Shown here one piece after another: positions 1 to 64,000 of a stretch of 64,000 bases of DNA. The DNA is taken from the NCBI GenBank assembly GCA_018660265.1, contig JABJKS010000057.1:1-64000 (forward strand), in the 5' to 3' direction. The number at the start of each line of letters is the position of its first letter. The stretch's first letter is position 1. A program made the translations under genes and the position numbers. Source of the stretch: Rhodospirillaceae bacterium. Lineage in GTDB: Bacteria; Pseudomonadota; Alphaproteobacteria; GCA-2731375. The notes under the pieces are model-generated. The model was not told the DNA's origin, made no database searches, and was given only the letters and a program-made list of their open reading frames with translations.

Positions 1-319
1 CATGAAACATAACCACAAAGGCCTAAACCAAAGCAATCACACATCAATCAGAAAGGCAAAAGTAAAGCCTTAAACGTAAGGCACCGGTCCAAAAACACCG
101 CCGCCCACGTCTCTCTTCCGAAAATCACAATGTCAAAGAACATCCGCGCAGCAAACACCGTTCAGGTTATTACCTGACCGGTCCTATACTATGCGGGACT
201 GCGCCACACGTTTGCGCGGCGCGGACTAGCTTTATATCCACATACGATCTGGTAATCAAGTGGTGATGTTTGGATTCTATGATGTTTTTTGCAAATATAT
301 GAATATGGAAGCAAATACT
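1..319. other. Intergenic region upstream of the patatin-like gene
   Basis: No reading frame of convincing length or family resemblance lies here on either strand. The first ~100 bases are A-rich and the rest is mixed composition. It presumably carries the promoter of the patatin-like gene, but no -35/-10 pair or operator could be assigned with confidence. Confidence 0.5.
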
Positions 320-1240
320 ATGACGAGACCCAAGATCGGTCTGGCATTAGGCAGCGGCGTTGGCCGCGGTTGGGCCCATATTGGTGTGCTGAAAGGCCTG
401 TCAAAAGCAGGTATTGAAAGCGACGTGATCGCCGGCACATCTATTGGTGCATTGGTTGCCGGTGTGCATCTGGCCGGCCATATGGACGCCCTGGAACATT
501 GGGCCTGCAGCCTGAACAGAATGCGGATCATGCGCTATCTGGATTTATCCATGAAGAGCGGCGGCATTTTGGGCGGCAAACGCCTGGAAAGATTGCTGAC
601 CGAGAACTTAGGGGATTTGTCCATTGAGCATCTGCCCAAGCCGTTTATTACGGTTGCGACCGAGTTGGCCACGGGGCATGAAATCTGGCTACGCCAGGGA
701 CCCTTGGTGGACGCTCTACGCGCCTCTTACGCCCTGCCCGGCATTTTCCCGCCCGTGGAATTGGAAGGTCGCCCCTTGGTGGACGGGGCCCTGGTCAATC
801 CGGTGCCGGTATCCGTCTGCCGGGCCATGGGTGCCCGCCTGGTCATCGCCGTCAATCTGAATGCCGATATGTTGGGCAGCGAACGGGCCCAATTGGCGAA
901 GATCGCGGAGGGCCAGAAAGACAACGGCAACAGTTTGCCTGGCGGTTTTCCCAGCGTTTTCCCCGGCGCTTTCGGCGCCGGCATGTTGGATAGTCTGTTC
1001 CGCAGAGACGGCACGCCCAGCATGTTCAATGTCATGGCATCAGCCCTGAATATTCTCCAGGATCGTTTGGGCCGCAGCCGCCTGGCCGGCGACCCGCCCG
1101 ATGTGACGATCGCGCCCCAAGTGGGACACATCGGGCTATTGGATTTCGATTGCGCGGAGGAACTGATCAAGTTGGGTGAAGAGGCCGTCGAACGATCCCT
1201 GCCCGTCCTGGAAGAAGCCTTGACCGTGCTGCAGCCATAG
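320..1240 (+). CDS. Patatin-like phospholipase family protein (RssA-type)
   Basis: Serine acyl hydrolase of the bacterial patatin family, predicted to release fatty acids from phospholipids or related esters in the cytosol or at the inner membrane. The glycine-rich oxyanion motif (GSGVGRGWAH, about residues 10-20) is followed by the nucleophile elbow GTSIG and, later, the DGALVNPVPV segment carrying the catalytic Asp, in the usual order for the Ser-Asp dyad. The protein is 306 aa from ATG 320, preceded by GGAA; upstream in-frame starts at 260 and 305 give an extra N-terminal tail that does not look like family sequence. The physiological substrate cannot be inferred; the next gene follows on the same strand after about 45 bp and may be co-transcribed. 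Confidence 0.88.
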   Translation: MTRPKIGLALGSGVGRGWAHIGVLKGLSKAGIESDVIAGTSIGALVAGVHLAGHMDALEHWACSLNRMRIMRYLDLSMKSGGILGGKRLERLLTENLGDLSIEHLPKPFITVATELATGHEIWLRQGPLVDALRASYALPGIFPPVELEGRPLVDGALVNPVPVSVCRAMGARLVIAVNLNADMLGSERAQLAKIAEGQKDNGNSLPGGFPSVFPGAFGAGMLDSLFRRDGTPSMFNVMASALNILQDRLGRSRLAGDPPDVTIAPQVGHIGLLDFDCAEELIKLGEEAVERSLPVLEEALTVLQP

Positions 1241-1284
1241 GCCCAACTGGCAAACGATCTTTATTGCAGGCGCGATCCTATGAA

Positions 1285-2934
1285 ATGGCAACCCTAATGC
1301 AGCCCAATGTCCATGAAACCGGGGTCCATGAAACCGGGGTCCATGAAACCGAGGTCTATGAAACCGGGGCCCGAGGAACTGGGGCGGTCGCAGCCGGTGA
1401 CCGCGAAACGGCGGCAGCGGCAGGCGCGGTATTGCGCGACGGCGGCAATGCCTTTGACGCAGCCCTGGCCGGGCTGTTCGTGGCTTGCATAGCCGAGCCG
1501 GTTTTATGTTCCCTGGCCGGCGGTGGTTTTTTGTTGGGACAGACGGGAAATGGTGCGGCCAGACTGTATGATTTCTTTTGCCAGACGCCAGGATTACGCC
1601 TGCCCGCCGACGACCTTGAATTCATGCCCGTGCATGTGGATTTCGGGGCCAGCCGTCAGGAATTCCACATCGGCATGGGTGCCATGGCGGTACCGGGTCT
1701 GATTGCCGGTGCCTTCGCCATCCATCGTGACCTCTGTACCCTGCCCATGACGCGTTTGGTGGAACCGGCGGTGACATTGGCCCGACGGGGTCTCCCCCTC
1801 GCCCCCTTGCAAAGCTTCATACTGGAAGCGGTGGCACCGATCTTTCAATGGTCGGCGGAGAGCCGGGCCCTCTATAACAGCACAGCCGCGCCCGAGAGGA
1901 CCCTGCGCCGCGGCGAAATGCTTGCTTTGCCGGCCCTGGCCGATCTGCTTGAAGCCTTGGCCCGGGAGGGTGAAGATCTGTTCTATCGGGGTGAGGTCGG
2001 CCAGGCAATCGCAGCTGCCAATCGTGAACATGGCGGCGCTATCAGCCTATCCGATCTGGCCGGATACGAGGTTGTGCGCAGGGCCCCGCTGACGAGGCAA
2101 TTCCGGGGGATCGAAATTCTGGGCAATCCCGCGCCCGCATCGGGTGGTTCCTTGCTGGCCTTCACACTTGCTTTGCTGGAACATTCGGAGATGAATGCTG
2201 ATCGGGATCATTTCGTAAACCTGGCGCACGCCATGACCCTGACCGATCAGGCGCGCGAGGCCGTGGGCCTGAACCATGGCTGCGATGATGGCTGTGAAAA
2301 TAAAGCGGCAGCGACATTGCTGTCAGAGCCGTTCATGGCGGATTACCGGCATGAGATGGTGGGGCGGGCCGGCAAAACCGGCGGCACCACGCATATTTCG
2401 GTGGTTGATGCCAAAGGCAATGCTGCCGCACTGACGGTCTCAAACGGCGAAGGTTGCGGCCATATTCTTGGGCCTGGAAGTATCATGCTGAACAACATGC
2501 TGGGAGAGGAAGACCTGAACCCCAATGGCTTTTTCCAATGGCAGCCCAACAGCCGTATCACCTCCATGATGTCGCCTACATTGGTCCGTTGGAAAGATGG
2601 CCGGGTGTTGGCCCTGGGCAGCGGCGGTTCCAACCGCATTCGCAGTGCGATCCTGCAAGTCCTGATAAACCACCTTTGTCTTGGTCAAAGCCTGGGCGAA
2701 GCGGTCGCAGCGCCGCGCATTCATATGGAGCAGGGCATGCTGCACATTGAAGCGGGCCACAGGGCAGAGACCATCGCCCACCTGGGCGAAAGGTTTCCCA
2801 ACCAGCAAATCTGGCCGGACCGGAATTTCTTTTTTGGCGGTGCCCATGGCGTCTCCTTCGAGCCAAATGGCGAGCCCAACAGTGATGCCTTCAGCGCTGC
2901 CGGTGATCCCCGGCGGGGCGGCGCCATTGGCTAG
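1285..2934 (+). CDS. Gamma-glutamyltransferase-family protein
   Basis: Ntn-hydrolase of the gamma-glutamyltranspeptidase family, which self-cleaves to heavy and light subunits and transfers or hydrolyses gamma-glutamyl groups such as glutathione. The GGNAFDAALAG segment near the N-terminus is the family signature and GKTGGTTHISVVD contains the expected catalytic Thr at the new light-chain N-terminus; a light-chain SMMSPTLV motif follows. At about 549 aa it has family length, but no clear signal peptide is seen, so it may act in the cytosol. The N-terminus carries a low-complexity VHETG tandem repeat absent from typical members. A TTG at 1264 is an alternative start. Its 3' end overlaps the start of glpD by about 50 bp, suggesting translational coupling. 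Specific substrate is unknown. Confidence 0.85.
   Translation: MATLMQPNVHETGVHETGVHETEVYETGARGTGAVAAGDRETAAAAGAVLRDGGNAFDAALAGLFVACIAEPVLCSLAGGGFLLGQTGNGAARLYDFFCQTPGLRLPADDLEFMPVHVDFGASRQEFHIGMGAMAVPGLIAGAFAIHRDLCTLPMTRLVEPAVTLARRGLPLAPLQSFILEAVAPIFQWSAESRALYNSTAAPERTLRRGEMLALPALADLLEALAREGEDLFYRGEVGQAIAAANREHGGAISLSDLAGYEVVRRAPLTRQFRGIEILGNPAPASGGSLLAFTLALLEHSEMNADRDHFVNLAHAMTLTDQAREAVGLNHGCDDGCENKAAATLLSEPFMADYRHEMVGRAGKTGGTTHISVVDAKGNAAALTVSNGEGCGHILGPGSIMLNNMLGEEDLNPNGFFQWQPNSRITSMMSPTLVRWKDGRVLALGSGGSNRIRSAILQVLINHLCLGQSLGEAVAAPRIHMEQGMLHIEAGHRAETIAHLGERFPNQQIWPDRNFFFGGAHGVSFEPNGEPNSDAFSAAGDPRRGGAIG
1309..1368 (+). repeat. Four tandem 15-bp repeats inside the GGT-like gene
   Basis: Four head-to-tail copies of a 15-bp unit (gtccatgaaaccggg) encode V-H/Y-E-T-G/E near the N-terminus of the gamma-glutamyltransferase-like protein. 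Because the unit is a multiple of three, copy number can change without breaking the frame. Confidence 0.9.
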
Positions 2935-4405
2935 CGCGCCAGACTATGATCTGGTGGTCATTGGTGGCGGCATCAATGGTGTGGGCATTGCCAATGATGC
3001 CGCCGGGCGCGGCTTGAAAGTCGCCCTGATAGAGCGTGATGATCTGGCCCAGGCGACATCGTCTGCCAGCACAAAATTGATCCACGGCGGCTTGCGCTAT
3101 CTGGAATATTACGCTTTTCGACTGGTGCGGGAAGCCTTGCAGGAACGGGAGGTTCTCTCCAACAAGGTACCCCATCTGGTCCGCCCCCTGCGTCTGGTAT
3201 TGCCACTGGGACAGGTCGGTGGGCGGCCTCGACCAGCCTGGATGGTGCGTTTGGGATTATGGCTTTACGACCATCTGGCCGCGCACCCGAATTTCCCCGC
3301 AACCCGGACCTTGAAATTGTCTCGGGGCCCGCAGGGAGCACCGTTGCACGACGAATTTCGTCAAGGCTTTGAATTCTCAGATGCAACTGTGGATGATAGC
3401 CGCCTGGTCATCGCCAATGCTATGCAGGCCCGTGAGGGCGGTGCCGACATTTTCACCCGTAGTGCCGTTACAGGCGCAGTCCGAGACGCCGATCACTGGG
3501 TCATATCTCGAAGCAACGGAGCGGATCTAACGGCGCGGGTTCTGGTCAACGCAGCCGGGCCCTGGGTGCGGGATATCCTGGACCATCTGGACCGGCCCGG
3601 CCCCGATGTGCGTCTGGTTCAGGGCAGCCATATTGTGGTGCCGCGCCTCTATGACGGCGATCACGCTTATCTGCTGCAACAGGATGACGGGCGCGTGGTC
3701 TTCGTTATTCCCTATCAAGACGGCTTTTCCCTCATCGGCACGACGGAGGTTCTGCTCGCCGAGGCACAGGATCCACCAACCGTGTCAGAGGCTGAGATCG
3801 AATACCTCGTTACAGCGGTCGGCCGTTATTTCAAAGAGCCGCCGGTACCTAACGACATTGTTTGGCAGTTTGCAGGTATTCGCCCGTTATTTGATGAAGA
3901 CGACGATGATCCGAAGGCATTTTCGCGGGAGTATCATCTGCATTTGGACGCCGATGATGGGCCTGCTCTTCTGTCCGTTTATGGCGGCAAGATCACCACA
4001 TACCGTCCATTGGCGGAAAAAGTGTTGGCTGCCCTGAAACCTTATCTACCCGCCCATGGTCCAGCCTGGACAGTTGATACCCCCCTGCCCGGCGCCGAAC
4101 ACAACGCCGATATGGATGGGGATTTGCATCTACCGGATGGATTGTTGGCGTCATTGCTGGCCCGCCATGGCAGCCGGACGGCTGAGCTGTTGCGCGATTG
4201 TCAGGGTATGGAGGACCTGGGTGTGAATTTTGGCGGTCATCTTTATGCCCTGGAGATTGACTATTTCATGGACCGGGAATGGGCCTGCAGCGGCGAAGAC
4301 GTCTTATGGCGACGCAGCAAGCTGGGATTGTTCCTAAATGAAGAGCAACGCAATGCGGTAACAAAATATGTGGCCGATCGCCGCGCCCGAGTGGTCCGAT
4401 TCTAA
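2885..4405 (+). CDS. glpD: Glycerol-3-phosphate dehydrogenase (FAD-dependent)
   Basis: Membrane-associated flavoenzyme that oxidises sn-glycerol 3-phosphate to dihydroxyacetone phosphate and passes electrons to quinone. The dinucleotide-binding motif DLVVIGGGINGVGIA lies at the N-terminus, followed by the family stretch TSSASTKLIHGGLRYLE, and by AGIRPLF and YGGKITTYR motifs in the substrate region; the C-terminal alpha-helical domain is complete. It is about 506 aa, normal for GlpD. Several starts (ATG 2885, GTG 2903) all fall inside the preceding gene, so the exact N-terminus is uncertain, but coupling with the GGT-like gene is clear. A strong hairpin follows the gene. Confidence 0.95.
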   Translation: MPSALPVIPGGAAPLASAPDYDLVVIGGGINGVGIANDAAGRGLKVALIERDDLAQATSSASTKLIHGGLRYLEYYAFRLVREALQEREVLSNKVPHLVRPLRLVLPLGQVGGRPRPAWMVRLGLWLYDHLAAHPNFPATRTLKLSRGPQGAPLHDEFRQGFEFSDATVDDSRLVIANAMQAREGGADIFTRSAVTGAVRDADHWVISRSNGADLTARVLVNAAGPWVRDILDHLDRPGPDVRLVQGSHIVVPRLYDGDHAYLLQQDDGRVVFVIPYQDGFSLIGTTEVLLAEAQDPPTVSEAEIEYLVTAVGRYFKEPPVPNDIVWQFAGIRPLFDEDDDDPKAFSREYHLHLDADDGPALLSVYGGKITTYRPLAEKVLAALKPYLPAHGPAWTVDTPLPGAEHNADMDGDLHLPDGLLASLLARHGSRTAELLRDCQGMEDLGVNFGGHLYALEIDYFMDREWACSGEDVLWRRSKLGLFLNEEQRNAVTKYVADRRARVVRF

Positions 4406-4456
4406 CGGATGGTTCCCATTCGCTAGGATCGAAAGACCACTAGACTCTTAAGAATC

Positions 4457-4507
4457 GTGGTGCGCGAGACACGAAACAGAAGGACTCTTCTGTTTCGCTC
4501 GCACCAC
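4457..4507. terminator. Convergent hairpin between glpD and anmK
   Basis: A long interrupted inverted repeat: outer arms gtggtg/caccac, then cgag/ctcg, then an 11-bp inner stem cgaaacagaag/cttctgtttcg closed by gact. It lies between two convergent genes and abuts the anmK stop codon, so it probably ends transcription from both sides even though no long T run follows. Confidence 0.7.
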
Positions 4508-5583
4508 TAGGCCAGGTTTAAGCGTCCGCCCGGCATGGGCCGGGGCACGCCTGTTGTGCCGGGCAAACTTAAGGGCAGGTCGTCCAGGTGACGGATCGCC
4601 AGATAGGCAAAGGCCTCCGCCTCTATGAAATCGCCGCGCCAGCCGACGGTTTCGACAGGTGCGACCGGTACGCCAAGCACATCACCCAGGGCCGCCATCA
4701 GGGTTGGATTGCGACGGCCACCGCCACAGACCAGCCATTGTGTGGGTGCTATCGGCAAATGGGAACGGGCCCGGCCCACCGCCTGGGCCGTAAATGCGGT
4801 CAAGGTCGCCGCACCATCTTGCCTGGACCAGCCGGCGGATTTGGGTATGGCAAAATCATCGCGGTCCAATGACTTCGGGGGCGTTTGGTCAAAATAGTTA
4901 TTGTTCAACAGGGTTGCCAGTGCACCCTTATCCACCACACCGGCCTTCGCCAGCTTACCGTCCTGGTCCATATTGCCGCCGCCCTGTTGGCGCACCCAGT
5001 CGTCAAGTAAGGCATTGCCAGGGCCCGTGTCGAAGGCCAGCATATCATCATCACCAATCCAGGTAACGTTCGCGACACCGCCGATGTTTAAAACCGCCAG
5101 GGGCTTCGGCAAAGATGCTGCCAGGGCCCGATGATACAAAGGTGCGAGAGGTGCCCCCTGCCCGCCGGCTGTGACATCCGCGGTGCGATAATCATCCACG
5201 ACATCGATTTTGGTCAACGCGGCCAGTAAAGACCCATCACCGATCTGACAGGTTCTCCGCAGTTCAGGCTGGTGTGATATGGTATGACCGTGAAATCCGA
5301 TAATATCTATTTTATCGTATGTTATATTGTTTTCATAAAGTAATTCATTAATAATAGTCCCATGCGCCAGGGTTATTTTTTCTGCCACAGCGGCGACGCC
5401 GTCATCATCTGCCTGCCGCCCCAGGATCGAGCGCAAATCAGCCCTTAGACTCTCATCATAAGGCCTGGAAATAGCCGCGCCCTGATACACTTCGCCGCGT
5501 CCATCCGAGGTCAAAATGGCCGCATCAATCCCATCCATAGAAGTCCCGCTCATCAAGCCGATCGCGGTGCGTAGTCTTGTCAT
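4507..5583 (-). CDS. anmK: Anhydro-N-acetylmuramic acid kinase
   Basis: Cytosolic kinase of peptidoglycan recycling that converts anhydro-MurNAc and ATP to MurNAc 6-phosphate. The N-terminal GLMSGTSMDGID motif is diagnostic, and the ASKHA-fold features ADVTAGGQGAPLAP, NIGGVANVTW, FDTGPGN and the late CGGGRRNPTL follow in order. At 358 aa it is of standard length. It is divergently arranged with tyrS, a common alphaproteobacterial neighbourhood, and both probably start from the roughly 110-bp spacer. Confidence 0.95.
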   Translation of the reverse strand: MTRLRTAIGLMSGTSMDGIDAAILTSDGRGEVYQGAAISRPYDESLRADLRSILGRQADDDGVAAVAEKITLAHGTIINELLYENNITYDKIDIIGFHGHTISHQPELRRTCQIGDGSLLAALTKIDVVDDYRTADVTAGGQGAPLAPLYHRALAASLPKPLAVLNIGGVANVTWIGDDDMLAFDTGPGNALLDDWVRQQGGGNMDQDGKLAKAGVVDKGALATLLNNNYFDQTPPKSLDRDDFAIPKSAGWSRQDGAATLTAFTAQAVGRARSHLPIAPTQWLVCGGGRRNPTLMAALGDVLGVPVAPVETVGWRGDFIEAEAFAYLAIRHLDDLPLSLPGTTGVPRPMPGGRLNLA

Positions 5584-5693
5584 GACCTCAACCCGTCTTC
5601 CTACATTGCCCAGGCCATCCTGCCTGTGTTACACCACGCCGCGCTCCAACAAGAATGTTAGGCAGGGACGCAGGGTAAGCTGGAACCGACATC

Positions 5694-6947
5694 ATGAGCA
5701 CTTATAAATCCGATTTCGTACGCACGCTGGTGGAGCGTGGCTTCATGCATCAATGCACCGATCTGGAGGCATTGGACGAACTGGCCGCGCGCCAACAGAT
5801 CACCGCATATATTGGTTATGATTGTACCGCACCCAGCCTGCATGTCGGAAGCCTGGTGCAGATCATGATGCAGCGCCATCTGCAAAAGACTGGACATAGG
5901 CCCATCGTGTTGATGGGCGGGGGCACCACAAAGGTGGGTGACCCTTCGGGCAAGGATGCCTCCCGCAAATTGTTGAGCGACGATGACATCAACGACAACA
6001 TGACCGGAATTCGCGAGGTTTTCAGCCGTTTTGTCAGCTTTGGCGATGGTGCAACGGATGCGGTCATGGTCAACAATGATGATTGGTTGAGCGAACTGGC
6101 CTACATCCCATTCCTCCGCGATATGGGGCGGCATTTCTCCATCAACCGGATGCTTAGTTTTGAGTCCGTCAAGCTGCGGTTAGAGCGGGAACAACCGTTA
6201 AGCTTTCTGGAATTCAACTACATGATTCTGCAAGCCTATGATTTTCTGGAACTGAACCGCCGCCATGATTGTGTCCTGCAGATGGGTGGTTCCGATCAAT
6301 GGGGCAATATCGTCAATGGTGTTGAACTGGGCCGCCGGGTGGATAGTGCAGCCCTTTACGGCTTTACCACGCCGCTGATCACCCTGGCCTCGGGCGCGAA
6401 GATGGGCAAAACCGCTGACGGTGCCGTCTGGCTCAACAAAGACATGTTGAGCGCCTACGACTATTGGCAGTTTTGGCGCAATACGGAAGATGCCGATGTG
6501 GGCCGCTTCCTGCGCCTGTTCACGGAACTGCCCCTGGATGAAATTGCCCGGCTGGACAAGCTTGAGGGTGCGGAGATCAATGCGGCTAAAATTATCCTGG
6601 CCGGTGAGGCGACAACCTTGTGCCACGGCGCAGAGGCCGCGAAGGCAGCTGAAAACACCGCGCGCCAGACCTTTGCAGAGGGCCGGGTCGCAACAGACCT
6701 GCCGACGGTGGAGGTAAAGGAAGGCGATCTAAAGTCTGGTGCCGCCCTTTATGAACTGATGGTCCTGGCAGGATTGTGCAAATCCAATGGCGAAGCCCGG
6801 CGTCTGATCAAAGCCGGTGGTGCCCGCGTCAATGACGCCCAGATTAGCGAAGAGATGGCCAAAGTAACCTTGGACGAGGTCACAGCCGAGGGTGTTATTA
6901 AATTGAGCGCCGGCAAAAAGCGCCACGTCCTCGTCAGACCGGCCTGA
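5694..6947 (+). CDS. tyrS: Tyrosyl-tRNA synthetase
   Basis: Class I aminoacyl-tRNA synthetase charging tRNA-Tyr. The Rossmann fold begins with [15 protein letters not shown], where HVGS is the HIGH signature, and the KMSKS loop appears as AKMGKT near residue 230. The [10 protein letters not shown] tyrosine pocket segment and a C-terminal S4-type RNA-binding domain ([17 protein letters not shown]) are present. Length 417 aa is typical. It is single-copy in this window and convergent with the YhdP-like gene, with only 6 bp between stop codons. Confidence 0.97.
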
Positions 6948-6953
6948 CCACCC

Positions 6954-9900
6954 CTAACGGTCGTTAGAGAGGGGCAGAAAGTCCGCCCCCTCTACAGCCG
7001 GGCCATCCAGACCTTCGACGATACGGCGCAGAAAGCCCGGCGCCAGGGCCGAGAGTAGATTGACGGAAACCTTTGGCTTCGCCAGATTTCCGGTCACTTT
7101 ATAGGTAAAGGCAAAAACCCCCTCACCCTCCCGCCCGATCAGTAAATTACCCAGAATAGGGATCACACCCAGAACGGAATTGATCGTATAGGAGGGCACG
7201 ATGGTGCCCTGAAACTGCAACCCTTCATCTTTTGGATTGTAGTCACCTGTCGCGATAAGGGCCAATGCGGGTCCGACCGCACGGGCCCGTTCCAGATGCA
7301 GAACACCATCGACAATCGTAAAAGGCGCATCAAGGCGCGTGAAGCTGATACCTTTGTCGTTCAGAACATCGCCCAGGCCCTGCAACGATCCCAGGGTCAG
7401 CAACTGGGTCAGAACCGGTGCTTTCACCACGTGAAAATTATCCGCCCGCAATTGCCCCACGATTTTGGCGGTTTTGGCGGTTCCGCCCGCTTCATCGGGA
7501 ACCAGAAAATTCAGATGCATTGTCCCGCCACGGGCATCATCATAAACACCCAAGGCCCGGGCAATGCCGCCCGCATCGCCGGCTACGATGACAAAGCGCC
7601 GGCCTTTCCCTTCCGCCCGGACCCTGAACCCGACTGCTTGATCGTCTGCCATGCTGCCGCGCATATTCGCAGACAGCCATTTCCCGTCCCGCCGCCGGCC
7701 ATTGCCGCGCCAATTGTTCAAAACAACGCTGTCGGTCAGAAAAATGCGTTCCACTTGAATATTCAGATCCAGTGGAGGCTCATCACCGGCATCTTTCTCA
7801 TCCTGCCAATTCGGCACAAAGGCGCGAAGATCCAGGCTGGGTCCATTCAGTTTCAGCCGATACCCGCCACCTTGCAATACAGACATATGGACCGCCAATT
7901 GGGTCGCACCAAGGACCAGATTTTCACTATGAAGGGAGACCAAGCCGATTTCCGGCATTAACCGCGCGCGCCCCTGTGCGCTTAACCCGCCACCAAGAAT
8001 TTCCCAATGATCTACCAGGATTTCACCATTGGGATCATGCTGAAACGTCAGCTTCATTTCGGCCGGCACCTTGGCGGGCTTATGCCAGCCAAGCTCACCC
8101 AGATCCGCAGCGGCAGCGGTCAAATCAAAACTGCCGGCCCCGCGCAGTTGACCATTTTCATAGGCGTCAACGGACATCGCAATGGCAACATCACCGTCCA
8201 ACCGGGCAATTTTGGGTAGGCCGATGAGATCCCACTGTCCCGGAGCCACATTGCCCTGCAAGGTGAGACGATCGCCCGGCAGCTCCGGCTTGGTGGTAAA
8301 GTTGCGCTTCCACGTCAGTTGCAACGGAACATCATTGACCAACCCCTGACCCGACATCTTCAGGGCGTCCTGTTCCAAGACCAGATTGAACACACCATCC
8401 TTCAAGGCATAGCCACCGGGCATTCGCGCCAATGCCAGGGCCTCCAAATTGGCCGCAGCGGAAAAGCCGACTTGATCAAAGGTGATATCCTCACGCATGG
8501 GAATACGAAAGCGTGCCCGGGTAGCGGACATTCCAGCACTTTCTTCCGGGCGCAGTTCCAGGGCGCGAACGAGGTACAATGGCTTGGCATCCAATATGGC
8601 CAGGGCGTTCGGTACGGGGCCGTGAGCTACGAATTCCATATCCAGCATCGGCGGTGTGGCGGCGAGATCGGCCACGTGTATGCGCCCTTCGCTCAATTGC
8701 AGGCCGCCCGCCACAGCACTGTCGAGCACCAAGTTATATGTACGGCCATCGAGATGACCGCGCCCCTTTGCAGCCGTGATGCGTGGAAGATCGCCAAAAT
8801 AGTCGGCGGCCACATCCTGAAAGGACCAATCGAGCGCCACTATGTCGGCCCGCGGCGTTGCCGCCTCTAAATCGCCGGGCCGCAAATCGACTTTGAACGT
8901 TCCTGCGGGCACCAGGCCGGAATGCACGTGCGCCAATATCCATTTTCGGGCATCGACCGCCACGTTTTCCGGCCAGTAACGTGACAAATATTCAACCGTG
9001 AAATTTTTGAATTTTCCGCTGGCCAGAACTGAATGGCCCTTTTCGTCCTGACGCCATTCGCCGCTACCTTGGGCCACGAAACCATCGTCCAGGTTTAACG
9101 TCATCTCGGTTATATTCAGACGCGCCAAATGCTTGCCAAAATGCCCCTTGGCGGAGATGGCGTTGACCGGGATGGCCGCCTTTCCGAGCTTGTTTGTCAG
9201 TAGGATTTCGCCTGGCCCGGTGGTCGCGCTAAAAACCAAATTCTCAATAATTCCGTCCGGCAATATAGCCAAATCCACACGCCCTGCCGCCACCACCCCT
9301 ATGCCCCGGGCGACCGCCAGCCGTTCCGTGCCAATGGCTGCCGCCAAGGCGGCGATATCGACTTCAGCAAAATTGACGGCGGCAATGATCGGGGATATCG
9401 CATCACGATAGACGGCGGAAATACCTAATGAAGCTTCCGATTGACCAATTCGAAGACGGGTCGATAGGCGCATGGCAACGCCGTTGGCTTGTTGCCGCAA
9501 ACCCAGATCAGCCGACGGCACCGCCAGATCAAGGCCGCTGGCGGCATCGTGAAACGACAAATCAGCGCCGCGCACACCCAGTTCCCGTAAATTGCCAAAG
9601 GCCCCGATGCTGACGTTTTCGCCAGAGCCGAACACCACGGCAGGATCAAATATAAAGCCGCGCCGGGGTTTCGATTTTCGTCCAGTGGCGGCGGATGCTC
9701 CGTCCTTTCGTTTCGCGGTCTGCTCGTTGGTAATCTCGATCCGGCCGTCCTTGTGGCGAAGCAAGCGCAATCGGGGCTCAATCAATTCCAGCCCAACGAT
9801 TTGGAAATGTCCCGCCAATAGCGCCTGGCCGTCAAAGGCAATGGCAATACTGGGAACGGAAACCAATTCCGCGCCGCGGCGATCGACAAACCGGGCACCG

Positions 9901-10136
9901 ATGACGCGAACATCCAGCTTTTTCCGCCAGCCGCCCCAGCTCAACACCGCATCGTCAAACCTGACCCGAAGGCGCCAGGATGGATCCTGCAACAGGTCTT
10001 CCAGATAAGGCGCCAGTGGGGCGATCGAGACCGGGCCTTGCGACAGCATGGCACCTGTCCCGACCAGGATCAGGATGATGATGGACAATATCGCCGCAAT
10101 GGCTTTGCCCAAGATGTTTCCGGCGCTTCTAAGCAA
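6954..10136 (-). CDS. YhdP/AsmA-like family protein (long, membrane-anchored)
   Basis: A 1060-aa protein with a single N-terminal transmembrane anchor (about residues 10-32, AIAAILSIIILILVGTGAML) followed by a very long beta-rich periplasmic region. The C-terminal ~250 residues carry the DUF3971/AsmA-C pattern (SLQGLGDVLNDKGISF, then VLGVIPILGNLLIG, then KPKVSVNLLSALAPG). Members of this family are thought to bridge the periplasm and move phospholipid from inner to outer membrane. The assignment to the YhdP subfamily rests on length and C-terminal pattern; a role in lipid transport is family knowledge, not shown here. Confidence 0.85.
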   Translation of the reverse strand: MLRSAGNILGKAIAAILSIIILILVGTGAMLSQGPVSIAPLAPYLEDLLQDPSWRLRVRFDDAVLSWGGWRKKLDVRVIGARFVDRRGAELVSVPSIAIAFDGQALLAGHFQIVGLELIEPRLRLLRHKDGRIEITNEQTAKRKDGASAATGRKSKPRRGFIFDPAVVFGSGENVSIGAFGNLRELGVRGADLSFHDAASGLDLAVPSADLGLRQQANGVAMRLSTRLRIGQSEASLGISAVYRDAISPIIAAVNFAEVDIAALAAAIGTERLAVARGIGVVAAGRVDLAILPDGIIENLVFSATTGPGEILLTNKLGKAAIPVNAISAKGHFGKHLARLNITEMTLNLDDGFVAQGSGEWRQDEKGHSVLASGKFKNFTVEYLSRYWPENVAVDARKWILAHVHSGLVPAGTFKVDLRPGDLEAATPRADIVALDWSFQDVAADYFGDLPRITAAKGRGHLDGRTYNLVLDSAVAGGLQLSEGRIHVADLAATPPMLDMEFVAHGPVPNALAILDAKPLYLVRALELRPEESAGMSATRARFRIPMREDITFDQVGFSAAANLEALALARMPGGYALKDGVFNLVLEQDALKMSGQGLVNDVPLQLTWKRNFTTKPELPGDRLTLQGNVAPGQWDLIGLPKIARLDGDVAIAMSVDAYENGQLRGAGSFDLTAAAADLGELGWHKPAKVPAEMKLTFQHDPNGEILVDHWEILGGGLSAQGRARLMPEIGLVSLHSENLVLGATQLAVHMSVLQGGGYRLKLNGPSLDLRAFVPNWQDEKDAGDEPPLDLNIQVERIFLTDSVVLNNWRGNGRRRDGKWLSANMRGSMADDQAVGFRVRAEGKGRRFVIVAGDAGGIARALGVYDDARGGTMHLNFLVPDEAGGTAKTAKIVGQLRADNFHVVKAPVLTQLLTLGSLQGLGDVLNDKGISFTRLDAPFTIVDGVLHLERARAVGPALALIATGDYNPKDEGLQFQGTIVPSYTINSVLGVIPILGNLLIGREGEGVFAFTYKVTGNLAKPKVSVNLLSALAPGFLRRIVEGLDGPAVEGADFLPLSNDR

Positions 10137-10197
10137 TATTTTCTGGCCAATAGTCCAAAGTTACAATCAGACTAACGAGATTGTGACGAGAATGGAA

Positions 10198-10224
10198 ACG
10201 GCCCCCCATGGAATGGGGGGCCGT
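10198..10224. terminator. Strong hairpin downstream of the aldehyde dehydrogenase gene
   Basis: A perfect 12-bp stem (acggccccccat / atggggggccgt) closed by a 3-nt loop lies 30 bp after the aldehyde dehydrogenase stop on the minus strand. A short, weak T stretch follows on that strand. It most likely ends transcription before the YhdP-like gene. Confidence 0.8.
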
Positions 10225-10254
10225 CGGCATATTCCTGAACGATAGGCGCGCTAT

Positions 10255-11697
10255 TTATTCCGCCGCGACGGCACCCATGACCGCCTTAATCTCCAAAAAT
10301 TCCTCAAAGCCGAATTCGCCCCATTCCCGTCCATTGCCAGACTGTTTGTATCCGCCAAAGGGGGCATTTGGATCGCCGGCGGCGTTGTTAATATGTACAT
10401 TGCCGGTCCGCAGACGGGCCGCAATACGCCCCGCATGGGCCAAATCGGTGGAGGAGACATAGCCCGACAGGCCATATGGTGTGTCATTGGCAATGGCGAC
10501 GGCTTCATCCTCGTCACGATACCCCAGGATCGTCAGAACCGGGCCAAAGACTTCCTCCCGCGCGATGGTCATATCATTGTTAACATTGGCAAAAATCGTG
10601 GGTCGCACGAAATAGCCTTTGTCCAGACCCTCGGGCCGGCCCGGGCCGCCGCAGACCAAGGTCGCGCCTTCCTCTATACCTTTTTCGATCAAGGCCTGGA
10701 TCTTGTCGAACTGCACCTTGCTGACCACGGGGCCCAGTGCGGTCGTCTCCAGCGTGGGATCACCAGGTGCCGAACGCGCCACCGCGCTTTGGGCCGCCTC
10801 AATCGCCTCATCCATCCGACTTTGCGGCACCAGCATCCGCGTCGGGGCATTGCAGGACTGCCCGGAATTGCCCATACAGCCCGCGACGCCACGGGACACC
10901 GCCTTGGCGAAATCCGCATCTTCTAGAATGATATTGGCGGACTTGCCGCCCAATTCCTGGGCAACCCGCTTCACCGTATCCGCCGCCGCCTTGGCCACGG
11001 CAATGCCGGCGCGTGTCGAACCGGTAAACGACATCATGTCCACATCCCGGTGCGCCGACAGGGCCGCACCAACAGATACACCGTCGCCATTGACCAGATT
11101 GAAGACGCCGGCCGGAACGCCGGCTTCATCCAGGACCTCAGCCAGGATACATGCATTGATGGGCGCGACCTCGCTGGGTTTCAGGACCATAGTGCAGCCC
11201 GCAGCCAGGGCGGGGGCCACTTTGCAGGCAATCTGATTGATCGGCCAATTCCACGGCGTGATAAAGCCACAAACGCCCACAGGTTCCTTACGCAGAATGG
11301 TGGTGCCGCGGACTTCTTCAAAGGGATAATCTTTCAGGACCCGCAGGGCTGTTTTAAAATGGCCAATACCCGTTGCGGCCTGGGCCTTTTGCGCCAGGGT
11401 GATCGGCGCGCCCATTTCCGTTGAAATCGCCTCGGCAATTTCATTGTAGCGGGTTTTGTAAACCTCCAAGATGCGCTCCAACAAGGCAATGCGATCTTCT
11501 CTGGTCGATTGGGAAAAGCTATCGAATGCAGCCCGGGCGGCTGCGACAGCGCGGTCCACATCCGCGCCCGAGCCCATGGAAATTTTCGCGCAGGGTTCTT
11601 CGGTTGCCGGATTGATGACATCCAACGTGTTGGCCGCATCAGACTTAACGGGATCAACCCATTCGCCGTTGATGTAAAATTGCAGGTAGTCGTTCAT
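10255..11697 (-). CDS. NAD(P)-dependent aldehyde dehydrogenase
   Basis: Aldehyde dehydrogenase superfamily enzyme oxidising an aldehyde to the acid. The N-terminal FYINGEWVDP segment, the general base motif VAQELGGKSANIILEDAD (catalytic Glu) and the nucleophile GNSGQSCNAPTR (catalytic Cys) are all intact, as is the C-terminal PFGGYKQSGNGREWG. Length is about 480 aa. ATG 11697 is chosen because GGAG sits 6 nt upstream; the reading frame extends to 11709. The substrate cannot be read from the sequence. Confidence 0.93.
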   Translation of the reverse strand: MNDYLQFYINGEWVDPVKSDAANTLDVINPATEEPCAKISMGSGADVDRAVAAARAAFDSFSQSTREDRIALLERILEVYKTRYNEIAEAISTEMGAPITLAQKAQAATGIGHFKTALRVLKDYPFEEVRGTTILRKEPVGVCGFITPWNWPINQIACKVAPALAAGCTMVLKPSEVAPINACILAEVLDEAGVPAGVFNLVNGDGVSVGAALSAHRDVDMMSFTGSTRAGIAVAKAAADTVKRVAQELGGKSANIILEDADFAKAVSRGVAGCMGNSGQSCNAPTRMLVPQSRMDEAIEAAQSAVARSAPGDPTLETTALGPVVSKVQFDKIQALIEKGIEEGATLVCGGPGRPEGLDKGYFVRPTIFANVNNDMTIAREEVFGPVLTILGYRDEDEAVAIANDTPYGLSGYVSSTDLAHAGRIAARLRTGNVHINNAAGDPNAPFGGYKQSGNGREWGEFGFEEFLEIKAVMGAVAAE

Positions 11698-11805
11698 GGC
11701 CATCTCCATTGGCTGGGATCGGGATACATTGATTACAAGGCCGGCAAAATTGCACAGCCGGCCCCGATCAGCCAGTGAAAAAACAGCTCTTTTGACGAAG
11801 ATTAC

Positions 11806-12987
11806 TCAATAAAGAAACATCGGTTTATTCAGGGCATAGCGAACGCTGGGCCGGTACGCCAATGGGTCGTAAAGTTCGTTCACATCAACCCGTTTTTCGC
11901 CTTGGATACAGGTGTTGGCCGGCACTGTTGTATAGTTGCCGTCGCGCAGGGCCATCATCACGCCGGATTGGTTATTTTCCAGATGCTGCATGGCGAGGTT
12001 GGCAAAAATTGTCGCCACCATCCGGTCCAGCGAATCCGGTGGTCCGGCCCGCATCAGATAAGCCAATTCCTGATTGATCGTGGCAACACCGGTCTTTTGG
12101 GTCAGGATATCGCCCATATGCTGGCCAACGCCGCCCAATTTCAAGTGACCGTAGGCATCCGCCTGCCCGCCTTCAATTATATCGCCGCCCTCAATCGTCG
12201 CACCTTCCGACAGCACAACTACAGCATAATGGGAAGGATTGGCGTTCCGATCTGCCATGACGAGGTCCGCCAGGCGATCCATATTCACCGGCACCTCAGA
12301 TATCAATGTCCGGTCCGCATCCGCCAGATAACCGCTGATCAGGGATGTCTGGCCAGAGTTGCGGCCAAACAATTCTATAACGGCGATCCGCTCATGACTG
12401 CCCGTAGGGGTTCGCAGCGCGGTGATGGCATCCACACTGCGGGTTATGGCGGTGGAAAACCCAATGCAATAATCCGTGCCATAGACATCGTTATCCATGG
12501 TCTTGGGAATGGCGACGACCTTCAGTCCCTGGTCGTGCAAATGGGCCGCATAGGACAGGGTATCATCGCCGCCTATGGCGATCAGGGCATCGATCTTCAG
12601 GGCGTCGACCACTGCCAGGACATGCGGCGTGCAATCAAACATATCTGCCTTCGCGAGGGCAAACATATCGCCGTTCGGGACGGCATTCTTGGAACCGACC
12701 AAAAATTCCGGCATATCCTCGGCCTTGACCTTGCCCGGATGGGTGCGCGAGGTATGGAGAAAGGTACCCCCGGTCCGGTCAATCGTACGAACAATGTCCG
12801 GCGTAAGGGGCTGCAGCCAACGGTCTTGTGGGCCGTCATCGTCAGGATTGTAATGCAGCGGACCGCCCCAGCCACGGCGAAAGCCGACAACGTCCCAGCC
12901 ATTGCCGGCGGCCCGCATGACCACCGCCTTGATGCATGAATTCAAACCCGGTACGTCACCGCCGCCCGTCAATATCGCCAATCGCAT
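11806..12987 (-). CDS. 6-phosphofructokinase, pyrophosphate-dependent type
   Basis: PfkA-superfamily enzyme of the Embden-Meyerhof step between fructose 6-phosphate and fructose 1,6-bisphosphate. The N-terminal [11 protein letters not shown] and the IALIELF-like [17 protein letters not shown] region fix the family. The residues that separate donor types read GGDDT (Asp where ATP enzymes have Gly) and PKTMDND (Lys where ATP enzymes have Gly), the pattern of pyrophosphate-dependent enzymes, so the reaction is probably reversible. ATG 12987 is preferred over the upstream frame because GGGAGA lies just before it. Length 393 aa. Confidence 0.88.
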
Positions 12988-13099
12988 GCCATTCTCCCTA
13001 ATTCCCAGTATAGGCACTATACGCATTGTTCATTTGGTCACGATTAAGAAAAGCGCTATGAAGGTAGGTAACATTTTTTGGAATACGGGGATTAGGCTC

Positions 13100-14044
13100 A
13101 TGAAATCGGATATTGATGTCTTAGTTTGCGAAGTTGGTTTGCGCGACGGCATTCAGGGAATTGATCAATTTTTTCCCACTGACAAGAAAAAAGCCTGGAT
13201 CCGGGCCGAAGCTGCCGCCGGGGTCCGCGAGATTGAGGTTTGTTCGTTCGTCCCCCCCAGTGTCTCGGGCCAGTTTGTTGATGCAGCAGAAATTGTCGCG
13301 GACGCTTTAGAGGTGGATGGACTGACCGTCTCAACCCTGGTGCCGAACCTGCGCGGTGCCCAACGGGCGTTTGAGACCGGCGTTAACAAGATCAGCTTCG
13401 TGCTCTCCATTTCCGAAAGCCATAATCAGGCAAATGTGCGTTGCAGCAGGGAACAGTCCCTGGATCAATTTCGCCAAATCGCCGAATTGCGCGACAGCAC
13501 GCCTGAAAACAGAAAAGTACGCCTTGGGGTTGGCCTTGCCACGGCGTTGGGCTGCACCATTGAAGGACAGATCGATCCGGGCGAGATCGTCCGCATTGCC
13601 GAACAGGCCCTGAAACACGGCGCTGATGAACTGGCCGTATCTGACACGGTCGGTTACGCCAACCCAACACAAGTACGCGATGCTTACCGTTTGCTGCGCC
13701 GTAATCTGGGCGACGATGTGTTGTTAAGTTCCCATTTTCACGATACCCGCGGTCTGGGTCTGGCCAATGTTCATGCCGCCCTGGATGAAGGGGTGCGTCA
13801 ATTCGATGCCTCCCTCGCAGGCCTGGGCGGCTGTCCATTTGCGCCAGGCGCATCAGGCAATATCGTGATGGATGATCTGGTCTTCATGCTGGAAGCTATG
13901 GGTCTGAAGACAGGCGTCGATATTGATGCACTGGTGGCGGTACGTGAGATCGTTGCCGCCGGTCTGCCCAATGAGCCCCTATTGGGTGCTATCGCCAAGG
14001 CTGGCGTACCAAAAGGATTTGCAGCCGCGAACGTTGCCGCCTGA
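13100..14044 (+). CDS. Hydroxymethylglutaryl-CoA lyase
   Basis: DRE-TIM metallolyase that cleaves HMG-CoA to acetoacetate and acetyl-CoA, the last step of leucine degradation. The CEVGLRDGIQ motif near the N-terminus supplies metal and catalytic residues, HFHDTRGLGLAN supplies metal-binding histidines, and SLAGLGGCPFAPGASGN is the HMG-CoA lyase signature with its catalytic Cys. About 314 aa from ATG 13100; an in-frame ATG at 13058 would add 14 residues. It lies about 1.3 kb from the methylcrotonyl-CoA carboxylase genes, which supports the pathway assignment. Confidence 0.92.
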   Translation: MKSDIDVLVCEVGLRDGIQGIDQFFPTDKKKAWIRAEAAAGVREIEVCSFVPPSVSGQFVDAAEIVADALEVDGLTVSTLVPNLRGAQRAFETGVNKISFVLSISESHNQANVRCSREQSLDQFRQIAELRDSTPENRKVRLGVGLATALGCTIEGQIDPGEIVRIAEQALKHGADELAVSDTVGYANPTQVRDAYRLLRRNLGDDVLLSSHFHDTRGLGLANVHAALDEGVRQFDASLAGLGGCPFAPGASGNIVMDDLVFMLEAMGLKTGVDIDALVAVREIVAAGLPNEPLLGAIAKAGVPKGFAAANVAA

Positions 14045-14088
14045 AAGCCGGTCCCACCGTCTGCGGAACAGTTCGTAGGCAATTCGAT

Positions 14089-14307
14089 TTAGCTTAAAAT
14101 ATCCAGCAGGCGGTCATGCATGCGTTTGTCCGCATTCAGAACGGCTGCGCTGGCTTTGAAGGCATGTTCCGACTGTTTTAGGGAAACAATATCCTTCGCC
14201 TGTACAGGCCCCTCGACGATGCGTTGGGCCGCTGCGGCGGCTTGTGCCCTGGCTTTGGTCAGGCCATTGATTGCGGTTTGGGGAATACTTCCCGCTGCGA
14301 TTTTCAT
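14089..14307 (-). CDS. Small flagellar basal-body rod-like protein
   Basis: A 72-aa protein whose C-terminal half (DIVSLKQSEHAFKASAAVL) matches the C-terminal helix pattern of flagellar rod/hook proteins, where a residue series like V-x-L-x-x-A-E-x-A-F-K-A-N is conserved. It has no full rod domain. Similar short stand-alone proteins occur in alphaproteobacteria and are of unknown role. The first in-frame ATG of the frame (14328) is less likely than the one at 14307. Confidence 0.6.
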   Translation of the reverse strand: MKIAAGSIPQTAINGLTKARAQAAAAAQRIVEGPVQAKDIVSLKQSEHAFKASAAVLNADKRMHDRLLDILS

Positions 14308-14624
14308 AACACATAGGTTGACAACCATAGATTAACAAAGCCTTAATGTTTTATGGAAAATTTTTCCCGTTATGGCACAAATCAGTGGTCGATTTTGAGG
14401 CGTTTGGAAGGATAATATCACACTCAAATCTGTCTTTCCTGGATTGCGTATCGCTTATACCTTCCGTCACTTGAAAGATTCCTCATTAATGTCAATGCAT
14501 TAGCACTGAATTAACATTTTTGAACAAAACTTGGCCGCATACTTGCAGGAGGACTTGTAGATCAAAGTGGGCGGAGACAGGATTTAATTCTCTGCCGCAG
14601 AGCTACAAGAAGAGGGTAATCGTT
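14308..14624. other. Intergenic region between the rod-like gene and the MlaC-like gene
   Basis: About 300 bp, AT-richer than its surroundings, with no supportable gene. It is flanked by divergent genes and so should hold two promoters. A TGGCAC sequence near 14374 lacks the matching TTGC at sigma-54 spacing and was not scored as a promoter. Confidence 0.45.
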
Positions 14625-15326
14625 ATGGCTAAGATTATTTCACGTCGTCTCGCGTGCCTGTTCATGGGTATCGCCATGACCGGTGCGGCTTTTGCAGTCC
14701 CAACCAACGCCGTGTTGGCGTCAGAAAGCCAACCTGCCGATCCTGAAGCTTTCATGCGTACCCTTGCAGCCGATGCTCTTGTGCTGTTGACGGACGACAA
14801 TATCAATGACGCTAAGCGAGCCCGTGATTTTCGCAAACTACTGCGCCGTGATTTTGATTTACCCGCAGTTGGAAAATTTGTCCTGGGCCGCTATTGGCGC
14901 CGCGCCAATGTTGCGGAACAGCAGGAATTTGTGGCGCTGTTTGAGGATTACATCGTCGCCATCTATGGGCGCCGTTTAGGCGTCTATGGCAGCGCCGGGA
15001 TGACCGTCACCGGTAACAGGGCGGACGGCAAAGACGGCGTCATTGTGCATACAAAAATCGCCCCCCCTAAGGGTCCGGTGATCCAGTTGGACTGGCGCCT
15101 GAAAAATCGTGACGGCGGCTGGCGGGTGGTTGATATCATGGTCGAAGGTGTCTCCCTTGCCTTGGCGCAACGTTCGGAATTCGCCTCTGTCATCCGCAGC
15201 AACGGCGGTCGGGTCGCGGGATTGTTGCAAAAATTACGCATCAAGTCAGCAACCCTGGCCCTAAATCAAGACAGCTCGAACCAGGATAATTTACGTCAAA
15301 ACAGTTCTGTCGTCCGAACGCAGTAG
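14625..15326 (+). CDS. MlaC/Ttg2D-family periplasmic lipid-binding protein
   Basis: A 233-aa exported protein with a clear signal sequence (RRLACLFMGIAMTGAAFA, cleavage near residue 25) and the toluene-tolerance Ttg2/MlaC fold signs: RDFRKLLRRDFDLPAVGKFV, GRYWRRAN, and a C-terminal WRVVDIMVEGVSLA motif. MlaC carries phospholipid between outer-membrane MlaA and the inner-membrane MlaFEDB; HpnM of hopanoid clusters is a close relative. No mla or hopanoid genes are adjacent, so which of the two it represents is open. ATG 14625 has AAGAGGG about 9 nt upstream. Confidence 0.85.
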   Translation: MAKIISRRLACLFMGIAMTGAAFAVPTNAVLASESQPADPEAFMRTLAADALVLLTDDNINDAKRARDFRKLLRRDFDLPAVGKFVLGRYWRRANVAEQQEFVALFEDYIVAIYGRRLGVYGSAGMTVTGNRADGKDGVIVHTKIAPPKGPVIQLDWRLKNRDGGWRVVDIMVEGVSLALAQRSEFASVIRSNGGRVAGLLQKLRIKSATLALNQDSSNQDNLRQNSSVVRTQ

Positions 15327-15341
15327 GCCCTGCCAAAGACT

Positions 15342-17357
15342 CTATTCGTCGTCAGACGCCTCGAACAGAAGCAATTCCACGCCTTCTTCAACCTGTTCGC
15401 CGGCGCTATAGGGAATTGCGGCAACAACCGCATCGCGGGGTGCTGTAATGGTATGTTCCATTTTCATGGCTTCCAAAATCAACAACGGATCGCCCTTTTT
15501 GACGCTGGTGCCAACCTCCACCTGGACCTGAACGATTTTGCCCGGCAGGGGCGCTGACACCTTACCCCCCTCTTCCAGATCGATATCCTGCAAGGCCATG
15601 GGGTTGTTTCGTGTGATGCGATAAGCCCTGCCACCTGCCAGGATCGTTACCTTTTCGCCGTCATGCACCACGGCGGCGGAGACCCGCAGTCCGTCCAGGT
15701 CAGCCCACAGCGTGCCGCCGTCATCGATTTCGCCACTGGCCTGCATATCGCCGCCCGGTAATGCCAGGCGATAGCCGCCCGTGCCTGGATAATGCACCGT
15801 GACGGTGATTTCATCGTCGACGCCATCGGTGCTGAAGCATAATTCATCATGGCCCTGATCATTCAGACGCCAACCGTCAATCTGGGCCCAGGGTGAATGG
15901 GGATCGGCGGGTGCCGCATGGCCTTGCCGGGCCAATAAAATGTCGAGACAGGCAAGCGCCAGGGCTTGATCGGGAATGGGTCCCGGTGCCGGGATCAGAT
16001 CATCCTTGTGTTTGTCAATAAAGCCGGTTTCCAGATCGCCGGAGGCAAAGGCCGGATGGGCCGCGACGGCGGCCAGGAAATTCACATTCGTAATCACCCC
16101 GGCGATTTCATAACGCTCCAATGCATCGTGCAACCGGCGCAGGGCAGAGGCACGATCCCGGTCCCAGACGATCAACTTGGCGATCATGGGATCATAAAAC
16201 ATCGAAACCTCGTCCCCTTCCCGCACACCTGTATCGACGCGCAGATGCGGGCCTTCAGCCGGCGGGCGAAGGCGATGCAGGGTGCCTGTTGCGGGCAGGA
16301 ATTTTTTCTGCGGGTTCTCCGAATAGATCCGCGCCTCAATCGCATGGCCGTTGATAACCAGATCGTCCTGGGCCAAAGGCAAACCCTCGGCAGCGGCGAC
16401 GCGCAACTGCCATTCCACCAGATCCTGGCCGGTGATCATTTCCGTTACCGGATGTTCCACCTGTAGGCGGGTGTTCATCTCCATGAAAAAGAAGCCATCT
16501 TCGGACAAACCATGGCTGACATCGGCAATGAATTCCACAGTGCCCGCACCGACATAGCCAATGGCCTTGGCAGCTGCGACCGCAGCCTCACCCATGCTGC
16601 GACGCATCTCGGGCGTCATGCCGGGCGCGGGGGCCTCCTCCAACACCTTTTGATGGCGGCGCTGGATGGAACAATCCCGTTCGAACAGATGCACCACATT
16701 GCCAAATTGATCGGCAAAGATCTGAATTTCAATATGGCGGGGCCGTTCGAGATATTTTTCCACCAGGACTTTGTCATCGCCAAAGGATGATAAACCCTCT
16801 CGCCGGGCACCTTTCAGGGCGGTGGCAAATTTACCTGGCTCGTTCACTTGGCGCATCCCCTTGCCGCCGCCGCCTGACACAGCCTTGATCAGAACCGGAT
16901 AGCCGATCTCGTCCGCCGCCTTGCTTAGGACATCATCATCCTGATCATCACCGTGATAGCCGGGCACCACGGGCACATTCGCCTCGACCATCAAGGCTTT
17001 GGCGGCGGCTTTTTCACCCATGGCACGGATCGCGCTGGCGGGCGGGCCAATAAAGACGATGCCTTCGGCGGCACAGGTCTCGGCAAAATCTGCGTTTTCC
17101 GACAGAAAGCCGTAACCGGGATGAATGGCGTCCGCCCCCGTCCGTTTGGCCGCTGCAATAATTTTTGCCGCCAGCAGATAGCTTTCCTGTACCGGCGCGG
17201 GGCCGATCAAAACCGCTTCATCGGCCATGGCCACATGCATGGCATTGGCATCCGCCTCGGAATAGACGGCGACGGTTGCCGCCCCCATCCGCTTGGCGGT
17301 GCGCATGACCCGGCAGGCAATTTCGCCTCGGTTAGCTATCAAAATCTTACGAAACAT
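15342..17357 (-). CDS. mccA: Methylcrotonyl-CoA carboxylase, biotin-carboxylase/BCCP subunit
   Basis: The alpha subunit carboxylates its own biotin with bicarbonate and ATP for transfer by the beta subunit. Residues 1-450 form the biotin carboxylase (FRKILIANRGEIACRVM, the glycine-rich GGGGKGM ATP-grasp loop, EMNTRLQVEHPVTE). The C-terminal biotinyl domain carries LEAMKMEH, where Lys is biotinylated. Length 671 aa suits MccA or PccA. The choice of methylcrotonyl-CoA follows from the partner subunit 47 bp upstream and the nearby HMG-CoA lyase; it is inference for this chain alone. Confidence 0.9.
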   Translation of the reverse strand: MFRKILIANRGEIACRVMRTAKRMGAATVAVYSEADANAMHVAMADEAVLIGPAPVQESYLLAAKIIAAAKRTGADAIHPGYGFLSENADFAETCAAEGIVFIGPPASAIRAMGEKAAAKALMVEANVPVVPGYHGDDQDDDVLSKAADEIGYPVLIKAVSGGGGKGMRQVNEPGKFATALKGARREGLSSFGDDKVLVEKYLERPRHIEIQIFADQFGNVVHLFERDCSIQRRHQKVLEEAPAPGMTPEMRRSMGEAAVAAAKAIGYVGAGTVEFIADVSHGLSEDGFFFMEMNTRLQVEHPVTEMITGQDLVEWQLRVAAAEGLPLAQDDLVINGHAIEARIYSENPQKKFLPATGTLHRLRPPAEGPHLRVDTGVREGDEVSMFYDPMIAKLIVWDRDRASALRRLHDALERYEIAGVITNVNFLAAVAAHPAFASGDLETGFIDKHKDDLIPAPGPIPDQALALACLDILLARQGHAAPADPHSPWAQIDGWRLNDQGHDELCFSTDGVDDEITVTVHYPGTGGYRLALPGGDMQASGEIDDGGTLWADLDGLRVSAAVVHDGEKVTILAGGRAYRITRNNPMALQDIDLEEGGKVSAPLPGKIVQVQVEVGTSVKKGDPLLILEAMKMEHTITAPRDAVVAAIPYSAGEQVEEGVELLLFEASDDE

Positions 17358-17404
17358 GGCGACGCTCTCTTATATGCTTGTTGTTCTCAAACCGCAGGCT
17401 GCAG

Positions 17405-19012
17405 CTACATTCTGAAGACGCCGAACTTGGTCTCTTCGACCGGAGCATTCAGGGACGCGGACAGGGCCAGGCCCAGGACGTTGCGAGTTTCGGATGGATC
17501 GATCAGGCCGTCATCCCAGCCCCGCGCGGTTGCAAAATAGGGGGAGCTTTGTTCCGTGAACTGATCGATGATCGGTTGCTTGAATTCAGCCTCCGCCTCA
17601 TCCGACCATGCCTCCCCCTGCCGTTCCAATCCGGCCCGGCGCACCGTGGCGAGGACGCCCGCCGCCTGGTCCGGCCCCATCAGGGCCAGGGAGGCATTCG
17701 GCCACATCCATAAAAAGCGCGGACTGTATGCGCGCCCGCACATACCGTAATTGCCCGCACCATAGGATCCACCGATGATGAAGGTGTATTTCGGCACCTT
17801 GGTAGTGGAAACGGCCGTGACCAGCTTGGCACCATCTTTGGCGATACCGCCCGCCTCATACTTCTGGCCGACCATGAAGCCGGAGATGTTTTGCAGAAAG
17901 ACCAACGGAATATTGCGCTGGCTGCACAGTTCGATGAAATGGGCACCTTTCAGGGCGGATTCTGAAAACAGGATGCCGTTATTGGCGACAATGCCCACCG
18001 GGTAGCCCCAGACATGGGCAAAGCCACAGACCAGGGTCGTACCATACAGGCGCTTAAATTCGTCGAAGTCACTGCCATCGACAATCCGGGCGATAACCTC
18101 ACGCACGTCATAGGGCTGGCGCACGTCCTGGGGCAGGATGCCGTTAAGCTCCTTCGGATCATAGGCCGGCGGGCGTGGGCTTTTGATATCCCAGGTACAA
18201 TGTTTGACCCGGTTCAGATTGCTGACGATTTGCCGGGCAATGGCCAAGGCATGACGATCATCAAGGGCATAGTGATCCGTTACGCCTGATGTGCGCGAAT
18301 GCAGGTCGGCACCACCAAGATCTTCGGCAGAGACTTCTTCACCGGTCGCAGCCTTCACCAAGGGTGGGCCACCAAGAAAGATCGTGCCCTGTTCACGCAC
18401 GATGATGCTTTCATCCGACATGGCGGGTACGTAGGCGCCACCGGCGGTACATGACCCCATGACCACGGCAATTTGCGGGATACCTTTAGCGGACATGTTG
18501 GCTTGATTGTAAAAAATCCGTCCGAAATGATCCCGGTCAGGAAACACATCCGGCCATTCCGGCAGGTTGGCACCGCCCGAGTCTACCAGATAAATACAGG
18601 GCAGATGGTTCTGCTCCGCCACTTCCTGGGCCCGGACATGTTTTTTTACGGTCATGGGATAATAGGTCCCGCCCTTGACCGTGGCGTCATTGGCGATGAT
18701 CAGACATTCCCGGCCAGAGACCCGGCCAATGCCGGTGATAACGCCCGCAGATGGGATGTCGTCGTCATACAATTCCCAGGCCGCCAGTTGTTGCAGCTCC
18801 AAAAATGGCGCGCCCGGATCAAGCAACGAACGAATGCGTTCCCGTGGCAATAGTTTACCCCGGTCCGTATGGCGCTGGCGGGAGCGTTCCCCGCCACCCA
18901 ATTTAACATGGCTTACAGCTGCCCTGAGAGCCGACAGCTTTTCTTCCATATGGGCATAGTTCGCCTGGTACTCAGGCGAGCGTGTTTGGACCTTGCTGGT
19001 GATCAACGTCAT
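17405..19012 (-). CDS. mccB: Methylcrotonyl-CoA carboxylase, carboxyltransferase subunit
   Basis: Beta subunit of methylcrotonyl-CoA carboxylase, moving CO2 from biotin to 3-methylcrotonyl-CoA in leucine catabolism. The 535-aa length and motifs such as [52 protein letters not shown]-like and [15 protein letters not shown] follow the MCCC2/MccB pattern rather than PccB. It precedes mccA in the same minus-strand run. Confidence 0.92.
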
Positions 19013-19047
19013 GCTCGAACGACCTCAACTAAACATGTAAACAAAAT

Positions 19048-20415
19048 TTATTCCGCCGCCACTTGTGGCAGGGCCGCGAGAGCTGTTTGCAAGGCAGCTT
19101 CATCGTAATCCCGGTCTTCCAGGTTTCCGGCGAAGTAATCCGTATAAGCTGCCATATCGAAATGGCCATGGCCGGACAGATTGAACAGAATGGTCTTGGC
19201 GGTGCCATCCCGTTTGCACTGTTCAGCCTGATCGAATACCGCACGAATGGCGTGGGAAGATTCCGGGGCAGGCACAATGCCTTCACAGCGGGCAAATTTC
19301 ACCGCCGCGTCAAAACAACCGATTTGTTGATAAGCTGCCGCCTCAATTAGCCCCAGATCCTTGATATGGCTGACCATACCCGCCATGCCATGATAGCGCA
19401 GGCCACCCGCGTGGAACCCTGGCGGCATGAACGATGAACCCAAGGTGTACATTTTCACCAGTGGCGTCAGATTACCCGTATCACCGAAATCATAGGCGTA
19501 GGTACCCCTGGTCAGGCTGGGGCATGCCGCGGGCTCAGACGCAATGATCCGCACATCCTGGCCGCCGCGCAGCTTGGCACCGAGGAACGGAAATGCCAGA
19601 CCGGCAAAATTGCTGCCGCCGCCGGCGCACCCGATAATGATATCGGGATAATCGTCAGCCATTTCCATTTGCATCATGGCTTCGACGCCAATAACGGATT
19701 GATGCAGCAGCACATGGTTGAGCACGCTGCCCAGGGAATATTTCGTGTCATCACGCTGGGCTGCCAGTTCCACCGCCTCGGAAATCGCAATCCCGAGGCT
19801 ACCCGCTGAATCCGGATCCTTGGCCAAAATAGCCTTACCGGATTCCGTTCGATCAGAGGGCGAGGCATAGCAGGTTGCCCCATATGTTTCCATCAGGGCC
19901 CGACGGTAAGGCTTTTGATTGTAGGAGATTTTGACCATATAGACCTCTACCTCCAACCCGAACAGATTGCCGGCATAGGCCAGCGACGAGCCCCACTGCC
20001 CGGCCCCCGTCTCGGTCGTCAGTCGCTTCACGCCTTCTTCTTTGTTGTAGAAAGCCTGCGCAACAGAGGTGTTGGGTTTATGACTGCCGGCGGGGCTGAC
20101 ACCCTCGTACTTGTAATAAATCTTGGCCGGGGTATCCAACGCCTCTTCCAGACGACGGGCCCGGTGCAGGGGCGATGGCCGCCATTGGCGATAGACTTCG
20201 CGCACGGGTTCGGGGATTTCGATGTCCCGCTCCGCGCTGACTTCCTGGCCAATCAGGGCCATGGGGAACAGCGGTGCCAGGTCATCGGGCCCAATGGGTT
20301 GTCCGGTGCCGGGATGCAGAACGGGAGGTAAGGGCGTGGGTAGGTCGGCTGCCAGATTATACCAGGTCTTTGGCAGTTTTTCTTCTTCAAGAAGATATTT
20401 GATTTGGTCACTCAT
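19048..20415 (-). CDS. TrpB2-type PLP-dependent tryptophan synthase beta-like protein
   Basis: PLP enzyme of the TrpB2 branch, which lacks the usual TrpA-coupling sites. [10 protein letters not shown] contains the PLP Lys (SHK), followed by [13 protein letters not shown] and the phosphate-binding [10 protein letters not shown], and late PAPESSHA. At about 455 aa it is longer than TrpB1, with the N-terminal extension typical of TrpB2 ([18 protein letters not shown]). ATG 20415 is used because AGAGG sits 9 nt upstream. No trpA is near, so a role outside tryptophan biosynthesis, such as indole salvage or another beta-replacement, is plausible. Confidence 0.88.
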
Positions 20416-20462
20416 TTGATACGCCTCTATCAATAAAGATCAACAGATGGCGCTAGCATAAT

Positions 20463-21113
20463 TCAATAATCCACCATCCGCCAGACACTGGCGTTGCGTA
20501 AATCACTATCTTCCAAGGCCGACGTCGTCGGAACGGCATAAGTGGTGATTTTCTCCAGACCCTGACGCGGCATAAAGGTGCGCTGTGGATCCCCAATCAA
20601 CACCTCCACCCCAGTTGCCAACAAGCCCCGCAGCCATTTTTCGAGACGCACTGCCAGCGGCTGTTCAAAAAACAAATCGCCGACCATTATCAGATCCCAG
20701 TTGCCGGATTGGCCGATCAGATCATCTGTTGTGGTCTGCACATCAACGCCGTTCAGCCGCGCATTCAACCCAGTCGCTGCAATCGCGAAGGGGTCAGTGT
20801 CCACCGCCTCAACCGACGCCGCGCCTGCCATGCGGGCGGCAATCGCCTCCAAGCCACTGCCCGCGCCAATGTCCAGGACATCTTTGCCAGCCACCGCCAC
20901 CGGTTGATCCAGGCAATATCGTGCCAGGGCCTGCCCGCCTGCCCAGGCAAAGGCCCAATAGGGCAAGGGCACACCCGCGGCCTCTCGCGCAGCAGCATCC
21001 ATTTGCCAAATCGGCATGTCTTCGGACGCTAGATGCAGTTGGATCTCCGGCAATAATTCAGTGCGTTGCACAGTGGTGTTGGCAACAATGAAATCTGTCC
21101 GGGATTTTGTCAC
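20463..21113 (-). CDS. METTL20-like (ETF-beta) protein lysine methyltransferase
   Basis: SAM-dependent seven-beta-strand methyltransferase of 216 aa. LPYWAFAWAGGQALARY, then the SAM motif VLDIGAGSGLEAIAA, VEAVDTDPFA and the late VLIGDPQRTFMPR are arranged as in ETF-beta lysine methyltransferases. Such enzymes modify electron-transfer flavoprotein, which would fit the many acyl-CoA dehydrogenases in this window. It starts at GTG 21113, overlapping the amidase stop by 4 bp, so translation is coupled; a longer frame upstream is out-of-frame shadow of the amidase. Confidence 0.8.
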   Translation of the reverse strand: MTKSRTDFIVANTTVQRTELLPEIQLHLASEDMPIWQMDAAAREAAGVPLPYWAFAWAGGQALARYCLDQPVAVAGKDVLDIGAGSGLEAIAARMAGAASVEAVDTDPFAIAATGLNARLNGVDVQTTTDDLIGQSGNWDLIMVGDLFFEQPLAVRLEKWLRGLLATGVEVLIGDPQRTFMPRQGLEKITTYAVPTTSALEDSDLRNASVWRMVDY

Positions 21114-22480
21114 GCGAGCGGCGGTGCAATGCACCCTTCCACCGCCCGACCGATTTCCAACAACCGGGCATCGCCCATGCTTTCCCCCATCAAGGTGAAA
21201 CCCACTGGTCCGTTGCCCTGTTCGTGGCAGGGAATGGTCAGGGCGCAGCGGTCCAGAAAGTTGCCGACCAAGGTGTTGCGCAGCAGCAACCGGCCCATGC
21301 TTCCCCACGCCTCACCATTCTCCAAATCAGCGATTGGGCAGGCGACAACCGGCAAGGTCGGCATGATGATCGCATCATATGGCGCGGTGATCTGATTGGC
21401 GGTGCGGATCATATCGGCGCGAATATCGATCAGATCAAGATAGTCGGCGGCACTCCATTGTTCGCCCATTTGAATACGGGCAAGGACGTTGGGATCATAT
21501 TGATTGTCGGCCCGCGCCAAGGTGTCGCGATGCAGGGCAAAGGCCTCGGCGGTGGAAAAGCCACCGATCCGGTTTATCACAGGCATACGAGCTAATTCCG
21601 CGAAGGGAATATCAAAAATCTCCACCCCGGCTGCTGACAGCTTACTCACCGCAGCTTGAAAAGCCGCCGCGACCTGATCGTCTACATCATCGAAAACCAG
21701 GTACTTCGGCACCGCCAGACGCAAGCCCCGTAGACCAGGCGCGGGTACCATCGCCAAGTTGGGCGGGGTATCACCAGCGAAGATCGCATCGACCAGGGCG
21801 CAGCAGGCAACGGTAGGTGCCAGGGGGCCTACGGAATCCAAGGTCCGGGACAGAGGATAAATACCTGCCGTACTGACCCGCCGTGCCGTCGGCTTGAAAC
21901 CCGTCAAGCCACACAAGGCAGATGGAATACGAACAGACCCGGCGGTATCCGTGCCCAGTCCCACGGCAGCCATGCCATCGCTGACGGAGACCGCCGCCCC
22001 TGACGAAGACCCACCCGGTATGCGCCCCCCTCCATCATTGACTGCGCGGTCCCAGGGGTTCTTTGGCGTGCCGTAATGGGCATTGCTGCCCGGTGCGCCC
22101 ATGGCGAATTCAACCATGTTGGTCCGCCCGACAATGATCGCCCCCGCCGCCCGAAGGTTTGCCACGACCGGTGCGTCCTGCACGGCTGGTTCTTCGCCTC
22201 GGCGGACAATAGACCCGGCCAACGTGACCTCGCCCGCAACATCGCACAGGTCCTTGATCGAAACCGGAATACCGGCCAGGGGCGAAGGCACGATCCCATG
22301 GGCCCGCGCCTGGTCCGATGCCTTCGCACTTGCCAACGCCGCATCTTTGTAGGTTTTCGTGAATGCGGCAGCGCCCTCTCCATTCGGATCCTCGATACGG
22401 GCCAACGCCGCCTCTGTCAGGGCCTGGGAGGTCGTTCGACCGTTCGCCAAATCAGCAGCGATATCTACAAGGCTTTGCAT
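21110..22480 (-). CDS. Amidase signature family hydrolase
   Basis: A 456-aa amidase with the Ser-cisSer-Lys triad: the Lys lies in VSIKDLCDVAGEV and the serines in the GGSSSGAAVSVSDG stretch, followed by GLGTDTAGSVRIPSALCG. This family hydrolyses amides or acts as GatA-type; the absence of gatB and gatC nearby and the catabolic neighbours argue for a stand-alone amidase. AAGGA lies just before ATG 22480. Substrate unknown. Confidence 0.87.
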   Translation of the reverse strand: MQSLVDIAADLANGRTTSQALTEAALARIEDPNGEGAAAFTKTYKDAALASAKASDQARAHGIVPSPLAGIPVSIKDLCDVAGEVTLAGSIVRRGEEPAVQDAPVVANLRAAGAIIVGRTNMVEFAMGAPGSNAHYGTPKNPWDRAVNDGGGRIPGGSSSGAAVSVSDGMAAVGLGTDTAGSVRIPSALCGLTGFKPTARRVSTAGIYPLSRTLDSVGPLAPTVACCALVDAIFAGDTPPNLAMVPAPGLRGLRLAVPKYLVFDDVDDQVAAAFQAAVSKLSAAGVEIFDIPFAELARMPVINRIGGFSTAEAFALHRDTLARADNQYDPNVLARIQMGEQWSAADYLDLIDIRADMIRTANQITAPYDAIIMPTLPVVACPIADLENGEAWGSMGRLLLRNTLVGNFLDRCALTIPCHEQGNGPVGFTLMGESMGDARLLEIGRAVEGCIAPPLA

Positions 22481-22494
22481 ATTCTATTCCTTTA

Positions 22495-23688
22495 TCAAAT
22501 TGTGCCGCCGTCGCGCAGGGCCGTGATCTCTTCAGGGGCAAATCCAAGTTGGCCCAGAATTTCGTCCGTATGCTGCCCCAACTCCGGTGTCGGCAGCCTG
22601 ATTTCCGATGGTGTCCGGCTCAACTCTACAGCCTGGCCCACGACCTCCTGATGGCCCAGTACCGGATTTTCCACACCCTGTGCCATTTTCATGTGCTGGA
22701 CCTGGGGATCAGCGAAAACCTCATCAATGCTATAAATGGGTCCGCAGGGCACGCCGGCTTCATTCAGGATATCAATCCACTGACTGGACGTCTTATTCAC
22801 TGTCACGGCCTCTATCCGGGCGTTGACCGCATCGCGGTTCCTGGACAACGCCGCACCATCGGCAAAGCGCGGGTCGGTTCCCAATACGGGATCGCCCAAC
22901 ACCTCAACCAGACGGGCATAGATTGCCGTGCCCGAGGCGGCGATGTTGATATAGCCGTCCGAGGTTTTGAAAACCCCGGTGGGAATGGATGTGGGGTGAT
23001 TGTTGCCTGCCTGCTGCGGCACCTCTTTTGCCAGCAACCAGCGCGCCGCCTGAAAATCCAGCATGGCGATCTGTGACTGCAACAACGATGATTGCACCCA
23101 CTGCCCCTGACCCGAGACCTCTCGCTCCAACAAGGCGATCAAAATACCCTGGGCGCAAAACAGCCCCGCCGTCAGATCGGCGACGGGAATGCCCACACGC
23201 ATGGGCCCTGCCCCAGGCTCCCCCGTAATCGACATCAGGCCGCCCATGCCCTGGGCGATCTGATCGAAACCGGGCCGGCCCACATAGGGCCCGTCCTGAC
23301 CAAAGCCGGAGATCGAGGCATAGACCAGGCCCGGATTGATCTGTTTCAGGCTGTCATAATCGATACCAAGGCGGAATTTGACGTCGGGTCGATAGTTCTC
23401 CACCACCACATCGACCTGCCCCACCAGACGCTTTAGCACCGCCATGCCGTCCGGGGATTTCAGGTTCAGGGTCATGCCCCGCTTGTTGCGATGAATATTC
23501 TGAAAGTCCGGACCATGGCGGGGACCGCCCATGCCTTCGCCGTCACCAGGCTTGGGCGGCGTTTCCAACTTGATGACATCGGCACCCCAGTCAGCCAATT
23601 GTCGCACGGCGGTGGGGCCTGCGCGCACCCGCGTTAAATCCAACACACGAAAGCGCGAGAGAGGGCCTTTGGCGGAAGCGTCTGACAT
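22495..23688 (-). CDS. CaiB/BaiF family CoA transferase
   Basis: Class III CoA transferase moving CoA between carboxylic acids, 397 aa. RVLDLTRVRAGPTAVRQLADWGADVIKLE at the start, VVVENYRPDVKFRLGIDYDSL, SISGFGQDGPY and the ADLTAG aspartate are in expected order. It heads the minus-strand run with the amidase 14 bp downstream. ATG 23688 has GGAAA upstream, while the frame opens at 23700. The acid pair it uses cannot be inferred. Confidence 0.9.
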   Translation of the reverse strand: MSDASAKGPLSRFRVLDLTRVRAGPTAVRQLADWGADVIKLETPPKPGDGEGMGGPRHGPDFQNIHRNKRGMTLNLKSPDGMAVLKRLVGQVDVVVENYRPDVKFRLGIDYDSLKQINPGLVYASISGFGQDGPYVGRPGFDQIAQGMGGLMSITGEPGAGPMRVGIPVADLTAGLFCAQGILIALLEREVSGQGQWVQSSLLQSQIAMLDFQAARWLLAKEVPQQAGNNHPTSIPTGVFKTSDGYINIAASGTAIYARLVEVLGDPVLGTDPRFADGAALSRNRDAVNARIEAVTVNKTSSQWIDILNEAGVPCGPIYSIDEVFADPQVQHMKMAQGVENPVLGHQEVVGQAVELSRTPSEIRLPTPELGQHTDEILGQLGFAPEEITALRDGGTI

Positions 23689-23787
23689 ATCAATTTCCAT
23701 TCATCGAATTTCTTTTCGCGGCATTGTCGCGACTGGGCAAGCTTTGGCAAGCCAGTTGCGTTATAGTGGGGGCCAACAATAAGAAGA

Positions 23788-24678
23788 ATGTTAGGCCGGA
23801 TCGCCGTGCAAGACCATAAACAGACGCAAGCCGGCATCCTGTTTCTGCTGGGTTCTATTGGTTTCATTACCGTCGTTGATACGGCGGCGAAATATATGAC
23901 CACATCCCTGCCGCCTGTGGAATTGGTCTGGGGTTATTTCCTCGGCATTTTTACCTGCTTGCTGGGCTATTCCATCACCAAGGGCAGACGCCTGCCGCAT
24001 CTGTTAGCCACCAAGCGCCTTTTGCTGCATTTTGGGCGTGTCGGTTTGCTGGTCCTCTCTATCAGTCTTTTGTTTATCGCCCTTCGCTACATGTCCCTGG
24101 CCGACGCCACGGCAATCAGCTTCACCTCGCCCCTGTTCATCACCATTTTGGCCATTCCCATTTTGGGCGAAAAGGTCGGCAAGGCGCGTTGGCTGGCTGT
24201 TCTGGGGGGGTTATGTGGCGTCCTGATCATTGTACGACCGGGCAGCGGCTTGGCCAGTTGGATATCCCTGTTGCCCCTGTTGGGCGCAATCGCCTTTGCC
24301 GGATTTCAGATCGCCACGCGATTGCTATCCAGCACGGAAAGTACCTTTGCCACCTTGTTCTATACGGGCGGGTTTGGCCTGTTGTGGAGCAGTCTGGCAT
24401 TGCCTTTTATATGGGTAACGCCGGAACCCTGGCACATGTTGGCATTTCTGATCCAGGGTGCCCTGGGTATGGGGGCCCATCTTTGTATGATCCGGGCCTT
24501 TTCCCTGGCAGAGGCATCTTTGTTAGCACCGTTCAATTATTCCAAGATCATCTGGGCCAGTGCCACCGGCTATCTGGTGTTTGGCAATATCCCGACCCTC
24601 AATACCCTGGTCGGGGCCGCCGTCATTGCCCTGGCCGGCGTTTTTATCATGTTTCGCGAACGGCGGAAGCAAGCTTAA
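23788..24678 (+). CDS. EamA/DMT-family transporter
   Basis: Inner-membrane permease of the drug/metabolite transporter superfamily, 296 aa with about ten hydrophobic segments and the doubled EamA architecture. The first half ends with ADATAISFTSPLFITIL and LGEKVGKARWLAVLGG, a hallmark of the family. A GTG at 23806 is an alternative start. It is divergent from the CoA transferase and its stop overlaps the stop of the downstream nuclease gene by 4 bp. Confidence 0.88.
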   Translation: MLGRIAVQDHKQTQAGILFLLGSIGFITVVDTAAKYMTTSLPPVELVWGYFLGIFTCLLGYSITKGRRLPHLLATKRLLLHFGRVGLLVLSISLLFIALRYMSLADATAISFTSPLFITILAIPILGEKVGKARWLAVLGGLCGVLIIVRPGSGLASWISLLPLLGAIAFAGFQIATRLLSSTESTFATLFYTGGFGLLWSSLALPFIWVTPEPWHMLAFLIQGALGMGAHLCMIRAFSLAEASLLAPFNYSKIIWASATGYLVFGNIPTLNTLVGAAVIALAGVFIMFRERRKQA

Positions 24679-25448
24679 TCAAGAATCTCGACCTGTTCAG
24701 GATGGGTCGCCTCAATCGATGGACCGTTGTAATATTTCAACCAGCCGCGCACCCGGACGCGGCGGCCCGCCATGGCACCATGGTCAAAGCCCACTTTGTC
24801 GAACAGTTTTCTGTCCCGTGGTGAAACGGTGATGGTAAAATCCGTGCGCCAATCCTCACCAAAGTTCAGATAGACCCGGCCACGCACCAGGGCGGTTTTC
24901 GCCACTGTGCCTTCGATGAGGAAAAAGCCATCCAGCCCCGGCCGCAGATCTTCCTGCTGCCAGATGCGGTACCATTTGTGGCCCCAAATACCCAATCGCT
25001 TTTGCCGGGCCTCTTGCTCTGTCGCCAACATTTCCGCCACCACCGCGCGATTGTCGCGAAAGCTGTAGACCCGCGCCAAGCCAAGGCGCAGCATCTGCTC
25101 CTGTATCCACAGCCCGTCTTCCCGGTGAAGATGGGCCAGGGCACGCCCATAGCGGTCTTTGCGCCGACCGCCATAGGATAGGCGGAGCACCCGTCCCATC
25201 GTTAACGCCGATAACGCCCGTTTGGATTCTTCACCCAAAGGCCAGGCCTTGAAATTGCGCCGACCAAGGGGAATTTTCGGTGCCTGTATGCCAACCAGAC
25301 GAACCTGGGTGCCATCGTCAAGGAACAAGGTGTCCCCGTCCACCACCTCCACCACCCGGCCCTGGCCGCTTTTCACCAACGGGCCGGCGGCTACACCCTG
25401 GGCCAGGATGCACAGCAACAAAATGCTCAGCAGAATACGACTAATCAT
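24675..25448 (-). CDS. Secreted thermonuclease-family (SNase) protein
   Basis: A 257-aa exported protein with signal peptide (ISRILLSILLLCILAQGVAAG) and a staphylococcal-nuclease fold: VVDGDTLFLDDGTQVRLVGI and RYGRALAHLH carry the Asp/Arg residues that bind calcium and the phosphate. A ~110-residue C-terminal extension follows the SNase core and is not recognised. Predicted periplasmic or extracellular nuclease. Confidence 0.85.
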   Translation of the reverse strand: MISRILLSILLLCILAQGVAAGPLVKSGQGRVVEVVDGDTLFLDDGTQVRLVGIQAPKIPLGRRNFKAWPLGEESKRALSALTMGRVLRLSYGGRRKDRYGRALAHLHREDGLWIQEQMLRLGLARVYSFRDNRAVVAEMLATEQEARQKRLGIWGHKWYRIWQQEDLRPGLDGFFLIEGTVAKTALVRGRVYLNFGEDWRTDFTITVSPRDRKLFDKVGFDHGAMAGRRVRVRGWLKYYNGPSIEATHPEQVEILD

Positions 25449-25535
25449 AGGGTTTTATAGCATCGCGCCCGCCGACATGCTTCCCCCCGACAGTCCCATC
25501 CCTTAGACTTTATAAAAATCTGGGAGGATTCGCAT

Positions 25536-26051
25536 ATGAATTGGGGTCATTTACGGAAAGCGTTTTGCGTCGCGGCGCTTGCTATGATCTTTCTGGCGCA
25601 GCCGGCACGGGCCGACGATCCGGATTTCATAGCCTTCAGCGCCGGGGTATTTGACCTGGGCAAGGATCAGACTGCGGCAGAGGGACGGCTTGAATACCGC
25701 TCCGACCTCAAGTTGTGGGTCTTCAAACCCTTCGCGGGCGTCATGGCGACATCGGATGCGGGCGCCTACGGCTATGCGGGCGTATTGGTTGATATGTTCT
25801 TTGGCAATCGCACTGTTGTAACCCTTAGTTTCGCCCCCGGTGGCTATGTCATGGGTGACGGCAAGGATTTGGGCTATGATCTGGAATTCCGCTCTCAGAT
25901 TGAGGTCGCATATCGCTTCGATAACCGCGCGCGCCTGGGTCTGGCCCTCTCGCACATGTCCAACGCCTCCATCGGGGATAAGAACCCCGGCGCGGAAAGC
26001 CTGATGCTGACCTATGCCCTACCGGTAAAGTCGATTTTCGGGGCCGATTAG
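25536..26051 (+). CDS. PagL-like acyloxyacyl hydrolase (lipid A 3-O-deacylase)
   Basis: Outer-membrane beta-barrel of 171 aa with signal peptide ending near PARADD. The HMSNASIGDKNPGAESLML stretch holds the His and Ser of the PagL active site (H-x-S) and a Glu 12 residues on. PagL removes the 3-O-acyl chain of lipid A. GGGAGG lies 8 nt before ATG 25536. Length is close to characterised PagL. Confidence 0.87.
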   Translation: MNWGHLRKAFCVAALAMIFLAQPARADDPDFIAFSAGVFDLGKDQTAAEGRLEYRSDLKLWVFKPFAGVMATSDAGAYGYAGVLVDMFFGNRTVVTLSFAPGGYVMGDGKDLGYDLEFRSQIEVAYRFDNRARLGLALSHMSNASIGDKNPGAESLMLTYALPVKSIFGAD

Positions 26052-26161
26052 TCTGCAATGACGCGCGCCCCTGTGTCGCACAATAATTTTTTAATGTTTG
26101 GCTGTAGCGATATATGCTGCTAGTGCATAGATATCAGTAAATTTCCCAAACATTTTCAGGC

Positions 26162-26347
26162 ATGGCTTCGGCCTGCCCCTCAAGGATGACAACATTGGAA
26201 AAGCACGAGTTAAAAATCTGGACGGCTGTCGTCTTTGGCTTGTTCCTTTATGTCGGCACCTTTTTCATGGCTGTAACATCCACCCAGAATTATCGGGACA
26301 ACCAATCTCTGACGCCAGAGGCTTTGCTGCAGGCAGTCCAAGAATAA
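26162..26347 (+). CDS. Small single-TM hypothetical protein
   Basis: 61 aa with one hydrophobic segment (WTAVVFGLFLYVGTFFMAV) preceded by a charged stretch and followed by a polar tail. No family recognised. An in-frame ATG at 26186 would give 53 aa and removes a cysteine-containing lead. It lies on its own between PagL and a convergent acyl-CoA dehydrogenase. Coding status is moderately likely from the well-formed TM segment. Confidence 0.5.
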   Translation: MASACPSRMTTLEKHELKIWTAVVFGLFLYVGTFFMAVTSTQNYRDNQSLTPEALLQAVQE

Positions 26348-26369
26348 ACCGCCTGCCCGCATTTCTCTC

Positions 26370-26419
26370 GTTCAAGACCTCCAAGTTCAAGGCCCTCCCG
26401 GTTCACGGCCTCCTAGTTC
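26370..26419. repeat. Short imperfect direct repeats
   Basis: Roughly 15-16-bp imperfect units beginning gttca(a/c)g recur three to four times in the spacer between the small TM gene and the acyl-CoA dehydrogenase stop. They look like local slippage products; no function is evident. Confidence 0.6.
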
Positions 26420-27609
26420 AAAGAACGCAATTCAATCTTCGCAATAGCTTCCCGGTGCACCTCATCGGGGCCGTCGCCAATACGCAGATAACGCGCTTCC
26501 GAGAACATATGCGCCAGACCGAAGTCGTCGGAGACGCCGCCGCCACCATGGATCTGAATGGCCCGGTCAATCACCGTTTGCGCCATTAAGGGCACCACCA
26601 CCTTGATCATGGCGATTTCCTTGCGGGCAGCTTTGTTGCCTTCCTTGTCCATTTTCCAGGCCGCGTTCAGGACCAGCAATCGGGCCTGATCGATCTCGCA
26701 CCTGGAGTTGGCGATATCGGCGCGCACCGTGTCCCGGTCTGCCAGGGATTTGCCGAAAGCGACCCGCGCCTTGGCCCGGCGCATCATCGCCTCCAACGCC
26801 CGTTCCGCCTTACCGATCAGCCGCATGCAATGGTGAATTCGTCCAGGCCCAAGACGCCCCTGGGCAATCTCAAAGCCGCGCCCTTCGCCCAGCAGCATAT
26901 TTTCCGCCGGCACCCGGACATCCTTAAAGACCACCTCGCCATGGCCGTGCGGGGCATGCTCATAGCCGAACACAGGCAACATGCGCACGACTTCCAGGCC
27001 AGGCGAGTTGACCGGCACCAGGATCATGGATTGCTGGCGATGGCGTTCGGCATTGGGATCGTTCTTGCCCATGACAATGGCAATCTCGCAATTGGGATGG
27101 CCGATGCCGCTGCTCCACCACTTGCGTCCATTGACGACGTATTCATCGCCGTCTTTATCAATGGAGGTTTCGATATTGGTGGCGTCAGAGGAGGCAACGT
27201 TGGGCTCTGTCATACAAAAGACCGAGCGGGTTTCGCCCGCCAGCAATGGTGTCAGCCAGCGTTTCTGTTGGGCTTCATCACCGAACTGCGCCAGGACTTC
27301 CATATTGCCAACGTCAGGTGCGGCACAGTTGAAGACCTCCGGCGCCATGGTGGAGCGGCCCAGTATTTCCATGATGGGCGCGAATTCAAAGTTCGATAGG
27401 CCCGGGCCAAACCGTTCATCATGTATGAACATGTTCCACAGCCCCTCCGCCTTGGCCTTGGCCTTCAGTTCCTGCAGGATCGGGGGGAAACCGTCCCAAT
27501 TGCCAGCCGTCTGTTCTTCATAGGCTGCCTCACCCGGATAAACATGGCGGTCCATGAAAGCTTGTACCCGCTCCAGATAATCTTTGCTGCGGTCAGTAAA
27601 CTCGAACAT
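26413..27609 (-). CDS. Acyl-CoA dehydrogenase family protein (paralog A)
   Basis: FAD-dependent acyl-CoA dehydrogenase of 398 aa, similar in length and order of motifs to the ACAD10/11-type. [15 protein letters not shown] binds FAD/substrate, and [42 protein letters not shown] follow. It is strongly similar to the gene at 37157-38365 (shared [10 protein letters not shown]-like start, [29 protein letters not shown]) and the two are recent paralogs by eye. GGGAG precedes ATG 27609. Chain-length specificity unknown. Confidence 0.92.
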
Positions 27610-27630
27610 TCGCACTCTCCCTGATATGCT

Positions 27631-27691
27631 AGAGCAATTTTCAATCGATTGGATAAGCTCTTGCTATCCAATCGATTGGTTCAATTGCTCT
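27631..27691. repeat. 61-bp interrupted palindrome in a divergent promoter region
   Basis: Outer arms agagcaatt / aattgctct (9 bp) enclose inner arms caatcgattggata / tatccaatcgattg (14 bp) around a 9-nt centre. It lies between two divergent acyl-CoA dehydrogenase genes. A second small dyad (gcatgtt/aacatgc, 27707-27727) follows. The layout resembles dispersed palindromic elements seen in rhizobia and relatives, or a large operator. Confidence 0.85.
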
Positions 27692-27765
27692 TCTCTTAGA
27701 ATCTGAGCATGTTTAAAAGCAACATGCGCTTTGAGGCAGTATAGACGAAGTATGGGAGTGCCGTC

Positions 27766-28902
27766 ATGACAACGTTGGATCATATCGCCCTGCGGGCAGA
27801 AATAACTAAATTTGCCCAGGCGGAAATCATAACCCGGCCCGGCCTAAATCAGCAGCATGATTTTCCCCCGGACCTTTGGGAAAAAATGGGCCAGGCAGGC
27901 CTGTTGGCCATCGCCCTGCCGGAAGCCTATGGCGGGCGGGGTGGTGATTATCGAACCCTGGCCATGGCCATGGAAACCCTGGCCGATGCGGGCGGTTGCC
28001 AGGGCGTGGCCATTTCCTGGATGTCCCATGTCCTTAATGCCCGCCTGCATATTCTGGGCCATGGCACAGCGGCACAAAAGACCGACTATCTGCCCGGCCT
28101 GACCGAGGGGCGACATACCGCCTGCATGGCAATTTCAGAACCCGGTGCCGGGGCCCACCCGAAAAAGCTTTCCACCCGGGCCGAATTTGACGGCGACAGC
28201 GTTATCCTGAATGGCCAGAAAACCTATCTGACCAATGGGCCCCTGGCGGATCTGTTTTTGATCATGGCCATAACGGGCGAAGTCAATGGTCGGCGCAGCT
28301 TTACCACCTTCATTGTCCCAAAGGCATCGGACGGCCTGGAAATCACAGACAGTGCGATGGTGGATTTTCTACACCCCTCTCCCCATTGCGGTATCAAGCT
28401 GACGGACGTGGTTATCCCCGCCGCCAACCGCCTCGGGCCCCTGGGCGATGCCTTCAATACCATTTCCCTGCCCATGCGCCGGGTCGAAGACGCGCTATCA
28501 GCAGCGAAATCCGCCGGTGCCATGCGCCACCGCTTTCGCCTGCTATGCCAGGCCGCAACGAAAATCAGTGATCCGCGCGCCGAAATGGAAGGCGCCCTGG
28601 GCCGCCTGGCCGCCATGCCCGAGGCACTGACCGCAATCGCGGGGCGGGCGGCGGCATTACTCGACGGCGGTGGCCAGGGCCGAGATGATATCGATGAAAC
28701 CATATCCGCCCTGGCCGCCGCCGCACGGGAATGTGGTAAATTCGTCGAGGGGGAGGTTGAGGCATTCATCAATGCATGGGATATAGAGGTCGGGGAAGAT
28801 TTAGCCGTGGCCAATCGGGACCTTGTAAAATCCCTTGGCATTGCGGCGACCGCCCGTGACCTACAGGCCCAAAAGCGTGGAAAAGCCCTACTGAAGGCGT
28901 AG
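27766..28902 (+). CDS. Acyl-CoA dehydrogenase family protein
   Basis: 378 aa with the acyl-CoA dehydrogenase core: LPEAYGGRGGDYRTLAMAME, MAISEPGAGAHPKKLSTRA, and the FAD-contacting VILNGQKTYLTNGPLADL. The C-terminal domain is divergent and the catalytic Glu could not be placed with confidence, so a non-canonical substrate or activity is possible. GGGAG lies before ATG 27766. It is divergent from paralog A and runs toward the MoxR gene. Confidence 0.85.
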   Translation: MTTLDHIALRAEITKFAQAEIITRPGLNQQHDFPPDLWEKMGQAGLLAIALPEAYGGRGGDYRTLAMAMETLADAGGCQGVAISWMSHVLNARLHILGHGTAAQKTDYLPGLTEGRHTACMAISEPGAGAHPKKLSTRAEFDGDSVILNGQKTYLTNGPLADLFLIMAITGEVNGRRSFTTFIVPKASDGLEITDSAMVDFLHPSPHCGIKLTDVVIPAANRLGPLGDAFNTISLPMRRVEDALSAAKSAGAMRHRFRLLCQAATKISDPRAEMEGALGRLAAMPEALTAIAGRAAALLDGGGQGRDDIDETISALAAAARECGKFVEGEVEAFINAWDIEVGEDLAVANRDLVKSLGIAATARDLQAQKRGKALLKA

Positions 28903-28945
28903 TTTCGTTATCGAACAGTAACCGTAGCTAGTGAAAAGAGACCTG

Positions 28946-29923
28946 ATGACTGATCTGACTAATCCCAATGCCGCCAAATTCGAACATGTAGATGACATCA
29001 TTGCCGGCTTGGGAGAGCAGGGCTATATCGCATCAAGGCAAATCGCCACCGCCATTTTTGTCGCGGAGAACCTGACCAAACCGGTTTTGGTGGAAGGCTC
29101 CGCCGGCGTCGGTAAGACGGAATTGGCCCTGGCCAGCGCTGCCTGGCTGGGCCTGCCCCTGATCCGCATGCAATGTTACGAGGGTTTGGATGAATCCAAG
29201 GCATTGTATGAATGGAAGTACGGCAAGCAATTGCTCTACACCCAGATCCTGAAAGACAAAATGGGTGATGTACTGGGTGATGCGCCGGGCCTGGATGCCG
29301 CCATGAAAAAGTTACAGGGCTTTGGCGATATGTTTTTCTCGGAAGAGTTTTTAGAACCCCGGCCTCTGTTGAAGGCCCTGCGTCAGAAGCACGGCGCGGT
29401 GTTGTTGATCGATGAGATCGATAAATCCGATGAGGAGTTCGAGGCGTTTCTGCTGGAAATCCTCTCCGCCTATCAGGTCACGATCCCCGAGATTGGTACC
29501 ATTCAATCGACCGTACCGCCGCTGGTCTTCCTCACCTCCAACAACATGCGCGAAATGGGTGATGCCCTGAAACGCCGTTGCCTCCACCTGTACATCCCCC
29601 TGCCCGATGCCAAGTTGGAAGAACAGATCGTTGCCGCCCGGATACCCGATATCGAACAGAAATTGCGCCGCAAGCTGGTGGCGTTCGTACAAATGTTGCG
29701 GGAACAGGATTTGAAAAAACTGCCGTCGATTTCAGAGACCCTGGATTGGGCCCGGGTGTTGATGTTGCTGCACGCTGATGACCTAAGCCCCGATATGATC
29801 CGCGATACCTTGAATGTGTTGTTGAAGTTCGAACAGGACATCAAGGCGGTTCAGCCACAAATCGCTGAATTAACCCGCAAGGCGCGCCAAGCTGGGGACC
29901 GGGGTTATGCAACGACCACTTGA
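28946..29923 (+). CDS. MoxR-family AAA+ ATPase (CoxD-like)
   Basis: 325-aa chaperone-like ATPase. Walker A GSAGVGKTE, Walker B VLLIDEIDKSDEEFEAF, sensor SNNMREMGDALKRRC and a C-terminal helical lid are present. With the VWA protein overlapping it, it forms the CoxD/CoxE-type pair known to insert metal or sulfur into molybdenum hydroxylases such as CO dehydrogenase, or to mature other targets. No molybdenum hydroxylase is in the window, so the client is unknown. ATG 28946 has AAGAGA upstream. Confidence 0.88.
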   Translation: MTDLTNPNAAKFEHVDDIIAGLGEQGYIASRQIATAIFVAENLTKPVLVEGSAGVGKTELALASAAWLGLPLIRMQCYEGLDESKALYEWKYGKQLLYTQILKDKMGDVLGDAPGLDAAMKKLQGFGDMFFSEEFLEPRPLLKALRQKHGAVLLIDEIDKSDEEFEAFLLEILSAYQVTIPEIGTIQSTVPPLVFLTSNNMREMGDALKRRCLHLYIPLPDAKLEEQIVAARIPDIEQKLRRKLVAFVQMLREQDLKKLPSISETLDWARVLMLLHADDLSPDMIRDTLNVLLKFEQDIKAVQPQIAELTRKARQAGDRGYATTT

Positions 29924-31322
29924 GAATTTCCTCCGCGCCCTGCGCGCCGTACACATCCAGGTCTCACCGGCGGAGAGCATTGATGCCCACCGCACGGTGG
30001 AAATGGTCGGCTATGGCGACCGACAATTGTTCAAGGATGCTCTGTGCGTTGCCTTGGCGAAAACACCGGATGAAGTTGCCAGTTACGAAGATTGCTTTGA
30101 GATGTTTTTTCAGCGCGATGAATTCGACGACCGCCATGATGACGAAAATGATGCGGACGGAGACGGTGACGGAGACCGCAGCCAGCCGCCCGAAAGCACC
30201 GAAGGTGACGCGGCATTCTCCGAGCAGATCGGCAATGTGCCCCTGGCCGAGATGGTGCTGGATGCAGACGGCGGCGAACTGGCCGCAGCCATGGAGCAAT
30301 CCGCCAATGCAGTCGGTGCAACAGAGATCAAATTTTTCAGCCAACGGGGTTATTTCACCCGGCGTATCCTTGATGACATGGGACTGCGGGATCTGGAAAA
30401 ACTGATCGCCGCGCTGCGTCGTAGTGGCGACGGTGATGAGGATGGAGAGATCGGCGATGCGGCAGATCTTGCCAATCGCCTGGAACAGGGCCGGCGTTAT
30501 CTGTTGGATGAAGCGCGCGCCTATGTGGAACGGCAGTACGAGCTGTATGCCCGCGCCAACGGGGAAAACCTGCGCGAAGAGTTCCTGATGGAAACGCGGA
30601 TGTCGAACCTGGAGCATCGGGATTTCGACCGGATGCACAAGATTGTCCGCCGCATGGCGAAAAAACTGGCGACCCGCTATGCCCGCCGCCGCCGCCACAC
30701 CAAGCGCGGCCAGCTGGATATCCGCCGCACCATGCGCCACAACATGCCCCATGACGGCATCCCGTTCCACGTATTCTGGAAACAGACCAAGATCGAACGG
30801 CCCAAAATTCATGTGATCTGCGACGTCTCCCGCTCTGTCGCCGCCACCGCGCGGTTCCTGTTGCTGTTCCTTTATTCCCTGCATGAAGTGATCAAACAGT
30901 TGGAAGCCTATGCCTTTTCCGACAGCCTGGTGGATGTCGGCGATATACTGGTCAACAACGAGGTTGAGGTCGCGATCCCCGAGATCATGAACACCATCGG
31001 TTTCCGTTCCACCGATTATGGCCAGGCCCTGGAAGACTACGACAACAACTTCATGGATGATCTGGACAGCCACACCACGGTGATAATTTTGGGCGATGGC
31101 CGCTCCAACTTCACCGACCCGCGCATCGATATCATGCGCCGCCTGCACGACCGCTCCCGTGCCGTAATCTGGCTGAACCCGGAACCGGAATCTTTCTGGG
31201 GTACCGGCGACAGCGAAATGCCCCGCTACCGCCAATTCTGCCACGTCGCCAAAACCTGTAGCACGGTGATGCACCTGGAGCGCGTGATCGACGATATTTT
31301 GAAGAGTTACGCGCGGGCCTGA
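29907..31322 (+). CDS. VWA-domain protein (CoxE-like)
   Basis: 471 aa, overlapping the MoxR gene by 17 bp. The N-terminal half is acidic (a DDENDADGDGDGDRSQ stretch), then an Arg-rich linker (RYARRRRHTKRGQ) leads to a von Willebrand A domain in which HVICDVSRSVAATARF supplies the MIDAS D-x-S-x-S. The pairing and order match coxD-coxE. A very long antisense ORF across this gene is a shadow. Confidence 0.87.
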   Translation: MQRPLENFLRALRAVHIQVSPAESIDAHRTVEMVGYGDRQLFKDALCVALAKTPDEVASYEDCFEMFFQRDEFDDRHDDENDADGDGDGDRSQPPESTEGDAAFSEQIGNVPLAEMVLDADGGELAAAMEQSANAVGATEIKFFSQRGYFTRRILDDMGLRDLEKLIAALRRSGDGDEDGEIGDAADLANRLEQGRRYLLDEARAYVERQYELYARANGENLREEFLMETRMSNLEHRDFDRMHKIVRRMAKKLATRYARRRRHTKRGQLDIRRTMRHNMPHDGIPFHVFWKQTKIERPKIHVICDVSRSVAATARFLLLFLYSLHEVIKQLEAYAFSDSLVDVGDILVNNEVEVAIPEIMNTIGFRSTDYGQALEDYDNNFMDDLDSHTTVIILGDGRSNFTDPRIDIMRRLHDRSRAVIWLNPEPESFWGTGDSEMPRYRQFCHVAKTCSTVMHLERVIDDILKSYARA

Positions 31323-31378
31323 TATTGGCGGTTACGACCCTAAAAGTCAGGCAAATTGTCGACTACGTGCCTCGTCCC

Positions 31379-31409
31379 CCTGGATGCACGGGTCAAGCCC
31401 GTGCATGAC
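31379..31409 (+). repeat. REP-like palindrome 1a
   Basis: atgcacggg/cccgtgcat stem around tcaag with flanking cctgg and gac. It has the shape of the ctggatTgCCGGGTCAAGCCCGGCAatgac element seen elsewhere in the window. Confidence 0.75.
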
Positions 31410-31445
31410 AATAAAGCTGTTTTTAGCCGTTTTTCAATAGGCCTT

Positions 31446-31479
31446 CGTCATTGCCGGGCTTTGACCCGGTAATCCAGGG
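31446..31479 (-). repeat. REP-like palindrome 1b
   Basis: gtcattgccgggctttgacc followed by cggtaatccagg; inverse orientation to copy 1a about 40 bp away. The two copies form a back-to-back pair downstream of the CoxE-like gene and upstream of the higA remnant. Confidence 0.75.
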
Positions 31480-31614
31480 CTACGAATATAGGCGTTTACG
31501 CCTCTAGCTCCACAAAGTTTCTGGAAGTTTTTGCGCGCTACCTACAATGTCATTATTACATCGCGCCACATGGCCAATATCGGCTAAGATGATGACCATT
31601 AGATTGGCGACAAA

Positions 31615-31907
31615 ATGGCTATGAAAAATCCACCGCACCCCGGTCACTCTATCAAGGATGCCTGCCTCGAGCCCTTGGGGCTTTCGGTCTCTGAAGGCGC
31701 ATTTAGATTGGGTGTCGCGCGCCACACGCTGTCACGCGTTATCAACGGTCATTCTGGCCTTTCACCGGAGATGGCGATCCGCCTGGAAAAATGGGATGGA
31801 GTACGGCGCGTTCCTGGTTGGCCCTACAGACGGCTTATGATTTGGCGCAGGCTGAGAAAGGCGCCAGTAAAATTAAGGTACGGCCCGTACAGACAGCACG
31901 GGTTTGA
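31615..31907 (+). pseudogene. Frameshifted HigA-family antitoxin
   Basis: The first 58 codons read [20 protein letters not shown] and [20 protein letters not shown], a textbook HigA helix-turn-helix. After a run of five A (31787-31791) the frame is lost; adding one base restores [20 protein letters not shown] and a normal end at 31907, for about 97 aa in all. The A-run makes either a real single-base deletion or a sequencing error plausible. No higB toxin is visible upstream. If the shift is real the gene is dead or the product is truncated. Confidence 0.75.
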
Positions 31908-31993
31908 CCTTCTATTTTCCGAAAATCCATGACGACATTTGCAATCCGGCCCCATTGGCATACTCTCCTGTCATCTAATTAGGAGTGTGTATT

Positions 31994-33022
31994 GTGAAAT
32001 TTGGCGTATTGCAGTTTTTTAGTTGGCCGGGGCGGCGTGTTCCCCTTGCAACCGTGTATGAGCGGGCCTTCCAGCGGATGGAAGTCATGGACAAGACGGG
32101 CTATGACGCAGTCTGGCTGGCGGAACATCATTTCTCTACCTACAGCGTCTGCCCCTCGGTGCATTTGATGGGCACCCATATTGCGGCCAAGACCACGAAT
32201 TTGCGCATCGGCACCGCGATCTCGCTGGCGTCTTTCTATCATCCCCTGCGTCTGGCCGAAGAAGTGGCGTTGCTGGACCATGTCTCGGGCGGGCGGGTTA
32301 ATTGGGGCGCCGGGCGCGGCTTTGATCCCAAAGAGCACGAGATTTTCGGCGTCGAACCGAAAGAAAGCTATCCCCGCTTTCGGGAAGCCGTCGATATTGT
32401 TCTGGAAGCCTGGAATAACGAAAAGCTGAACTACAAGGGAGATTTCTGGGAGTTCAAGGATGTCGAGGTGCTACCCAAACCTTTGCAGGAGAACTTGCCC
32501 GTCTGGATGGCCGCATCATCCCTGGACGCCATTGAATGGTCGGCTCAGCGGGGTCATTCCATCATGATGGACCCCCATGCGACGCATCTGGAAATCGCCA
32601 AGAAACGGGCCCATTATAAAGACGCCCTCGAAAGTGCCGGCCATGCCTTTGCCGGGCGGGATATCCCCATGGCGCGAACCCTGGCCATGGGTGCGACGGC
32701 AGCGGAGGCAGAGGCCGTGGGGCGTGCCGGGGCGGAGTTCATGTTCGGCAGCTATCTACGCAAAAAGGGCAGCATCCGCAGCACGGAGGCCGGGGCGCAA
32801 AAGACCACCCAGGTGGAGGCACTGGACCAATCCATCAATGACAACGAGGACCCCGTGGCCCGCTATGTCAACGACATCGCCATTTGCGGCACGCCCGAAA
32901 AAGTCATCGCCGATATCGAGGAAATGCAGGAAACCCTGCCCCTTGATTATCTGATGATTGCGCCCTTGAGCCATGCATCCTTCGTGATGTTCACCGAGAA
33001 AGTGCTGCCGCATTTTATTTAG
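31994..33022 (+). CDS. LLM-class flavin-dependent oxidoreductase
   Basis: Luciferase-like TIM-barrel monooxygenase of 342 aa, using reduced FMN or F420. GYDAVWLAEHHFSTYSVCPS, RIGTAISLASFYHPLRLAEE and DHVSGGRVNWGAGRGFDPKE are the family order. GTG 31994 is preferred because AGGAG lies 8 nt before it. It is 50 bp upstream of the first selenoprotein gene on the same strand and very likely co-transcribed with it, so it is a candidate partner. Confidence 0.87.
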   Translation: MKFGVLQFFSWPGRRVPLATVYERAFQRMEVMDKTGYDAVWLAEHHFSTYSVCPSVHLMGTHIAAKTTNLRIGTAISLASFYHPLRLAEEVALLDHVSGGRVNWGAGRGFDPKEHEIFGVEPKESYPRFREAVDIVLEAWNNEKLNYKGDFWEFKDVEVLPKPLQENLPVWMAASSLDAIEWSAQRGHSIMMDPHATHLEIAKKRAHYKDALESAGHAFAGRDIPMARTLAMGATAAEAEAVGRAGAEFMFGSYLRKKGSIRSTEAGAQKTTQVEALDQSINDNEDPVARYVNDIAICGTPEKVIADIEEMQETLPLDYLMIAPLSHASFVMFTEKVLPHFI

Positions 33023-33072
33023 GCGGGGTACTATCATCCCAGTTTGTAAATTGAGAGAGGAGACATTCGGTT

Positions 33073-33888
33073 ATGGAACCGATTAAATATGTCGATGCCC
33101 TGAACAACAAGTACGGGTCCATGGGCTTCCCGCCCTATCAGTGGAGCGAGAATGACACCGCGCCCTGGACGCCCCTAACCAAACCTTTGACGGAATGCAC
33201 AGTTGCCCTGCTGGTCAGCGGCGGCATTTCCCATTGCACCGCCGCGCCGTTTGATCCAGATGCCCGCAACGATCATCGGGTAGATGCCATCGATCCGGGC
33301 GAGGCCATGGACCAATATCAGATCCATGACAGCTATTACGATCATGCGGATGCGGACCGGGATCTCAATTGCCTGTTCCCCGTGGATCGTCTGGCCGAAT
33401 TGGCAGAACTGGGTGAGATCGGTGCGGTCGCCAATCGTCATTGGAGCGGTTTTATGGGCCGCACGTACAATCGCAGCAAGGTGCTCAACGAATCCGCACC
33501 GGCCTTTGTCGAACAACTAAAGGCGGATGGCGTTGATCTACTGATCGCGATACCTGCTTGACCGTTGGATCATCAGACCGTGGGTCTGGTATCCAGAGTG
33601 GTTGAAGAAAGCGGAATCCCGACAGTAAACGTATCCACCGGCCGCGATATTACCGCGTTGGTACGGCCACCGCGCAGCCTGTTCGTCAATTTTCCCATGG
33701 GCAATACGTTTGGCCGGGCGGGCGATAATGTCATGCAGACAAAAATCCTGCGTGCCGCGTTGGATTTTATCGTAACAGCGGAAGAACCTGGTGTGTTGGT
33801 GGACCTGCCTTTGAAATGGGACGATGATTTCGTTTATTTCGCGGGCGAGACGACACCAGAAGCTGTTGCCAAACAAATGAAGAAGTAG
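33073..33888 (+). CDS. Selenocysteine-containing GrdB/PrdB-like protein 1 (in-frame TGA at 33559)
   Basis: A single 271-aa gene read through an in-frame TGA (33559-33561, codon 163) as selenocysteine. Up to it the protein has PWTPLTKPL, RHWSGFMGRTYNRSKV and DGVDLLIAIPA; after it comes PLDHQTVGLVSRVVEESGIP and a C-terminal PRSLFVNFPMGNTFG. This is the glycine/sarcosine/betaine (and D-proline) reductase selenoprotein B family. Downstream has no ATG of its own at the break, only TTG, and the same break occurs in its homologue at 39060. A hairpin fitting a SECIS follows 5 nt after the TGA. Unlike its paralog, the residue at Sec+3 is Asp, not Cys. GAGG precedes ATG 33073. Function in this organism is unknown. 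Confidence 0.9.
33567..33594 (+). promoter_or_regulatory. Candidate SECIS element, selenoprotein 1
   Basis: The RNA can fold as ggat/atcc outer stem, a 2x1 internal loop, then a 7-bp inner stem tcagacc/ggtctgg closed by gug. It begins 5 nt after the in-frame TGA, within the mRNA position where bacterial SECIS elements work, and has G at the start of the apical loop. Confidence 0.8.
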
Positions 33889-33898
33889 TCCGGCCTGG

Positions 33899-33929
33899 GC
33901 CGTTTCGAGCTGCTTAAGCTCGTAACGGC
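33899..33929. terminator. Convergent terminator hairpin
   Basis: gccgtt-t-cgagc paired with gctcg-t-aacggc around tgcttaa, between the convergent selenoprotein 1 and GGDEF genes. It probably works in both directions. Confidence 0.75.
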
Positions 33930-34811
33930 TCAACCCGCCGCGACTTGCTCTGCCACCAATTCCGCGTGAACCATGTTGCGGCCGCCGTTCTTGGCTGCAT
34001 AGAGCGCGGTATCGCTGCGTTCGATCAGGCTGCTCAATACTTCGCCGGGACGATAGCGGGCGACGCCGACGGAAATGGTGATGGCGGCGATAACCTCGCC
34101 CGTGCTTTTGCGCACGATACGCCGCTGCGCCACTGTGCTTCGGATGCTATCGGCCACCTTGACCGCGTTCGGCAGGTCTGCGCCAAGCAGGACAACGGCG
34201 AATTCCTCACCGCCATAGCGGGCGACCACATCTCTGCCTTTGACGCCCTCCGTCAAGGTTCGGGCCACAAGGCGGAGGACCTGATCGCCGGTTTGGTGGC
34301 CATGTGTATCATTGAAAAACTTGAAATGATCGACGTCGAACAACAACAACGACACCGGTTCGCCCTTTTCATTTGCCCAATCCGCAGCTTCCCGCAGCTT
34401 CAGATCAAAGAATTTTCGATTGCCTATCTTGGTCAGCCCGTCCGTGGTTGCCTCTCGCCTGACGGATTCAAGGTTACCGCGCAACGCCTTTACCTCGACC
34501 GATGATTCTTCCAATTGTTCCCGCAGTTTCAGGTTCTGCTGCTGCATCTCCTGGGTCTGTTGGATCATCTGCGCGATGATCGCCTCAGCATGACTATCAC
34601 CCTCCAGCGAAATATCGCCGCTGAATGCCTTTAGAGCATCGTTGAACGCGGTGGCATCCATATTGGCGATTTGCAGGACTTCATCGATCCTATCAACGGA
34701 CTGTTCCATCTTTTCGCCGGCGGCAATGATCTGCCCCGTGGCTTCCAGATCACCCAGCTGATCATCGGTAATATCATCGCTGCGGTGGTTTTCGTTTTCT
34801 CCGGATTTCAT
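33930..34811 (-). CDS. GGDEF-domain diguanylate cyclase
   Basis: 293 aa: an N-terminal ~130-residue helical region with a Gln-rich coiled coil (IQQTQEMQQQNLKLREQLEE), then the GGDEF domain with TTDGLTKIGNRKFFD and the active GGEEF. This makes c-di-GMP from GTP. The allosteric I-site position reads KGRD rather than RxxD, so product inhibition may be weak. No membrane segment or known sensor is seen, so the signal is unclear. Confidence 0.92.
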   Translation of the reverse strand: MKSGENENHRSDDITDDQLGDLEATGQIIAAGEKMEQSVDRIDEVLQIANMDATAFNDALKAFSGDISLEGDSHAEAIIAQMIQQTQEMQQQNLKLREQLEESSVEVKALRGNLESVRREATTDGLTKIGNRKFFDLKLREAADWANEKGEPVSLLLFDVDHFKFFNDTHGHQTGDQVLRLVARTLTEGVKGRDVVARYGGEEFAVVLLGADLPNAVKVADSIRSTVAQRRIVRKSTGEVIAAITISVGVARYRPGEVLSSLIERSDTALYAAKNGGRNMVHAELVAEQVAAG

Positions 34812-34928
34812 ATTCTATGCCTATTCACTGATGCCATACAAAATAGTCACGTTCAGCCCACATAGATATGCGGTGAATAAGCTAAAAATTTCTTAATATA
34901 AACGTTACAAACCTTGGAAAATTGCGAT

Positions 34929-35996
34929 TTAGGCGACGTCTAAACCTTGAATAGAATCATCTGCAACTTGCAATCCACGTTCGATCACGGAATTCTTCCA
35001 TTCTATTTCATTGCGATAAAAAGCTGATTTCATGGCAGCCTTAATCTCTGTGCCATCACGCCCCTCGCCATGCCACCACAGGGCATGTTCATCCCGTAGT
35101 GCCGCCAGAACATCGGAAAACGGCAGCGTGCCGAATTCTAATGTCAGGCAGATAACCCGCGCCGGGGATAGAGCTTCGATAGCACCATTACCGGTTTTGC
35201 CATGGTTGATTTTCGACGCAGTGGCGGTCATGCCCGCACCCCACCATTTTTGCGCCAGGTCATAGTCCGCCGTGTCTTTGTGGTGATAACCCATGGCGGA
35301 ACCATGGCCCGATGGCCCCAGACCTGTATGGATGTCCACATATGCCGCCAATTTCACATTCGGTAATAACCGGGGCAAGTGTTCCCGCAAGGCACGGTTA
35401 GACCAAACAGGCACCCGACCGCCGTAGAACATACCCTCTGCCGCGTCATACTGCCCGCCAATGGCGCGCATAACGTTCATCTGGCCCATTTCCTCTCGAA
35501 GTGCGGCCAGGGCCACATCCGCCTCTGTTCGGGCCGAACCGTCCAGGGCTCTCGCCGCCATGGCAGCACCGATTTTGGCATAGCCTTCATTGTAGGGATG
35601 CGCCCCTTCGTGATCGATGAAGTTTCGGTTCAGATCCACATTGTTTTCATTGACCCGGCGCAGATGGGCAAAGCCAAAGGCATTCAAACCATGCACCATC
35701 ACCACGGCCAAATTGTCCGGCAATTTGCCGGTATATTTGGCCAGCCAGGCACTTTGAACGGCAGAGCCGGCGAAGCCTTCGGCACCGTGGGTACCAGAGA
35801 CCAGGATTAGCGCGCGCTCTGCATCTCCAGGCCCCAGACGGAGGAATTCTGTACTCAATTCCAATCCATCAGGTCCGGGCGCGGGATTGACGGCATGGAT
35901 CAATTCATCGCCGCCCTCCCCCAGTTGCAAAAACAACTCCCGGCAGGCGGCAAAGTCAGGGCGAAAAAAATCCACTGGGTTCAATTTTGTACTCAA
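34929..35996 (-). CDS. DUF2817 (M14-like) metallopeptidase-family protein A
   Basis: 355-aa member of DUF2817, related to M14 zinc carboxypeptidases. GTHGAEGFAGS provides the H-x-x-E zinc ligands, the RRVNENNVDLNRNF core is intact, DIHTGLGPSGHG offers the third ligand and LEFGTLPF the general-base Glu. Predicted amidohydrolase on peptides or amide-linked compounds. It is translationally coupled (4-bp overlap) to its paralog upstream. Confidence 0.85.
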   Translation of the reverse strand: MSTKLNPVDFFRPDFAACRELFLQLGEGGDELIHAVNPAPGPDGLELSTEFLRLGPGDAERALILVSGTHGAEGFAGSAVQSAWLAKYTGKLPDNLAVVMVHGLNAFGFAHLRRVNENNVDLNRNFIDHEGAHPYNEGYAKIGAAMAARALDGSARTEADVALAALREEMGQMNVMRAIGGQYDAAEGMFYGGRVPVWSNRALREHLPRLLPNVKLAAYVDIHTGLGPSGHGSAMGYHHKDTADYDLAQKWWGAGMTATASKINHGKTGNGAIEALSPARVICLTLEFGTLPFSDVLAALRDEHALWWHGEGRDGTEIKAAMKSAFYRNEIEWKNSVIERGLQVADDSIQGLDVA

Positions 35997-37087
35997 CTGC
36001 CCGCAAGGCCCTTGATGCTTTTACGCAGAATATCCAATCCGCGTTCCCAGATCTGGGCATTCCATTCGCTATCCTCACCATAAAAGGCGGCGCGAACCTC
36101 CCGCTTGATTTTTACCCCCATTTCTGAAGTCACCTCGCCGTGCAGATATAGCCAGTTATCAGCCCGCAGGGCAGCCAATACCTGATCCACGGGCAAGGTG
36201 CCATATTCAATGGCAATGGTCGTGCTTTCCGTATTCACCAGCAAATCGTGATAGCCGGTTTCAATGGTACCGTTCACTTCCGACGAGGCGCTATCACCCG
36301 AAGCCGGCGTGCGGACTTCATCGCCATACCAGGCCACCGTGCGCAAATGTTCCGGACCGCCCGGCACATCGACGGATATCAGTTCGCCATACCCGCGCGG
36401 CCCCAGACCCGTATGAAAATCGATCAACGCCACATGACTGCGGCCCATAAGATGCTCGGCTGCCAGGGCCTCGATGGTGCGTCGTGACCAGGTCGGTGCC
36501 TGACCGCCGTAAAATATGCCGTCGGGATGACCGTGCTGGCCCAAGACAACCGCCGCTTGAAAGGCGAGCATACCGTTGCTGGCAATATAATTTTCTATCG
36601 CCGCATCGGCGGCTTCACGCGCCGGCCCATCCCAATCCGTGGGCACCAACATGGCGTGAACCTCGTCATAGGCGACATTGGCCGGCAATGGCGCATCGAA
36701 ATCGACAAAATTACGGTTCAGATCCACATTGTCTTCCGTCACCCGCCGCTCATGAGCGAAGCCGTGGGGGTTATGGGCATGCACATACATAATCGCCATA
36801 TTGTCCGGCAGTTCGTTGTGGATGTTGGTTTCAAGGAAGCCCACCTGGCAGCCGGAGCCGCAGAAACCTTCGACACCGTGGGTGGCTGACGAAACGACCA
36901 CAACTCGTTCCGCGTCCTGCGGCCCAAGATAAGCCATGTCCATGGCCAGATCGCCGCCGTCCGGGCCCTTCAAGGGATGGGGAAAGCTTTGCACCGTTGC
37001 ACCGGCAACCTTGGCGGCCACCAGAAACTTCCCCCGCGCCTCGCCATAGCTGGCCGAGAACCAATCATCAATCGCCATAAATTTCAT
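35993..37087 (-). CDS. DUF2817 (M14-like) metallopeptidase-family protein B
   Basis: 364 aa, paralogous to the adjacent protein A. THGVEGFCGSG, RRVTEDNVDLNRNFVDF, DFHTGLGPRGYG and IEYGTLP give the same zinc and catalytic set. Tandem duplicates with a 4-bp overlap suggest a heteromeric or substrate-diversified pair. Flanked on its 5' side by a strong terminator that separates it from the acyl-CoA dehydrogenase. Confidence 0.85.
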   Translation of the reverse strand: MKFMAIDDWFSASYGEARGKFLVAAKVAGATVQSFPHPLKGPDGGDLAMDMAYLGPQDAERVVVVSSATHGVEGFCGSGCQVGFLETNIHNELPDNMAIMYVHAHNPHGFAHERRVTEDNVDLNRNFVDFDAPLPANVAYDEVHAMLVPTDWDGPAREAADAAIENYIASNGMLAFQAAVVLGQHGHPDGIFYGGQAPTWSRRTIEALAAEHLMGRSHVALIDFHTGLGPRGYGELISVDVPGGPEHLRTVAWYGDEVRTPASGDSASSEVNGTIETGYHDLLVNTESTTIAIEYGTLPVDQVLAALRADNWLYLHGEVTSEMGVKIKREVRAAFYGEDSEWNAQIWERGLDILRKSIKGLAGS

Positions 37088-37104
37088 CTCTTCGTAAAAC
37101 GTAA

Positions 37105-37134
37105 GGGCGGGGCCGGTTATATCCGGCCCCGCCC
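37105..37134. terminator. GC-rich terminator hairpin
   Basis: Perfect 12-bp stem gggcggggccgg / ccggccccgccc with ttatat loop, between the acyl-CoA dehydrogenase stop and the DUF2817 B start on the minus strand. Position and strength indicate an intrinsic terminator for the acyl-CoA dehydrogenase. Confidence 0.85.
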
Positions 37135-37156
37135 ATAATGTAGTCTTCGTCTACGC

Positions 37157-38365
37157 TTAGTTCCAGCGACGAAGTTCCAAACGCCCGATCTGGGCGCGAT
37201 GGACCTCATCGGGACCGTCCGCGAAGCGCAGGGTCCGTGAGTGGGCATAGGCATGCGCCAGGTTAAACACCTGTGACACACCGCCGCCGCCATGAACCTG
37301 CATCGCCATATCGACTACGCGGCAGGTCATGTTCGGGACCGCCACCTTGATCATGGCGATTTCCTTACGGGCCTCTTTATTGCCAACCGTATCCATCTTA
37401 TGAGCCGCGTACAGCACCAACAGACGGTTGGAATCGATGGCAATCCGCGCTTCGGCAATCCGTTCCGTGGTCACTGATTGCTCAGACACCAGTTTGCCAA
37501 AGGCAAAGCGGGATTTGGCCCGTTTGCACATGCTTTCCAAGGCCCGTTCCGCAACGCCGATTTGACGCATGCAGTGATGGATACGTCCAGGCCCGAGGCG
37601 GCCCTGCGCGATCTCAAATCCACGCCCCTCGCCCAGCAAAATCGCATCGGCAGGTACGCGCACGTTCTCAAACAGCACCTGACCATGGCCATGCGGCGCA
37701 TCGTCATAGCCGAAAACGTGGAGCATTTTTTCCACCGTGATGCCCGGGGCATCCCGAGGTACGACAATCATGGATTGTTGGCGATAACGGTCGGGGTTAT
37801 CCGGGTCCGTCTTGCCCATGAGGATCAGAACCTCGCAACGGGGATCGCCAATACCCGAGGTCCACCATTTTCGCCCGTTGATGACGTATTCATCACCCTC
37901 ACGGACGATCGCGGTTTCAATGTTCGTTGCATCGGAGGAGGCGACGGCGGGTTCCGTCATGGCAAAGGCAGAACGAATTTTGCCTTCCAACAACGGTTTC
38001 AACCAGCGTTCCTTGTGCTCATCCGTGCCGTAACGGGTGAACACTTCCATGTTACCCGTATCAGGTGCGGAACAGTTCATAGCCTCACCAGCGATGGGAG
38101 AGCGGCCCATAATCTCGCACAAAGGCGAATAATCCAGGTTGCTCATGGGTTCAACCGCGTCACTCTCGGGCAGGAACAGGTTCCACAGCCCAGCTTCGCG
38201 CGCCTTGACTTTCATTTCCTCCAAAACGGGGGGTACATTCCACCGATCCGCGTTCCCGTCGAGTTGTTCTTTGTACAAATCCTCGTTTGGGTACACTACG
38301 TCGTCCATGAATTTCAGCAGCCGCTCCTGCAAATCCTTTGAGCGGTCGGAAAATTCTGGGATCAT
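37157..38365 (-). CDS. Acyl-CoA dehydrogenase family protein (paralog B)
   Basis: 402 aa, closely similar to the gene at 26413-27609. [35 protein letters not shown] and [18 protein letters not shown] are intact. The spacing and length are those of ACAD-type enzymes acting on branched or hydroxylated acyl-CoAs, but specificity is not readable. It is divergent from selenoprotein 2, which begins 145 bp away. Confidence 0.92.
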
Positions 38366-38510
38366 CTCTTACCTATCCTTCCTTACGGTTCGTCGTATAT
38401 TTTACGTTGACGCAATGTAGCGTCTGTGGACTGCAGAGTCTCCTATCAGTTTATGCTTTAGACTGTGCTATGTTGTCACGGCACGACGATCAGAAATTGA
38501 GGTGTTTTCC

Positions 38511-39482
38511 ATGAATGAACGAACCAGCGCGGATAATGAGCTGGGCTTTGCCCCCGCCCATGACACGCCCATACCCTACATGCAGCGCTTGCGGGACTAT
38601 TACCTGGCCCTTGGCTATGGCAATCCCTATCGTTGGGCGCAATATACCGACGTCCCCTTCACACCGCTGAAAAAGCCGCTGAACCAGACCAAAGTGGGCC
38701 TGGTGGTGACCTCCGCGCCATATCAGGCGGACAAAGGCGACCAGGGACCGGGTGCTGCCTATAACGCCTCGGCCAAGTTCTATCAGGTCTATTCCGATGA
38801 TGTTGATAGCGGGCCGGATGTGCGGATCTCTCACCTGGGCTATGATCGGAAATATACCACGGCCACTGACCCAAACACTTACTTCCCCCTGGCGCAGCTG
38901 AAGCTTGCCGCCAAAGAAGGCCGTATCGGGTCGCTGGCCAGCCGTTTCCATGGCACGCCAACCAATCGCAGTCAGGTAACGACCCTGGAACAGGATTGTC
39001 CGGAAATTCTACGCCGTCTACGGGAGGATGGGGCAGAGGCGGCGGTCATTGTCGCGGCTTGACCAGTGTGCCACCAGACCGTGAGTCTGACAGCACGCTA
39101 CCTCGAAGCCAACGGCATTCCCACCGTGATCATGGGCTGCGCCAAGGATATTGTTGAACATGCCGGCGTACCGCGCTTTTTATTCTCCGACTTCCCCCTG
39201 GGCAATGCCGCCGGCAAACCCCATGATTTGGAGTCACAAAAACAGACCCTGGGACTGGCCCTGGATCTGCTGGAAAGCGCCATCGGCCCCCGCACTACGT
39301 TGCAATCACCGCAACGATGGAACGAGGATGCGGAGTGGAAGCTGGATTTCCAGAATGTGGACCGTATCCCGGCAGATGAAATCAAGCGGCGGCGCACGGC
39401 CAACGACATGGACAAAATGATCGCCAAACAGCGGCGGGAAGATGCCGGCTTGGTGAAACAACAGACCGACGCTGCGGAGTAA
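38511..39482 (+). CDS. Selenocysteine-containing GrdB/PrdB-like protein 2 (in-frame TGA at 39060)
   Basis: A 323-aa gene with an in-frame TGA (39060-39062, codon 184) read as selenocysteine. Before it: PYRWAQYTDVPFTPLKKPL and RFHGTPTNRSQVTTLEQ; after it: PVCHQTVSLTARYLEANGIP and a C-terminal VPRFLFSDFPLGN. The Sec-Pro-Val-Cys motif keeps a Cys at Sec+3, suitable for a selenenyl-sulfide. Same superfamily as selenoprotein 1, low overall identity but clear alignment on both sides of the break. GAGG lies before ATG 38511; an in-frame GTG is at 38502. Followed by a REP-like repeat and then a CoA transferase. Role unknown; the family makes reductases of glycine, sarcosine, betaine or proline in anaerobes. 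Confidence 0.9.
39068..39096 (+). promoter_or_regulatory. Candidate SECIS element, selenoprotein 2
   Basis: gtgc/gcac outer stem, 3x3 internal loop, then cagac/gtctg stem closed by cguga. It starts 5 nt after the in-frame TGA. Position and shape match the candidate after selenoprotein 1, although the stem sequences differ in part. Confidence 0.8.
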
Positions 39483-39511
39483 GTTCGCAAAACATGGCTG
39501 CATCATGTTCT

Positions 39512-39553
39512 GTCATCCCCGGACGCAGCGTAGCGGAGATCCGGGGAACCATG
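39512..39553 (+). repeat. REP-like palindrome 2a
   Basis: gtcatccccggacgcagcgt then agcggagatccggggaacc; inverted arms tccccgg/ccgggga around a variable centre. Long-arm form of the repeat family, downstream of selenoprotein 2. Confidence 0.75.
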
Positions 39554-39584
39554 GATCCGGGGCCATAAACGACGGTGTTTGTTG

Positions 39585-39616
39585 CCCTGGATTGCCGGAT
39601 CAAGTCCGGCAATGAC
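39585..39616 (+). repeat. REP-like palindrome 2b
   Basis: ccctggattgccggatcaag then tccggcaatgac: stem attgccgga/tccggcaat. Full-length copy of the short-arm form. Confidence 0.8.
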
Positions 39617-39655
39617 TAATTTCCTGATGCAGCGACATATGGAGTAATCGTTCCA

Positions 39656-40849
39656 ATGACAAAGCCGTTTGAGGGCATCCGTGTCCTCGACTTTACGCAA
39701 GTGTTTGCCGGACCGTTCGGCAGTTTTCAATTGGCCCTGCTGGGCGCTGATGTGATCAAGGTGGAGCGTCCGGGCGGCGAAGAAATGCGCAACGGGCCCC
39801 TGTCGAAGGAATGGAGCGACCGCGGCATGGCGCCGGGCTGGCTGGCCATTAACAGCAACAAGCGTAACATCGCCCTGGACTTGAAGGACCCCAAAGCCAT
39901 CGAAATCGTCAAACGCCTGGCGGCCAAGGCGGATGTGGTCACGGAAAACTACCGCCCCGGCGTGATGGATCGTTTGGGCATCGGCTACGAGGCATTGTCA
40001 AAGATCAATCCGGGCCTGATCTATTGCGCCGTTTCAGGTTTCGGCCAAAACGGGCCGGAGCGTAACACACCCTCCTATGATGGGCGTATCCAGGCGGTCT
40101 CAGGCATCATGTCCATCACCGGGCATGAGGGCACCGGACCGACACGGGCGGGCTTTGCCGTTTGTGATGCGATCGGCGGCATGACGTCCGCCTTCGCCAT
40201 CGCATCCGCCTTGTTCCAACGCACGCATACGGGCAAGGGCCAATGCATTGATGTCTCCATGTTGGACAGCACCCTGGCCTTCCTCTCCCCCCTGGTCAGT
40301 GAACACACCACCACCGGCCACGTGCATGGCCAATACGGTAACCAGGCCATCTCCCGCCGCCCCACCGCGAACCTGTTCAAAGTGGGCGACGACAACCTGT
40401 TGTTGGCGGTCAATACGGAAAAACAGTTCAAGGCCTTGATGACGGCCATTGGACAACCCGAATTAATGGACGATCCACGCTTCCGGGATTGGCATGGCCG
40501 GGCCGAACATGAAGCAGCCTTGCGGGAGATTATCGAGACAGCCTTTGCCAGCGACGATATCACCACGTGGGAGGCGCGATTGGCCGAAGCAGGTGCCCCC
40601 GCCAGCCAGGTCCGCAATATCGCCGAGGCGGTCAAGCACCCCCAATTGGAACACCGCGACGTCCTGCAATCCGTGGAAAGCCCCTTCGGCACCCTGAACC
40701 TGATCGGCTCCGGCTTTCGCCTCGCCCACGGCGGCGGCAGCATCGAAACACCCCCCGCAGCCCCCGGCGAACATGCGGAAGAAGTTTTGGCTGAAGCAGG
40801 TTACAGCGCCGACGAAATCGCCGAGATTAAGACCGCTGGCCTGATTTAG
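39656..40849 (+). CDS. CaiB/BaiF family CoA transferase
   Basis: 397 aa. RVLDFTQVFAGPFGSFQLA, VTENYRPGVMDRLGIGYEAL and AVCDAIGGMTSAFAIASALF (with the family Asp) appear in order. It transfers CoA to a carboxylic acid or isomerises a CoA ester. It stands 173 bp downstream of selenoprotein 2 across a REP-like repeat and is followed at once by a VOC gene, so it may belong to the same catabolic unit. Confidence 0.92.
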   Translation: MTKPFEGIRVLDFTQVFAGPFGSFQLALLGADVIKVERPGGEEMRNGPLSKEWSDRGMAPGWLAINSNKRNIALDLKDPKAIEIVKRLAAKADVVTENYRPGVMDRLGIGYEALSKINPGLIYCAVSGFGQNGPERNTPSYDGRIQAVSGIMSITGHEGTGPTRAGFAVCDAIGGMTSAFAIASALFQRTHTGKGQCIDVSMLDSTLAFLSPLVSEHTTTGHVHGQYGNQAISRRPTANLFKVGDDNLLLAVNTEKQFKALMTAIGQPELMDDPRFRDWHGRAEHEAALREIIETAFASDDITTWEARLAEAGAPASQVRNIAEAVKHPQLEHRDVLQSVESPFGTLNLIGSGFRLAHGGGSIETPPAAPGEHAEEVLAEAGYSADEIAEIKTAGLI

Positions 40850-40882
40850 CGCCATCCCTATGGAAGAAATTCGGAGGACCCC

Positions 40883-41287
40883 ATGACCGAACGCCCGCCC
40901 GCCTTTCGTGGTATTCGCCACATTGCCTTTAGCGTGACGAACCTGGAGGAATGCGAGAAATTTTATACCGACGTGATGGGTATGGAGCTTCTCTATCGCG
41001 CCAACGATAACCTGGTCTATCTCACCTGCGGCAACGACAATTTATCCCTGGCGCGGGCCAAGGGGACGACGACCGAGGGCGGCGTCTTTGATCATTATGG
41101 TTTCATCGTGGAATCCAAAGCGTCCCTTGATGCCTGGCATGCCTATTTCAAATCAATAGATGTGGCCGTGCTGGACCAACCCCATGATCATGCGGATGGC
41201 GCGCGCAGTTTTCACATCAAGGACCCGGCCGGCAACACCATCCAGCCGATTTTCCACCCGGCAATTTCCGACCAACAGTTTAGTTAA
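40883..41287 (+). CDS. VOC-family (glyoxalase/dioxygenase fold) protein
   Basis: 134-aa single VOC unit. It opens with RGIRHIAFSVTNLEECEKFY and contains HYGFIVESKASLDAW and the C-terminal SFHIKDPAGNTIQPI, giving His, His and possibly Asp as metal ligands. May act as isomerase, epimerase or dioxygenase on a CoA ester from the preceding enzyme. AGGACC lies before ATG 40883. Confidence 0.85.
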   Translation: MTERPPAFRGIRHIAFSVTNLEECEKFYTDVMGMELLYRANDNLVYLTCGNDNLSLARAKGTTTEGGVFDHYGFIVESKASLDAWHAYFKSIDVAVLDQPHDHADGARSFHIKDPAGNTIQPIFHPAISDQQFS

Positions 41288-41307
41288 ACAGAAGCAAACG
41301 TCGCTCC

Positions 41308-41348
41308 GTCATCCCCGGGCGCAGCAGAGCAAAGACCCGGGGATCCAG
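41308..41348 (+). repeat. REP-like palindrome 3a
   Basis: gtcatccccgggcgcagcag then agcaaagacccggggatccag: inverted arms tccccggg/cccgggga. Long-arm form, downstream of the VOC gene. Confidence 0.8.
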
Positions 41349-41372
41349 AGCCGCAAACAATTGCGTTTGCCG

Positions 41373-41390
41373 CCCTGGATTACCGGGTCA
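41373..41390 (+). repeat. REP-like palindrome 3b, truncated left half
   Basis: ccctggattaccgggtca matches the left half of the short-arm form, then stops abruptly at about 41390 where IS-like sequence begins. The missing right half may be the agcccggcaaagac at 42286. Confidence 0.7.
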
Positions 41391-42285
41391 TGTGTGGACG
41401 GCCCGGTGTTTGCAAGCAAATTCTAGGTTTTGATGGCGTGGTCGGTAGCGGTCATGTGTCCGGCCTGTTTGCGCGGTGTCATCTGACCGCTGGCCTTGAT
41501 GGTTTCCGTTACCTTGGTCCCATTCAAGCCCACGCGCTCACTGCTTCGCAGAGTGGCGCTTGACCCGGTTGCGGGTTTTCCGAGGTAGCAGTTCGACCGG
41601 TTTGCCATCATTTACCTTGAGCTCCTTGCCTACAGGGCATTCGAACGCGCCGCATGAATTATCTGGCGAGCCCGCCACCTTGCCTCTTCGTTACATTGCC
41701 GCCTTCATGATGACACCGGTTTCACATAGCCGGCGCGATAGGGTTGCCCCGAGGTGAGCACGGCCCAGATAATGCGCGCCATCTTGTTGGCCAGCGCCAC
41801 CGACGTCAGGCGGTATGACTTCTTCTCTAGCAGTTTGCCGGCCCAGGGATAGGAGCCGGTCAAAGACGATGGGCTATCTTCATCACCCTTCCCAGCGTAG
41901 TGCCTCAGGGTCGAGGTCGCACCCAGCACCAAGAGGCGGCGCAGATAGGGGTCCCCCTGTTTGGTGATCCTGCCCAGAACCGTTTTGCCCCCTGTCGAGT
42001 TCTGCCTGGGTACCAGACCCAGCCAAGCGGCAGGCTGCCGGCCCGATTTGAAGGCCGAACCATCGCCCAGGGTGGCGGCAAAGGCCGTGGCGTTCATAAG
42101 CCCGATACCGGGAATGCTCTCCAGCAGCTGAGAGGTCCTGCTGTTTCGATGCCAATCAAGAATTTGAATATCAAGCGCCGTGATCTCACCTTGCAGGGCA
42201 TGCAGTTGCCGCACCAGGGGCGCCAAGGCCCCGCGCGCAACCTCATCAAGCATCACCTCTCCCGTATCAGGTGCATGAGGCACCT
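41391..42285 (-). mobile_element. Decayed IS110/IS1111-family insertion sequence
   Basis: About 895 bp between two halves of a REP-like palindrome. It holds a C-terminal transposase fragment (41705-42283) and ~310 bp of non-coding tail in the 41391-41704 part. The N-terminal DEDD catalytic domain is missing, so the element cannot move by itself. IS110 elements do not make target duplications, and none is seen. Exact ends are inferred from the palindrome break. Confidence 0.6.
41705..42283 (-). pseudogene. IS110-family transposase, C-terminal fragment
   Basis: 192 aa matching the Transposase_20 domain: LLESIPGIGLMNATAFAATL, RQPAAWLGLVPRQNSTGGK and KQGDPYLRRLLVLGAT are the helix-hairpin-helix and serine (S-T-G-G-K) region. 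The RuvC-like N-terminal half is absent and the frame starts at an internal Met, so this is a remnant. Confidence 0.88.
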
Positions 42286-42401
42286 AGCCCGGCAAAGACG
42301 GGTTTCGATGTTGAATTACTAATCCATCCAATTGGCTTTAGGATTTCTTCTTTGTTAAAATGGCATCAAAGCGGCGCGGTTTTCCTGGAGGAATTCATCA
42401 A

Positions 42402-43223
42402 ATGAACGACAGAATAGGTTTCATCGGCTTGGGTAATATGGGCAAGCCGATGGCGGAAAACCTTGTCAAAGCGGGTTACGAGGTCACCGTCTATGATCTG
42501 CAGCTGGAGCCCGTGGCCGACCTGGTCGCCCTCGGTGCCAAATCCGCCGCAACGCCCCGCGCGGTGGCTGAGCAGAGCGATATCATCGCCTCCGTGGTGA
42601 TGAACAACCGCCAGACCCTTGAAGTCTTTCTGGAAGGCGACGGCACGGGGGTACTTGCGGGGGCCGCACCGGGTTCGCTGATTGTGATCCACAGCACAGT
42701 CAGCCCCGCACTATGTCAACAGGTGGCTGATGCTGCCGCGCTCAAAGGCGTCGGCGTGATCGATGCGGCGGTAAGCGGCGCGGCAGCGAAATCGAAAGCC
42801 GGCACCCTGACAATCATGGTCGGTGGCGAGGACGCCTTGGTGGCCCGTTGCCAACCACTGTTTGATGTGGTGGGAGAGCACATCTTCCACATGGGTGGTT
42901 TGGGCATGGGCCAGGCGGCCAAGATCTGCAACAACCTCGTCTCTTTGGTCAACATACACGTCATTGAGGAAGCTATTTCCTTGGCAAGCGCGGCCGGAAT
43001 CTCAGAAGACAAATTCCGTGTACTGGCCGGCGTGAGTTCCGGCGATAGCTGGATGCTGCGCAACCTGGACCAGATGCGCGATCTTGCGGCCCTGACCGCG
43101 AAAGGCCCCATCGACATGCGGATTTTCGGGCGCAAGGATATCTCCCTTGCCGTCAAATACGCCCAAGCCATCGATTGCGACCTGCCCATCACCTCATTCG
43201 TGTTCGACAGAGCCAAACTTTAG
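42402..43223 (+). CDS. NAD(P)-dependent 3-hydroxyisobutyrate dehydrogenase-like oxidoreductase
   Basis: 273 aa. IGFIGLGNMGKPMAENLVKA is the Rossmann motif, VIDAAVSGAAAKSKAGTLTI the substrate-binding D-A-P-V-S-G equivalent, and KICNNLVSLVNIHVIEEAI contains the catalytic Lys. Acts on a beta-hydroxyacid, possibly in valine or related breakdown. ATG 42402 has GGAGG 9 nt upstream. It follows the IS remnant. Confidence 0.88.
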   Translation: MNDRIGFIGLGNMGKPMAENLVKAGYEVTVYDLQLEPVADLVALGAKSAATPRAVAEQSDIIASVVMNNRQTLEVFLEGDGTGVLAGAAPGSLIVIHSTVSPALCQQVADAAALKGVGVIDAAVSGAAAKSKAGTLTIMVGGEDALVARCQPLFDVVGEHIFHMGGLGMGQAAKICNNLVSLVNIHVIEEAISLASAAGISEDKFRVLAGVSSGDSWMLRNLDQMRDLAALTAKGPIDMRIFGRKDISLAVKYAQAIDCDLPITSFVFDRAKL

Positions 43224-43266
43224 ATACCCGCGAGTTCACACCAAATGTCGGAATTCAGGCCCGCGC

Positions 43267-43707
43267 CTAGTCCCGCTTTCGCTGCAAACGACGGAACACG
43301 CCCTTGGCGGTCATCATCAGGCGTTTACGGGTGTAGACTTCGCCCTCGACAAAAACCAATGTCCGGGTGGTGCGGGTGACATGCGCCTTGCCTTCAACCC
43401 AATCGCCCTGGTGGGCCGGGCCGATGAAATCCGTCGTCATGTGCACGGTAACGGCCATGGCGACGCCGCTGTTGGACACGGCGCGGGCCAACAGATTGTC
43501 GGCGAAACTCATCACCATGCCACCATGAATGATGCCAGCATTGTTGAGATGCCCCTCCAAGACCCGAAAACCACGGCGATTGTCCGGGTCGTCGGGTACC
43601 TCGAACAGGGGGCCGATCATGGCGACATAGGGGCTGGGCCGGCTGGAGGGGACAAAGCCCGGTGGTGGCGACTTTTCAGGCTCTTCCTGCAATGGCTTCT
43701 TCTTCAA
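43267..43707 (-). CDS. PaaI-type hotdog thioesterase
   Basis: 146 aa with the hotdog core VLEGHLNNAGIIHGGMVMSFADNLLA, whose GGMxMxxAD matches PaaI-like thioesterases. It hydrolyses acyl-CoA esters, consistent with the surrounding acyl-CoA genes. Convergent with the HIBDH-like gene and 6 bp from the DUF192 gene. Confidence 0.88.
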   Translation of the reverse strand: MKKKPLQEEPEKSPPPGFVPSSRPSPYVAMIGPLFEVPDDPDNRRGFRVLEGHLNNAGIIHGGMVMSFADNLLARAVSNSGVAMAVTVHMTTDFIGPAHQGDWVEGKAHVTRTTRTLVFVEGEVYTRKRLMMTAKGVFRRLQRKRD

Positions 43708-43712
43708 TTAGA

Positions 43713-44171
43713 TCACCTGAGACTGGGATGTAAGACGCGGTCGCCGACCTGAATGCCGAGGCGGCGGCTAAGACCGCCGTTAATCTCCAGCACCGCCGTA
43801 GCATCCACCGGCGTCACAATGGGGGTCAGGGAATGTGGTACGGCGCGATGGTGCATATGGACGATGCGGCCATTACCCGCAAGGAACAACATATCCAAGG
43901 GAATGAGTGTGTTCCTCATCCAAAAGCTAAGGCGTTCCGGGCCTGGGAAGATGAACAGCATACCCGCATCCACAGCCATGGTTTGCCGGTGCATCAGGCC
44001 CGTGCGTCTGCTGCTGGGTGTCGCGGCCAGCTCTATGGTGAAATGATGGCGCGCTTTGGCGGTGACCACCGTGACTTCGTTGATAGCACCGGCATAAGCG
44101 GGCATGGCGAACAGCGGCAAGATTACCGCCAATGCCAAAATTTTTAATTTGAAAAACGATAGATCGATCAT
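43713..44171 (-). CDS. DUF192 exported protein
   Basis: About 152 aa from ATG 44171 with signal peptide (LKILALAVILPLFAMPAYAG) and DUF192 motifs RRTGLMHRQTMAVDAGMLFI and FWMRNTLIPLDMLFL. Role of this family is unknown. ATG 44192 is another possible start; the frame runs further upstream but without signal character. Confidence 0.83.
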   Translation of the reverse strand: MIDLSFFKLKILALAVILPLFAMPAYAGAINEVTVVTAKARHHFTIELAATPSSRRTGLMHRQTMAVDAGMLFIFPGPERLSFWMRNTLIPLDMLFLAGNGRIVHMHHRAVPHSLTPIVTPVDATAVLEINGGLSRRLGIQVGDRVLHPSLR

Positions 44172-44223
44172 GATCGGGCCAATGTATCCCATTAAAACCA
44201 ACCCGCAGTGATAAAACGACGCA

Positions 44224-44254
44224 ACCGCCCGACCAAATTCATTGGCCGGGCGGT
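44224..44254. terminator. Hairpin downstream of flaF
   Basis: accgcccg-a-ccaa / ttgg-c-cgggcggt, followed on the minus strand by tgcgtcgtttta. It lies 80 bp past the flaF stop and probably ends the flagellin-flbT-flaF transcript. Confidence 0.7.
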
Positions 44255-44335
44255 CATCGGGGTTCGAACGCACGGGGCGTCCGGGTCGAGACTGGCTTTA
44301 TTCTTTTGCGGCTAACTTAGCAGCTTTTTAGGTCA

Positions 44336-44677
44336 TTAAGCTGACAAGCCTTCCATGATAGAGCGGTTGACATCGATCAACGGCTCTATCTCGGCCTCGC
44401 CGCGCAACACTTTGCGCGAATGTTTGTCCACCCAAATGGCCAGGGAAATTATTCCGGCGCGTGTTTCATCGGGCAGCAGATTGTTTTCCAGGGCGCAATC
44501 GGCCTGCAATGCCAACCATAGGCGGCGGTTCCAATGTATGGACTTGGCGAGCAATGATTTCGAATCTTCGCCCTTGCACTCAAGCAACGATCTGGTGACT
44601 TGCGCGAACAGTCGGTATTCCGTCTGCCGTGGGTTCTCGGTCGTATTTTGCGCGACCGTATAACTATGAAGCGACAT
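44336..44677 (-). CDS. flaF: Flagellar biosynthesis regulator FlaF
   Basis: 113 aa. FlaF is needed for flagellin secretion/translation in alphaproteobacteria. TEYRLFAQVTRSLLE, RRLWLALQADCALENNLLP and IWVDKHSRKVLRGE match the family. It overlaps flbT by 14 bp, so the two are coupled. Confidence 0.93.
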   Translation of the reverse strand: MSLHSYTVAQNTTENPRQTEYRLFAQVTRSLLECKGEDSKSLLAKSIHWNRRLWLALQADCALENNLLPDETRAGIISLAIWVDKHSRKVLRGEAEIEPLIDVNRSIMEGLSA

Positions 44678-45062
44678 AACTCAATCTCTCCTCTTCGAAG
44701 GGAAACAATTTCCGGCAGCCAACCAGGCCTTTGTAATATTGTTTCGAATGAACCAGCTGAATGACATTTACGCATTGCGCGACGGCTTCGGCATTGCTTA
44801 TGGCATTCATGAAGGACGTCATCAGCTCCAGGAAATTATCCTGGTTTTCCTTGACCGAGCCTTCGTCGAGATACAACAACATGATGGTGAAGTAGACCCG
44901 CCGCATGGGCGTCGTCGCATCTTCCGGCAGCATGATGTCCTTTTCCCGAAGCAAGGATGCCCGGTTCTGGATCACCAAGGTGGTGCGTCGATCTGAGTTT
45001 TGCACCACTGCCCCATTGATGATGAATTTCTCGCTTGGTTTCAGTGTCAATTTTAGTGCCAT
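44664..45062 (-). CDS. flbT: Flagellin mRNA-binding regulator FlbT
   Basis: 132 aa. LKLTLKPSEKFIINGAVVQN, PMRRVYFTIMLLYLD and VHSKQYYKGLVGCRKLFPFE match FlbT, which binds the flagellin 5' UTR and controls its stability. In the usual order flagellin-flbT-flaF, 55 bp after flagellin. Confidence 0.95.
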   Translation of the reverse strand: MALKLTLKPSEKFIINGAVVQNSDRRTTLVIQNRASLLREKDIMLPEDATTPMRRVYFTIMLLYLDEGSVKENQDNFLELMTSFMNAISNAEAVAQCVNVIQLVHSKQYYKGLVGCRKLFPFEEERLSYVAS

Positions 45063-45117
45063 TTTCCTGCATACGGCCGATTACTCGACCGCACCCTCTC
45101 TGCCTAGGCGGCTATGT

Positions 45118-45936
45118 CTAGTTGCCGAACAGGCTGAGGATAACTTGCGGATTTGAATTGGCAATGGATAGCGCTTGAACGCCCAGTTGCTGCTTAATCT
45201 GCAACGACTGCAATCTGGCACTTTCTTCCGCCATATCAGCATCCACAAGGTTGCCAACACCGGCGCGCAGGATATCGATCAATTTGACGGTAAAGTCACT
45301 TTGAATTTCCAGGCGCTTGGACACGGAACCTAAAGCTGCCAATTTGTCAGCCACGGCGGTAATCGCCGAATCAATGGCGGTCAGGGCCGTTGACGACGCT
45401 GCCGAAGTCAGCAACGAGGTGGTGTGGATGACAAGTGTCGTTGGATCCATGGTTTGGGCGGACACCGCGATGGTGCTGCCGTCAACCGTACTCAATACCG
45501 ACAGATTGGCCGCACTGGCCTTAATCAGGTTGGTGCCGTTAAATTCTGCGGTACCTGTAATGGTCTGGATCTGCTGACGCAGGGCATCGAAATCATTATG
45601 CAGGGCTGTGCGCGAGGTGGCATCAAGGCCGGCTTGGTTGGCTTGCACCACCTTGGCCTTCATTTCCAGCAATAGATCGTTGATCGCCACAGCGCCTTCA
45701 AGGGCCACGTTAACCGTCGATTCACCGCCAGCGATGGCTGTTTTCACTGCCATCATACCGTTGATATCGCTGCGCATGTTCTGGGCGATGGCGTAAGTAG
45801 ACGCATCGTCCTTTGGTCCATTGACCCGCAGGCCCGTGGTAATTCGAAGCTGGGTATTCTCCAGCATCGAGTTTGTCGAGTTCAAGTGTTGCAAAGCAAC
45901 CATCGCCCCGAGGTTTGTGTTAATTGATAAAACCAT
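45118..45936 (-). CDS. Flagellin
   Basis: 272-aa filament subunit. The conserved N-terminal (SINTNLGAMVALQHLNSTN, LRVNGPKDDASTYAIAQNM) and C-terminal (QIKQQLGVQALSIANSNPQ) helices bracket a short variable core. AGGAG is 8 nt before ATG 45936; the frame extends upstream to 46023 without family sequence. A sigma-54-type promoter lies 72 bp upstream. Ser/Thr-rich centre is a likely O-glycosylation region. Confidence 0.96.
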   Translation of the reverse strand: MVLSINTNLGAMVALQHLNSTNSMLENTQLRITTGLRVNGPKDDASTYAIAQNMRSDINGMMAVKTAIAGGESTVNVALEGAVAINDLLLEMKAKVVQANQAGLDATSRTALHNDFDALRQQIQTITGTAEFNGTNLIKASAANLSVLSTVDGSTIAVSAQTMDPTTLVIHTTSLLTSAASSTALTAIDSAITAVADKLAALGSVSKRLEIQSDFTVKLIDILRAGVGNLVDADMAEESARLQSLQIKQQLGVQALSIANSNPQVILSLFGN

Positions 45937-46007
45937 TTTAGTTCTCCTAATCCCCGATTTTCGGTACACCGTTCGACCAACGGCGGGCTTTTGCCACCCA
46001 TCACAAC

Positions 46008-46022
46008 GCAAAGGCCGTGCCA
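46008..46022 (-). promoter_or_regulatory. Sigma-54 (RpoN) promoter of flagellin
   Basis: On the minus strand TGGCACGGCCTTTGC, i.e. TGGCAC-N5-TTGC with GG and GC ten nt apart, an exact match to the -24/-12 form. Transcription would start near 45996, giving a ~60-nt leader for flagellin, long enough for FlbT to bind. Confidence 0.85.
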
Positions 46023-46130
46023 AGTTTTGCCAGTCGGGGAAAAACCTCCGTAAGCATTTGATTCTAATGATAATTTGTTGGTTAAATTATTCCCTCTCGA
46101 AAATTGATCGGGTCAGGAACAAGCCATACC

Positions 46131-46166
46131 AGGCAAATTTTGCCACCTATCGAGCAAGCTTTGCCG
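46131..46166. promoter_or_regulatory. Putative enhancer-binding repeats upstream of flagellin
   Basis: A perfect dyad ggcaaa-tt-tttgcc (46131-46144) and a related gcaagctttgcc (46154-46165) lie about 110-145 bp upstream of the sigma-54 promoter; similar tttgcca half-sites occur at 45989 and 46026. Position fits an NtrC-type activator such as FlbD; identity of the protein is inference. Confidence 0.55.
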
Positions 46167-46281
46167 GGCAGGAAATAACTTCCCCCCAATCCTGGCATAG
46201 TGGGCGGACTAAATAGAATAAGCGCCAATTAGGGCTGGGACTTCAATGAATGTTAACCCTGTAAGTCTATGAATCTAGGCC

Positions 46282-49224
46282 ATGAACAGTCTCAATCTGA
46301 CCTACCAATCAGCTTTGGCCCAACATCAGGCAGGCGACGTTGCCCAGGCGGAAGGGCTATACAATGAAGTATTGGCCAATGACCCGGGCCATATGGATGC
46401 AATTTTCAACCTTGCCGTCCTGTTAGCGAGCCAAAACCGCACCAATGAAGCCATACCCTTATATGAGCTGGTGCTGGAGGTTCTGCCCGATGATCCCGAT
46501 ACCTTGTCGAATATGGGCAACGCCTACACCAACACGGGACAATTGGAACAGGCGATGGATTGCTATCAACGCGCCATTGAAGGCAATCCGCTGTTATCTG
46601 CGGCGCATATCAATCTGGGTAATCTGTTCTTCCAACAAGGCCATACGGACCAGGCCATAGAGCGCTACCACGAAGCTATCAGCATAGATCCGTCCGCTGC
46701 CAACGCCCACAACAACCTAGGCACCATTCTTTTGGCCGCCGGCCGGCGTGATGAAGCCAAGGCATCCTATCAAGCCGCCTTGAAATACGATGCCGACAAT
46801 CCAGAGACCCTTAAAAACTATGGCAATATTCTATTGTCGTTTGGGGAAATCGAAGATGCGGCAGATATTATGCGCCAGGTCGTCGCAATTGCACCCAATT
46901 GGGCCCCGGCCCAGGCCGACCTAGGCTTGACGTTGATGCGGTTGGACGATTTTGTGCCCGCACGGGAGGCCTTGGAACGCGCCGTCGCGCTGGAACCTAC
47001 GTTTATTGAGGCCTGGAATTGCCTTGGCAATTTGTTGCATCTGATGGAATTGCATGATGATTGCGAACAAACTCTGCGCCAAGCGTTGCAGGTCGAACCA
47101 AATAATCCTGTCACTGCATTTCATCTCGGTACGCTTTATTTCGGTCAAACAAGGTTTGAGGAAGCTCTGACGCAATTTGCGCGCGCCTGTGAATTTCAAC
47201 CTGATTCAGCGGATTATCGAAATAGCTACGGCAATACCCTGCTTTCCCTACAAAGGCAGGCAGAGGCAATTGAGCAATATGCCTTGGCAATTGAGCTAAT
47301 GCCGGAATTTGGAGAAGCCCACAATAACATGGGCAATTGCCTGGCGGCGCTGGACCGGCGGGATGAAGCGGTCGAAAGTTATCGTCGATCCCTCGAAATC
47401 AATCCGGACCAGGCCCTTGTCGCCTGCAATTTGGGCAATACCCTGCGGCACATAAATAGATTGGCGGAGTCTATTGAGGCGTTCGAACACGCCCTTAAAG
47501 CAGATCCAAATTTATATAATGTTTATAACGGAATAGGACTTAATCTTCAGATTCTAAATCGGCATGGCGAAGCCGTTGAAACCTTCAAGAAGGGACTGGA
47601 GATTTTTCCCGAATACCCAGAAGGCCTCAATAACCTGGCAATATCCCAGTCTGCGGTTGGCGATATCGACGGTGCCATAAAAACTTACGGCAAATTGCTG
47701 GAGATAAGTCCGGACCTGGCGGAAGGTTATTTCAATCTGGCCAGCCTGTTGCAAAGCATAAACCGGTGGGACGAGTCGATAATGGCCTTCATGCAGGCCT
47801 TAAGGGTGCGTCCGGAGTATAGTGTCATCTATCCCTATCTGGCCCATTCCCTGATGCAGCAGTGCAGTTGGTCCAACCTGCATTCCGTTGTTGAAAAAAT
47901 TCGCACCAATACAGAGCATGAATTGGCCATCGGGAATCCTGTCGCGGTGTCTGCATTTGCGCTGCAAAGCTTGCCGGGTGAGTTTTCCATGGCCCTACGA
48001 CTATCCGTCGCGAAGCAGATTTCAGAGCGAAACGCCAACTATGTCGCCGATCTGCATAAGAAATTGAATTTCAATTTTAATCGTGGTCGACAGCGCAAAC
48101 GTATCCGCGTCGGCTATGTTTCACCGGACTTCCGCTTTCACAGCGTATCTGTCGCCTTCAAAGGCATTCTGGATAATCACGACACTGATCGCATCGAAGC
48201 CTACGGTTATGCGGCACATTCGGCCGAAGATGACCATATGACGAACGCCTTGCGTGAGCGTTTTCATGGTTATCGTCAAATGAACGGCCAGCCATTCGAA
48301 GTTTCCGCGCAACAGATTTATGATGATGGCATTGATATTTTGGTCGATCTAGCCGGCCATACCAAAGGCGGGCAATTGTCACTGCTGGCCTTAAAACCGG
48401 CACCAATTCAGGCCCATTATCTCGGGTATTCGGCCACAATTGGGGCTAGTTATCTGGATTATCTTATTACCGACCATCACCAGGTCCCTGAAGAGCAGCG
48501 GCAGTATTTTTCCGAGAATCTGGTCTATTTACCGGACACGTTCATGGCAACCCAGCGGGCCCCCGTCGCCATCGACGCTTTTACGCGGGCCCAATGTGGA
48601 CTGCCCGAAGATGCCTTTGTCTTTGCCAATTTCAACACCCACTACAAGATAGAACCGAGGATGTTCGCCATCTGGATGCGATTGTTGCGTAAGATACCAA
48701 AGGCGGTTTTGTGGCTGGTCCGGGGCACCAATTCCAGCGCGGATAACCTGCGACGTGAAGCATCAGCCCGTGGTGTCGCACCGGAACGGTTGATTTTCGC
48801 TGATAAAGTCCTGCACCCGGTCCACCTGGCCCGGCTGGCCAATGCAGATCTGGCCCTCGACAATTATTACCATGGCGGCGGGGTCACGACAGTGGACTGT
48901 CTTTGGATGGGCTTACCCGTACTCACCCTGGCAGGACCCACACCGCAATCGCGCAACGGGGCAACGCTGCTTTCCGCGATCGGGCGGGAGGATATGATCC
49001 AACATCGGATTGAAGATTATGAAGCCATGGCCTTCGATCTCGCGGAAAATCCAACAAAACTGGCAAATATCAAGGCAGAAATGACGGCGAAACGGGATCA
49101 GTACCCATTGTTCAATTCGAAACGCCTGACCCAGCATTTGGAATCGGGTTATGAAATGATGTGGGAGACGTATCAAAAAGGTGAGCAGCCGCGAATGATA
49201 GATATCCCACATCTACCGGATTAG
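46282..49224 (+). CDS. TPR-repeat O-linked N-acetylglucosamine transferase-like glycosyltransferase
   Basis: 980 aa. Residues 1-~530 hold about a dozen TPR units (e.g. PDTLSNMGNAYTNTGQLEQA, NAHNNLGTILLAAGRRDEAK). The C-terminal half (from ~600) is a GT41/SPINDLY-type domain: RIRVGYVSPDFRFHSVS, DLAGHTKGGQLSLLALKPAP, GYSATIGASYLDYLITDHH and YHGGGVTTVDCLWMGLPVL. It is divergent from flagellin, as flagellin-modifying TPR glycosyltransferases such as FlmG of Caulobacter are encoded near flagellar genes. Sugar and acceptor are inferred, not shown. Confidence 0.88.
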   Translation: MNSLNLTYQSALAQHQAGDVAQAEGLYNEVLANDPGHMDAIFNLAVLLASQNRTNEAIPLYELVLEVLPDDPDTLSNMGNAYTNTGQLEQAMDCYQRAIEGNPLLSAAHINLGNLFFQQGHTDQAIERYHEAISIDPSAANAHNNLGTILLAAGRRDEAKASYQAALKYDADNPETLKNYGNILLSFGEIEDAADIMRQVVAIAPNWAPAQADLGLTLMRLDDFVPAREALERAVALEPTFIEAWNCLGNLLHLMELHDDCEQTLRQALQVEPNNPVTAFHLGTLYFGQTRFEEALTQFARACEFQPDSADYRNSYGNTLLSLQRQAEAIEQYALAIELMPEFGEAHNNMGNCLAALDRRDEAVESYRRSLEINPDQALVACNLGNTLRHINRLAESIEAFEHALKADPNLYNVYNGIGLNLQILNRHGEAVETFKKGLEIFPEYPEGLNNLAISQSAVGDIDGAIKTYGKLLEISPDLAEGYFNLASLLQSINRWDESIMAFMQALRVRPEYSVIYPYLAHSLMQQCSWSNLHSVVEKIRTNTEHELAIGNPVAVSAFALQSLPGEFSMALRLSVAKQISERNANYVADLHKKLNFNFNRGRQRKRIRVGYVSPDFRFHSVSVAFKGILDNHDTDRIEAYGYAAHSAEDDHMTNALRERFHGYRQMNGQPFEVSAQQIYDDGIDILVDLAGHTKGGQLSLLALKPAPIQAHYLGYSATIGASYLDYLITDHHQVPEEQRQYFSENLVYLPDTFMATQRAPVAIDAFTRAQCGLPEDAFVFANFNTHYKIEPRMFAIWMRLLRKIPKAVLWLVRGTNSSADNLRREASARGVAPERLIFADKVLHPVHLARLANADLALDNYYHGGGVTTVDCLWMGLPVLTLAGPTPQSRNGATLLSAIGREDMIQHRIEDYEAMAFDLAENPTKLANIKAEMTAKRDQYPLFNSKRLTQHLESGYEMMWETYQKGEQPRMIDIPHLPD

Positions 49225-49254
49225 CCACGATATTCAGCAATGTATGACATCATA

Positions 49255-49288
49255 AAAAGGGCGCATCCCATTGAGGATACGCCCTTTT
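49255..49288. terminator. Bidirectional terminator
   Basis: aaaagggcg-c-atcc / ggat-a-cgccctttt around cattga, followed by attgtttgtt; A and T tracts on both sides let it serve both the OGT-like gene and the convergent ParA-partner gene. Confidence 0.9.
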
Positions 49289-49315
49289 ATTGTTTGTTAG
49301 GTTTCTGGAACCGTA

Positions 49316-49981
49316 TCAGCGGGTTCCCTCGTCTTTTCCACCAGGGTCCAGGAAATCAAGGTATTTGTTCATAGCCGTGAACAATAGATCCTGACAACTT
49401 CGTCCCGTATTAGCGCTGGCCAAGCGCAGGCGATGATGGCTATCGGGTGCCAACCGCAGGGTTAGGGCGCGACGCTTTGGCTTACAGCCCGCATCTGATA
49501 TTTCATCCAAACCGAACTCCTGGCCCAATGTCGGTTCCAGGTGAGCAGGTTGCAGGTGTGCAGGTTGCAGGTGCGCCGGCGAACTGGCGCTCAGCCGCTC
49601 TGGCAATGGCGGTTCAGTTTTGCTGGACGGTACCCTTGGCTGGCTGTAGCGGCGGCTAAAATCGCCCTCAGACTCAGACTCCGTAGGTAGCGATGTCCAA
49701 TCGGCGACAGTGTCCAAAAGCGACCTGATCGGCGGTGGCGCAGGATTAGCCCGGACAGTCGGTGCCATAGGTGCCGCCGGCGGTACCATTGGGGTCCCGG
49801 CAGTCCGCGGCGCGGATTGTACTGAACCTGCTACCGGTGCTGAAGCGGCCGGTACCGAAGCTATAGGTGCCGCGGCCATTGGCGTAAGGGTTTTCACGAC
49901 CTTGCCACCACTAAATTCATCCATCGGCGCACGACGTTCCAGCATACCCGCGTGCAGCGACGCAAAATTCGCGTTGTTCAT
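49316..49981 (-). CDS. Putative ParA partner protein, RHH-like C-terminus
   Basis: 221 aa of unknown family. The middle is Pro/Ala-rich low complexity with a tandem PAHLQPAHLQPAHLEP repeat; the C-terminal ~45 residues (RRALTLRLAPDSHHRLRLAS) resemble a ribbon-helix-helix DNA-binding domain. The short basic N-terminal piece HAGMLERRAP may stimulate the ParA ATPase, as such peptides do in ParB/TlpT-like partners. Encoded 20 bp after the ParA gene. Confidence 0.6.
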   Translation of the reverse strand: MNNANFASLHAGMLERRAPMDEFSGGKVVKTLTPMAAAPIASVPAASAPVAGSVQSAPRTAGTPMVPPAAPMAPTVRANPAPPPIRSLLDTVADWTSLPTESESEGDFSRRYSQPRVPSSKTEPPLPERLSASSPAHLQPAHLQPAHLEPTLGQEFGLDEISDAGCKPKRRALTLRLAPDSHHRLRLASANTGRSCQDLLFTAMNKYLDFLDPGGKDEGTR

Positions 49982-50001
49982 TGTGTCTCCTCCCCTAACG
50001 C

Positions 50002-50814
50002 CTAACCGGCATCCGAGGCAAATCGGCGACCAAAGGTAGCACCTTGAGGACGCAATCCGTTACCAGCGGGGACAGCCTGTGGCTGGGCTTGCAGACCTTC
50101 CGGGGTTGGCGGTGCCGGTTGATTGCGTGATCCGAACGAGGCATTTGCATCGCCGATCTGTTGCGCAGTCTCGTAGGGCATGGGGACCTGATTGATCCGG
50201 CCCATACGGCTCTCGATATAGTCCCAAAGGGTGATAATCTCGTTTGCGGATTTACCATCCGGACCCGTCTCCATCACCGTACGGCCATCAATCATAGAGG
50301 CCGCAAAATCAACCCGATGATGCAATGTTGCCGGGGCGACTGTGCCGTGCTGCGACAGTGCGACAGCGGCTTCAGACGTGATCCGGGCCCGCCGGGTGGC
50401 GCTATTCACCACAAAAATCATATGTTTTTGCCATTGCTCCACAATATCGACCGTCGCACCAACGGCGCGCAGATCATGCGGGCTGGGACGACACGGAATA
50501 ACCACCAGATCAGCATGCCGGACAACTTCCGAAATGGCTTCTGTGACAGCGGGCTGTGTGTCGATGATTGCCAGACGATGGCCTTGATTACGCAGACGCT
50601 CAAGGTCTTCGGGCAAGTCATCGGCGTTGGAGCGGATGAGAGCCGGCATGGCTTCTTCCCGCATCTTCCACCAACTGTGTAAGCTGCCTTGGGGGTCAGT
50701 ATCGACCATCGCGACGGAGCCAAAACCAGCTAAACCGGCCTGTACCGCCATATGTGCTGCCAGGGTCGTCTTGCCCGAGCCACCTTTTTGAGACGCGAAA
50801 ACTATAGTTTGCAT
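50002..50814 (-). CDS. ParA-family ATPase (orphan)
   Basis: 270 aa. Deviant Walker A QKGGSGKTT, AMVDTDPQGSLHSWWK and IIDTQPAVTEA are ParA/MinD-type. The C-terminal ~70 residues are Pro/Gln-rich and not part of the fold. No parB box or replication gene is near, so it is probably a cargo-positioning ParA working with the protein encoded next to it rather than chromosome or plasmid partition. Confidence 0.87.
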   Translation of the reverse strand: MQTIVFASQKGGSGKTTLAAHMAVQAGLAGFGSVAMVDTDPQGSLHSWWKMREEAMPALIRSNADDLPEDLERLRNQGHRLAIIDTQPAVTEAISEVVRHADLVVIPCRPSPHDLRAVGATVDIVEQWQKHMIFVVNSATRRARITSEAAVALSQHGTVAPATLHHRVDFAASMIDGRTVMETGPDGKSANEIITLWDYIESRMGRINQVPMPYETAQQIGDANASFGSRNQPAPPTPEGLQAQPQAVPAGNGLRPQGATFGRRFASDAG

Positions 50815-51051
50815 ATTACTTCCCTCAACAAATCCCTCTCGCCCTCCCCCAATGCAACTTGGTGCGCAATCTGGGGCGCTACGGATTAATTTTGTACCGC
50901 GGCAATTTTATGCCAGTGACAAACGTCACCCATTTGTCATTTATTTCGTTACCAAAATCTAACCTTTGGCAACCCGACAAAAGGGCGGCGATACAATTCA
51001 ATTATGGCCAGATTTGTCTTAAGAAAAGATGTATCTCATTTAGATAATGTA
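50815..51051. other. Intergenic region between ParA and sulfotransferase genes
   Basis: AT-rich 237 bp; no gene supported. The short plus-strand frame at 50859 lacks family features. It should hold the ParA promoter. Confidence 0.45.
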
Positions 51052-51882
51052 TTAGGGCAGATAGCCGAACCGTTCCATCTGTTCATGATGGTCAGATACC
51101 ACAGCGTCAACTTGGGCTGTGGACAGAATATCGCGCCATTGTCCGGCTTTTCCGGAGCGAAAGAATTTTTTGGAAAAGGAACTCTTTTCCCGAAAGCCCG
51201 AACGCGCTTCTTGAGACCGCAATACTTTGAAGGAAGAAAAACGGATTGCCTTGTCCAATCGTTCCCTGCCGGGATTGACACCAAGAAAATCTGCCATGCG
51301 CTTAAACGTCTGCCTGGGTTTTTCGCTCATATCCTCGTATCTGACATGCATCAGACTTTCGTTCTCGGTCTGAGTCCATGATGCGACATGCTGGGACCAT
51401 GTGCCATAGAACTCATAGGCATTAATTTCGCTATTGATTGTCCCGGCAGACGGGTTTCCAAGCATTTCAATGGCACCATCAAGACTATAGCCAAAGTGAT
51501 CGGCCACAGACGCCACCATATCAAGGGGATTTCGAACAACGTAAATGGCACCAACAGTGTATTCCATGGTGACGAGGGGAATACCAAAAGATTCTCCCAA
51601 TTGATTGTGGGTTTTAGCAAAAACAGAATCGGGATGAGCGTTCGTAAAAGCCTTATGTACAAGTGTCCGCAGAGGAGCGAGTTCTTCGGGCGTCATATCG
51701 ATTAGCTTTCGCCCGTTCGATACGTGCTCGTACCAATTTCCCGCAGAATCGCCGAGACAAAATTGATCCAACTCATTGATATTCGCAGGTTGGTCGGGAT
51801 TTCGCAGTAGATTATGCAAAAAGGCCCGCAACCAGGTATTTCCAGATTTTGGATAAGACGCCAGCCAGATTATTCCGCCCAT
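51052..51882 (-). CDS. Sulfotransferase-domain protein
   Basis: 276 aa. IIWLASYPKSGNTWLRAFLH is the PAPS 5'-phosphosulfate loop and IYVVRNPLDMVASVADHFGY the 3'-phosphate binding motif. It moves sulfate from PAPS to a hydroxyl or amine, perhaps on a surface glycan or glycolipid. Base composition and codon use look a little AT-richer than the neighbours. The gene is 13 bp from zur but on a functional break, so the pair is probably not related. Confidence 0.87.
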   Translation of the reverse strand: MGGIIWLASYPKSGNTWLRAFLHNLLRNPDQPANINELDQFCLGDSAGNWYEHVSNGRKLIDMTPEELAPLRTLVHKAFTNAHPDSVFAKTHNQLGESFGIPLVTMEYTVGAIYVVRNPLDMVASVADHFGYSLDGAIEMLGNPSAGTINSEINAYEFYGTWSQHVASWTQTENESLMHVRYEDMSEKPRQTFKRMADFLGVNPGRERLDKAIRFSSFKVLRSQEARSGFREKSSFSKKFFRSGKAGQWRDILSTAQVDAVVSDHHEQMERFGYLP

Positions 51883-51895
51883 ATCACGCTCCGGT

Positions 51896-52411
51896 CTAGC
51901 CCTGACATTCGGCGCAAAGGCCGCTGATTTCTACCGTTTCATCGGCAATGGTAAAGCCGGCCCGCCCCGCCAAGCCATTAATAGCGCCATCAAGTTGACC
52001 ATCCCGCATCTCAACCGCCAGGCCGCATTCCTGACAGATTAGAAAGTGCGCCGCATGGTGATGTTCCTCATCGTGAGAGCCCGGATGGCCACAGCCAATG
52101 AATGCCTGCAGGCTGTCGAGGCGATGTACCAGTCCCTGGTCACAGAGAAATTCCAGCGCCCGATAAATAGTCGGTGGCGCCACCCGTCCCCGCTCATCCT
52201 GCAGCAGAGCCAACAGGTCATAAGCACCGACGGGGCGGTGGCCGCGCCAAACCAACTCCAGGACCTGGCGGCGCAAGGGCGTTAGGCGTTCGCCACGGCG
52301 CGCGCACGTTGCTTCTGCCCCATCAAGGGCAGAGACAATACAGCTTGAATGATCATGTCCAGGTGCCGCGAAAGGGTTTTCAATTCGTTGATAATCCGCA
52401 TTCTTCGCCAT
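51896..52411 (-). CDS. zur: Zinc uptake regulator Zur (Fur family)
   Basis: 171 aa. Winged helix (RLTPLRRQVLELVWRGHRPV, PPTIYRALEFLCDQGLVHRL), then the His-rich HPGSHDEEHHHAAHF and two C-x-x-C pairs (ICQEC, CAEC) for structural zinc. Start at ATG 52411 overlaps the znuB stop (ATGA). As last gene of znuC-znuB-zur it would autoregulate the operon. Confidence 0.93.
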   Translation of the reverse strand: MAKNADYQRIENPFAAPGHDHSSCIVSALDGAEATCARRGERLTPLRRQVLELVWRGHRPVGAYDLLALLQDERGRVAPPTIYRALEFLCDQGLVHRLDSLQAFIGCGHPGSHDEEHHHAAHFLICQECGLAVEMRDGQLDGAINGLAGRAGFTIADETVEISGLCAECQG

Positions 52412-53229
52412 CACCCCACCTCCCCGCGCTGAACATTCCGGGCCTTCACACGGCCGGCCAGCAGCGAGAGCAAAAACAACGCCACCGCAGCCGCCACAAT
52501 TGCCGCGCCTGACGGCAGATCCCACTGATAAGACGCCGCCAAACCCATCACGACCGACAATACCCCGATGAACCCGGCCAAAATGGCCATTTTCTCCGGA
52601 CTATTGGCCAGTCGTCGGGCCGTAGCAGCCGGAATGATCAACAATGAAACGACCATCAATATACCCACTACCTTCATGCCGACAGCGATCACAACGGCCA
52701 TCAACAATGTAAAGATCAACTTCAAGCGCGGGGTGGCAACGCCTTCCACCCGGGCCAGGTCTTCGTCTATCGTGGCCGATAACAAAGATCGCCAATAAAC
52801 CACCAGCAATCCCAAAACCACGGTCATCAGGCCATATATAACAACAAGATCCCTCAGGTTTAAGGCCAGAATATCGCCAAACAGATAACTCATCAAATCA
52901 ACCCGCAACCCTTCCATGAGGGCCAGGGCTAATAATCCCAGGGCCAACGAGCCATGGGCCAGAATGCCCAACAAGGTATCAGAGGCGACGAGGCGGCTGC
53001 GATCCAGGAGCAGAAAGCCCAAGGCCATTAACAGGCATAGAACGGCAATTCCCAAATCTGCCGGCACGCCGATAGCAAGGCCCAAGGCAACCCCCAACAG
53101 GGAGGAATGGGCCAGGGCGGCACCGAAATAGACCATGCCGCGCCATATTACGAAACAACCTAAAGGACCCGCCACACCGGCGACGCCAACACCGCCCAAA
53201 ACGGCGCGCAACATAAAATCCTCAATCAT
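52411..53229 (-). CDS. znuB: Zinc ABC transporter permease ZnuB
   Basis: 272 aa with eight or so TM segments; FVIWRGMVYFGAALAHSSLL is the ABC-3 coupling region, and VVGILMVVSLLIIPAATARR closes the family core. The longer frame starting upstream (to 53481) is the His-rich znuC tail read out of frame; MIEDFMLRAVLGG at 53229 is the true start, 8 bp inside znuC. Confidence 0.93.
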   Translation of the reverse strand: MIEDFMLRAVLGGVGVAGVAGPLGCFVIWRGMVYFGAALAHSSLLGVALGLAIGVPADLGIAVLCLLMALGFLLLDRSRLVASDTLLGILAHGSLALGLLALALMEGLRVDLMSYLFGDILALNLRDLVVIYGLMTVVLGLLVVYWRSLLSATIDEDLARVEGVATPRLKLIFTLLMAVVIAVGMKVVGILMVVSLLIIPAATARRLANSPEKMAILAGFIGVLSVVMGLAASYQWDLPSGAAIVAAAVALFLLSLLAGRVKARNVQRGEVG

Positions 53230-54118
53230 GGGAATGGCCGTCGTGATGGTGGTGGCGATGATTGTGATCATGGATATGATCGTGGTCGTGGTCGTGGTCG
53301 TGATCGTGGTCGTGGTCATGGTCATGGATTTGACCGAGCGGCACCACGCCGCCATCAGGATCATGGCTATGGTCATGATGATGGTGATAAAGCGCCAGGC
53401 GGTCTGCGACCGCTGCGCCGAACAGGGCGCGGAATTCGGGATCGCCGACGACGCTGTCGGGACGGCCCGTGCAACAGACATGATGGTTCAGGCAGATAAC
53501 CCGGTCCGTCGCCGCCATGACCACGTGCAGATCATGGGAAATCAACAAAACGCCACAATTATAACGATCGCGGATGGTCTCGATCAGCTGGTACAATTGC
53601 CCCTGCCCGGCCACATCGACGCCGGCCATGGGCTCATCCAGAACCAGAAAATCAGGCTGCCGCAATAGGGCCCGCCCCAGCATGGCCCGATGCAGTTCGC
53701 CTCCCGAAAGTGCTGCCATCTGCGCCTGTAACCGACCCGACAAGCCAACTTCGTCCAGGGTTGTCTCCAGTACAGTATCGCCAACCCGGCCCCCCAGGGT
53801 CAAAAATCGCTGTAGCGTCAAAGGCATGGCCGGGTCGATGGTGATATCTTGCGGGACATATCCATGGCGCAGTTGGCCCGCTCGCCATACACGCCCTGCC
53901 TCGGGCTGCATCAATCCCAGTAAGATGCGGGCCAGGGTCGATTTACCTGAGCCATTCAGGCCAATCAGGGTGACGATTTCACCACGGTTGACTGTCAAAT
54001 CCACGTCCGAGAGAATTTGACGTCCCTGGAATGACATCCCCACGCCCTCTGCCGCCACCAGGGTAGCCTGATCGCGAACCTGGCTAATCGGCGTGGCCGA
54101 CTGATTTTGTACATTCAT
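53222..54118 (-). CDS. znuC: Zinc ABC transporter ATP-binding protein ZnuC, His-rich tail
   Basis: 298 aa. Walker A GLNGSGKST, signature LSGGELHRAMLGRALL and Walker B FLVLDEPMAGVDV are normal. The last ~55 residues are a striking HDHDHDHD run with HHHHDH ends, unusual for the ATPase and likely a zinc buffer on the cytosolic side. The DNA of the run (gac-cac repeats) is prone to slippage. No znuA is in the window; it may lie elsewhere. Confidence 0.92.
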   Translation of the reverse strand: MNVQNQSATPISQVRDQATLVAAEGVGMSFQGRQILSDVDLTVNRGEIVTLIGLNGSGKSTLARILLGLMQPEAGRVWRAGQLRHGYVPQDITIDPAMPLTLQRFLTLGGRVGDTVLETTLDEVGLSGRLQAQMAALSGGELHRAMLGRALLRQPDFLVLDEPMAGVDVAGQGQLYQLIETIRDRYNCGVLLISHDLHVVMAATDRVICLNHHVCCTGRPDSVVGDPEFRALFGAAVADRLALYHHHHDHSHDPDGGVVPLGQIHDHDHDHDHDHDHDHDHIHDHNHRHHHHDGHSHD

Positions 54119-54159
54119 GATGTTATATTATATCATTCATGATGTTATATTATATCATT
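54116..54159. promoter_or_regulatory. Two tandem 22-bp operator repeats (putative Zur boxes)
   Basis: Two perfect consecutive copies of catgatgttatattatatcatt, the first beginning at the znuC start codon. Each is a partial dyad (atgat...atcat with a central atattatat), like Zur sites. Repression by Zur of both znuCB-zur and perhaps the divergent cytochrome gene is plausible. Confidence 0.8.
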
Positions 54160-54267
54160 TCAGAAGCAATGAACACCATCCCATTGCCGCACACTACGGG
54201 CTTGACCTTCCCGTTGGGGAAAGCCGTAGACTGTTTTTGTATCGATTAGAAATAGGTAAAGATCGCA

Positions 54268-54690
54268 ATGGCATCACAGAAGTCGGCCAAACCTGCAAAA
54301 CTTTCAACGATTGTTGTTACAGCCATCACAGTGGCGGTGGCAATCGGCATTTGGTTTACGGGCCAAAACAGCCATGCCGCCGGGATTGAGGTGAAGGTCC
54401 CTGAATTATCCGGCATAGCGCAGGCTGGACAGCGCTCATTCGCCAAAAACTGCGCTCAATGCCATGGCCCTATAGGAAACGGTACGAAGACGGGCCCGCC
54501 CCTGATCCATATTATCTATGAACCAGGTCATCATGGTGACGCTGCCTTTTATCGCGCAGTCGCGACCGGGACCCGCCAACACCATTGGAAGTTTGGCGAT
54601 ATGCCGCCCCAGCCCCATGTCAAACGGGTGGAGGTTCAGGCAATCATCAAATTTGTCCGCGAGGTCCAACGTAACAACGGCATCAATTAG
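54268..54690 (+). CDS. Membrane-anchored c-type cytochrome
   Basis: 140 aa. N-terminal TM anchor (TIVVTAITVAVAIGIWFTG), then class I cytochrome c with NCAQCHGPIG haem site and a GDMPPQP axial Met. Monohaem electron carrier in the periplasm. It is divergent from znuC across the tandem operator. Its redox partner is unknown. Confidence 0.9.
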   Translation: MASQKSAKPAKLSTIVVTAITVAVAIGIWFTGQNSHAAGIEVKVPELSGIAQAGQRSFAKNCAQCHGPIGNGTKTGPPLIHIIYEPGHHGDAAFYRAVATGTRQHHWKFGDMPPQPHVKRVEVQAIIKFVREVQRNNGIN

Positions 54691-54698
54691 AAATTAAG

Positions 54699-55040
54699 CT
54701 AATGATCTGAAAGATTCAGGATCTGCTCCCGCAGGCCCGTATCGTATTCTTTCCCTGCTACGGTCAGGACCAATCCCATCGGGTAGCTGCTTTCAATCAG
54801 TTCCTTGCGCTGCAAAGCGCGCCAAACACTTTGGTTTTGAAAGCCCGTGGCGTCGGATGCCATAACCACGCCGGCGCCAAGATGGAAGTGATTGCCATGG
54901 GCGCGAGGCAACGAAACGATCAAAGCGCTGCCGTCGTCCCGTGTTGTTGATGTTTCCGGCGACATAGCCAATTCCTGAAACAATGTCAGGGTTTTCAACT
55001 GCAACTTGTTCAGACGTAGCGGATTATGTTTTGGCGGCAT
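54699..55040 (-). CDS. Conserved hypothetical protein
   Basis: 113 aa, no known domain. KHNPLRLNKLQLKTLTLFQE and PRAHGNHFHLGAGVVMASDA look like a compact mixed fold with a His-x-His pair that might bind metal. Resembles conserved small proteins of Rhodospirillales by recollection only. Convergent with the cytochrome gene, 8 bp away. Confidence 0.65.
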   Translation of the reverse strand: MPPKHNPLRLNKLQLKTLTLFQELAMSPETSTTRDDGSALIVSLPRAHGNHFHLGAGVVMASDATGFQNQSVWRALQRKELIESSYPMGLVLTVAGKEYDTGLREQILNLSDH

Positions 55041-55276
55041 AAAAATTCACTCCTATATAGTCTGAATAGGTCGCCTTTTTGTCGGCTGCAAGGATTTGTT
55101 AATCATTGTCACCAAAAATATAACGTCAGACAATTAGACTATCACACCAAGTTTCGCTGATCGGCAAGTATGCAAGATCATAGCCAAGTGGCGCAACGGA
55201 TCGCAGAAGCACCGGCCATTTAAGAACAAGGGCCCGTGGGGGAGACCCGGCCTTTGCCTAATTTTGGGGTTACTGC

Positions 55277-55609
55277 ATGCAAAACGAGGTCCTACGCCAT
55301 GGTCCGCTACAGCTATATCCAGACCGTCATCGGGCGAATTGGAAAGGCCGGGAAGTCACCCTGACCCTGCGGGAATATGCCATTGTCGAAAAACTGGCCC
55401 AGCAACCGGGCCAGGATATGCAATACCGCAATTTATACGATCTGGTCCGCGGTTCGGGATTTTCCGCCGGCATTGGTGATGACGGCTACCAGGTTAATGT
55501 ACGCGCCTTTATCAAACGTATTCGGCGGAAATTCCGCGAAATTGATCCAAAATTCAATGCCATCGAAAACTATCCCCGTTTTGGCTACCGCTGGCGTTCC
55601 GGGAGTTAG
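55277..55609 (+). CDS. Stand-alone OmpR-type winged-helix regulator
   Basis: 110 aa that contain only the Trans_reg_C DNA-binding domain (VTLTLREYAIVEKLAQQPGQ, VRAFIKRIRRKFREIDPKFN, YPRFGYRW). There is no receiver domain and no upstream frame that could be one, so it is either a natural single-domain regulator or a truncated response regulator. Confidence 0.8.
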   Translation: MQNEVLRHGPLQLYPDRHRANWKGREVTLTLREYAIVEKLAQQPGQDMQYRNLYDLVRGSGFSAGIGDDGYQVNVRAFIKRIRRKFREIDPKFNAIENYPRFGYRWRSGS

Positions 55610-55912
55610 GTGATTCGTTTCGTGGAACGCATTTAGACAATGCCGTATGCATTTGCCTAAGCGAATTGGGTGCTACGGACGAGACGCCGAAGCGTCAGTT
55701 GGCGTATACATGACACATACGACAAATATAAAATCTTAATTAAGTCATATATATCTTATGGTTATTTATTTTTTTTAATCTAAAATATAATAGGTCATGA
55801 CAATTCATAGCGATAGAAATTGCCCTGAAATTGTCACAGTTTTGCCCACCTAATGCCCTCTTTATTAGGTCTTAATAGATCCTGCGTCGGCTAAATTGTT
55901 GAGGGCAAAATA
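55610..55912. other. AT-rich intergenic region
   Basis: About 300 bp, strongly AT-rich between 55730 and 55800, with no supportable gene. It likely holds the promoter of the 177-aa gene that follows. Confidence 0.45.
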
Positions 55913-56446
55913 TTGAAACATGACATCCGTCACCACAAAAACTATCTCCTTAAGGGTGGTTTGAGGCCGCGCCACCTGGACGAAACGGCTTTAACCACGC
56001 CGGACGGCATTGCGCCAGGGACCGACAGGAACCTGTTGGATGAATTACAGGCATTGGTCAAAAAACTGGGTGCGGCCAAGGTCTCATTGACCTTCTATCT
56101 CATTGAATTTGGCGGCCTGCCCCAACGTCTGGCCAGGCCATTGCTGGCCGAGGCTGCGGGCAGCTGCGCAATGTTGCGCCTACCTTCCGCAGATCATCAT
56201 CTGGTGATCTATCTGGGCCCCGAACCATCGATGGATACGGGCGGGTTCCTGGGCCGGCTGCGTCGCGGCTTGTCTGCGCTTGCCCCAGTAGCGCAACCAG
56301 ATTATGCCCCCGATTGCGCCTCGGATTGTATCTGGGCAGAAGTGCGCACGCTTAGCCGCTGTAATCACGACATCACAGCCCCGACCCACCTGCTGCTTGA
56401 TCTGAACGCAGCCGCGCCCAGGGTCCTTGGCCTCAGCGATTGGTAA
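55913..56446 (+). CDS. Hypothetical protein, TTG start
   Basis: 177 aa, no family recognised. GAGGG 7 nt upstream supports TTG 55913 as start. KKLGAAKVSLTFYLIEFGGL and LVIYLGPEPSMDTGGFLGRL look like a globular alpha/beta fold; no TM or signal. It precedes the racemase gene by 100 bp but shares no obvious link. Confidence 0.6.
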   Translation: MKHDIRHHKNYLLKGGLRPRHLDETALTTPDGIAPGTDRNLLDELQALVKKLGAAKVSLTFYLIEFGGLPQRLARPLLAEAAGSCAMLRLPSADHHLVIYLGPEPSMDTGGFLGRLRRGLSALAPVAQPDYAPDCASDCIWAEVRTLSRCNHDITAPTHLLLDLNAAAPRVLGLSDW

Positions 56447-56545
56447 AGGCTAGCAGACAGCGAAAACTATTAGATTTGCCCCGCCGACGGCTTCCGCTAT
56501 TCTCGTCCCAGATTTGTAATCTGGGAAATTATGAGGAGAGAGGCC

Positions 56546-57712
56546 ATGGGACCCTTGGCAGGAATGAAAATCGTTGAATTGGCGGGCATCGGACCAGTAC
56601 CGTTTTGCGGCACTTTGCTGGCCGACATGGGTGCGCAGGTCATTCGGGTGGACCGGACAGCACCATCGGGCCTTGGTATTTCGGGCAAAAACCCCGCCTA
56701 CGATGTATTGGGCCGTGGCCGCAAATCCATTTCGGTCGATCTGAAAAGCCCCGAAGGTGTGGAAACAGTGCTGCGCCTGGTGGAAAGCGCCGATGCGGTG
56801 CTGGAAGGCTTCCGCCCCGGGGTGACCGAACGTCTTGGTCTGGGCCCCGATGTCTGCATGGCGCGGAACGAAAAAATCGTCTACGGCCGGATGACCGGCT
56901 GGGGACAGGATGGCCCCATCAGCCATGCCGCGGGCCACGACATCAACTATATCGCCCTTTCAGGCGTGCTCTATTCCTGCGGCACCAAGGACAGCGGCCC
57001 CGTACCGCCGTTGAACCTGACGGGCGATTTCGGTGGTGGTGCCATGTTCCTGGCCTTCGGCGTCGTCTCTGCCCTTTGGGAAGCGCAGCGTTCGGGCAAG
57101 GGCCAGGTGGTTGATACGTCTATGTTGGAAGGTTCCGCCTATTTAATGCTGCCTATTTACGGCATGCATGGGTCGGGCTTTTGGTCTGATGATCGGGGCA
57201 CGAATATCCTCGACACCGGCGCGCCCTTTTATGGCACCTATGAAACATCTGACGGCAAACATGTCTCCATCGGATCTATCGAGCCGAAATTCTATGAGGA
57301 ACTATTGCAAAAAACCGGCATGGACAAAATGAACCTGCCGCCGCAAATGGACAGAGACACCTGGCCGGACGTGATCGAGATCTACAAAAAGGTCTTCAAA
57401 ACCAAGACCCGTGATGAATGGTGCGAGATTATGGAAGGCTCGGACATCTGTTTTGCCCCCGTCCTGTCCATGTCGGAAGCCCCCAGTCATCCGCAAAACA
57501 CAGCCCGGGACAGCTTTGTTGAAGTCGCGGGCGTGACCCAACCGGGACCGGCCCCGAAATTCTCCCGCACCCAGGCAGCAGCCGGTGGCCCGCCCCCGTC
57601 TTTGGGCCAGGACAGCACGGAAGGTTTGGCGGAATGGGGTTTCTCGGAAGGCGAAATCGCAACGTTGCTAGAATCCGGGGCCGTCGTCCAGACGGAGCCT
57701 TACCAGGGCTAG
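56546..57712 (+). CDS. Alpha-methylacyl-CoA racemase-like CoA transferase family protein
   Basis: 388 aa. VELAGIGPVPFCGTLLADMG, VLEGFRPGVTERLGLGP, GHDINYIALSGVLYS and LTGDFGGGAMFLAFGVVSAL are the AMACR version of the CaiB fold, with His and Asp at the positions used in alpha-proton exchange. Inverts the 2-methyl centre of branched acyl-CoAs. AGGAGA precedes ATG 56546. A strong terminator follows. Confidence 0.88.
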   Translation: MGPLAGMKIVELAGIGPVPFCGTLLADMGAQVIRVDRTAPSGLGISGKNPAYDVLGRGRKSISVDLKSPEGVETVLRLVESADAVLEGFRPGVTERLGLGPDVCMARNEKIVYGRMTGWGQDGPISHAAGHDINYIALSGVLYSCGTKDSGPVPPLNLTGDFGGGAMFLAFGVVSALWEAQRSGKGQVVDTSMLEGSAYLMLPIYGMHGSGFWSDDRGTNILDTGAPFYGTYETSDGKHVSIGSIEPKFYEELLQKTGMDKMNLPPQMDRDTWPDVIEIYKKVFKTKTRDEWCEIMEGSDICFAPVLSMSEAPSHPQNTARDSFVEVAGVTQPGPAPKFSRTQAAAGGPPPSLGQDSTEGLAEWGFSEGEIATLLESGAVVQTEPYQG

Positions 57713-57724
57713 CTAACAGACCAA

Positions 57725-57769
57725 GACCACCGCTGCTTTCTTTGCGAAGCGGCGGTGGTCAATTTTTTT
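57725..57769 (+). terminator. Intrinsic terminator after the racemase gene
   Basis: 14-bp stem gaccaccgctgctt / aagcggcggtggtc (one G-T pair) with an 8-nt loop and then aattttttt. Classic factor-independent form; it ends only 20 bp before the next start codon. Confidence 0.93.
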
Positions 57770-57788
57770 GTCGGGTTGGGAGCAGACG

Positions 57789-59405
57789 ATGAGCACGGAC
57801 CGTGACGACAACAACGACGGCACTGACAGCACTGACAGCACTGACAGCAATGGGCGGGCCCTGTTGCAGATCATTGAAGATGCCCGCACAGCCGTGTTGG
57901 ATGAAGGTCGCCCCGAGGCGGTGGAACGTCAGCACAAGCACGGTAAATATACGGCGCGGGAGCGGATCGCGAAAATTTCCGATACCGATAGCTTTATGGA
58001 GGCAGGCAGCCTGGTAGAGCCTATTCGAGATACCGGCTTCAACGAAGGATTGGTCGCCCCCGCCGACGGCGTTATCACCGGCAGTGCCTTGATCGACAAC
58101 CGCCCGGTCAGAATATTGTCTCACGATTATACGGTTTTGGGGGGCAGTACGGGCAAACATGGTTCCGCCAAGGCCAACCGCAGCATCAAACTTGCCGCCG
58201 AACATGGTCAGCCCCTGGTCGCCTTGTTGGAAGGCGGCGGCCATCGTATTCAGGACGGCCAGGATTCACGTCATTTCGCAGGTGCCGGGCCTGTGTTCCA
58301 GCTATTGGCGCGCAATTCCGGCTGGGTGCCCATGGCCATGGCCATGCTGGGCCAGGGCTTTGCCGGGCCGACGAATTACACAGCATTGGCTGATTTTGTC
58401 GTCATGGTCCGGGGCGGCTCTACCATGGGCATGGCGGGCCCGGCGCTGGTCAAGGCTGGTCTGGGCGAAGATATCTCCAAAGAAGACCTGGGCGGGGCCG
58501 CAAAACAGGCAGACCGTTATGGCCTGGCCGATCTGGCGGTTGCGACGGAAGACGAGGCCATGGCCGCCGTCCGCCGCTTCCTCTCTTACCTGCCATCGAA
58601 TGCCCGGGAACCTCTACCCATTGTCCCAACCGATGACCCGGTCAACCGAACCGAAGAAGACCTGCTGGATATCATTCCCGCCAGCCCGCGCAAATATTAC
58701 GACGTGCGCAAGATCATTGAACTGATCGCCGACAAAGGCAGTGTGTTTGAGAAAAAGCCCACCTACGCCCGCAACATGGTGACGTCTTTTGCCCGCCTGA
58801 ATGGCCGCCCGGTCGGTTTTTTTGCCAACCAGTCCCGGCATCTGGCCGGTATGCTGGATGTGAAGGCCTGTGAAAAAGCTTCGCACTTCATTGCCCTCTG
58901 CGATGCTTACGGTCTCCCCCTGATCTCGCTGATCGACGTGCCGGGTTTTGCCATTGGCTCCGAGGCGGAGAAAAGCGGCCTGGGGCGTAGGTCAGGCCGT
59001 TTGATGTTCGAACTGGGCCAGGCCCGCGTGCCCTTTGTCTCCATTGTCCTGCGCAAGGGTTATGGCGGCGGCTATTACGCCATGGGCGGTGGTCAGGCGT
59101 TTGAGGCCGATGGTGCCTTTGCCTGGCCGACGGCCGAGATTTGCGCCATGTCCGTTGAAGGCTCTGTCGATGTGGCCTATCGCCGGGATTATGAAAATGC
59201 GGAAGACCCCGCCGCCCGTCGGCAAGAATTGATCGATATTTTCAAAAGCCAGCTGGGTGCCCGCCGTGCTGCGGAAGGCTTCGGTATTGACGAGGTGATC
59301 GACCCGCGGCAAACCCGCGCCGTGCTGTGCAATACTTTTGATAGATGCCCGGCAAGGCGGCCTGATAAGCATCCGCCCCGGATCCGGCCCATTTCACCAA
59401 TCTAG
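57789..59405 (+). CDS. Acyl-CoA carboxyltransferase (PccB/AccD-type)
   Basis: 538 aa. HGKYTARERIAKI, GGSTGKHGSAKANRSIKLA, GGGHRIQDGQD and FFANQSRHLAGMLDVKACEK fit a biotin-dependent carboxyltransferase fused N+C halves. No biotin carboxylase lies next to it; it could use MccA or a distant subunit. N-terminus carries three in-frame 9-bp actgacagc repeats (57822-57848) coding TDS. Substrate uncertain. C-terminal ~15 residues are Pro/Arg-rich. Confidence 0.87.
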   Translation: MSTDRDDNNDGTDSTDSTDSNGRALLQIIEDARTAVLDEGRPEAVERQHKHGKYTARERIAKISDTDSFMEAGSLVEPIRDTGFNEGLVAPADGVITGSALIDNRPVRILSHDYTVLGGSTGKHGSAKANRSIKLAAEHGQPLVALLEGGGHRIQDGQDSRHFAGAGPVFQLLARNSGWVPMAMAMLGQGFAGPTNYTALADFVVMVRGGSTMGMAGPALVKAGLGEDISKEDLGGAAKQADRYGLADLAVATEDEAMAAVRRFLSYLPSNAREPLPIVPTDDPVNRTEEDLLDIIPASPRKYYDVRKIIELIADKGSVFEKKPTYARNMVTSFARLNGRPVGFFANQSRHLAGMLDVKACEKASHFIALCDAYGLPLISLIDVPGFAIGSEAEKSGLGRRSGRLMFELGQARVPFVSIVLRKGYGGGYYAMGGGQAFEADGAFAWPTAEICAMSVEGSVDVAYRRDYENAEDPAARRQELIDIFKSQLGARRAAEGFGIDEVIDPRQTRAVLCNTFDRCPARRPDKHPPRIRPISPI

Positions 59406-59420
59406 TTTGAGGAGTTTCGT

Positions 59421-60206
59421 ATGTCACTGAATGGAAGAGTTGCCCTTGTGACTGGCGCGGGGCGCGGTATTGGCCGCGCAATCGCCATTGCCCTGGCCAA
59501 GGACGGTGCCGACGTCGCCGTCAACTATCGCCGGGACGAGGAGTCTGCCCGCTCTGCCGTGGCTGAGATTGAGGCAGCCGGGGGCAAGGCACAGGCCTAT
59601 AAGGGCTCTGTCGATAATTTAGCGGACGTTACGGCCATGGTGGCTGAAATTGGCCGCGATATGGGCAAGATCGGCATTCTGGTCAACAACGCCGGTATCG
59701 CCAGCCGGGGGCAATCAGTTGCCGATACGGAGCCGGCGGAGATGGAGCGTGTGGTGGGCGTGCATGCCTTTGGCCCCTACTATCTGTCAAAGCTGGTGAT
59801 CCCCATGATGCGGGAGCTGGATCGTGGCGATATCGTCATGATCTCCTCGGTCGCCACCGACAGTTATGCCGCCTATGGCAGCCCCTACGCCATGGGCAAG
59901 GCCGCCCAGGAAGCCCTGGTCTATACCCTGGCGAAGGAGGAGCATATGAATAACATCCGCACCAATATCGTCGCCCCTCCTCTGGTCGAGACCGACATGG
60001 GCCGCCGCCTGGTCAAGGCCCGATCAGGCATTGAGGATCTGCGGGAGCTGGATGCGGGCATGCCGTTCGGACATGTCTGCCAACCCGATGATATTGCCAA
60101 TGCGGTGCGTTATCTGGTTTCGGACCTGAACACATATGTCAACGGCCAACGCATCGCCGTGGACGGCGGCGGCAGCGCCTCGGCCCCGGCCTTCGCCACG
60201 CGGTAA
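59421..60206 (+). CDS. SDR-family oxidoreductase (FabG-like)
   Basis: 261 aa. ALVTGAGRGIGRAIAIALAK, NNAGIAS and the catalytic YAMGK (Tyr-Lys, with Ser in ISSVATDS) are intact. Predicted 3-oxoacyl or hydroxyacyl-CoA/ACP reductase. 15 bp after the carboxyltransferase gene, likely co-transcribed. Confidence 0.92.
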   Translation: MSLNGRVALVTGAGRGIGRAIAIALAKDGADVAVNYRRDEESARSAVAEIEAAGGKAQAYKGSVDNLADVTAMVAEIGRDMGKIGILVNNAGIASRGQSVADTEPAEMERVVGVHAFGPYYLSKLVIPMMRELDRGDIVMISSVATDSYAAYGSPYAMGKAAQEALVYTLAKEEHMNNIRTNIVAPPLVETDMGRRLVKARSGIEDLRELDAGMPFGHVCQPDDIANAVRYLVSDLNTYVNGQRIAVDGGGSASAPAFATR

Positions 60207-60410
60207 CCCCGGAAGCGCACTGGAGTGTGTCGCGGCGGCGTTGGCGGTTTTCCTCGCCCATAGGTATGGCCACGATAACCAGCATTGTCCGCATTGATAC
60301 GGCCTCTCAATTCGTCTCGGCAAAGCATAGCCTTGTGCAACGATGGGCGTTCACCTAGTTAATACCTATAGGTAATCCCAGCGTATCGCCAATGTCGGAA
60401 AGATAGATCA

Positions 60411-60941
60411 ATGGCCAAGACACCTTCCAAAACCCTCGTCATCACATTCATTGCCGATGACCGGCCGGGCCTTGTCGAACGGCTGTCTGAGGTTGTCAGC
60501 AATGCGGGCGGCAATTGGCTGGAAAGCCGCATGGCGCGGTTGGCGGCGAAATTTGCCGGCATCGCGCGGGTCGAGATTGAGGCCGGGAAGACCGCCGCCC
60601 TTAGGGACGCATTGGCGGCATTGGAAGCGGATGGCTTTACCCTGAATATCGAAGGTGCCGCTGCGGAAATCTCACCGGGAGGGACGGTCTTTAATCTGGA
60701 ACTTCTGGGGCCGGATCAGCCGGGAATTGTGCGTGATATAACCGGGTGTCTGTCCGAACGCGGGGTCAGTGTGGAAGAGATGGAAACCAACCTGCAACGG
60801 GCACCCATGGGCGGGGATATGCTGTTTCAGGCCCAGGCCCGCGTCCGCCTGCCCGCCGGGTTAGGCGAGGAAGATCTGCGCGATGCACTGGAGGCCCTGG
60901 CCGGCACCTTGATGGTGGACTTAGACTTGCGTGAAGGTTAA
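60411..60941 (+). CDS. ACT-domain protein, glycine cleavage regulator (GcvR-like)
   Basis: 176 aa with two ACT domains: TFIADDRPGLVERLSEVVSN and LELLGPDQPGIVRDITGCLS. GcvR-type proteins sense glycine and control the glycine cleavage genes, but no gcv gene is nearby. DNA-binding partner is not visible. Confidence 0.85.
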   Translation: MAKTPSKTLVITFIADDRPGLVERLSEVVSNAGGNWLESRMARLAAKFAGIARVEIEAGKTAALRDALAALEADGFTLNIEGAAAEISPGGTVFNLELLGPDQPGIVRDITGCLSERGVSVEEMETNLQRAPMGGDMLFQAQARVRLPAGLGEEDLRDALEALAGTLMVDLDLREG

Positions 60942-61071
60942 TGATCGAAATCTAAACAACTTTTATAAGATATACAGTGAACACAATCTCGTGATTTGAA
61001 AACCATTGTTTGCGCACTAACTTGTTGAAGATCATGGTTTTATTTGTACGTCCTATGGGAGTTCGTAGCTG

Positions 61072-61536
61072 ATGGCACGTCCGCCTCTGCCCCCCTTCAA
61101 TGCCGAAACGGCAGCACAAAAAGTACGCCTGGCAGAGGATGGCTGGAACAGCCGTGATCCTGTTCGCGTTGCCCAGGCTTACACGACCGATAGCCAATGG
61201 CGCAACCGGTCGGAGTTCTTGCAGGGCCGCAACTTAATTGAAGCCTTCCTGTTCCGTAAATGGACCAAAGAACTGGATTATCGTTTGATCAAGGAACTGT
61301 GGGCCTTTCATGAAAACAGAATAGCCGTGCGGTTCGCCTATGAATGGCACGACGACGGCGGCCATTGGTTCCGTTCTTACGGCAATGAAAATTGGGAGTT
61401 TGATGTTGAAGGCCTGATGAGCCGCCGCATCGCCTCGATCAATGATCTGCCAATCGTCGAGGCAACCCGAAAATTCCATTGGCCCCTCGGCAGCCGCCCG
61501 GATGACCACCCAAGTTTGTCGGAACTGGACTTGTAG
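61072..61536 (+). CDS. DUF1348 / NTF2-like protein
   Basis: 154 aa. [20 protein letters not shown] and [20 protein letters not shown] match DUF1348 of the NTF2 fold. Function unknown. Convergent with the 3-hydroxyacyl-CoA dehydrogenase gene, 2 bp apart. Confidence 0.9.
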
Positions 61537-61538
61537 GC

Positions 61539-62525
61539 CTAATCCGCCTTGCCGGGCGGAGGCAGAAGGTCCAGATGTTGAAACAACGAGACGAAACGCG
61601 CCATCTGGTCACGTTGGTAGGCCGGAACATCCATGGCTTCAAAATCGTAAAAGCCCTTGCCGTCCCGCAAGCCACGGCGGCCCTGTTCCATGTTATCAAG
61701 CACGTTCTGGGGTGAATTGTATCGGTCGGAGCCCAGGTTTTGCGCCAGGTAGCGGGAGGCATGATAAAGGATATCGCCGCCGCCAACGTCGACAAATTCC
61801 AGCAGCCCCATAGTCGAATACCGTGGCCCGAAGCCGGTGCGGATGGCTTTATCAATATCCGCCGCCGATGCCACGCCTTCTTCAACCATGCGGGCAGCTT
61901 CGTTCATGGCCACTGCCTGAATGCGCGGGATGATATAACCCGGCGTGGGCGCGCAGACCACGGGCACTTTGCCAATCCCTTCCAAGACACGGCGCACCGT
62001 ATCGACAACGTCGTCACGGGTGGCAGCACCGGGGCTGACCTCCACCAGTGGGATCAGATAGGCCGGGTTCAGCCAATGGGCATTCAAAAACCTCTCGGGC
62101 CTATCCACGAATGCGGCCAGCTTATCCACGGGCAAGGTTGAGGTGGTGGAGGCAATGATCGCCGCCGCACCTACGACTTCCTTGAGTGCGGCAAAGGCAG
62201 CCTCCTTCGCTTCCATGGTCTCGGTCACGCCCTCAAAAATCAAATCAGCATCACCTAATTCAGACAGATCAGCGGTGAAATGAATGCGCGCCAGCATGGC
62301 CGGGATCAAGGCACCATCAAAGGCTCCGAATTCGGCCAGGGTTTTCAGATTACCCTCTATTTCAGCCCGTGCAGCGGTCAATAAGGTTTCATGCTCAGCC
62401 GCTCTGCGTGGCTTTACATCCGCCAAGGTGACCCGATAGCCGGCATAGGCAAAGACATGGGCGATGCCCCGGCCCATGCGCCCGGCACCAATGGCCGCAA
62501 CATGCTTTATGACATCGTCCGCCAT
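61539..62525 (-). CDS. 3-Hydroxyacyl-CoA dehydrogenase family protein
   Basis: 328 aa. AAIGAGRMGRGIAHVFAYAG is the NAD motif; STTSTLPVDKLAAF, HWLNPAYLIPLVEVSPG and PGYIIPRIQAVAMNEAARMV give the catalytic His/Glu region. Oxidises 3-hydroxyacyl-CoA or a short hydroxyacid. ATG 62525 overlaps the stop of the opine dehydrogenase-like gene (ATGA); a longer frame upstream is shadow. Confidence 0.9.
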   Translation of the reverse strand: MADDVIKHVAAIGAGRMGRGIAHVFAYAGYRVTLADVKPRRAAEHETLLTAARAEIEGNLKTLAEFGAFDGALIPAMLARIHFTADLSELGDADLIFEGVTETMEAKEAAFAALKEVVGAAAIIASTTSTLPVDKLAAFVDRPERFLNAHWLNPAYLIPLVEVSPGAATRDDVVDTVRRVLEGIGKVPVVCAPTPGYIIPRIQAVAMNEAARMVEEGVASAADIDKAIRTGFGPRYSTMGLLEFVDVGGGDILYHASRYLAQNLGSDRYNSPQNVLDNMEQGRRGLRDGKGFYDFEAMDVPAYQRDQMARFVSLFQHLDLLPPPGKAD

Positions 62526-63610
62526 CAGGCTTCCCCATCCCGCAACATGGTTGTCAATGCGCCCCGGTCCAACTGATCCAGGCCCAGGCCTTCCCAACTG
62601 CGGCGACCATGGCGGAAGTCTTCGGCACAAATGGCGCTGCCCATTGCCAATAACCCCTTGGCGATGGGACAGGGCACCCCGGCCCAATCGGCAAGCGAAA
62701 CCATCAGGGCCAAACCCATGGCCACGTCCTCGCGCATATAACGATGGCTGTGCAGGTCAATATGCTCCCGCCAATCACCTGAATCCGTCAATTGCTCGTG
62801 GGCCGCGTTGCCATACATCCATTCGGGCCCGGCATCGTCGTAATGATCCTTGAGGGGAAAATGCGGCCCGCCATAACCCATGGCCTCCCGCAGGGTGACC
62901 CGTTCTGCATCCAAGGCATCAGTGACCGCGCGAATAGCGGGTTGGGTGCCTTCGTTGTGGATATCCCAAGTGTCAAAATGCTGCATCGGTCCCGCGTTCA
63001 TTAAAATCAACGGCGGATGAATAATCGGACCCGCATTCATCAAGGCCGCGTCCAGGGCATCCGCCACGGGCTCAATAGAGGGAAAGGCTTTTGACGCCAG
63101 GGCTAGCGCATGATCAGACAGACGCGCGGGATAAACGCCCGAGGGCAGCCGTGTGGCGCGGGCAGAAATGGCAATAGTATCCGGCGAGCGTAACCGCGCC
63201 AGATAGGGCAGCGTGCCGGATTCTACGAACGAAATGTCCGCATCATTGCCGTGCCGGCGGATAATCCGGGCCATGGGGATAGCGCTTAAAGTGCCGGGGG
63301 GAATGAATAGTACCTGGCCGTCCTGCAGATGCGGTGCAAGGGTCCCGGCCAAGTCTTCCAGGGCCGGTGCCGGCAATGGCGCGACGATCAACTCTGCGCC
63401 CGCCAGCGCCTCTCCCACATCGTCGGTGACCAGATGCAGGGGCACCGCGCGCTCACCCACCGCGTCGATCAAGCGGATCGCACCGGCATCCTTAATCGCA
63501 GAGAGGGCAGCACCATCGCGACGCCAGAACCTAACCTCGTGTCCTTGATCAGACAGGTCCGCAGCCACCGCATGACAGCCATGGCCGCCGCCGATTACGG
63601 CGATTTTCAT
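62525..63610 (-). CDS. NAD(P)-binding octopine/opine dehydrogenase-family protein
   Basis: 361 aa. KIAVIGGGHGCHAVAADLSD is the Rossmann motif; NAGPIIHPPLILMNAGPM and GYGGPHFPLKDHYDD match the Octopine_DH C-terminal domain with the catalytic His. Reductive condensation of an amino acid with an oxoacid, or the reverse, is expected. ATG 63610 is the last of three near-identical CCAATGAAAA copies. Confidence 0.85.
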   Translation of the reverse strand: MKIAVIGGGHGCHAVAADLSDQGHEVRFWRRDGAALSAIKDAGAIRLIDAVGERAVPLHLVTDDVGEALAGAELIVAPLPAPALEDLAGTLAPHLQDGQVLFIPPGTLSAIPMARIIRRHGNDADISFVESGTLPYLARLRSPDTIAISARATRLPSGVYPARLSDHALALASKAFPSIEPVADALDAALMNAGPIIHPPLILMNAGPMQHFDTWDIHNEGTQPAIRAVTDALDAERVTLREAMGYGGPHFPLKDHYDDAGPEWMYGNAAHEQLTDSGDWREHIDLHSHRYMREDVAMGLALMVSLADWAGVPCPIAKGLLAMGSAICAEDFRHGRRSWEGLGLDQLDRGALTTMLRDGEA

Positions 63611-63648
63611 TGGCAATTTTTCATTGGCGGGTTTTCATTGTTGCATTC

Positions 63649-64000
63649 TCATGGTTCAATCCAATGCTGCAACTGTGGGCCATAGGCAAACAGACCCGGT
63701 GTACCGCCCGTATGCACGAACAGAACATTGCTATCCGCCGCCAGGGTCCGGTTCGCCGCCAATGCCATCAGGCCGGCCATGGTCTTGCCCGTATAGGGCG
63801 GATCCAGAAACAGCCCCTCACAGCGCGCGGACAGGACAATGGCATCCGCCGTCGCCGGGTTCATCTGGCCATAGCCGGGTGCCAGGACCCCATCAAATAG
63901 CTTAATATCCTGATCCGAGACAACCTCTTTCATCTCGAGCATAGCCGCCAGATCACGGCAATGGCCGGCAATACGCTGGCGTTGGGGTGCCTCGTTCCGG
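63649..64000 (-). CDS. D-cysteine desulfhydrase/ACC deaminase-family PLP enzyme (5' end missing)
   Basis: Only the C-terminal 116 residues are in the window; the frame runs open off the right edge. GLFLDPPYTGKTMAGLMALA and VLFVHTGGTPGLFAYG are the D-cysteine desulfhydrase end. PLP enzyme that eliminates or deaminates a D-amino acid. It is 38 bp upstream of the opine dehydrogenase gene, so the three minus-strand genes may form an amino-acid unit. Confidence 0.85.
   Translation of the reverse strand, partial: RNEAPQRQRIAGHCRDLAAMLEMKEVVSDQDIKLFDGVLAPGYGQMNPATADAIVLSARCEGLFLDPPYTGKTMAGLMALAANRTLAADSNVLFVHTGGTPGLFAYGPQLQHWIEP

Follow-up and report, generated by a model that had tools for sequence, protein, structure and literature searches.

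A PrdB/GrdB-like selenoprotein gene with a conserved class III CoA-transferase neighbour in a Rhodospirillaceae bacterium

The gene at positions 38511-39482 (forward strand) of the 64,000-nucleotide stretch of Rhodospirillaceae bacterium DNA analyzed in this study, hereafter called the window, very probably reads an internal UGA codon as selenocysteine (Sec), as judged from comparative evidence. Its product of 323 residues belongs to the GrdB/PrdB superfamily, and the gene forms a conserved pair with the gene of a family III CoA-transferase (CaiB/BaiF). The selenoprotein reading is nearly certain. We regard as an evenly balanced call the fuller reading, in which the product is a stand-alone enzyme of PrdB type whose selenol would act on CoA-linked carbonyl substrates. 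Since the family is already known, the interest of the case lies in the missing partner protein and in the operon, and not in selenocysteine itself.

The frame of the gene is open throughout except for a sole internal stop, the TGA at 39060-39062, as had been described in the earlier note on this DNA. The TGA falls on residue 184 (U184), so that the Sec-Pro-Val-Cys motif claimed in the same note is found as UPVC. From the TGA on, the protein reads UPVCHQTVSLTAR, and the sequence directly after residue 184 is PVCHQTVSLTAR. A possible Shine-Dalgarno sequence, GAGGTG, was read by eye at 38499-38504 (forward strand), upstream of the ATG codon at 38511. In the confident AlphaFold model of the product (pLDDT 92.9, pTM 0.89), the Sec residue is placed between a strand and a helix, the UPVC motif forms the helix start, and the second Cys stands three residues past the Sec. 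A sequence search of solved structures with the product yielded a single match, to an irrelevant designed protein (E 0.077), and Foldseek found nothing in the PDB at E <=0.001 for the model. The VIA-align rows, which reach Z 8.8, consist for the most part of folds of LacI-type, short-chain dehydrogenase, response-regulator, cobalamin-binding, and solute-binding proteins, and we take them to reflect a common alpha/beta arrangement only.

The earlier note had proposed to compare substitutions on the two sides of the TGA. Against ten orthologues from the same genus, the 80 codons ahead of the TGA give a dN/dS of 0.06-0.13, and the 80 codons that follow it give 0.09-0.17. The stretch 3' of the TGA is under purifying selection, which argues against a decaying tail. 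Both alternative frames of the region contain stops in all 11 same-genus sequences.

A second PrdB/GrdB-like selenoprotein gene is located at 33073-33888 of the window (forward strand). It has a TGA at 33559-33561, corresponding to U163, in the motif UPLDHQTV and thus has no second Cys. The Sec positions of the two products align, in agreement with the homology of the two TGA codons proposed earlier. Asp in place of the second Cys is also found in all six TGA-containing relatives of the 33073-33888 type that were examined (L157, L158, L159, L182, L184, and L187), and a Cys form of this type (L181) carries CPLD. The retention of UPLD or CPLD among these relatives indicates a conserved subfamily that functions with no second thiol. 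A tandem pair of DUF2817 genes (34929-37087), which is kept in most loci of the same genus, separates the two selenoprotein genes of the window.

The in-frame TGA recurs across the family. The selenoprotein reading of the earlier note is supported, but its count of two cases has to be raised, as the 5.5-Mb genome from which the window comes contains six family members with one in-frame TGA apiece. A search among relatives found the family in 17 of 61 genomes, with 97 matches. Exactly one TGA is present in 96 of them, its location within the match having been read in the fetched matches only, and the remaining match, situated at a contig end, begins only past the Sec position. In the genus of the window, each of 11 genomes holds from 6 to 11 matches, some of which are contig-end fragments.

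The codon at the Sec site was located in 135 members of the family, and it is TGA in 48, TGC in 71, TGT in 16, and no other codon in any of them. The Cys codons that the earlier note had advised to look for in place of TGA therefore do occur in homologues. Since 80 of the Cys copies were picked by a pattern that required Cys, the share obtained without selection for Cys is 48 TGA to 7 Cys codons (n = 55), and these 80 Cys contig loci may partly overlap with the sampled genomes. A quick family tree of 89 rows, from which every other one of the 80 Cys contig loci and the members nearer to the second window protein were omitted, requires at least six changes between Sec and Cys, three of them forced by starred branches; its rooting is poor, its long branches meet, and the direction of change is not settled by it. 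As far as can be judged from this tree, the swap between Sec and Cys seems to have happened repeatedly in the family.

Several individual copies deviate from the common pattern. In one of them (L143, G104:C22), the Sec site carries TGC and the TGA falls on residue 4 of the match, and the other copy in its genome has TGA at the site. Two further copies, L134 (G292) and L138 (G199), show extra stops at the C-terminal end of the match. A TAG interrupts the Cys copy L142 at residue 52 of its match, and this copy is perhaps decayed or misassembled. Another Cys copy (L147, G108:C14) stands alongside Sec copies in a genome that also has SelB.

The Sec machinery, on whose presence the earlier note had made its reading depend, is found in the genome of the window. 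It comprises a tRNA-Sec with the anticodon TCA (66.1 bits), the elongation factor SelB (430.9 bits, cut-off 242.25), a SelA-like gene, named from its sequence and place, that immediately precedes the SelB gene, and SelD (391.5 bits; L198, G000:C31:57158-58084). The selD gene has one TGA within it, which makes SelD a candidate selenoprotein too. A second SelD-like gene, free of TGA, is present elsewhere in the genome (L199).

In the class sample, the family was found in 22 of 289 genomes at E 1e-30. SelB (E 1e-60) is present in 16 of the 17 genomes with a TGA copy versus none of the five with Cys copies only (Fisher p 2.3e-4, relatedness ignored); three of the 17, including the genome of the window, come from the window's genus, so that the 17 are not all independent. 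The sole TGA genome showing no SelB (G025) is 77% complete. SelB also occurs in genomes without a family match, giving a total of 41 among the 289 genomes of the class. Three of these genomes (G104, G136, and G239) encode a more divergent SelB of 297-311 bits, and the remaining 38 of the 41 score at least 380 bits. In G136 the divergent SelB is accompanied by a Sec copy (L144, 1987-2034) with a different hairpin loop; SelB and the SECIS element may have changed together.

A bacterial SECIS hairpin is located at 39068-39096 (forward strand), shortly downstream of the TGA. A search against Rfam at the gathering thresholds gave no family within the window, and for that reason the hairpin was examined by alignment. 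The structure agrees with that drawn in the earlier note: an outer stem of 4 bp, GTGC (39068-39071) with GCAC (39093-39096), and an inner stem of 5 bp, CAGAC (39075-39079) with GTCTG (39085-39089), enclose the G-containing loop CGTGA (39080-39084). According to the available text on the bacterial SECIS model, the apical loop has 3-9 nt, the upper stem has 4-16 bp, G stands early in the loop, the spacing is 16-37 nt, and the MFE is <=-7.5 (PMC13188914). The hairpin at 39068-39096 lies inside every one of these limits, with a loop of 5 nt, an inner stem of 5 bp, 17 nt from the UGA to the apical loop, and a folding energy of -16.1 kcal/mol. The loop has its G at the second position, followed by U, as the model requires.

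Across the 48 Sec copies the hairpin is kept, and its stems show compensatory changes. The expected partners pair in 85.0% of cells, versus 22.9-40.9% with the partner slid. Compensatory changes occur at 6 of 11 pairs, where shuffling would lead one to expect 3.2 and a count of 6 was attained in 8 of 500 shuffles, and the covariation score is 0.201 versus 0.121 for shuffled alignments, with none of 500 shuffles equaling it. For instance, pair 15-31, which joins a wobble position with a first codon position, is U-A in 21 copies, C-G in 17, and G-C in 2, and pair 18-28 is G-C in 41, A-U in 4, and C-G in 2. Not all of the hairpin is conserved: of the 48 copies, 26 leave the outer pair 9-37 open, 17 the outer pair 10-36, and 17 the pair 14-32. 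The structure alignment was built without L062 and L108, which have a stop in their given range, and without L084, L106, L130, and L143; L104 was shortened.

Codon usage in and beside the loop distinguishes the Sec copies from the Cys copies. The comparison covered copies that share the same peptide, namely UPVCHQTV among the Sec copies (44 of 48) and CPVCHQTV among the Cys copies (81 of 87). Three successive codons are fixed in the Sec copies, being ACC in 44/44, GTG in 44/44, and a codon ending in GT in 44/44, whereas at the matching places the Cys copies have ACC in 61/81 and GTG in 17/81, with AGC in 67/81 and AGT in 4/81 at the third place. For GTG, the contrast between Sec and Cys copies has p 4e-20, relatedness ignored. 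Codons that are fixed in the Sec copies but not in the Cys copies point to a constraint acting on the RNA and not on the protein. The Sec copies outside this comparison are L005 (UPLD, with the same hairpin core), L006 and L038 (UPLC, with an altered stem and the loop CGTG kept), and L144 of G136 (UPVCHQSV, with the different loop mentioned above); all four were retained in the hairpin alignment and the covariation analysis. Relative to synonymous recodings, the mean z of the folding energy is -0.66 in Sec copies and -0.28 in Cys copies. The difference is weak, and folding energy alone hardly discriminates the hairpin from its recodings.

These data bear on two explanations in which the TGA would not encode Sec. 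If it were a real stop, the region would consist of two genes, or would represent a pseudogene or an assembly error. An open reading frame could indeed begin just past the TGA, at GTG 39066, but this explanation is barely credible given the recurrence of the in-frame TGA in six members of the same genome and in 96 of the 97 matches from 17 genomes, the low dN/dS 3' of the TGA, the homologues that read through with Cys at the site in an uninterrupted frame, and the synonymous sites that are fixed in TGA copies only. Equally far-fetched is the reassignment of UGA throughout the genome, for example to Trp or Cys, instead of its local recoding. Nothing beyond the open frame speaks for it, TGA terminates 6 of the 22 listed genes of the window, and both SelB and tRNA-Sec(TCA) are present.

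The most conserved neighbour of the selenoprotein gene in the clade is the CoA-transferase family III (CaiB/BaiF) gene at 39656-40849 (forward strand, 384.8 bits). In 19 of the clade's 22 Sec loci, a gene of this family is found 0-246 bp 3' of the selenoprotein gene, on the same strand; 11 of these loci belong to the genus of the window. Among 80 Cys loci, of which some stop at contig ends, 13 have such a gene at a distance of no more than 185 bp. All distances were taken from one matched range to the next. The CoA-transferase of L162, L163, and L165, three of the 19 Sec loci, is a distant paralogue with 30-31% identity, and the Sec loci without a CoA-transferase are L168, L169, and L188. The pair is also retained with the Cys homologue of Belnapia. 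Neighbours were called by tblastn of the window genes, and a clustering based on a simple ORF picker was set aside because shadow ORFs were mixed in.

An acyl-CoA dehydrogenase gene (37157-38365, reverse strand) is transcribed divergently from the selenoprotein gene. It occupies the same place in 10 of 11 same-genus loci, counted as the window and L152-L161, and is missing from L161. Another family member of the same genome (L175) has a CaiB-like gene (31%) 111 bp upstream. The annotated Roseomonas and Haematobacter plasmids have other neighbours, and their gene tables, which are incomplete, list no CoA-transferase within 8 kb of the homologue. In the Roseomonas plasmid (L192, 8881-10353), the Cys homologue adjoins SelO. 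CoA-transferases of family III are common genes, and hence a link to CoA chemistry is no more than suggested. With this strength, the conserved neighbour points to CoA-linked metabolism for the present PrdB/GrdB-like branch.

In the clostridial enzymes, a pyruvoyl partner activates proline or glycine, and the selenolate of GrdB or PrdB attacks the carbon next to the carbonyl activated by this partner. A pyruvoyl protein of the PrdA/GrdE type (PF09338) was found in none of 24 family-holding genomes, which were chosen among the genomes then known to hold the family and include the genome of the window (97% complete). The same search gave a match in both control plasmids, one of which has an annotated prdA. 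GrdA (PF04723) was likewise found above the cut-off in none of 24 genomes, with a positive control and one sub-threshold match of 17.5 bits in G008. As neither PF09338 nor GrdA above its cut-off was detected, the label of proline or glycine reductase is not transferable without further proof. Because the usual partner was not found and a CoA-transferase gene adjoins, the true job of the 38511-39482 product probably differs from that of proline reductase. In the open-access literature, we found no paper on the CoA-transferase link or on the missing partner in the present branch.

Marine metagenome papers have named pfam07355 sequences with UxxC as PrdB, and accordingly the product could be the PrdB subunit of a D-proline reductase that acts together with a PrdA-type pyruvoyl protein. 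The PrdB model TIGR04483 is the best NCBIfam match (E 1.7e-26), the Sec position is the same as in annotated PrdB, and the available text of both the GOS (PMC2398784) and the Sargasso Sea (PMC1088965) papers applies this name to such marine sequences. However, the match scores 93.1 bits against a cut-off of 300, PF09338 is missing from the 24 family genomes though matched in both control plasmids, and six diverged members in the genome of the window are ill-suited to a single amino-acid reductase. We thus consider this assignment improbable. Less so, though still doubtful, is a thiol-disulfide (selenenylsulfide) oxidoreductase, in which UPVC would serve as a thioredoxin-type UxxC motif for the reduction of proteins or small disulfides. 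The location of UxxC at a helix start would fit such a role, as would the grouping of the PrdB UxxC with thiol-dependent redox selenoproteins in the available part of the Sargasso Sea paper (PMC1088965). On the other hand, the superfamily match is to GrdB/PrdB and not to thioredoxin, the partner Cys is lacking from the UPLD motif of the 33073-33888 product and the examined relatives of its type, and the tightest gene pairing is with a metabolic gene.

We favor a stand-alone PrdB-type selenoenzyme acting on CoA-linked carbonyl substrates, which would probably work as follows. SelB would bind the hairpin 3' of the UGA at 39060-39062, and Sec-tRNA(Sec) would deliver Sec to residue 184. In the predicted alpha/beta fold, Sec would be held between a strand and a helix, with the Cys of UPVC three residues on. 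The selenolate would then attack an activated carbonyl substrate at its alpha carbon, presumably in the reductive direction, with release of the leaving group, and the resulting selenenyl intermediate could be resolved by the UPVC Cys and a cellular thiol. Because the pyruvoyl partner was not found, the substrate is probably activated beforehand, most plausibly as a CoA thioester that the CaiB/BaiF-type transferase encoded in the same putative operon would form or break up.

Extended to the whole branch, this leads to a tentative proposal, which we put forward as a possibility: a branch of stand-alone PrdB/GrdB-type selenoenzymes may operate without a pyruvoyl protein, using the selenol to cleave CoA-activated substrates supplied by a co-transcribed class III CoA-transferase, with about six differently placed members per genome. 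If so, much of what is called proline reductase in metagenomes would be a different, uncharacterised class of catabolic enzymes. An abundant marine selenoprotein family bears the proline reductase name, and the partner which that name requires was not found in the 24 genomes of the present branch; the CoA-transferase neighbour offers a tangible clue to what the substrate really is. When genes are called with UGA as a stop, such proteins would be expected to be split in two.

Among known systems, the GRDB superfamily (PF07355) matches the product with 38.6 bits against a gathering cut-off of 22, only the C-terminal part of the profile being covered (209-345 of 347). Four GRDB-type NCBIfam models match weakly; TIGR01918 gives 48.8 bits, under its cut-off of 65.45, and the cut-offs of TIGR01917, NF040794, and NF040795 are likewise missed. 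The product shares with PrdB (TIGR04483) the Sec position, the UxxC motif followed by His, and further conserved columns. Two annotated clostridial prdB genes, with the motif UGTCH, have their in-frame TGA at the position that aligns with U184. The product differs from PrdB in the low identity (28% to a clostridial PrdB), in a score of one third of the cut-off, in the pyruvoyl partner, which was not found in the 24 genomes searched, and in the CoA-transferase neighbour. The likeness to GrdB, GrdF, and GrdH of the glycine, sarcosine, and betaine reductases consists in the PF07355 match above the gathering cut-off, whereas the NCBIfam cut-offs are missed here and both the GrdE-type partner and an above-cut-off GrdA are absent from the 24 genomes searched.

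The Sargasso Sea data included 42 Sec-containing "PrdB" genes, the third most abundant family there (PMC1088965), and the GOS data 235 Sec and 110 Cys forms, assigned to pfam07355 and having UxxC (PMC2398784). Both sets resemble the 38511-39482 product in the UxxC motif, and that of GOS also in pfam07355; the available text of these papers makes no mention of partners or operons. Finally, the Roseomonas and Haematobacter plasmid copies are 59.0% and 53.8% identical, respectively, to the product over 90% of the protein, the Roseomonas copy having Cys instead of Sec, and both are named "glycine/sarcosine/betaine reductase selenoprotein B family protein" by NCBI. The gene at 38511-39482 is thus a member of an already known bacterial selenoprotein family, for which Sec is to be expected.
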